DNA of 23,886 nucleotides from a virus: IMG/VR virus record IMGVR_UViG_3300010412_000081, positions 1-23,886 of that record, one strand, 5' to 3'. The position numbers and the translations under genes are program-made. How positions within the stretch are numbered: the first letter of the stretch is position 1; each line of letters starts with the position of its first letter. Below the pieces are notes generated by a model. It was not told the origin of the DNA. It saw only the letters and a program-made list of their open reading frames with translations, and searched no databases. Positions 1 to 23,886 of the stretch are shown here, in pieces.

Positions 1-500
1 GATGTTGATGTTGGGTCTTGGCGATCATAAGCCTTGACACTAACCTTACCGCCTTTACCAACAAACGCAATATTGGAAAGACTGTTCATATTAGCAACTT
101 TCATTGCTTTCTGAAAAATACGATTAGGCAATTCAAATTGTGCGTCCACATTATCAATCTCTAATGAATCCGCTGGTGGAGCAATAATGAGATTGTGAGC
201 GCAAGAATGATAAGCAACATTCATTTCAGCATCACTCAAAACAGCAAGTGAGGCATCATCAACTTCTGACTGATCGGTATTTTCCAATGCGACATTTGGA
301 AAAATAGAAACGTTTCCAAGAAACTGGTTTAGATCATAGATACCAAAGTTATATGGAAAATCATTTTCAATTTCCGCTTCTGCGAGAATTGACTTATCTG
401 GTGCCATTGTTCTTTGTAACTTACCCTTTTTGAGGATGATACCAGGATTGATTGTGGAAAAGTTTTTGAGAACTGATAATGTGTATTCGGTGAGTTCCAT
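1..500 (-). CDS. 45: gp45-like DNA polymerase sliding clamp (3' end beyond window)
   Basis: Sliding clamp that tethers the replicative polymerase and, in T4, also activates late transcription through gp55 and gp33. The N-terminal 166 residues are present; the C-terminus lies outside the left edge. The opening MELTEYTLSVLKNFSTINPG aligns by eye with the T4 gp45 opening (LLKNFATINSGI), and IYDLNQFLG matches T4 IYDLNGFLG at the same position. Further on, FQKAMKVANMNSLSNIAFVG corresponds to the T4 segment LLRVSRGLQIDTIAI. ATG at 498-500 follows an AGGAG ribosome site by 7 bases. It lies just downstream of the kinase gene and has its own promoter. Family identity is recognised from memory of T4; no alignment was run. 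Confidence 0.9.
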   Translation of the reverse strand, partial: MELTEYTLSVLKNFSTINPGIILKKGKLQRTMAPDKSILAEAEIENDFPYNFGIYDLNQFLGNVSIFPNVALENTDQSEVDDASLAVLSDAEMNVAYHSCAHNLIIAPPADSLEIDNVDAQFELPNRIFQKAMKVANMNSLSNIAFVGKGGKVSVKAYDRQDPTST

Positions 501-530
501 TGATATACTCCTATTAATCAAATGAAATGT

Positions 531-559
531 ATTATAACATATTATTTGTATTCGCGCAA
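531..559 (-). promoter_or_regulatory. sigma-70-like promoter for gp45
   Basis: On the minus strand, TTGCGC (554-559), a 17-base spacer and TATAAT (531-536) preceded by TGT, an extended -10. The start point would be about 25 bases upstream of the gp45 ATG. The -35 overlaps the last codons of the upstream kinase gene. Confidence 0.55.
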
Positions 560-1156
560 GATGTTTTCAATCTTGGAATACAAATCTTCTAATGTACCAT
601 TGTTATCTATAACATAGTCAAATTTATAGTTTACCAAACTACATTCAGAAGGATGAACATTTGGATACAACTCTGGCATTTTTTCGGGGGCATTTACTGC
701 TGTATCATACCAATCTGGACGTTCACCACGCTCAACACGAATATTGATTCCAAACAATCGTTTCACAAGATCAGCCTCATTTGGAAATCTCAAATCGGTA
801 AGAACATGATTGATGTTATTTGTGTTTAGTATTGCTTTTTCAACACTTGCTATCCAGATATCCTGACCAAAGACATTTCGTCCTGCTTCAGTACCCATAT
901 ACTGTAGCATCAACCTAGGTGTAACGGTGTAACCCAAGCGGGCACTCCACCATGTATCCTCTGTTTCACGCCATAATCTACTTTCTCTCGTATCACCCTC
1001 AAGCAAATGCCGTGGCCATCCAAAAATGGCAGCCACAGCATCTTTTAGTTTATCAGCAAACGCAAGTTTACGGTAATCATGATGTTCTGCTAAATATTCT
1101 GAAACAGTTCCTTTACCAGAATCAATCAAGCCAGCAACAGCAATAATCTTTCCCAT
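542..1156 (-). CDS. deoxynucleoside monophosphate kinase-like protein (gp1-like)
   Basis: Predicted nucleotide kinase that would phosphorylate dNMPs for phage DNA synthesis in the cytoplasm. The 204-residue protein opens with a P-loop, GLIDSGKGT at residues 9-17. It continues with a kinase-like LAFADKLKDAVAAIFGW segment and ends NNGTLEDLYSKIENIL, which resembles the T4 gp1 end (NDGSLEELFSKIKNTL). It is close to but shorter than T4 gp1 (about 240). ATG at 1156 follows CAGGAG by 7 bases. It sits between a glycosyltransferase-like gene and gp45, separated from the former by 15 bases. A general phage dNMP/adenylate kinase is the alternative; the gp1 link is by similarity of both ends and the context. 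Confidence 0.75.
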   Translation of the reverse strand: MGKIIAVAGLIDSGKGTVSEYLAEHHDYRKLAFADKLKDAVAAIFGWPRHLLEGDTRESRLWRETEDTWWSARLGYTVTPRLMLQYMGTEAGRNVFGQDIWIASVEKAILNTNNINHVLTDLRFPNEADLVKRLFGINIRVERGERPDWYDTAVNAPEKMPELYPNVHPSECSLVNYKFDYVIDNNGTLEDLYSKIENILREYK

Positions 1157-1171
1157 AACAAACTCCTGATT

Positions 1172-1975
1172 TTATAGTTGACCGATAGTTTGAGCAATCT
1201 TCTCCATATTACCTGTAAATGGATATGTACCAACGTGCTGTGTTTTCATCCAAGGGCAAAGCCATACTTGACCGCCGATTTCACGCCAATATTGACAGAA
1301 CATATAATCTTCTGATAGATAACGTTCGGAATCTGGATGAATAACAGTATCAAAGAAAGCATGAATATAACGTGAACCATCAAAGTTTGCTTGTCCAACA
1401 TGATCTGGTTTATATCTTAGGTGGGGGTATTCTTCCTGAAACTTTTCAAATACACCGCGCTTGATCATCATATAACCAGTACCAATTTCCATAACTTCAA
1501 GAGGTTCTGTTACTTGAAATGTTTTTGTTCCAGGAACAGGATTGAAAACATATTCACCAGTAACACCTTCAAGTTCACCTGGGTTGAAATTTTCATTATT
1601 AGCATTTTGAACAGATGCTTTGTGAACATTTCTCCAATTGATTGATTTCTTAGGATAGGGTGCACCAATAACATCTTTATCAAGAGCAAGCAATGCTAGA
1701 ATGTCTTGTGGATTGAAATGAATATCAGAATCCAAAAATAGCAAATGTGTTGCGTCCGATCTTAGAAATTCATCAGCAAGATAGTTTCTTGCTCTGGTAA
1801 TAAGACTTTCATTGAAAAGGAAAGAGAACTTTACTTGTAGTCCGTGTTGGTGACATAGCCCCTGTAAATCTAAGCACGATTTCATATAAAGGCCACTACA
1901 TTGTCCACCATATTGTGGGGTCGCCACGAATAATCTATTTTTTCTTAGGTCATCGACATGAATTTTCAGTTCCAT
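1172..1975 (-). CDS. GT-A-like glycosyltransferase
   Basis: Predicted nucleotide-sugar-dependent glycosyltransferase; acceptor unknown (phage DNA, a virion protein or host surface sugar are all possible). The protein has a strand-rich N-terminus with RLFVATPQYGG and an ITRARNYLADEFL helix. Residues 81-84 give LDSD followed by IHFNP, the DxD-type metal and sugar-nucleotide motif of GT-A enzymes. A second conserved-looking part reads EIGTGYMMIKRGVF, then EDYMFCQYWREIG, the usual late acidic motif of family-2-like enzymes. I chose ATG 1975 (267 aa) because GGAG lies 6 bases before it; an ATG four codons earlier at 1987 has no ribosome site. No membrane segment is seen. The family is confident, the substrate is not. 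Confidence 0.7.
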   Translation of the reverse strand: MELKIHVDDLRKNRLFVATPQYGGQCSGLYMKSCLDLQGLCHQHGLQVKFSFLFNESLITRARNYLADEFLRSDATHLLFLDSDIHFNPQDILALLALDKDVIGAPYPKKSINWRNVHKASVQNANNENFNPGELEGVTGEYVFNPVPGTKTFQVTEPLEVMEIGTGYMMIKRGVFEKFQEEYPHLRYKPDHVGQANFDGSRYIHAFFDTVIHPDSERYLSEDYMFCQYWREIGGQVWLCPWMKTQHVGTYPFTGNMEKIAQTIGQL

Positions 1976-2035
1976 AGTTTTCTCCATTTATTACATTTTT
2001 TGTTTCATTCGCGCACTCCCATATTGATATAGAAT

Positions 2036-2073
2036 ATAAAGAAAGGGGCGCTGTATTATTTATACAGCACCCC
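2036..2073 (-). terminator. intrinsic terminator after the winged-helix gene
   Basis: Minus-strand hairpin with 12-base arms (2062-2073 and 2045-2056, one G-T pair) and a 5-base loop, followed by TTTCTTTATA. It lies 20 bases after the stop of the 2094-2315 gene. The stem is GC-rich at its base, as expected for a Rho-independent terminator. Confidence 0.75.
2057..2064 (-). promoter_or_regulatory. T4 late promoter octamer inside the terminator hairpin
   Basis: The exact octamer TATAAATA, the T4 late promoter consensus recognised by gp55-RNA polymerase, spans the loop and upper stem of the terminator. Initiation here would give a leader of roughly 70 bases for the glycosyltransferase gene at 1975. 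It could be chance in AT-rich DNA. Confidence 0.4.
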
Positions 2074-2093
2074 ATTCAGTTCAAATAAAAAAA

Positions 2094-2315
2094 TTACGAC
2101 GCAAGGCGGTAATACATCTTGCGTTCGCCATTCACATTACGGAAATTGCTGTAAATGGTCAAACCTTCATTGCGAAGGTCATGAATACGCTTATAGACAG
2201 AATCATGTGGGACTCCAGCACGATCCGCTAGGCGACTTACAGTAATTCCAGGGTACTTTGTTGCGTTCTTAGTCAACTGCTTAAAAACGCGGGACATTTG
2301 AGACTTGGTATTCAT
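2094..2315 (-). CDS. small winged helix-turn-helix DNA-binding protein
   Basis: Predicted 73-residue regulator. Residues about 20-60 form a winged-helix pattern: ITVSRLADRAGVPHDSVYKR (helix-turn-helix with the recognition helix around DSVYKRIHDLRNEG), then a short wing NVNGERKMYYRL. There is no other domain, so it probably acts as a simple repressor or activator, perhaps of phage promoters. ATG 2315 has a strong GGAGG ribosome site 7 bases upstream. A promoter and hairpin lie upstream (2352-2422) and a terminator follows, so it looks like a single-gene transcription unit. The palindrome inside its promoter could be its own operator (inference). Confidence 0.65.
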   Translation of the reverse strand: MNTKSQMSRVFKQLTKNATKYPGITVSRLADRAGVPHDSVYKRIHDLRNEGLTIYSNFRNVNGERKMYYRLAS

Positions 2316-2351
2316 TTACGATCCTCCAAAATTAAATCACCTCTTGATGGT

Positions 2352-2390
2352 AAAAAACAGCAATAGTGGGGTGACCATCCACTATTGCTG
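2352..2390 (-). terminator. hairpin plus T tract between the AAA+ and winged-helix genes
   Basis: Perfect 12-base arms (2379-2390 and 2358-2369) with a 9-base loop, followed on the minus strand by six Ts (2357-2352). It has the form of an intrinsic terminator for the AAA+ operon, but it lies at the expected start point of the promoter at 2394-2422, so it may instead be a 5' stem-loop or attenuator for the winged-helix mRNA. Confidence 0.7.
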
Positions 2391-2393
2391 CGT

Positions 2394-2422
2394 ATTATGA
2401 CAGATTTTTTATGATCTGTCAA
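2394..2422 (-). promoter_or_regulatory. sigma-70-like promoter with internal palindrome
   Basis: Minus strand TTGACA (2417-2422), 17-base spacer, CATAAT (2394-2399). An inverted repeat TGACAGAT/ATCTGTCA spans from the -35 to the edge of the -10, a layout typical of a repressor operator. It would drive the winged-helix gene. Confidence 0.7.
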
Positions 2423-2445
2423 GCCCTTTTTTTTTTACTGACCCA

Positions 2446-3756
2446 TTAAAATTCGGGGTCAGAATAATTTGCGGGTGGAGCTGGAATATTCGGATCAACC
2501 GCCGCAGGTTCCTCCGTCAACTTTTGCCAGAACATGGTAAAAGTTTCCCGCGTATCATTATCAAATCGGTTCAGACACATTTTGATAGCCTTTTCCTGAT
2601 TGCGGAAAATAGCAAAGGCTTCACAAATATGAACCAGACGCCGAGTTGAAATGATTTCATTACAAGCGCCATCAAAGAAACTGCGCCGAATGATATCAGC
2701 CCAAGAAACAAGGTTCTTCACAAACTTACCAGTATTCTCACTGGTGAGACCGTTCTTTTCCATCACATTGGCAAGAATCTTTTCTTCCGTTTTCATCGGA
2801 GGATATTCCTGCTCAATAGTAACACTGAACCGTTCCAGGAACGCTTCGTTCATCACATTAGTACCGATGAAGCGACCGTCCTCGGAACCCTTGCCCTTGG
2901 TATTTGCAGTAGCAATAATGTTGAAACCAGGACGCGGGTACACAACCTTATTGATCTTTTTGAGATAGATCGGACGACCTTCAAGGACAGGTTGCAGACA
3001 CATAAGCTTGGAAGAACCCAAGTCAACCTCGTCCAGAAGAAGGACAGCACCGCGCTCCATCGCAATGATCACAGGACCATTCTGCCAAACAGTCTGACCA
3101 TTGATCAATCGGAAACCACCGAGCAAATCATCTTCGTCGGTATCACCAACGATGTTAGTTCGGACGCACTCCCGACCTTCAGACGCGCACACCTGTTCCA
3201 CCATCATAGTCTTACCGTTACCAGAAAGACCAGTGATATAGATGGGGTAGAACATACCCGAACGAATAACGTCCCGAACATCATTATAATAACCGAACGG
3301 CACATAACCAACAGCGGTTTCAGGAACCAGCGAAAGTTGATTATGCAAACCCGCAAGGGCACTCTCAACCGCTTCAGCACTCATACCGATTTGAGCAAGT
3401 TTTGCATCATTGTGTTCCACGGCAGGAACAGCACTGGTGACAACGGGAACAGTAGCGGCAACGGCGGGTTCAGCAGGAGCAACCGTCTTTTTGTTGCTAT
3501 TGCTACGCCGCGCCTTCTTATTCACAACATTTTTGCTTGTTGCTTTACTATTTTCAGACAACGATTCCGCCGCAGCCTTTAGATCATACTCACCACGACC
3601 CGCGCGAAATTCTGGGTCATTGGTGATCCATTGCGGAAAAGTAACTGACTTCTTTTCGCAAATGTTGATAATCTCCTGACGGGTAACAGTCCGAAGCGAA
3701 CCAAGAACCTTAGTGGCAGCCTCGATAAAAGCCGTGCGCTTTGACATATTAGACAT
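2446..3756 (-). CDS. MoxR/CobS-like AAA+ ATPase
   Basis: Predicted AAA+ ATPase that remodels a partner or client protein, paired with the VWA protein encoded just upstream. With the start at 3756 it has 436 residues. Residues 1-60 contain a helix-rich module ending PEFRAGRGEYDL, perhaps a DNA- or protein-binding winged helix. An Ala/Val/Pro/Lys-rich linker follows (about 65-120). The ATPase core has Walker A GLSGNGKT (176-183), Walker B LLLDEVD (239-245), a sensor-1 ATAN, and ERF as likely arginine finger. The nearest familiar relatives are MoxR and cobaltochelatase CobS; T4-like cyanophages carry CobS-like genes. ATG 3756 follows AAGGTGA by 8 bases, whereas the longer start at 3783 has no ribosome site. 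Base composition is visibly GC-richer than most of the window. A real cobalamin role is not supported. Confidence 0.8.
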   Translation of the reverse strand: MSNMSKRTAFIEAATKVLGSLRTVTRQEIINICEKKSVTFPQWITNDPEFRAGRGEYDLKAAAESLSENSKATSKNVVNKKARRSNSNKKTVAPAEPAVAATVPVVTSAVPAVEHNDAKLAQIGMSAEAVESALAGLHNQLSLVPETAVGYVPFGYYNDVRDVIRSGMFYPIYITGLSGNGKTMMVEQVCASEGRECVRTNIVGDTDEDDLLGGFRLINGQTVWQNGPVIIAMERGAVLLLDEVDLGSSKLMCLQPVLEGRPIYLKKINKVVYPRPGFNIIATANTKGKGSEDGRFIGTNVMNEAFLERFSVTIEQEYPPMKTEEKILANVMEKNGLTSENTGKFVKNLVSWADIIRRSFFDGACNEIISTRRLVHICEAFAIFRNQEKAIKMCLNRFDNDTRETFTMFWQKLTEEPAAVDPNIPAPPANYSDPEF

Positions 3757-3802
3757 AACTGTGGTCACCTTTCTCATGATCATATAGTGTTATGGTACAG
3801 GA

Positions 3803-6214
3803 TTAATCGTACAATGTCAAGGACTTTTCCTTGGTATTGCAGATTTTTTTCATGAACCGGCTCAATAGGATACGGTTCTCGCGTTTCTTTCCAGCAAACT
3901 TGATAAACTGCTTTGCAATCCCCGCGTGTGTTTTTGCCTTTGAGATATCCAAAGTTGTATCAAGTTCCTGTCCAGTATTCAGGACATAGAAATCATCGTA
4001 AGCCTGATACTGTGTCACCAGAAAGCCTTCATTATTGAACTTTTTACGCAGTTCAAGATAACGCAGGTCTTTTTTACTTTCAAGATTGGGATAAAACTTC
4101 TTAAAGCTCCAAAGTTGAACAGCTTTTTTACCCAGAAGATAAAATCCCATTAGATTGCAACCAGTCTTTTTCTTTAGCGCCTGCTGAAGAATATCAGTCA
4201 GATCGTTTGAGGAACTAACTGAAAAACTGGTCGTACCAGGAATATGAGTTTTCTCCTCATAGAAATATTCATCACCAGTTTCTTCATCAACAGCAACACT
4301 GATGATGTATTTCTTATCAATCTTATTTTTATTATCCATATATCCATAACGGTCATGCCCAGAGAGTGTAACATAGTTAGCATCACCGTCGGTCAACATG
4401 ATAGTATTGACCACTTCAATCTTATGCCGATCACGAAAATCATTGATTAGTTTCGGCATAACGCGGAGGGCTTCGTTCGTCGGAGTGCTGCCCATACCAT
4501 TGACAGGACAATACTCATAGTTAGCAAGAGTCCAAAGATACAAACAGGTATCATTGAAATCCTTCAGCGACATTTTGGAGTCAAACAACTGCACAAGGCG
4601 GAAATCTTCAAGTTTGAAGTATGTTTTTTCTTCCGCATTGGGTCGTGGGAAACAACCTTGCTTACTCCGTTCATACCCGCGAGAGGTGCGATACAAGTAG
4701 ACCTCAAAAGGAATCTGCACCCGCTTGCAGAAGTATACAAGGATCAGCAATTGCTTGATCGTATACTTGAGGTTGCTTGACATAGAACCCGACCAATCAA
4801 TCACCATAAAGAAGCCATGGTTCTTGCCTTTAGGCACACTAGCAAAACGACGGAAGATATCTTCATTATAACGATACGAATGAAGTTTATTCGTATCAAT
4901 AATGCCGCTCTTGCTAATGCTGGTACGCATAGAGATATCAGCAGCCTTTCGCATTTCAAACTCATTTACCATGAACGAAATGGTGCTGTTCTCTTTTTGC
5001 TTGAATTGGTTCAAGCCATCATTGACCAAAGACCACCATTGAGGATTGGACGCATTTCGCGCAAACACACTGTTGGGATTAGATTTGACAGCAGCAAGGT
5101 TGTCTTTATACGAAACAACCGCTTCTTTATAGTTCACCTCAGGCAGATAATAGCGCCGATATTCAACATCGGTGTTGGTCAGATTGTTTTCAAGCTTACT
5201 TTCATAAGCCTTTTCAGTTTGAGATTGAGGAATATATTCTTCAGTTTTTTCTTCCCCATTATCATCACTATCATAATGACCACCATCAAATACTTCATTT
5301 CCACCAGCACCGATGGAATCTTGATCTTTATCCTTTTCAACATCAACCGAAGGTTCATCCGGTGCATAAACAGGCTTGGAACTTTTACTATTCTTTACAT
5401 CCTCTTTTTCTTCCTCTTCGGAATCATCTTCACCATCATCATAGGTGTCACTTTCGGCTTGATCATCATCCCAGCCTAAATCTTCAGCATCATCATGATA
5501 ATCATCACCGTAACCGTCACCATCTTCCTCATTAGAGAAGTCAATGTCATCATGAACAGTTTCCTGCTTTTTCATGAAGTCATTTTTTACGATAGCAAAA
5601 ACGTCACTGGTAGCATCAACCACTTCTTCCCAAGTTTCAAGTTGGGCAATGCGATTGACAATTTTCATTTCTTCACTTGAAAACGGCACTTTGAGAACCG
5701 AACCAACCTTGAAATGAAGATTGAGCCGATCAATCAGAGAATAAGACTTTATGTCTTTGTCTTGAGTGCCGAAAAAATTACGATCAAGCAATTCTTGATA
5801 GCCAACAAAATAGTCTTTACGCGAACCAGGATAACGGCGTTTCTGCCGCTTATCGATCCGCGCGTCCTCAATAACGTTCAAAAATCCCTTGATTGCAGGG
5901 ATTGCTTTCTGTCGTGTTGCTTTATCGGTAAAATTTGTTTTTGCGATACGATCAATCGCGGGCATCCAGTCGGTGGGAGTATCAAGAGCATGACCCACCT
6001 CATGGACAATCAACATGTCATACAAATGAACAGAAATATTCTGCCAAACGGGCAGCATCAAAGTGCGATTATACACATTGAAGGATGCAGTCTTTACATT
6101 TGAGGAATGCAAAACAGTAATATTTTCCGCAGCCAAAAGCTTTGCAAGCTTTGACCGTACGGAACTGGCAATACCCGTTTTGATTGTGTCAACTGCCGTT
6201 GTGGCTTCAGACAT
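3803..6214 (-). CDS. VWA-domain protein with HExxH metallopeptidase-like domain (CobT-like)
   Basis: Large (803 aa) protein combining three parts. First, an N-terminal domain carries HEVGH at residues 71-75 and VIEDARID near 114-121; the HExxH plus downstream E-D pattern is that of zinc metallopeptidases. Second, a very acidic low-complexity linker runs from about 220 to 328, as in CobT. Third, a C-terminal von Willebrand A domain has a complete MIDAS: DWSGS (D473, S475, S477), a Thr in MGSTPT (about 577) and D609 in LTDGD. MoxR-type ATPases usually work with such VWA partners. Thus the downstream AAA+ gene, 46 bases away, is the probable motor. ATG 6214 was chosen over 6235 because AAGGA precedes it by 9 bases. 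Two promoters precede it. The client and role in infection are unknown. Confidence 0.8.
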   Translation of the reverse strand: MSEATTAVDTIKTGIASSVRSKLAKLLAAENITVLHSSNVKTASFNVYNRTLMLPVWQNISVHLYDMLIVHEVGHALDTPTDWMPAIDRIAKTNFTDKATRQKAIPAIKGFLNVIEDARIDKRQKRRYPGSRKDYFVGYQELLDRNFFGTQDKDIKSYSLIDRLNLHFKVGSVLKVPFSSEEMKIVNRIAQLETWEEVVDATSDVFAIVKNDFMKKQETVHDDIDFSNEEDGDGYGDDYHDDAEDLGWDDDQAESDTYDDGEDDSEEEEKEDVKNSKSSKPVYAPDEPSVDVEKDKDQDSIGAGGNEVFDGGHYDSDDNGEEKTEEYIPQSQTEKAYESKLENNLTNTDVEYRRYYLPEVNYKEAVVSYKDNLAAVKSNPNSVFARNASNPQWWSLVNDGLNQFKQKENSTISFMVNEFEMRKAADISMRTSISKSGIIDTNKLHSYRYNEDIFRRFASVPKGKNHGFFMVIDWSGSMSSNLKYTIKQLLILVYFCKRVQIPFEVYLYRTSRGYERSKQGCFPRPNAEEKTYFKLEDFRLVQLFDSKMSLKDFNDTCLYLWTLANYEYCPVNGMGSTPTNEALRVMPKLINDFRDRHKIEVVNTIMLTDGDANYVTLSGHDRYGYMDNKNKIDKKYIISVAVDEETGDEYFYEEKTHIPGTTSFSVSSSNDLTDILQQALKKKTGCNLMGFYLLGKKAVQLWSFKKFYPNLESKKDLRYLELRKKFNNEGFLVTQYQAYDDFYVLNTGQELDTTLDISKAKTHAGIAKQFIKFAGKKRENRILLSRFMKKICNTKEKSLTLYD

Positions 6215-6245
6215 TGTTTTGAGTCCTTTTTCCATATTTCAATAC

Positions 6246-6274
6246 ATTATAAAGGAACGCGAGGGCAAAGGCAA
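6246..6274 (-). promoter_or_regulatory. proximal sigma-70-like promoter of the VWA/AAA+ operon
   Basis: Minus strand TTGCCT (6269-6274), 17-base spacer, TATAAT (6246-6251). The start point would fall about 25 bases before the chosen ATG at 6214. Confidence 0.65.
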
Positions 6275-6388
6275 CCCACGTGGCGACATAGCTGATATGC
6301 ACCGATGCATAGCTTACTACTTCAAGTTGTAAGAGAAATACTACACAACTATTGCGATTTTTCGCGCTTTTTGCGAATTATGGACGCA

Positions 6389-6417
6389 ATGATATACTAT
6401 TATTGCTTTCCAGTCAA
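6389..6417 (-). promoter_or_regulatory. distal sigma-70-like promoter of the VWA/AAA+ operon
   Basis: Minus strand TTGACT (6412-6417), 17-base spacer, TATCAT (6389-6394). The -35 overlaps the stop of the methyltransferase gene. It would give a leader of about 165 bases. The rest of the 6236-6413 gap holds a short inverted repeat (ATGCA/TGCAT at about 6296-6309) and no gene. Confidence 0.55.
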
Positions 6418-8027
6418 GGCTTCCAGAAAATAAAGATTGGCTCATATTTTAGATATATCTTTTTATTTCCAGATTGAATGCGACAGAAATTTTTCATCTG
6501 ACCGATCATAACAGTTTCTTCAGTCTTTTCCTCACCAAAAACGGTATTTTTCACAATCGTTTCTTTTTTATCAGTTTCAACTAGTCTATTTCCACCTGGC
6601 ATTTGAGCAAGGGCAAGTTTCAATGTTTTCACATGTTCCATACCAAGTGACTTGAGTATATCAATAGAATCCTGTTCAAGCGGAAACATTTTACCATCAA
6701 CAGCAACATCAGCAATATTCCATGCAAGGTATCTTTGATTTCTCAAGTATTCCACACAAGTCTCAAGAGTTGGTCTTAGAAAGTTTTCTCGCCAATCCTC
6801 ATATTGAGAATAACTATGGCAAGATTGACCAGTATCAGCAGAATAAACTTCTTTGATCCAATAAGGTGGACTTGTAAAGATAAAATCTACTTGCCCTTTA
6901 TATTTTTGAAAATTTGGGTTCTCACCAATCTTCTCCGAACCATCTTGGAAGATTTCATATGTATGAGCCTTTCCAAATAACTTTCCACTAAGTCTAACAT
7001 GTTTGTTAAAAAAATCGGCAACCTCGTGGTATTTGGTGCGACCGTTTGGTAGATCATGATCATGATTAGGATCGGTGACAACATAATGAATGTTGCGGCG
7101 ACTATCAACAGCCATCGCACCAACAAGTCTGCCAGCCCAACCAGCAGATGGATCGTATATAACGATACGTTCTTGATCCTTGATATGGTCAGTAAATGTT
7201 TCATAGATAAATCTCGCTGTCAAAGGTGGCCAGTTAACAGCATACTGGCAAAACGATACACGAAATGCTTTTAGACCGATTGGAAATAACTTCTGTCCTT
7301 TTTTATAAAGACGAATAGAATAATGATTGGAACGAGTAGCATCAACATTAGTCTTACACTCATTTGGTACTTTATCAGCAAATGAGATATCAACAACCAG
7401 ATTTTGTTTCTTAGCAAGAGCAGGATTGTATCCTGTATATTTCTTGTTTTCTTTCACAGGACATAACCAATAACCATGATCAGGATTTTGTAGTGTTGAA
7501 TACCATTCAATAAATGCTTCAGGTGTGGTAACAGTATGAACGTTGTTACCTATTCTGATAATATCACCATAAGAGATTGGTGCTGAATAGTGATAAAATG
7601 AATCTCGTTTGAAATGCCGATTGGCATATGTTAGAAATGTTTTGAGTAGTTTATCATCAGAAAAATAGTCATAGATTGATTTGGGATCACCTTTTGATGA
7701 ATATGATATTTTAGTTTTCATCATTGTTGGAAACCAGTCATTGACTGCGTTACCAAGAACAGATGTATTCCGAATAACATTCTTTTCACCAGTCAATAAA
7801 TCATCTATCATAAAGTTGTGTGTTGGATAGATTGTCATTTTATTGAACTGGTCGGCTGCATCCTCCTCGGTGAAGCCAACGCGAGGTGGTAGACCCTGGT
7901 TATCCCAAAGGTCAACTACCACCTTACGCAAATCTATCACCCACTGGCGGAAATCATCATCAGACATTTGTAACACTTCATCAAATGTCTTATTGACTTC
8001 ATGCTGTATCAATAATGTATTTTTCAT
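6414..8027 (-). CDS. DNA methyltransferase (N6-adenine/N4-cytosine type)
   Basis: Predicted amino-methyltransferase that would modify phage DNA. The 537-residue protein has the SAM-binding motif I as DPSAGWAGR (292-300) and the catalytic motif IV TSPPY (385-389), in the order I then IV. The first 280 residues are a long region with no motif I recognise, including repeated F/Y-rich stretches; it could supply target recognition or a second function. No restriction endonuclease is next to it, so it looks like an orphan modification enzyme protecting against host nucleases or altering regulation (inference). It starts 3 bases after the nuclease-like gene stop, with only a weak AAAGAA ribosome site, suggesting translational coupling. 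Confidence 0.8.
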   Translation of the reverse strand: MKNTLLIQHEVNKTFDEVLQMSDDDFRQWVIDLRKVVVDLWDNQGLPPRVGFTEEDAADQFNKMTIYPTHNFMIDDLLTGEKNVIRNTSVLGNAVNDWFPTMMKTKISYSSKGDPKSIYDYFSDDKLLKTFLTYANRHFKRDSFYHYSAPISYGDIIRIGNNVHTVTTPEAFIEWYSTLQNPDHGYWLCPVKENKKYTGYNPALAKKQNLVVDISFADKVPNECKTNVDATRSNHYSIRLYKKGQKLFPIGLKAFRVSFCQYAVNWPPLTARFIYETFTDHIKDQERIVIYDPSAGWAGRLVGAMAVDSRRNIHYVVTDPNHDHDLPNGRTKYHEVADFFNKHVRLSGKLFGKAHTYEIFQDGSEKIGENPNFQKYKGQVDFIFTSPPYWIKEVYSADTGQSCHSYSQYEDWRENFLRPTLETCVEYLRNQRYLAWNIADVAVDGKMFPLEQDSIDILKSLGMEHVKTLKLALAQMPGGNRLVETDKKETIVKNTVFGEEKTEETVMIGQMKNFCRIQSGNKKIYLKYEPIFIFWKP

Positions 8028-8030
8028 TTA

Positions 8031-8402
8031 TCAATATTCTTTATAAACGGCGTGTCCTGCTTCTACTAACAATGTGGCTACATCTTTTTCAGATTCAGTT
8101 ACACCATCATCAATAACAACTTCAGCCAACCAGCGGCCATACTTGTCTTTACGATCCTTGTGAGTACGAATAAGAACTTCAGTTCCAACAGGAAGCAGAT
8201 TTTCAACAAACTCTTTTGCTTTTAGACCTTCCTGTCTTTCTTCACCACGAAGTTCCCAAGCATCAATACCCCATAGGCGAATTGGTTCATTGATCAACCA
8301 GGTCTTACAACCCAGGTCAATATCAAAACGAATGGAATCACCATCATAAACAGACGCAACAACTGCTCGGTAAACATATAAGTCTGTATCTTTCAATGTC
8401 AT
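8031..8402 (-). CDS. staphylococcal nuclease (SNase/TNase) homologue
   Basis: Predicted calcium-dependent nuclease of the thermonuclease family. The 123 residues cover one SNase OB-fold domain. Motifs in order: VYDGDS (19-23) with the metal aspartates, RLWGIDAWE (42-50) giving the catalytic Arg42, Asp47 and Glu50, and DKYGRW (86-91) giving Arg90. All catalytic positions of the S. aureus enzyme therefore have counterparts. There is no signal peptide, so it should act in the host cytoplasm, possibly on host DNA or RNA. The ATG overlaps the stop of the preceding ORF as ATGA, with GGGAG 9 bases upstream. Confidence 0.85.
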   Translation of the reverse strand: MTLKDTDLYVYRAVVASVYDGDSIRFDIDLGCKTWLINEPIRLWGIDAWELRGEERQEGLKAKEFVENLLPVGTEVLIRTHKDRKDKYGRWLAEVVIDDGVTESEKDVATLLVEAGHAVYKEY

Positions 8403-8626
8403 TTTATTTTTCTCCCTTTACTATCGTAATATGATCTTCTAATATTTTGATATTTGGTGTATTCTTCCAACCATATTTCAGCACTCTCCGTTGTAAAGAA
8501 ATGTTCTTCCACTGGTGAGATTTGCATCCAACCAGATTCAGGAAAATACTCCTCTACAACATAAGTTCCATATTCAGTTTCAGATTGATATGGAACTATT
8601 CTATATCTAGGTGTTTTTTTGTTCAT
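8399..8626 (-). CDS. hypothetical 75-aa protein
   Basis: Not recognised. Small soluble protein rich in Tyr and Glu (YRIVPYQSETEYGTYVVEEY), probably a compact alpha/beta fold with a basic tail ending KGRKIK. The tyrosine-rich N-terminus plus SAEIWLEEY helix loosely resembles small phage proteins of the DUF-type that fold as a beta sheet and helix, but no family can be assigned. It overlaps the upstream ORF by 20 bases and the nuclease start by 4, so it belongs to the same operon. The ribosome site (AAAGAA) is weak, so translation may depend on coupling. Confidence 0.55.
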   Translation of the reverse strand: MNKKTPRYRIVPYQSETEYGTYVVEEYFPESGWMQISPVEEHFFTTESAEIWLEEYTKYQNIRRSYYDSKGRKIK

Positions 8627-8840
8627 GTTCTTTCATTTCTTGTCTCATTGCTTTCTCCTCCATAGTTAATGATATAAAAGCCTTTGTATTATACCATGAT
8701 GGTATTGGTACATAAAAACAACGAAACATATTTATATGAGCCAAATAAAACTCATATGATCGATACAATCCTGCTGGTTTCATTTCTTCAACTTTTCTTC
8801 CATTTCTTGTCTCACCTTTATTGATAACATGGATGGCCAT
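8607..8840 (-). CDS. hypothetical 77-aa protein
   Basis: Not recognised. It has an aromatic-rich middle (YRSYEFYLAHINMF, then CFYVPIPSWYN) and a charged C-terminal helix (MEEKAMRQEMKEHEQ). No membrane segment or signal is evident. The ATG at 8840 has no clear ribosome site, and an internal ATG at about residue 20 (MKPAGLYRS) follows a purine-rich run, so the true start is uncertain. It is first in the operon that continues to the SNase, methyltransferase and possibly beyond. Its 5' part holds one copy of a 27-base direct repeat. Confidence 0.5.
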   Translation of the reverse strand: MAIHVINKGETRNGRKVEEMKPAGLYRSYEFYLAHINMFRCFYVPIPSWYNTKAFISLTMEEKAMRQEMKEHEQKNT

Positions 8841-8965
8841 ATTTTCAACAACATTCTTAAACCTGTGGAACCATTATAATGAAAAAATAATGTTCGGATT
8901 TTGAGATAATATAAAAAAGGTTGCTTGATTTTAGTTTTTTTCATTTCTTCAATTTTTCTTCCATT
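8778..8965. repeat. 27-base direct repeat pair
   Basis: Copies at 8778-8804 and 8939-8965 match at 26 of 27 positions, 161 bases apart. One copy is inside the 77-aa ORF and the other covers the end of the glycosyltransferase-like gene, read in a different frame. The 98-base interval 8841-8940 between the genes holds a TATAAT-like -10 at 8873-8878 without a convincing -35, and nothing else visible. Confidence 0.7.
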
Positions 8966-9948
8966 AGAGCATCAAATGTATCATAGAAATAGCCCGTAGG
9001 TGGTAAACCATCTAAGAAGATTTCTTTTACCTCTTGTAACTGTTTATTATAGTCCAAATTCTTCACTTTGTCAACAAATTCTTCAACAGAGTATACTCTT
9101 TGCCAGTCTGTTTTCACAAATCTTCCATCACTATCATATTTTGCCCAGACAAATGGAATAACATCACAAGCCAATGCTTCCACATATCTGGAAGATGTTG
9201 CTGTATTTGAATACCAGTTGAAACATAGAGTGGTTTTTGATTGTTCTAATAATGGAACAATATCTTTCATCTTGCGGAACTTTAGGTCTCTCTTGAATCC
9301 TTTGAAACTTCCAATAAATAAAGTATTCAATTCTGATTTGTGGATTCTCTTAAGGATAAGATGGCGTATGTCACCCGATGCTTTGCCGTCCACACCTTTA
9401 GACTTATCCGTGCCCCAATAGATAAAGTCTGTTGGTCTTGTATTCGATAAGAAATCAGTTTGTCGTGAATATAATCCCTTTTGTCTTTTATCATTGATGT
9501 AATACCACTTGAGCGCATGTGCTATTCCTATAAAATCAATTTCATCTATTTCTTGATAATCAAAATCAATGCCTCGCAATACCTTTTCACGATATAAACT
9601 TTCATTATCAGCACGATCAGACCGAAGAATGATTACCTTTTTATTTTTAAAATAAGGCATTATTTCTTCAATCTTCTCGTTTGATCGTTTCACACTAAGG
9701 CCGTGAAGTTTACCTGGAACCCAGTAGGTAAACTCTGCTTCAGATGGTATGACAATAACATCGGCCTTTTCTAACGCGGTATTGTCACGAATTGGTTTAT
9801 TATTGAAACCAAAGTTATAATAATAATATTCATGTTCTTTATGTCTGTTGGTATAAACTCTCAACATATCATAAAACGAATCAATAATGTCGTTTAAGGG
9901 TTCCTTATAGTTCGTTCCAGATCGCAACCGCGCTATACATATTTTCAT
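8941..9948 (-). CDS. glycosyltransferase-like protein (GT-B type, tentative)
   Basis: A 335-residue soluble protein. The C-terminal half carries a pattern typical of GT-B enzymes: TLFIGSFKG, then LLEQSKTTLCFNWYS and SSRYVEALACDVIPFVW, where the S-x-R-x-x-E-A-x-A stretch corresponds to the donor-binding E-A-x-x-x-G-x-P region. The N-terminal half has alternating strands (ADVIVIPSEAEFTYW, KVIILRSDRA). Function is inferred from that pattern only; possible acceptors are modified phage DNA bases or surface sugars. It starts by an ATGA overlap with the preceding small ORF, so the two are co-translated downstream of pstS. A non-catalytic GT-B-fold protein is the alternative. Confidence 0.5.
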   Translation of the reverse strand: MKICIARLRSGTNYKEPLNDIIDSFYDMLRVYTNRHKEHEYYYYNFGFNNKPIRDNTALEKADVIVIPSEAEFTYWVPGKLHGLSVKRSNEKIEEIMPYFKNKKVIILRSDRADNESLYREKVLRGIDFDYQEIDEIDFIGIAHALKWYYINDKRQKGLYSRQTDFLSNTRPTDFIYWGTDKSKGVDGKASGDIRHLILKRIHKSELNTLFIGSFKGFKRDLKFRKMKDIVPLLEQSKTTLCFNWYSNTATSSRYVEALACDVIPFVWAKYDSDGRFVKTDWQRVYSVEEFVDKVKNLDYNKQLQEVKEIFLDGLPPTGYFYDTFDALMEEKLKK

Positions 9949-10136
9949 TTCATCAACTCCTCCATAGATTTTTTTATATTTTCTGGAATATCAACAGTAG
10001 AACCAATTTTCGTGTTCATTATTTTCTTCACAAAACAAACAATTAAATTACTTGATATATCTTTATATGGATACTTGATATAAAAAACGCCGGTATCAGT
10101 TTTAGTAAAATCACACACCCCCTTACAATATTTCAT
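9945..10136 (-). CDS. hypothetical 63-aa protein
   Basis: Not recognised. It has an N-terminal part with three cysteines (MKYCKGVCDF, then IVCFVKKIM) and a helical C-terminus (PENIKKSMEELMK). It lies 6 bases after pstS and overlaps the next gene start by ATGA, which supports real translation in a pstS operon. The ribosome site AGGAAAG lies within the end of pstS. Confidence 0.5.
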   Translation of the reverse strand: MKYCKGVCDFTKTDTGVFYIKYPYKDISSNLIVCFVKKIMNTKIGSTVDIPENIKKSMEELMK

Positions 10137-10142
10137 TATGTT

Positions 10143-11135
10143 TTACTTTCCTATGTTTCTCAATGGAGCAAGTTGTGGTAAAGGAACCAGTCCTTTATCT
10201 GCTAAATAACCATCAGGACCGATTGTCTTTTTGTTATAATAAGTATCAAGAAACTCTTTCAATCCAGGAATAGCACCAAAATGTTGATTCTTGAAGTAAA
10301 CAAACAGAGGACGCGCGCCTTCATACTTACCTGTTGAAATGTTTTCATATGTTGGTTCTATGTTATCAATAGCAACACCACGAATAACATTTGTGTTATT
10401 ATCAAGATAAGAGAATCCAAAAACACCAACAGCATTCTTGTTGTTTGTCAGTTTTTGAATGATAAGATTATCATTTTCACCCGCTTCAATATAAGCACCA
10501 TCTTCTCGCATTGATTTCCATGCCTTTTCAAAAACATCTTTTGGGAGTGCCTTCATAGCAGGAATCTTCTTTGCTCCAACTTCCATAAACAGTTCATGGA
10601 ATGAATCGCGAGTTCCAGAAGTTGGTGGTGGACCTAAAACTTCAATGGCTGTTTGTGGTAATGATGAGTCAATATCAGACCATTTCTTATATGGATTTGG
10701 AATCAACTTTCCATCTTTACCAGGAACTTCTCGGGCAAGAGCAAGAAACACCTGGTCCATAGTTAGACTAAACTTGGGTCCATTTTTTGATTGTACTAAT
10801 ACAATACCATCAATACCAATCTTCATTTCTGTAAGAGCAAGCACACCATTATCACGACATTGTTTCCATTCAGAATCCTTGATCATACGAGAAGCATCTG
10901 TAGCGTCGGGTGTACCAGAACCAACACCAGCACAGAATAACTTCATTCCCCCACCAGTGCCTGTTGATTCAACAATAGGTGCTTTGAACTTAGTTGCTTT
11001 CGCAAAATGTTCTGCTACCACTGTAGTAAAAGGGTAAACTGTAGAAGAACCTACAATTCTAATAGTATCTCTTGCCAATGCTGGAGTGGCAAGAAGTGAA
11101 AGACCAATAATCAACGCGATAGTTTGTTTTTTCAT
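10143..11135 (-). CDS. pstS: phosphate-binding protein PstS
   Basis: Periplasmic phosphate-binding protein of the Pst ABC transporter, here a phage-carried auxiliary gene that would raise phosphate uptake by the infected cell. The 330 residues open with a Sec signal peptide (MKK, hydrophobic core to LLATPALA, cleavage after ALA near residue 21). Phosphate-binding motifs follow: GSSTVYP, STGTGGGMK, DATDASR and the late SGTRD. Length is normal for the family. ATG 11135 has AGGAG 8 bases upstream. The only Pho-box-like site in the window in good promoter register is directly upstream, implying control by host PhoB. No pstA, pstB or pstC is nearby, so it must work with the host permease. Confidence 0.95.
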   Translation of the reverse strand: MKKQTIALIIGLSLLATPALARDTIRIVGSSTVYPFTTVVAEHFAKATKFKAPIVESTGTGGGMKLFCAGVGSGTPDATDASRMIKDSEWKQCRDNGVLALTEMKIGIDGIVLVQSKNGPKFSLTMDQVFLALAREVPGKDGKLIPNPYKKWSDIDSSLPQTAIEVLGPPPTSGTRDSFHELFMEVGAKKIPAMKALPKDVFEKAWKSMREDGAYIEAGENDNLIIQKLTNNKNAVGVFGFSYLDNNTNVIRGVAIDNIEPTYENISTGKYEGARPLFVYFKNQHFGAIPGLKEFLDTYYNKKTIGPDGYLADKGLVPLPQLAPLRNIGK

Positions 11136-11165
11136 ACAAAATCTCCTCTGTTTGATGAAAACAGA

Positions 11166-11200
11166 AGTATATCATAGTTTTGTGACATTATTATGACGAT
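11166..11200 (-). promoter_or_regulatory. Pho-box-like promoter for pstS
   Basis: Two direct repeats, CGTCAT and TGTCAC, begin 11 bases apart on the minus strand (CGTCA at 11194-11198 and TGTCA at 11183-11187), as in the E. coli Pho box CTGTCATAAATCTGTCACAT. A TATACT -10 (11166-11171) lies 11 bases past the second repeat. The site overlaps the last codons of the preceding ORF and leaves a leader of about 25 bases. Confidence 0.7.
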
Positions 11201-11369
11201 TCCATTTTTCTTCTAAGTTTTTTGATATAAAGTTATTCATATTATAGAGTATAATATTATTGGGTCTAACACAACATAACCATTCCCATCTAATGTTATT
11301 AGTTATTAGATGTTCTGTTTTTACTGATGAAAACCATGGAGCATCATATTTCAAAGGAACTGGTTTCAT
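11172..11369 (-). CDS. hypothetical 65-aa protein
   Basis: Not recognised. It contains two Trp-rich spots (APWFSSV, RWEWLCCVRPNN) and an asparagine-rich tail. The ATG overlaps the stop of the PLP-like gene as ATGA and has GGGAG upstream, which supports translation. Its last codons coincide with the Pho-box-like site of pstS, so coding and regulatory information overlap here. Confidence 0.5.
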   Translation of the reverse strand: MKPVPLKYDAPWFSSVKTEHLITNNIRWEWLCCVRPNNIILYNMNNFISKNLEEKWNRHNNVTKL

Positions 11370-12196
11370 TTCACTTCTCCCGCCACATTCCAGAATAATA
11401 CAGTTTTAGGACGGCCCATTTTTGAATGCCAATCTAACATAGGTTGCCATGCTTTAGCATCATATGTTGAACATGAGTTGAACGGTGGGGCTTCTTCCTT
11501 CTTTACTGATTGTTTGAAGTTGTATTTTGACTTGTGGTATATTGCTCGTCCGATTTCATGTTCTGACATTGTGTGTCCGACAGATACGACATGAACTTCT
11601 GCATTTGGAAAGGCCATTTGTAAAGATCGTGTAAGAGTCCCGCTTGAACCAACAGACCACACTTGATCAGGTTGCACGCCCAGGCTTCTTGCAACTTTGA
11701 TAAGTGATCCAAATACTGTGGGATGCTCCAATCCAATGGGGAGCAAGCATCTTGTTTCTGGTCGTTCTGCAACATAATCTTTAGCCCTTTTCTCTGTTAC
11801 GTTTAGCATTCCATTTGGTACCCATCTAAAATCAGCACCAAGTTTTATTGCTTTCTTCTGATAGGGATGAAGTTTATCTAAAGCCCTTTCAGCCATAAAA
11901 ATAACTGCGCGCTTATTATAAAGACCGCACACATATGGTAACGATATCTGTGCATAACCTGTAGCAGGCGATGAACCATAAACCCACTCCTCAATATGTT
12001 CATTGTTTCTAATGAGATAATCAGCGGCTCTTGCTTTTGTTCCTACTTCTAACAAATCATCACGAACAACTAATATATCATCATGCATTCTCAACACTGG
12101 AGGTGGGTTTGGATCAACCCAATCCTTCACAAGTTCTAAATAGGATTCTGCTTGCTCTTTCTGAAATGATTTTTCAACAAACAGGGATAACAACAA
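11366..12196 (-). CDS. PLP-dependent enzyme-like protein, tryptophan synthase beta fold (fold type II)
   Basis: Resembles the D-cysteine desulfhydrase/ACC deaminase branch of fold type II pyridoxal phosphate enzymes. RDDLLEVGTKARAADYL (45-61) parallels RDDL-x-GGNK-x-R-K-L-x-Y, with Lys54 as the PLP lysine. GSSPATGYAQ (74-83) parallels the GGxQSNHxRQ loop, and VGSSGTLTRSL (182-192) parallels the phosphate-binding GSGGT loop. The reaction cannot be predicted: the N, S and H residues of the substrate loop differ. At most 276 aa, it is shorter than usual. The start is uncertain: the first in-frame candidates at 12196 and 12193 are TTG codons inside the preceding gene, with poor ribosome sites. 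It overlaps a SLOG gene upstream and a small ORF downstream. Confidence 0.6.
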   Translation of the reverse strand: MLLSLFVEKSFQKEQAESYLELVKDWVDPNPPPVLRMHDDILVVRDDLLEVGTKARAADYLIRNNEHIEEWVYGSSPATGYAQISLPYVCGLYNKRAVIFMAERALDKLHPYQKKAIKLGADFRWVPNGMLNVTEKRAKDYVAERPETRCLLPIGLEHPTVFGSLIKVARSLGVQPDQVWSVGSSGTLTRSLQMAFPNAEVHVVSVGHTMSEHEIGRAIYHKSKYNFKQSVKKEEAPPFNSCSTYDAKAWQPMLDWHSKMGRPKTVLFWNVAGEVK

Positions 12197-12524
12197 GATG
12201 ACACTTCTTATTTTTCTTTTGCATATAATCCATCATATGTTTAGTTCCTTTTGATGACCCATCCCAAATAGCAATCAAAGCATCAGCATAATCACCCATT
12301 TTACAGTTTCTCATTATTGGAGCCTTTTTCCCATACTTTTTATAATCAGGTAAGTATCTTCTTTTTGGTATATTATTCTCTAAAGCATAAAGTTCACCCA
12401 ACTGATCAACACCTTCAGCACCACCACTTACAATCTCACTTATATCAAAACCAGATCGTTTGATAGCAGCAGCAACAACTCCATAATCAAGTATTTTTCG
12501 TGAACCTGCTACAATCACTTTCAT
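12174..12524 (-). CDS. SLOG-superfamily protein (DUF2493/YspA-like)
   Basis: A 116-residue Rossmann-like protein with the features of the DUF2493/YspA group of the SLOG superfamily, thought to bind nucleotide or ADP-ribose-type ligands. Motifs: VIVAGSR (3-9), IVSGGAEGVDQLGELYA (31-47), a basic patch with MRNCKM, then YADALIAIWDGSSKGT (79-94). The whole domain is present. In bacteria such proteins occur in conflict and signalling systems; in phages they are often single genes of unknown role. It overlaps the Tat-signal gene by ATGA and the PLP-like gene by 23 bases, so all three are probably co-expressed. Confidence 0.75.
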   Translation of the reverse strand: MKVIVAGSRKILDYGVVAAAIKRSGFDISEIVSGGAEGVDQLGELYALENNIPKRRYLPDYKKYGKKAPIMRNCKMGDYADALIAIWDGSSKGTKHMMDYMQKKNKKCHLVVIPVC

Positions 12525-12844
12525 TTTTCAATATTGTCATAAATAATATCTGGTGCGGGTAGAGGTTCATAATGTCTAAATTGATTTTCGCCAATAACGA
12601 ATGAAGTTATTTGCGGCTTATCGCCAATTCCGCGTTCATGTAACATTGTATTACTAAATCGCAATGAAGTATCAATCCACTCTTTTTCACCATCCCACAC
12701 CTCAAGCGCACCATTTTCGTTTACTCTTGTTGCGCCTTTATCTAACTTTTTTGGTTGTTCTGCTTTCGCAGACTTTGTTTGAGGAACAACACTTGTAGCA
12801 GCAACAGCAGCACCGCCAAAAAATAATGATCTTCGTGATAACAT
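12521..12844 (-). CDS. small exported protein with Tat-type signal peptide
   Basis: Not assigned to a family. With start 12844 it has 107 residues. The first about 30 form a classic twin-arginine signal: LSRRSLFFGG, an Ala/Val-rich core, then SAKA as a likely peptidase site. The mature part (DKGATRVNENGALEVWDGEKEW onward in pieces) is hydrophilic without cysteines and ends EPLPAPDIIYDNIEK. Tat exports folded proteins, so a periplasmic role during infection is implied. ATG 12844 follows AAAGGTG by 6 bases; a GTG at 12853 sits within that ribosome site. It begins directly after gp46 and overlaps the SLOG gene. Confidence 0.65.
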   Translation of the reverse strand: MLSRRSLFFGGAAVAATSVVPQTKSAKAEQPKKLDKGATRVNENGALEVWDGEKEWIDTSLRFSNTMLHERGIGDKPQITSFVIGENQFRHYEPLPAPDIIYDNIEK

Positions 12845-12855
12845 ATTATTCACCT

Positions 12856-14577
12856 TTATTCTACCATCCTTGTAAAATCTTTGATTTTTTCAAATCTAAT
12901 GACTTTCTTGAACTTATCAATCAACTGATCTTGCTTGTGACTGATGATGAACGTATTTGTATTCTCTTTCATTGAAAACATAATCTTGATAAACTCGTCC
13001 GTACCAGAAACATCTAGAGAACTATCAAATATTTCATCCAGTATCAATAGATTTGTATTGACACTGTTCTTTACCTTGGCGAGATTACGCCAAGCAAATA
13101 GAATAGCAAGATTGATACGAAACTTCTCTCCTTCAGAAAAGTTATGATAAGAAAAAATATCACGATAACGAGATTTGATTGTTTCCTCAAACTGCTCATT
13201 GATTTCAAAGTTTACAAAAAATCCCATTTGTGAAAGATAGTAGTTGATAGATTTATTCAACACCGGTAAATATTTTTTGATGATCTTGGCTTTGATACCT
13301 TCATCTTTCAACAAACCTATTGATGTTTCAATATACTGTCTTTCATTCAATATTTCTTCTCTCTCCTCATTCAATCTTTTGATATCAGCATTTACAATCG
13401 CAAGTTCTTTTTCATTTTCTTCAATAAGTCTACCTGTATCAGATGATTTCATATTCTTCAGTTTATCAATCAACTCTTCCATATGACTGTATAAAGAATA
13501 TCTCTTGGCACCCAACAATGCTATTTCACTTTTGATTCTTTCCTTTTGTTTGAGATTGTTATTTAGTTCATCAATATTATCTACACATGCTCCTATTTCT
13601 TTTTTCAGTTTTTCCATACCAGTTTCATAATCTCTGATCTTTATTTCATTCTTATTTATGATATCCTTTTTGAAATCTTCATCTATTATTTGTTCACAGG
13701 TTGGGCAATAATCATTGAACCCATAAAATGTCAAATGCTTATGGCTCTTTCTATGATTTGTTTCAATCTTAGAATGAAGCACCAGAAGTTGATGGTGTTT
13801 ATTTTTCATTTTCTTCAGTTTATCTTCATCAATAGATAAACTATCTGCTTCTTTATATTTGATATCAACATCTTTATCAAGTTGTGCTAAATCTTCTCTC
13901 ACATGTGAGATTTGACTTTCTATATGAGCAATGTTATTTGCTGTGTTCTTATGTAATGATTCCAGTGTTTTTTCAATAAACGTTTTCTTTTCTTCCTTAC
14001 CTAGGAACTCAAGTTTATTCTTTTCATATTTCTCTTTATTGATTTGTGATTCCTTTTTCACAAGAATGTTCATTGTGGAAAAGATACCAATGTCTAATAG
14101 TTCTTCAATGATGCCCCTGCGATCCGCTTTAGATAGTCGCATAAACGGAATATATTCTGCTGAACCTAAGATTACAATCTGTGTAAAAACTTTATAGTTC
14201 ATACGCAAAATATTCTTTTCAAGTTCCTCCTGATAATCTTTCATATTTGCTGCTTGATTTAGCAATGTTCCATTACAATATATCTCAAAAATATTGGGCT
14301 TCATGCCTCGTATAATCTTATATGATCTACTATTGTTTGTAAACTCTATTTCAACAATACATTCTTTTTCATTGATTGAGTTGATCAGTTTAGGTTTATT
14401 GATATCACGAAAGGGGCGACCAAACAAAACAAATGTCAGAGCATCCAATATTGTTGATTTGCCTGCACCATTCTTTCCAATGAATAATACATTTTGATGT
14501 TCATCAAGTTTCACTTCAATAAATGAGTTGCCCGTTGAAAGGAAGTTCTTCCAACGGATTTTTCTAAAAACTAAAAT
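12856..14577 (-). CDS. 46: gp46-like recombination endonuclease subunit (Rad50/SbcC type)
   Basis: ATPase subunit of the gp46-gp47 complex that resects DNA ends for recombination-dependent replication and helps degrade host DNA. With the start at 14577 it has 573 residues (T4 gp46: 560). Motifs: Walker A GKNGAGKS (34-41), a long coiled coil with the zinc hook CPTC (291-294), ABC signature FSEGEK (480-485), Walker B LLILDE (510-515), and a terminal IISHK. The first in-frame standard start is GTG 14514, but it would remove the first strand. Residues RKIRWKNFLSTGN before it match T4 gp46 (NRVKYKNIMSVGQ). The only codon fitting the GGAGGA ribosome site is ATT at 14577-14575. TGA TAG stops in the same frame lie just upstream. 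Confidence 0.9.
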   Translation of the reverse strand: MLVFRKIRWKNFLSTGNSFIEVKLDEHQNVLFIGKNGAGKSTILDALTFVLFGRPFRDINKPKLINSINEKECIVEIEFTNNSRSYKIIRGMKPNIFEIYCNGTLLNQAANMKDYQEELEKNILRMNYKVFTQIVILGSAEYIPFMRLSKADRRGIIEELLDIGIFSTMNILVKKESQINKEKYEKNKLEFLGKEEKKTFIEKTLESLHKNTANNIAHIESQISHVREDLAQLDKDVDIKYKEADSLSIDEDKLKKMKNKHHQLLVLHSKIETNHRKSHKHLTFYGFNDYCPTCEQIIDEDFKKDIINKNEIKIRDYETGMEKLKKEIGACVDNIDELNNNLKQKERIKSEIALLGAKRYSLYSHMEELIDKLKNMKSSDTGRLIEENEKELAIVNADIKRLNEEREEILNERQYIETSIGLLKDEGIKAKIIKKYLPVLNKSINYYLSQMGFFVNFEINEQFEETIKSRYRDIFSYHNFSEGEKFRINLAILFAWRNLAKVKNSVNTNLLILDEIFDSSLDVSGTDEFIKIMFSMKENTNTFIISHKQDQLIDKFKKVIRFEKIKDFTRMVE

Positions 14578-14589
14578 GGCTTCCTCCTA

Positions 14590-15663
14590 TCACACCCTTA
14601 GATTATTTGCTTCAACATATATTTTCTGAATATATGATTTTAGTTTGTTGCTATCAAGATTACTATTGTTTAGACTATCAATCGTCTTATTGATTACTGA
14701 TAATGTATCTTCACTCTCATTTTCATCTTCATTTATATCATTGATATCGCCGACTGAAGCAGCACCTTCAATGACTGAAATTTCAACAGGCTCTGCTTTA
14801 TATAACATATCAAAAAACTGGTCAAAAAGATAAGGATCATTCTTCTGTACACAAAGCACCTTAGTGTACAATCCTGTGTACATTGAAAAATCTGTATTGT
14901 GTATTTTTTCCAAAATATAAGGTTGAGAATCATCATACGTCAATGTTTTGAACATATGATTTTTATTCTGATAAAATGTTACTTGTCTTGTTTCGGTATC
15001 GAAAATGTTAAAGCCTCTAGGATCATTATAATCGATCCAAGAATACTCCCCAAAAGCCCCCAAATAAGTAATATTATTCCTACTACCGCGAGTATGAAAA
15101 TGCCCAGAATAAACACGATCAAACCCATTAAAAATAGCAGGGTCCACCCCATCATCTGCCATAATTCCGCGAAAGTATTCAAAACCTTCAATCTCAAGGT
15201 GCCCCATAAGGATGTCTGCTTTTGGTTTTTTGATTGCTCCAATTGCTGCATTATAGTTAGACTCCGTAATCCATGGAATAAGTTGAATATCAAGACCAGC
15301 AATGTTGATGACTTCTGGGTCTAGATAAACTTTTATATTATCGTATTTGCCTTCAATGATTTCTGAAAGCGCATTTACTACATTTGTATTCTTATAATAG
15401 ATATCATGATTACCAGCAATCAAATGAACAGTAATGCCGCGCTGCTTTGCTGGTTCGGCAAAACATTCGCGGCAGTATTTTGCTGTGAGAAAATTCAGAT
15501 ACTTTCTGCGCTCAAAAAGATCACCCAAATGAATAACTGTATTGATACCTTGTTCTTCTATGGTATCATAAAACCATTTGAATGACTTGTCAGCATTTTG
15601 GAGCATTTGAACTGAATCGCTCCTTGCTCCAAAATGCGTATCTGTAATAAGTGCTACTTTCAT
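14590..15663 (-). CDS. 47: gp47-like recombination endonuclease subunit (Mre11/SbcD type)
   Basis: Nuclease subunit of the gp46-gp47 complex. All metallophosphoesterase motifs are visible: D8 and H10 in TDTHFG, GDLFERR (47-53), GNHD (84-87), GHLE (154-157) and GHFH (187-190). The 357 residues match T4 gp47 (about 340) with an acidic, Ser/Asn-rich extension around 310-330 before the final helix. The start ATG directly follows the TAA of the upstream gene (TAAATG), suggesting coupled translation. Its stop is followed 10 bases later by the proposed gp46 start. Confidence 0.95.
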   Translation of the reverse strand: MKVALITDTHFGARSDSVQMLQNADKSFKWFYDTIEEQGINTVIHLGDLFERRKYLNFLTAKYCRECFAEPAKQRGITVHLIAGNHDIYYKNTNVVNALSEIIEGKYDNIKVYLDPEVINIAGLDIQLIPWITESNYNAAIGAIKKPKADILMGHLEIEGFEYFRGIMADDGVDPAIFNGFDRVYSGHFHTRGSRNNITYLGAFGEYSWIDYNDPRGFNIFDTETRQVTFYQNKNHMFKTLTYDDSQPYILEKIHNTDFSMYTGLYTKVLCVQKNDPYLFDQFFDMLYKAEPVEISVIEGAASVGDINDINEDENESEDTLSVINKTIDSLNNSNLDSNKLKSYIQKIYVEANNLRV

Positions 15664-16134
15664 TTATTTTACTGGACGAAGAATACCGACTGATTTTGGT
15701 AAATTATCTACTAGATCATATTCATCATCCTCAAAAGCACTTGATGGATCATAAGCATCATTATCATTATCATTATATGATTTACTATAGTATGATCCAT
15801 CCTTATTTCTACCTACTTTTTCATATTTAGATGGAGTAAAATCAATCACAGTAACAACATCACCGATTTTTACTTCTGGATTTATTTCTGATATTTCCTT
15901 CAAAATATTACCATCAGCATTCCAATTATCATTATCATTTATATCAAAGAGGCGCAGATAAGAAACACGAACAACCTCAACTTCAACACCTTCTGTTCCA
16001 CAATGAACCAAAAGTCTACCAGGTTCAATATCTGACTTACCTAAGAAAACAAGATTACTTCTTTCATTATTATAAACATCTTCATAATGTTTCTTATTAA
16101 CAAGAACTGCTTGTAGGTCTGCTAGTGTATTCAT
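15664..16134 (-). CDS. hypothetical 156-aa acidic protein
   Basis: Not recognised. The middle (residues about 30-100) looks beta-rich, with LLVHCGTEGVEVEVVRVSYLRLF and VKIGDVVTVIDF, which loosely suggests a small KOW/SH3-like barrel. After it come low-complexity Asn-Asp stretches (NDNDNDAYD) and an acidic end. ATG 16134 has AAAGGAG 9 bases upstream. Position between small ORFs and gp47 suggests a role linked to replication or recombination, but this is only context. Confidence 0.6.
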   Translation of the reverse strand: MNTLADLQAVLVNKKHYEDVYNNERSNLVFLGKSDIEPGRLLVHCGTEGVEVEVVRVSYLRLFDINDNDNWNADGNILKEISEINPEVKIGDVVTVIDFTPSKYEKVGRNKDGSYYSKSYNDNDNDAYDPSSAFEDDEYDLVDNLPKSVGILRPVK

Positions 16135-16152
16135 GTTTATATTCTCCTTTGT

Positions 16153-16353
16153 TCAATCATCTTTGGGTTTGTTAGCGTCTTTATATTCCTGTAGTTCAAC
16201 AGGAGTAATCATTCCTACTGTTACCATTCTTTCAAGATATGGTAGTTTATCTTTATAGTTTGGTGGTGGTTTTTCCGCCATCTTATCACAAAACATCGTC
16301 AGTAAATCTTCCGTTGTTAAGTGTTTTTTATCATCTGTTATAATTCGGGCCAC
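16153..16353 (-). CDS. hypothetical 66-aa protein
   Basis: Not recognised. Helical, charged, with a proline spot (AEKPPPNYKDKLPYLERM) and an acidic/lysine tail. It starts with GTG at 16353, with AGAGGA about 7 bases upstream, inside the end of the preceding ORF (23-base overlap). The position next to gp55 made me look for the late co-activator gp33, but the clamp-binding hydrophobic end of gp33 is absent. Confidence 0.5.
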   Translation of the reverse strand: MARIITDDKKHLTTEDLLTMFCDKMAEKPPPNYKDKLPYLERMVTVGMITPVELQEYKDANKPKDD

Positions 16354-16573
16354 GTTTCTTTCCTCTCAAATCGATTTGTGTTTCTGATAACTCTTTATCA
16401 TATCGTTTGATTGCCATATCAATAGCCTCTTTAATATTAGAAAGTCTTGAGCGATAGTTACCACGAATGTATACACTTTCACTTGGTGAAAGCATATCAT
16501 TTACCAGATTTTGTACTTGAAAGGGGAGTTGCTCGAACTTCTCCACTTCCTCCTTTCTTAGGTTCAGCGACAT
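16331..16573 (-). CDS. hypothetical 80-aa protein overlapping gp55
   Basis: Not recognised. Mostly helical: NLRKEEVEKFEQLPFQVQN, a short Ser-rich turn, then YRSRLSNIKEAIDMAIKRYD and a basic end. ATG 16573 has a strong AAGGAG ribosome site 7 bases upstream, so translation is likely. The first 77 bases of coding sequence overlap the 3' end of gp55 in another frame, an unusually long overlap for this genome. An ATG-less extension to 16615 lacks a ribosome site. Confidence 0.6.
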   Translation of the reverse strand: MSLNLRKEEVEKFEQLPFQVQNLVNDMLSPSESVYIRGNYRSRLSNIKEAIDMAIKRYDKELSETQIDLRGKKRGPNYNR

Positions 16574-17213
16574 TTGGACTCTCCTTATAAAATTTCTGTA
16601 AACCTTTTTTAGCATTCTTCATGCGTTCTTTTTTCTCTTCCTCTTTACGTTCAAAGTTTCCCATGAAGTCATTTATATTATCATATAAATCATCATTAAT
16701 CAAGTACTTTCCTTCACCAGCATCAAATAAAGAATGGTGGTCATGGAAACTTTCAACTGTACCATCTAAACCATTTACTGGCATACCATGGATTATATTG
16801 TGCTGGAAGTTTTTATATATGATATATCTATTCTTTTCCTCTGTGTTGATACGACGAACAAATGCATTATACGCTATTGTGGTGAAATATGCAAATGGAT
16901 TTTTCCCGATATCGGGATCATAGTTATGGAAATAAACAATGCAGTTTTCAATACCATCCAGGATCATTTCATCTTTAAATGAGTAGTTTATGAAGTTTTC
17001 TCGGTAAGATAATCGTGTTGCTATCTTCCAGAAACATTCACCTATATATTCTGGTATTTGCGGTCGCTGTTCATCATTATCTTCTGCTTCAGCAACTTCT
17101 TGTCGGTATTTTATAATCTCTGCTAAAAACTTGGCATTATCAATATAATGCTCACTCGTTTTGGATATTCTCTTCCTTCTCGGTGTTGTTGTAGTGGTGG
17201 TATTGGTACTCAT
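16497..17213 (-). CDS. 55: gp55-like late transcription sigma factor
   Basis: Sigma factor that directs host RNA polymerase to late promoters (TATAAATA), together with the gp45 clamp. Residues 78-120 hold the best match: SFKDEMILDGIENCIVYFHN then NPFAYFTTIAYNAFVRRI, the counterpart of T4 gp55 QEMIADGIEASIKGLHNFD and NPHAYITQACFNAFVQRI. This is the region 2 core. The clamp-binding end of T4 gp55 (LDFLYE) may correspond to LQKFYKE at 205-211. The 238-residue protein then continues for 27 residues of different character (Gly, Ser, Lys), the part that overlaps the next gene. ATG 17213 follows AAAGGAA by 9 bases. Exact late octamers are present upstream of gp23 and the tail genes in this window. 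Confidence 0.9.
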   Translation of the reverse strand: MSTNTTTTTTPRRKRISKTSEHYIDNAKFLAEIIKYRQEVAEAEDNDEQRPQIPEYIGECFWKIATRLSYRENFINYSFKDEMILDGIENCIVYFHNYDPDIGKNPFAYFTTIAYNAFVRRINTEEKNRYIIYKNFQHNIIHGMPVNGLDGTVESFHDHHSLFDAGEGKYLINDDLYDNINDFMGNFERKEEEKKERMKNAKKGLQKFYKESPNVAEPKKGGSGEVRATPLSSTKSGK

Positions 17214-17265
17214 TTGTATATTTCCTTTTCTTTTATTAAATTTTTGTAATACTCCCTTTTTTCCC

Positions 17266-17294
17266 TTGACAAGCTATTGACAACATGTTATAAC
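17266..17294 (+). promoter_or_regulatory. plus-strand promoter-like sequence with TTGACAA direct repeat, upstream of gp55
   Basis: Plus strand TTGACA (17266-17271), 17-base spacer, TATAAC (17289-17294) preceded by TGT. A second TTGACAA starts at 17277, 11 bases from the first. Transcription would run antisense to the 17332-18044 genes. Read on the minus strand, the repeats become a Pho-box-like pair in front of gp55, but no -10 lies in the right register. The 17214-17331 gap contains no gene. Confidence 0.4.
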
Positions 17295-17331
17295 TTCGTT
17301 GTCCTGTTGAATGATAACACATTTGGTTATA

Positions 17332-17526
17332 TTAACTGTTTCTATAAAAAAATGACATATTAGTATGCTGTATATCATTCTTGAGTTTATCTAGTTCATT
17401 TCTTATCTTGTTTACTTCACTTCTCATATTGTTTACTTCTTTACTCATTTCATCATATTGTTCAATCAGTTCATTTGTTGCATTGATTATATCCATTCCA
17501 TTACTATCTGAATGTAACATATTCAT
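17332..17526 (-). CDS. hypothetical 64-aa coiled-coil protein
   Basis: Not recognised. After a short Met/Asn-rich start, residues about 12-52 form a continuous heptad-like helix (ELIEQYDEMSKEVNNM, then VNKIRNELDKLKNDI), so it is probably an oligomeric coiled coil. ATG 17526 has an unusually strong GGAGGAGG ribosome site 7 bases upstream, which argues for high translation. It follows the 166-aa gene by 17 bases and ends the uvsY-uvsW operon. Confidence 0.6.
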   Translation of the reverse strand: MNMLHSDSNGMDIINATNELIEQYDEMSKEVNNMRSEVNKIRNELDKLKNDIQHTNMSFFYRNS

Positions 17527-17543
17527 ATTATATCCTCCTCCAA

Positions 17544-18044
17544 TTAATGATATGTCGTTCCTGGTTTATACATATTAGCAAGTTTATTCTTCAATTCATT
17601 CATTTCCTCCTCTGTTTTATCATTAGTTGCTGCTTGCATTAGTTGTTCTATATCCTGTTTGGTATTCCTTTCCTTTTGTTCTATTTTCTCCACTCTATTC
17701 ATTTGTTCCAAGGTACTTTGGTAATATTCAATCATATTCTCTGTTGGTTCTCCTACCAACATGATTTCAGATGTATTGATTTGGAATGTTTGTTCATCAC
17801 ATACTGAATGAAATACCCATTGTCCAAGAGAAATGGAGAATGAGTTAGGTGCTTCTCCCAACATATAGAAAATCTTCATAGGATTGATCAGAAGCAGGTC
17901 TTTAAATTCATCTTTATCTGTCAATTCCATTATTTCAGAAATGATATCATCACCATTTGCTGTTCTGATGAACTTGATGGCAGTTTCACTTGTTACTTCA
18001 TTTTCAACATCATCAATATCAAAGTTGTTGTTAGCTGTTGACAT
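17544..18044 (-). CDS. hypothetical 166-aa protein, possible Sm-like barrel plus helical tail
   Basis: Not firmly recognised. Residues about 20-100 alternate short strands: TAIKFIRTANGDDIISEI, LLLINPMKIFYM, FSISLGQWVF, TFQINTSEIMLVGEPTENM. The order (strand, G-D, strand, N-P, strands, then I-x-x-I-x-x-P) recalls Sm/LSm-like small barrels that bind RNA. Residues 105-160 are a charged coiled coil. Location directly after uvsW is where T4-like marine phages often have a small conserved unknown gene. ATG 18044 has AAGGA 9 bases upstream. The LSm idea is inference from pattern alone. Confidence 0.6.
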   Translation of the reverse strand: MSTANNNFDIDDVENEVTSETAIKFIRTANGDDIISEIMELTDKDEFKDLLLINPMKIFYMLGEAPNSFSISLGQWVFHSVCDEQTFQINTSEIMLVGEPTENMIEYYQSTLEQMNRVEKIEQKERNTKQDIEQLMQAATNDKTEEEMNELKNKLANMYKPGTTYH

Positions 18045-18055
18045 TTTCTTTATCC

Positions 18056-19543
18056 TTATTTTAGGTCTATTTTATAGACTTTGAATGGAAACTTTTCTTC
18101 AACATAAAGTCTAGTTCTAGATACAAAGTGTTTTAGTGTGTGGTTTTCATGTTTCTTATAGCGAAGATCATCTGCTATATCAAATAAGGTAACTTTATTC
18201 TTTGTCTTATGAAGTCTAAGACCTCGTCCTATTGATTGTAGATTTCTGATTCTTGATTTAGATGGACTTGCGAATATAAGATTATGAAGATTTGGTATGT
18301 TTGTTCCTGTGGAGAATGTTCCGAATGATGCTACGATTATGGCATCATTTTCATTTTCAACAATAGTTCTCACTTCTTCGCGTATATCAACATCAACACC
18401 TCCATGAATAAGAAATACTTTTCTATTAGTATTTATCAAAGCCTTTTCTATTATCTCATGCAGATACTTACCATGTCCATCAACATATTGGTATAGTAAT
18501 AATGTATTGCCTTTGAGTGATAATGCAAGGTTTTTGATAAACTTATTTCTCTCAACATTGGTTATGAGAAATTTTATTTCATCATGATATTTGTAGTTTT
18601 TTATTGCCTGACATGTGCTTTGAGGATATTTCAACAGCAGACATTTTATATTAATATCAGCAATGTGTTTATCTTCAATCAGTTTCTTGCTTGTAGCTAC
18701 TCTATATTCTGGACCAAACAATCCTTCAAGAACTAACTTATGACATTTTGTACCATCTAAAGTTCCTGTTGTTCCTGTGCGATAATCAGCATTGACCAAT
18801 TTTGTCATAATACTGGTAAGTGATTTAGCTTGAAACAGATGGCATTCATCACCAAAAACATATGTAAAATCAGTAAAGAATGATGGTGGCATCTTATATA
18901 TTGATTGCCATGTTGAGATTGTAATAGGCAACTCGGTGTGTTTTTCTTTACCTTGGTGTATGATATGACAATTTTCTATTGTGTTCCAGTTGATATCATT
19001 TCTGCTATAATCGGTAAAATCACCATACATTTGTTCTGTTAGTTGTATTGTTGGAACAATAATGAGTCCCTTAGCATTCTTATCTTGTTCCTGGAGATAT
19101 CTCATAATGGAATATATTATAAGACTTTTACCTGATGCTGTTGGTGATAGTAATAAAGAACGGCGTTTTCTAAGAGCGTGAATAAAAGCTTCTACTTGAT
19201 AGTCTCTGGGTTTGTATGGCAGGTTTAGTTTTTCAAGAAATTGTTCACTCTCGGTTAATGAAATTGATAAATCGTAAACCTCTGTTTCATATGAAAAGTC
19301 GTAATTTCGCTTTTTACAGAAATCTTCAATGTATGGAACAAGTCCACGATAGATCAGATTATTTCTTAGATTGAATAACCTTATTTTTCCATCCCAAAGT
19401 TTTGCTTTATATTTTGGTGTGAATTGATAGTTGGGAACATAGAAGGTAAAAAAGTCACTCAATTCATATGCGATAAAATCTTCGCAACTTACATGTACAT
19501 AAACTGAATTTCTGTTAGCAACAACGATTTTACCCTGGGACAT
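18056..19543 (-). CDS. uvsW: UvsW-like SF2 helicase
   Basis: RNA-DNA and DNA helicase that unwinds R-loops and branched intermediates, switching T4 replication from origin-dependent to recombination-dependent. The 495 residues match T4 UvsW (about 500). N-terminal domain with YKAKLWDGKIRLFN (44-57), then motif I SPTASGKS (133-140), motif II DECH (232-235), motif III-like TGTTGT, motif V FGTFSTGTNIP (408-417) and motif VI QSIGRGLR (436-443). It overlaps the end of uvsY by 14 bases, so translation is coupled. Confidence 0.95.
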   Translation of the reverse strand: MSQGKIVVANRNSVYVHVSCEDFIAYELSDFFTFYVPNYQFTPKYKAKLWDGKIRLFNLRNNLIYRGLVPYIEDFCKKRNYDFSYETEVYDLSISLTESEQFLEKLNLPYKPRDYQVEAFIHALRKRRSLLLSPTASGKSLIIYSIMRYLQEQDKNAKGLIIVPTIQLTEQMYGDFTDYSRNDINWNTIENCHIIHQGKEKHTELPITISTWQSIYKMPPSFFTDFTYVFGDECHLFQAKSLTSIMTKLVNADYRTGTTGTLDGTKCHKLVLEGLFGPEYRVATSKKLIEDKHIADINIKCLLLKYPQSTCQAIKNYKYHDEIKFLITNVERNKFIKNLALSLKGNTLLLYQYVDGHGKYLHEIIEKALINTNRKVFLIHGGVDVDIREEVRTIVENENDAIIVASFGTFSTGTNIPNLHNLIFASPSKSRIRNLQSIGRGLRLHKTKNKVTLFDIADDLRYKKHENHTLKHFVSRTRLYVEEKFPFKVYKIDLK

Positions 19544-19982
19544 TCGTGAATTTTTGCCAATCTATATATGATCTAAGGGACCATACTCTGCTATAAAGTG
19601 ATTTCATTACCGCATCACAATAATCTACAATTTCTTTATTGATCATAAGTTTTGTTGCCAATTTCTTTACATCTTCATCTTTATTGATATAAGACTGTAA
19701 ACTTGAAGGTCCCAAACGCAATTCAAACGGTTCAAGATTGTGCTTTTTCAGATCGTCAGGATGATTTAGTTTACCACTATAATAGTCTGATTTGAATTGT
19801 CTTAGTTCTTCCATTTCTGCTTCATTCTTCTTATACACAATATTATGATATGTTCTGATGTTCAAATATTTCGCATGGAGATTGGAAATACGCATTTGTT
19901 CTTCACCTGGTTCTGTTTTATCCATAACAGAATCCTTGCTCCATTCTTCCATTAGATCATCAAGTTTCACTGGTGGTTTCAT
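19530..19982 (-). CDS. uvsY: UvsY-like recombination mediator
   Basis: Mediator that loads the UvsX recombinase on gp32-covered single-stranded DNA. With ATG 19982 it has 150 residues (T4 UvsY: 137). Matches by eye include LDDLMEEWSKDSVMDKT against T4 LEDLQEELKKDVFIDST, SNLHAKYLNIRT against LYSKWLNKHSS, and FKSDYYSGKL against LKARLDYYSGRG. The middle insertion is small. ATG 19982 has AAGGGA 8 bases upstream; the longer start at 20009 has none. A perfect consensus promoter lies directly upstream, and uvsW follows with overlap. Confidence 0.9.
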   Translation of the reverse strand: MKPPVKLDDLMEEWSKDSVMDKTEPGEEQMRISNLHAKYLNIRTYHNIVYKKNEAEMEELRQFKSDYYSGKLNHPDDLKKHNLEPFELRLGPSSLQSYINKDEDVKKLATKLMINKEIVDYCDAVMKSLYSRVWSLRSYIDWQKFTNVPG

Positions 19983-20020
19983 ATTATTTCCCTTTGGAAA
20001 ACATACCAATTTAGTTGTTC

Positions 20021-20049
20021 ATTATAGCAAAAAAATTATAGTCTGTCAA
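20021..20049 (-). promoter_or_regulatory. consensus sigma-70 promoter for uvsY-uvsW
   Basis: Minus strand TTGACA (20044-20049), exactly 17 bases, TATAAT (20021-20026): both hexamers are perfect. The -35 lies in the last codons of the tail tube gene. The start point would be about 30 bases before the uvsY ATG. Confidence 0.8.
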
Positions 20050-20554
20050 TCTCAAAATAGTCATAACGTAAAGTAATATCCAAAAGGAACACATTATCTG
20101 CATTATCAGCCTGGTTGAATTGAATGTTTCCAAGAGATACAGGATGGCAGTTATAATATGCGATACGAATGTTTGGTAAATGAGCATTTGTGTTTGTGGT
20201 CAATATTCCATCGTGATAAGGACTGTTTTGACTATTGTAGTATTTTACATATTCAGAAAATTTTGTTGGCGCTGTCAATGCCTTGAGCCAGTTATAAGTT
20301 TCTTCATAAACTCGCATTTCTTCATCTACCAAAACAGTTATGACCAGTTCATCATATACCAGTGTATCACCATGTCTAAACATTGTCGCAAAACCTGGTG
20401 CTTCTACTGGAACTGCTCCAGTTGATACGCTGGGGAAAATAACACTCTGGCAAAAATACTTCATGAATGGCATTGTTGGAAATGAGAATGTAAACTTTGT
20501 TGGTTGCAGAAAACTTGTGTTTTCTGGTATTTGTATAATTGTGCGGTCAACCAT
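20036..20554 (-). CDS. gp19-like tail tube protein
   Basis: Predicted inner tail tube protomer of a contractile tail. The 172 residues (T4 gp19: 163) match the gp19 layout: FTFSFPTMPF with CQSVIFPSVST, then FRHGDTLVYDELVITVLVDEE parallel to T4 NVAGDRTFDDWTVTVMNDEA, a YNWLKAL helix, and the end HPVSLGNIQF plus FLLDITLRYDYFEI parallel to WPTNVGELQLDW and FEVTLALDYWE. It may be one of two gp19 paralogues, since the usual gp18-gp19 pair is not here and the gene lies beside uvsY. The start overlaps the preceding stop (TAATG); AAGGA lies 9 bases before. Late promoter upstream at 20823-20830. Confidence 0.75.
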   Translation of the reverse strand: MVDRTIIQIPENTSFLQPTKFTFSFPTMPFMKYFCQSVIFPSVSTGAVPVEAPGFATMFRHGDTLVYDELVITVLVDEEMRVYEETYNWLKALTAPTKFSEYVKYYNSQNSPYHDGILTTNTNAHLPNIRIAYYNCHPVSLGNIQFNQADNADNVFLLDITLRYDYFEIDRL

Positions 20555-20799
20555 TAATTAAAATCCTTATAAAGTTGGGTGTGTGATATATGTAGCGGCT
20601 TATCTGTTCCGCTTATGTTTATTTCCTTGATAGTTGCACCAATATTTTCATACCAGTAATTGAGGAATTTATGTATTCTTGGAATTTCAGGTATTACATC
20701 TTCCGTTTGCCACACATATGACTGTACCAAATTTGGAAAATCAAGTCTGAAATATATTATTTCCATCAATAATAACTCTTTCCGTTTGATTATTATCAT
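20554..20799 (-). CDS. hypothetical small late protein (up to 81 aa)
   Basis: Not recognised. The body reads IIYFRLDFPNLVQSYVWQTED, IPRIHKFLNYWYENIG, then IKEINISG: alternating strands and a helix without membrane segment. ATG 20799 has GAGGGAG 9 bases upstream and sits just behind an exact late promoter; a second ATG at 20766 (70 aa) has GGAAAGAG upstream and begins at the more protein-like part, so either start is possible. It is the first gene of a late operon with the tail tube gene, so it may be a tail or head completion component (context only). Confidence 0.6.
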   Translation of the reverse strand: MIIIKRKELLLMEIIYFRLDFPNLVQSYVWQTEDVIPEIPRIHKFLNYWYENIGATIKEINISGTDKPLHISHTQLYKDFN

Positions 20800-20822
20800 G
20801 TGGAACAACTCCCTCTTTTATA

Positions 20823-20830
20823 TATTTATA
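20823..20830 (-). promoter_or_regulatory. T4 late promoter octamer
   Basis: Exact TATAAATA on the minus strand. The start point would be about 15 bases before the ribosome-site-equipped ATG at 20799. It is back-to-back with the plus-strand promoter at 20836-20864. Confidence 0.75.
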
Positions 20831-20835
20831 TAATG

Positions 20836-20864
20836 TTGCTTTCCAGTTGGTTTTGATGTATAAT
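20836..20864 (+). promoter_or_regulatory. sigma-70-like promoter of the plus-strand operon
   Basis: Plus strand TTGCTT (20836-20841), 17-base spacer, TATAAT (20859-20864) in a TGTATAAT context. It precedes the first plus-strand gene at 20895 by about 24 bases of leader. Confidence 0.7.
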
Positions 20865-20894
20865 GATGATGTTCATATAATATGAGGTAAAAAT

Positions 20895-21095
20895 ATGAAA
20901 AATCCATTGAGCAGGAAGTCATATATAGCATTTGATTTTTATATAATAAAAGCACAACTTGACCATTCTCTTATATATACAGAATATAAAAAGTATGTGA
21001 AATATCGGAATACATTTTCAAAACTATATCTAATAAATCATGTAATAACTGGTGAAATAACTGACCGACGTAATAAGGATCATCATGATGATTAA
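20895..21095 (+). CDS. hypothetical 66-aa protein, first gene of plus-strand operon
   Basis: Not recognised. Basic and tyrosine-rich (YIAFDFYIIKAQL, YTEYKKYVKYRN), ending in ITDRRNKDHHDD. ATG 20895 has GAGGT 6 bases upstream and a promoter directly before it. It overlaps the start of the next ORF by 8-11 bases. Opposite strand to all core genes of the window, which together with the own promoter points to an independently controlled, probably early, accessory unit. Confidence 0.6.
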   Translation: MKNPLSRKSYIAFDFYIIKAQLDHSLIYTEYKKYVKYRNTFSKLYLINHVITGEITDRRNKDHHDD

Positions 21096-21255
21096 ACATC
21101 GTCTTTGTGAAATGGTGCCAAAAATTCATTTGGTGAATGATGGACCCTATCGCATGGTGTTCATAGAAAACTGTAAAGAGATAGAAATCAAAGAAGTCAA
21201 TACCAGAGAAGAGGCTTTAGTTTTATATAACAAATGGATGTCTGGTGATGAATAA
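21085..21255 (+). CDS. hypothetical 56-aa protein, second gene of plus-strand operon
   Basis: Not recognised. Translation read by hand: starts MMIKHRLCEMVPKI, then VNDGPYRMVFIENCKEIEIK and a helix TREEALVLYNKWM, ending SGDE. This is a plausible small strand-strand-helix fold. Start is ATG 21085 or 21088; AAGGA lies 5 or 8 bases upstream. Its stop codon overlaps the ATG of the first QV-repeat gene in the sequence ATGAATAA. Confidence 0.6.
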   Translation: MMIKHRLCEMVPKIHLVNDGPYRMVFIENCKEIEIKEVNTREEALVLYNKWMSGDE

Positions 21256-21436
21256 AGTTCGGAATCAAGTTTGGTTTCAAGTTTGGTTTCAAGTTCGGGA
21301 TCAAGTTGTGGATCAAGTTTGGTATCAAGTTGAAGATCAAGTTCGGCATCAAGTTCGGCATCAAGTTCGGCATCGAGTTCAGGATCAAGTTCGGCATCGA
21401 GTTCAGGATCAACTTAGGGAAATTTATTATGAATAA
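21248..21436 (+). CDS. QV tetrapeptide-repeat protein 1
   Basis: A 62-residue protein consisting of a short MNK start, 13 consecutive four-residue repeats of the form x-x-Q-V (for example RNQV, WFQV, RDQV, EDQV, RHQV), and an end LREIYYE. Two units have RV instead of QV and the last is QDQL. The variable positions are mainly R, W, D, H, E, F and Y. The coding DNA is a 12-base tandem array with the core CAAGTT. A period of four does not fit a standard coiled coil or a simple beta strand; the fold is unknown. ATG overlaps the previous stop, and its own stop overlaps the next start, in both cases as ATGAATAA. Confidence 0.7.
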   Translation: MNKVRNQVWFQVWFQVRDQVVDQVWYQVEDQVRHQVRHQVRHRVQDQVRHRVQDQLREIYYE

Positions 21437-21602
21437 GAATGAAATTCGCGCACAAGTTATGAGTCAAGTTTGTAATCAAGTTGAAGATCAAGTTCGGGAT
21501 CAAGTTCGGGATCAAGTTTGGGGTCAAGTTTGGGGTCAAGTTTTGGGTCAAGTTCGGAATCAAGTTTTAGAGCAAGTTCAGTATCAAGTTTGGTATCAAA
21601 TT
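21256..21602 (+). repeat. 12-base coding tandem repeats (CAAGTT core)
   Basis: Two arrays, about 21260-21416 and 21450-21602, in which CAAGTT (occasionally GAGTT or CAACTT variants) recurs every 12 bases in phase with the QV-repeat codons. Units such as GATCAAGTTCGG recur. Exact phase with codons shows a protein-level repeat rather than a DNA-level array. Confidence 0.85.
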
Positions 21603-21632
21603 AAAGAAAAAGGGGCCCGCGGGCCCCTTTAG
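21429..21632 (+). CDS. QV tetrapeptide-repeat protein 2
   Basis: Paralogue of the preceding gene: 67 residues, again starting MNK and holding exactly 13 x-x-Q-V units (EDQV, RDQV twice, WGQV twice, LGQV and others, ending WYQI). The tail KEKGARGPL is encoded by the bidirectional terminator hairpin, and its stop lies at the hairpin's edge. ATG 21429 has AGGGA 8 bases upstream. The pair probably arose by duplication of one gene, with the repeats diverging since. No function is known to me. Confidence 0.7.
   Translation: MNKNEIRAQVMSQVCNQVEDQVRDQVRDQVWGQVWGQVLGQVRNQVLEQVQYQVWYQIKEKGARGPL
21607..21632. terminator. bidirectional terminator between the QV operon and gp23
   Basis: Perfect palindrome with arms AAAGGGGCCC (21609-21618) and GGGCCCCTTT (21621-21630). 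Minus-strand reading gives the hairpin followed by TTTTTCTTT, a strong terminator for gp23; plus-strand reading ends in CCCCTTTAGTTTG, a weaker one for the repeat genes. The gp23 stop is 28 bases away. Confidence 0.85.
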
Positions 21633-21659
21633 TTTGTTTGGAGGATACGTTTCTTATTA

Positions 21660-22991
21660 TTACATAAGGTTACGAACACGGAACAGACGGTAATAAATGT
21701 TAGCGTCTGCTGCGGTATTACGTTCACCAACAGTACCGTCACCGCGTGTGGTGGCGAATGGGTTGGCAACCATACCATAACGAGTCTTAAACCCGATCTT
21801 TGGTTGGAAGGTGTCTTGTCCAACTGCACGAACCATTTGTAGTGGAACGTATGGGCAATAGAACAGACCAGCGTCATAAGGAGAAGTTCCCTTATAACCA
21901 ACGGTACATAGTTCATCACCGTTTGCTGAACCACCGAAGTAAGGATCGATGTAAACCTTTACGCGACCATGCATTACACCAGCGAAGGTATTGCCTGTGT
22001 CGTCAACAGTTAAATCAACCTTAAGTGCAGGAGTATAGTCTAGAACACCGGCCATCGCAAGGGCTGACGCAACGTCAGATGATACGATGATGATGTTCCC
22101 CTTACCGCGACGGGTTGCCTTAGCAATTGCGTTGGCTTCACGTTCGATTTGGAAAACTAGACCCTTGAACTTTTCAACTGACCAACGACCGTTTGAGTCG
22201 GTGTCAAGATCAAAAGTTCCTGCTGTGGTTACACCATACTGTGCACCTGCTGTGGCAGAACGGTAAATTGTTCTAACAACTTCACGATTGATTTCCGCAA
22301 GGATTTCAGTTGAAAGAATGTTAGAAAGTTCTGTTTCAGCGTCTAGACCATGAACTGCCTTAAGGTCTTGGGCTAGTTCCATGGTGTATTCTGCCTTTAG
22401 CGCACGGCTACGAGCAGTAACAGTAACCTTATCAATGCTGAAGGCCATTTCAGCAAATGCGTTTCCTGTTGTGCCGTCACCAAGTGCTTCGGCTTGTGCT
22501 GTGGTCATGCCCTTACCAACACCGTATACATCAGAGTCGCCTGTTGCGAATACTGGGTTAGTATTAGCATAGTTGCCTGATATTGTACCAGTAAGTCCAG
22601 CAGCAGCATTCTGTGATGAAAACGCTGTGTTGGCTTCATTGAATAGGGCTTCATCACCAGCCATTGTCTTATAGCGTGACTTCATGGCGAAGATAAGACC
22701 AGTTGGACCGGTCATTGGTTGAACGCCACAAATGTCATAAGCAATAAGATTTGGTAGAGCGCGACGAACCAATGAAATTAGAATTGGATCGTAGTTATTA
22801 ACACCGCCGGCAGAAACAGAGTTTGTTGGCGCTGCTTCGTTAAGCATTTGTCTTTCTTCAACCAAGGCTCTTTCTTGGTTTTCAAGAACAAGTGCAGTAA
22901 CAGCACGACGATATGGGTCTTTAATTGGTGAAAGACCATCGTGATCAAGAATTGGTGACCACTTAGATTCAAGTTGTTCTGTAAGATACAT
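21660..22991 (-). CDS. 23: major capsid protein gp23
   Basis: Forms the hexamers of the T4-like prohead. The 443 residues contain typical gp23 stretches: YDPILISLVRRALPNLIAYDICGVQPMTGP in overlapping parts (residues about 68-97), GLIFAMKSRY, and AVTARSRALKAEYTMELAQDLKAVHG-like sequence near 190-215. The end RLFRVRNLM is typical as well. A prohead protease (gp21) site of the form L-x-E is visible as LNE/AAPT, cleaving after residue 52. Length is at the shorter, marine/aquatic end for gp23 (T4: 521). ATG 22991 follows AAGGGA by 7 bases. An exact late promoter is 41 bases upstream, in the same place as in T4, and a bidirectional terminator follows. Confidence 0.95.
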   Translation of the reverse strand: MYLTEQLESKWSPILDHDGLSPIKDPYRRAVTALVLENQERALVEERQMLNEAAPTNSVSAGGVNNYDPILISLVRRALPNLIAYDICGVQPMTGPTGLIFAMKSRYKTMAGDEALFNEANTAFSSQNAAAGLTGTISGNYANTNPVFATGDSDVYGVGKGMTTAQAEALGDGTTGNAFAEMAFSIDKVTVTARSRALKAEYTMELAQDLKAVHGLDAETELSNILSTEILAEINREVVRTIYRSATAGAQYGVTTAGTFDLDTDSNGRWSVEKFKGLVFQIEREANAIAKATRRGKGNIIIVSSDVASALAMAGVLDYTPALKVDLTVDDTGNTFAGVMHGRVKVYIDPYFGGSANGDELCTVGYKGTSPYDAGLFYCPYVPLQMVRAVGQDTFQPKIGFKTRYGMVANPFATTRGDGTVGERNTAADANIYYRLFRVRNLM

Positions 22992-23031
22992 TTTTAGTCC
23001 CTTTCTTATTATTGTTATGTCTCTTTATTAT

Positions 23032-23039
23032 TATTTATA
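23032..23039 (-). promoter_or_regulatory. T4 late promoter octamer for gp23
   Basis: Exact TATAAATA on the minus strand in the 48-base gap between gp22 and gp23. Start point about 35 bases before the gp23 ATG. Confidence 0.85.
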
Positions 23040-23886
23040 TTATTTGGGAAGTTTAGCCCCAAGAACACGGGCATATTGTGCCATGCGACCATCAAGTTGT
23101 TCTGTAATAACACCTGGTTCTTTAGCACCGTCAGCCTTGTCTAATGGTTGATTATTACTAATCTTAGCAGTCTTTGAGGGGAAATAGTTTTCCTTCAAAG
23201 TGATAACTCTTTCAGCAAATTCATCAGGAGTTGTAAATTCAACGCCTTCAGCTAGTGACTTAAGCTTTTCTGCTTGAGTATCAGTCAAATCTTCTGAAAG
23301 TTCGTAAACGATTTCATTTCTCTTTGATTCGCTTAGAACCTTAGTCAATTCAACATTATTTTCGATTTCCTCATTGAGTTTTTGCTTAAGTGTATCAATT
23401 TCTTCGGCCATACTTTCAACAACATTAACTTCTTCCTCTGGAATATTAAAGTTGTTTTCAAGGAATAGGTTCTTTAGGCCAGAAATGAAATCTTCAGTGA
23501 TTTCTGTGCGAAGTCCGCTTTCAATAGCTACTTCATTATCAGCAGCCCATTGTTCAACAACATAGTTTAGATAGTCATCAACATCTTCTTTGAGATTGTT
23601 GCTGATGGCTTCTAGTTGTTCTTCTAGGGTTTGTTCATAAGCAATTTGCATCTTAGCGCGTTCTTCTTCAACTTTCTGCATTACAGCAGCTTCAAAGATA
23701 GTCTTTGCTTTTTCCTTAAATTCTTCTGAAAGTTCTTCGCCTTGTAGCAATGCTTCAACATGTTCTGACATATCAACTGGTTCATATTCATATCCAACAT
23801 CTTCTTCAAGTTGTTCATCTTCTTCCTCATCAAGTTCTTCACTTTCTTCACCGACAACATTGCTGTTATCAAAATCAGTATCTTCT
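23040..23886 (-). CDS. 22: gp22-like prohead core scaffold protein (5' end beyond window)
   Basis: Internal scaffold around which gp23 assembles; in T4 it is degraded by gp21. From residue MSEHVEALL onward the protein is helical and Glu/Lys-rich, and parts match T4 gp22: EEFKEKAKTIFEAAV against PEAKETFGTVFEATV, GLKNLFLENNFNIPEEEVNVV against GLKELFVEHNVVVPEESVDVV, and DTQAEKLKSLAEGVEF against ESQKEKVSALVEGMDY. The reading frame is open to the right edge: 38 more codons, strongly acidic (runs of E and D), precede the first ATG at 23771. That ATG has no ribosome site, so the gene most likely starts outside the window. Prohead protease-like sites cannot be judged. Confidence 0.85.
   Translation of the reverse strand, partial: EDTDFDNSNVVGEESEELDEEEDEQLEEDVGYEYEPVDMSEHVEALLQGEELSEEFKEKAKTIFEAAVMQKVEEERAKMQIAYEQTLEEQLEAISNNLKEDVDDYLNYVVEQWAADNEVAIESGLRTEITEDFISGLKNLFLENNFNIPEEEVNVVESMAEEIDTLKQKLNEEIENNVELTKVLSESKRNEIVYELSEDLTDTQAEKLKSLAEGVEFTTPDEFAERVITLKENYFPSKTAKISNNQPLDKADGAKEPGVITEQLDGRMAQYARVLGAKLPK

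Follow-up and report, generated by a model that had tools for sequence, protein, structure and literature searches.

The two repeat proteins encoded beside the major capsid gene gp23 in the window (the whole 23.9-kb stretch analysed here, a virus record of a T4-like phage) were shown to be members of a multigene family that is specific to phages and whose small proteins consist almost entirely of x-x-Q-V units, and in phages this family was shown to be associated with an array-less DUF6745 (PF20530) gene. The family of small QV proteins is large and apparently undescribed; no papers on QV repeats or QV peptides, and none on DUF6745, were found in the literature.

As listed in Table 1, four overlapping ORFs run on the plus strand between gp23 and the Usg-like and gp19 genes. 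ORF calls, TRF and shuffles confirmed the initial annotation, which had placed tandem x-x-Q-V arrays in the last two of them. Each array contains the 13 in-register units that had been claimed, but not all of these are QV: ORF3 has 10 QV, 2 RV and 1 QL, and ORF4 has 12 QV and 1 QI. Runs of Q[VI]xx reached 13 units in the window and at most 2 units in 100 mononucleotide shuffles, which excludes chance as the cause of the array. Unit number was also compared across homologues, and since it ranges from about 9 to 19 in the family, the equality of 13 and 13 is little informative. Each of the two QV genes starts in an 8-nt overlap with the gene before it, ATGAATAA in both cases, at 21248-21255 (ORF2 stop/ORF3) and 21429-21436 (ORF3 stop/ORF4), as had been described, and the ribosome sites also agreed with the earlier reading, being good at three of the four ORFs and weak at ORF3. 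The promoter and the terminator assigned to the cluster held in part. The sigma-70-like candidate is well placed before ORF1, but such sites are no commoner in the region than in shuffles (4 found, 5.5 expected). The hairpin exists, but the 3' end of ORF4 contains it, and it has the better T-rich tail on the minus strand, the strand of gp23, so it is shared with gp23. Protein searches detected no relatives of the 66-aa ORF1 and the 56-aa ORF2, so that any role of theirs in a four-gene operon is putative, and scans against Pfam, PHROGs and PADLOC gave no significant family for the four window proteins.

Table 1 Features of the plus-strand cluster and its flanks in the window.
Feature	Coordinates	Strand	Remarks
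Usg-like protein (PF06233)	20554..20808	-	Profile match E=1e-15; flank, between cluster and gp19
Promoter candidate, sigma-70-like, TTGATG-17-TATAAT	20853..20881	+	10/12 match; 14 nt before ORF1
ORF1, 66 aa, orphan	20895..21095	+	Ribosome site GAGGT (good)
ORF2, 56 aa, orphan	21085..21255	+	Ribosome site AAGGA (good)
ORF3, 62-aa x-x-Q-V repeat protein, 13 units	21248..21436	+	MNKV start as in family; weak ribosome site
12-bp tandem array CAAGTTnnGnnT under both QV proteins	21255..21599	+	TRF, 29 copies, found independently
ORF4, 67-aa x-x-Q-V repeat protein, 13 units	21429..21632	+	Ribosome site AGGGA (good)
Intrinsic-terminator-like hairpin, bidirectional	21609..21630	.	Inside 3' end of ORF4; common to gp23
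gp23 major capsid protein (T4-like)	21660..22991	-	Flank of cluster

The nearest annotated matches were Methylophilales phage Melnitz, cyanophages and pelagiphages, with about 68-72% DNA identity. In close relatives with flank sequence, gp23 is followed either directly by gp19, as in a T4-like contig whose gp23 is 79.8% identical to that of the window (G098), or by other cargo, which in contig L002 consists of a large opposite-strand ORF and a Usg-like gene 3' of gp23. No QV array was found among 80 relatives collected via gp23, and no QV gene was seen in the gp23-gp19 gap of close relatives, so that the plus-strand cluster is most simply an insertion into this variable gap. Such an insertion fits the earlier view of a self-contained unit among late genes. 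The Usg-like gene (PF06233) was also found between gp23 and gp19, downstream of gp23, in two related T4-like phage contigs (L002 and L003). Elsewhere in the window, the minus-strand stretch 10143-11135 appears to encode a PstS-like phosphate-binding protein, judged by sequence appearance alone; PstS-like proteins are known in marine T4-like phages.

A search for four QV units, made at the DNA level with a degenerate pattern, matched many viral contigs of two kinds. Some encode a long DUF6745 protein that contains a QV array, and others encode rows of small QV proteins like the pair in the window. A second search with a stricter start pattern, run on viral contigs and GTDB genomes, gave 94 stretches in viral contigs and no genuine small QV protein in bacterial genomes (257 Gb, GTDB), where all 6 matches were low-complexity. 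The catalogue comprised 221 distinct small QV proteins from 68 phage loci, with a median of 65 aa and 12 units, on contigs that are metagenomic fragments, partly redundant and with some near-identical pairs, and not fully independent. Starts were in register in 180 of the 221 proteins, the commonest being MKSV, MKQV and MNSV. Overlap between neighbouring QV genes is the usual arrangement: it measures 4 nt in 57 pairs, 14 nt in 15 pairs and, as in the window, 8 nt in 13 pairs. A single locus had 17 small QV genes. Such clusters of overlapping paralogues in other phages give good support to the tandem gene duplication that had been proposed for the window pair. Four consecutive QV units were matched 229 times in a 369-kb contig (G111, locus L327) and 130 times in a 19-kb contig (G093, locus L294), suggesting that some phages devote much DNA to the QV family. 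Comparison of the QV proteins with annotated phages and plasmids by tblastn yielded little, the plasmid matches resembling DNA repeats; those on the Blattabacterium plasmid were not counted in the QV family, nor were Vibrio harveyi plasmid repeats by ParA with a QV-like translation (L209 ~5978-6241), which are probably partition-site DNA repeats.

The existence of this large phage-specific family, and its tie to DUF6745, had been missed by the initial annotation. PF20530 was matched above cut-off on 42 of 76 contigs with small QV genes (17/28 and 25/48), and on 0 of 44 gp23 control contigs. The remaining 34 QV contigs had no DUF6745, one of them being 102 kb long (G014), although most are fragments in which absence is not decisive. 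The DUF6745 proteins on QV contigs were mostly about 281-325 aa long; all but one (41 of 42) had no internal array, and small QV ORFs lay within 1.5 kb of 34 of the 42. The reciprocal search from an array-less DUF6745 core found QV genes nearby at 10 of 15 loci, and in the T4-like relative G098 at least 14 small QV genes surround a DUF6745 gene. In the fused form, a protein of about 400 aa, the x-x-Q-V array follows an N-terminal region and precedes the DUF6745 domain; one such protein with about 22 QV units matched PF20530 with E=8e-36. Many fused proteins sit on viral contigs, and in bacteria they were found in Nocardia farcinica. Neither the two window QV proteins nor the scanned small QV relatives matched PF20530. 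Since the array is missing from the core and is encoded beside it in several copies, the phage genes look like a split form of the fused protein, and because the same array is found within a single long DUF6745 protein elsewhere, the small QV proteins look like its detached repeat region. No PF20530 match was found anywhere in the window, so the partner is predicted to lie elsewhere.

Other DUF6745 proteins carried different repeats or none. In the complete siphovirus genome MW202476 (L401 5001-6278), a DUF6745 protein has an x-S-S-L array (W/R/G/E-S-S-L) with silent positions fully fixed, and Deinococcus versions have LxxLP leucine-rich-type repeats joined to the C-terminal part of DUF6745. 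In the cultured Microcystis phage Ma-LMM01, gp174 (L400 5476-6612) is a DUF6745 protein without repeat array. Bacterial DUF6745 genes were also seen beside the STM4011-STM4015 cluster in Streptomyces and Deinococcus (L402, L403, L405, L407, L409), which encodes two radical SAM proteins, a hydrolase, STM4014 and STM4015. This radical-SAM link was not used as a clue to the QV role, because the DUF6745 proteins there have no QV array.

We compared the units at the DNA level. The QV codons are mostly uniform inside one genome and differ between phages, with CAAGTT in the window and CAAGTC, CAGGTC, CAAGTG, CAGGTT or CAGGTA in others. Such synonymous differences indicate constraint at the protein level; the peptide is conserved across lineages, and the DNA unit is homogenised within each. 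In the variable codons, bases 1 and 2 vary and the third base hardly does, which is opposite to the usual pattern of conservation. Within the window, positions 1-6 of the 12-bp unit were invariant in 22 QV units, position 9 was G in 18 of 22, and position 12 was T in 21 of 22. A minimum-spanning count over unit types, which presumes unit trees without homoplasy, gave 742 nonsynonymous and 36 synonymous one-step changes, compared with 163 synonymous changes expected. Pairwise pN exceeded pS at x1/x2 in nearly all arrays, the exceptions being L093 and the fused L131; in L166, for example, pN was 0.527 and pS 0.079. The usual residues are W, R, S, Y, E, L and G at x1 and D, N, S, G and A at x2, residues that are common at binding surfaces. 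These patterns are best explained by recent amplification of units together with selection favouring changes at both x1 and x2, while constraint on the DNA unit could be an alternative cause of the fixed third positions.

Structure prediction with AlphaFold2 gave one helix for ORF4, spanning residues 3-63 with a mean pLDDT of 89, from an input sequence that is repetitive. In the model of a fused DUF6745 protein the flanks mostly reached pLDDT 80-95, and the array was a low-confidence helix (pLDDT 30-50). A fold search of the DUF6745 model against solved structures in the PDB gave no match, and its significant matches in a viral structure library were one DUF6745 protein and uncharacterised phage proteins. 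The QV proteins have a median net charge of 0, and unit-lag autocorrelation showed no solenoid-like period and no strong dependence of residue identity on lag.

From these sequence features, and by analogy with Tweety gp54, we tentatively propose that the QV proteins are the diversifying recognition module of a counter-host system. Each QV protein would be a helical rod that uses its x1 (W, R, S, Y, E, G) and x2 (D, N, S, G, A) residues as a recognition face. We infer that the rod binds the DUF6745 core in trans, where the fused protein has its internal array. With several QV variants kept by the phage and renewed by unit and gene duplication, the complex could be redirected as host or prophage factors change, much as Tweety gp54 is retuned by repeat number. 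Defence proteins would be the most likely targets; this target and the counter-defence role we likewise infer. The window would hold a dispersed part of such a QV set, and its DUF6745 partner would lie in the unsequenced rest of the genome. A recognition kit against host or prophage factors is favoured because of the Tweety gp54 precedent and the exchangeable repeats in DUF6745 proteins; finding x-S-S-L or LxxLP in place of QV is expected if the repeat is an exchangeable recognition part. The anti-defence function guessed at earlier gains this one solid precedent, but no PADLOC model matches the window proteins. A fuller version is conceivable, though we hold it with more reserve: a constant DUF6745 core would form a two-part adaptive recognition system with a genomic bank of small QV rods, numbering up to a dozen or more, which would plug into the core in trans and be renewed by unit shuffling to meet changing host factors. 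As far as we found, no such design has been described in the literature.

Other roles were weighed against this recognition module. Free arrays occur in phages only, and bacteria such as Nocardia farcinica have the fused protein, so the host protein might be a recognition or immunity factor that is jammed or titrated by free phage helices and array-less cores acting as decoys or mimics, with multiple QV variants covering host alleles. We consider this unlikely, because many fused proteins are themselves on viral contigs and no tie of DUF6745 to defence was found in PADLOC beyond array-driven chance matches. A structural or assembly role, in which QV helices would be rods or oligomers in the virion or in capsid assembly, agrees with the long predicted helix and would account for the position of the window pair abutting gp23 and of the G014 QV cluster about 5 kb from gp23. 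However, QV clusters are mostly remote from structural genes (about 75-90 kb from gp23 in G098 and G004), close relatives have no QV gene between gp23 and gp19, and widely varying gene number and hypervariable x1/x2 are unlike structural proteins, which makes this role less likely still.

A unit that is constant but for two hypervariable residues, and nearly identical in DNA from copy to copy, would also be expected of a sequence-specific nucleic-acid reader that takes one unit per base or step and uses the two residues as a code in the TALE/PPR manner. Four-residue units in a single predicted helix make no groove-following solenoid, however, and the zero median net charge and the residue identities that are not strongly lag-dependent also speak against a reader, so we regard it as very improbable. 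We give least credence to a DNA-level element, in which the 12-bp repeats would be recombination sites or iterons whose open frames are incidental. The near-identity of units within a genome, the fact that 12-bp repeats are open in all frames, and the similar translation of iteron-like plasmid repeats would suit such an element, but phages differ synonymously in the codons that preserve QV, starts are in register with conserved MKSV, MKQV or MNSV, gene junctions overlap, and conserved DUF6745 proteins of 400 aa include this same frame.

A common and apparently undescribed phage family with a strong diversifying signature offers a handle on DUF6745, a domain of unknown function, and it bears on how phages might diversify their recognition with neither a reverse transcriptase nor a CRISPR-like memory. 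The existence of fused and split forms makes a direct binding test possible, and Tweety gp54 provides a ready design for a counter-defence assay.

Several known systems share part of this pattern. TAL effector repeats likewise have near-identical DNA units with two hypervariable residues, but these are 34-residue helical hairpins with no sequence relation to the four-residue QV units of one predicted helix. In plasmid and phage iterons the DNA is kept irrespective of frame, whereas the QV codons change synonymously and 180 of 221 starts are in register. The published precedent is gp54 of mycobacteriophage Tweety (Che8 gp57, PMC gp51), reported to be a tunable counter-defence protein against Phrann gp29/gp30 whose escape mutants alter repeat number (PMC9262239). 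It consists of AAxx tetrapeptide units in which positions 1-6, 9 and 12 are invariant, which its authors read as selection for variation (PMC2884959); our recomputation found the same positions all invariant and positions 7, 8, 10 and 11 variable. Tweety gp54 and the QV proteins thus share a tandem tetrapeptide with two constant and two variable residues, the 12-bp unit signature, an x1 that includes W, G and Q, and a repeat number that changes readily. They differ in the constant pair, AA instead of QV, and in organisation, since gp54 is a single gene with its own N- and C-terminal domains and the QV proteins come as rows of small stand-alone genes. Tweety gp54 matched phrog_3416 (E=1e-142), which no window protein matched, and its flanking domains are not DUF6745, so the likeness is one of working mode and not of membership, and function is transferred from gp54, which has neither DUF6745 nor QV, by analogy. 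The same paper compares Tweety gp54 with the VR2 region of Bordetella phage BMP-1 bbp36 (PMC2884959), known here by that description, which is also a number-variable tandem repeat in a phage gene but with a 24-bp element of other sequence. The fused DUF6745 protein contains the same x-x-Q-V array, internal to a protein of about 400 aa, while the window proteins are array only.
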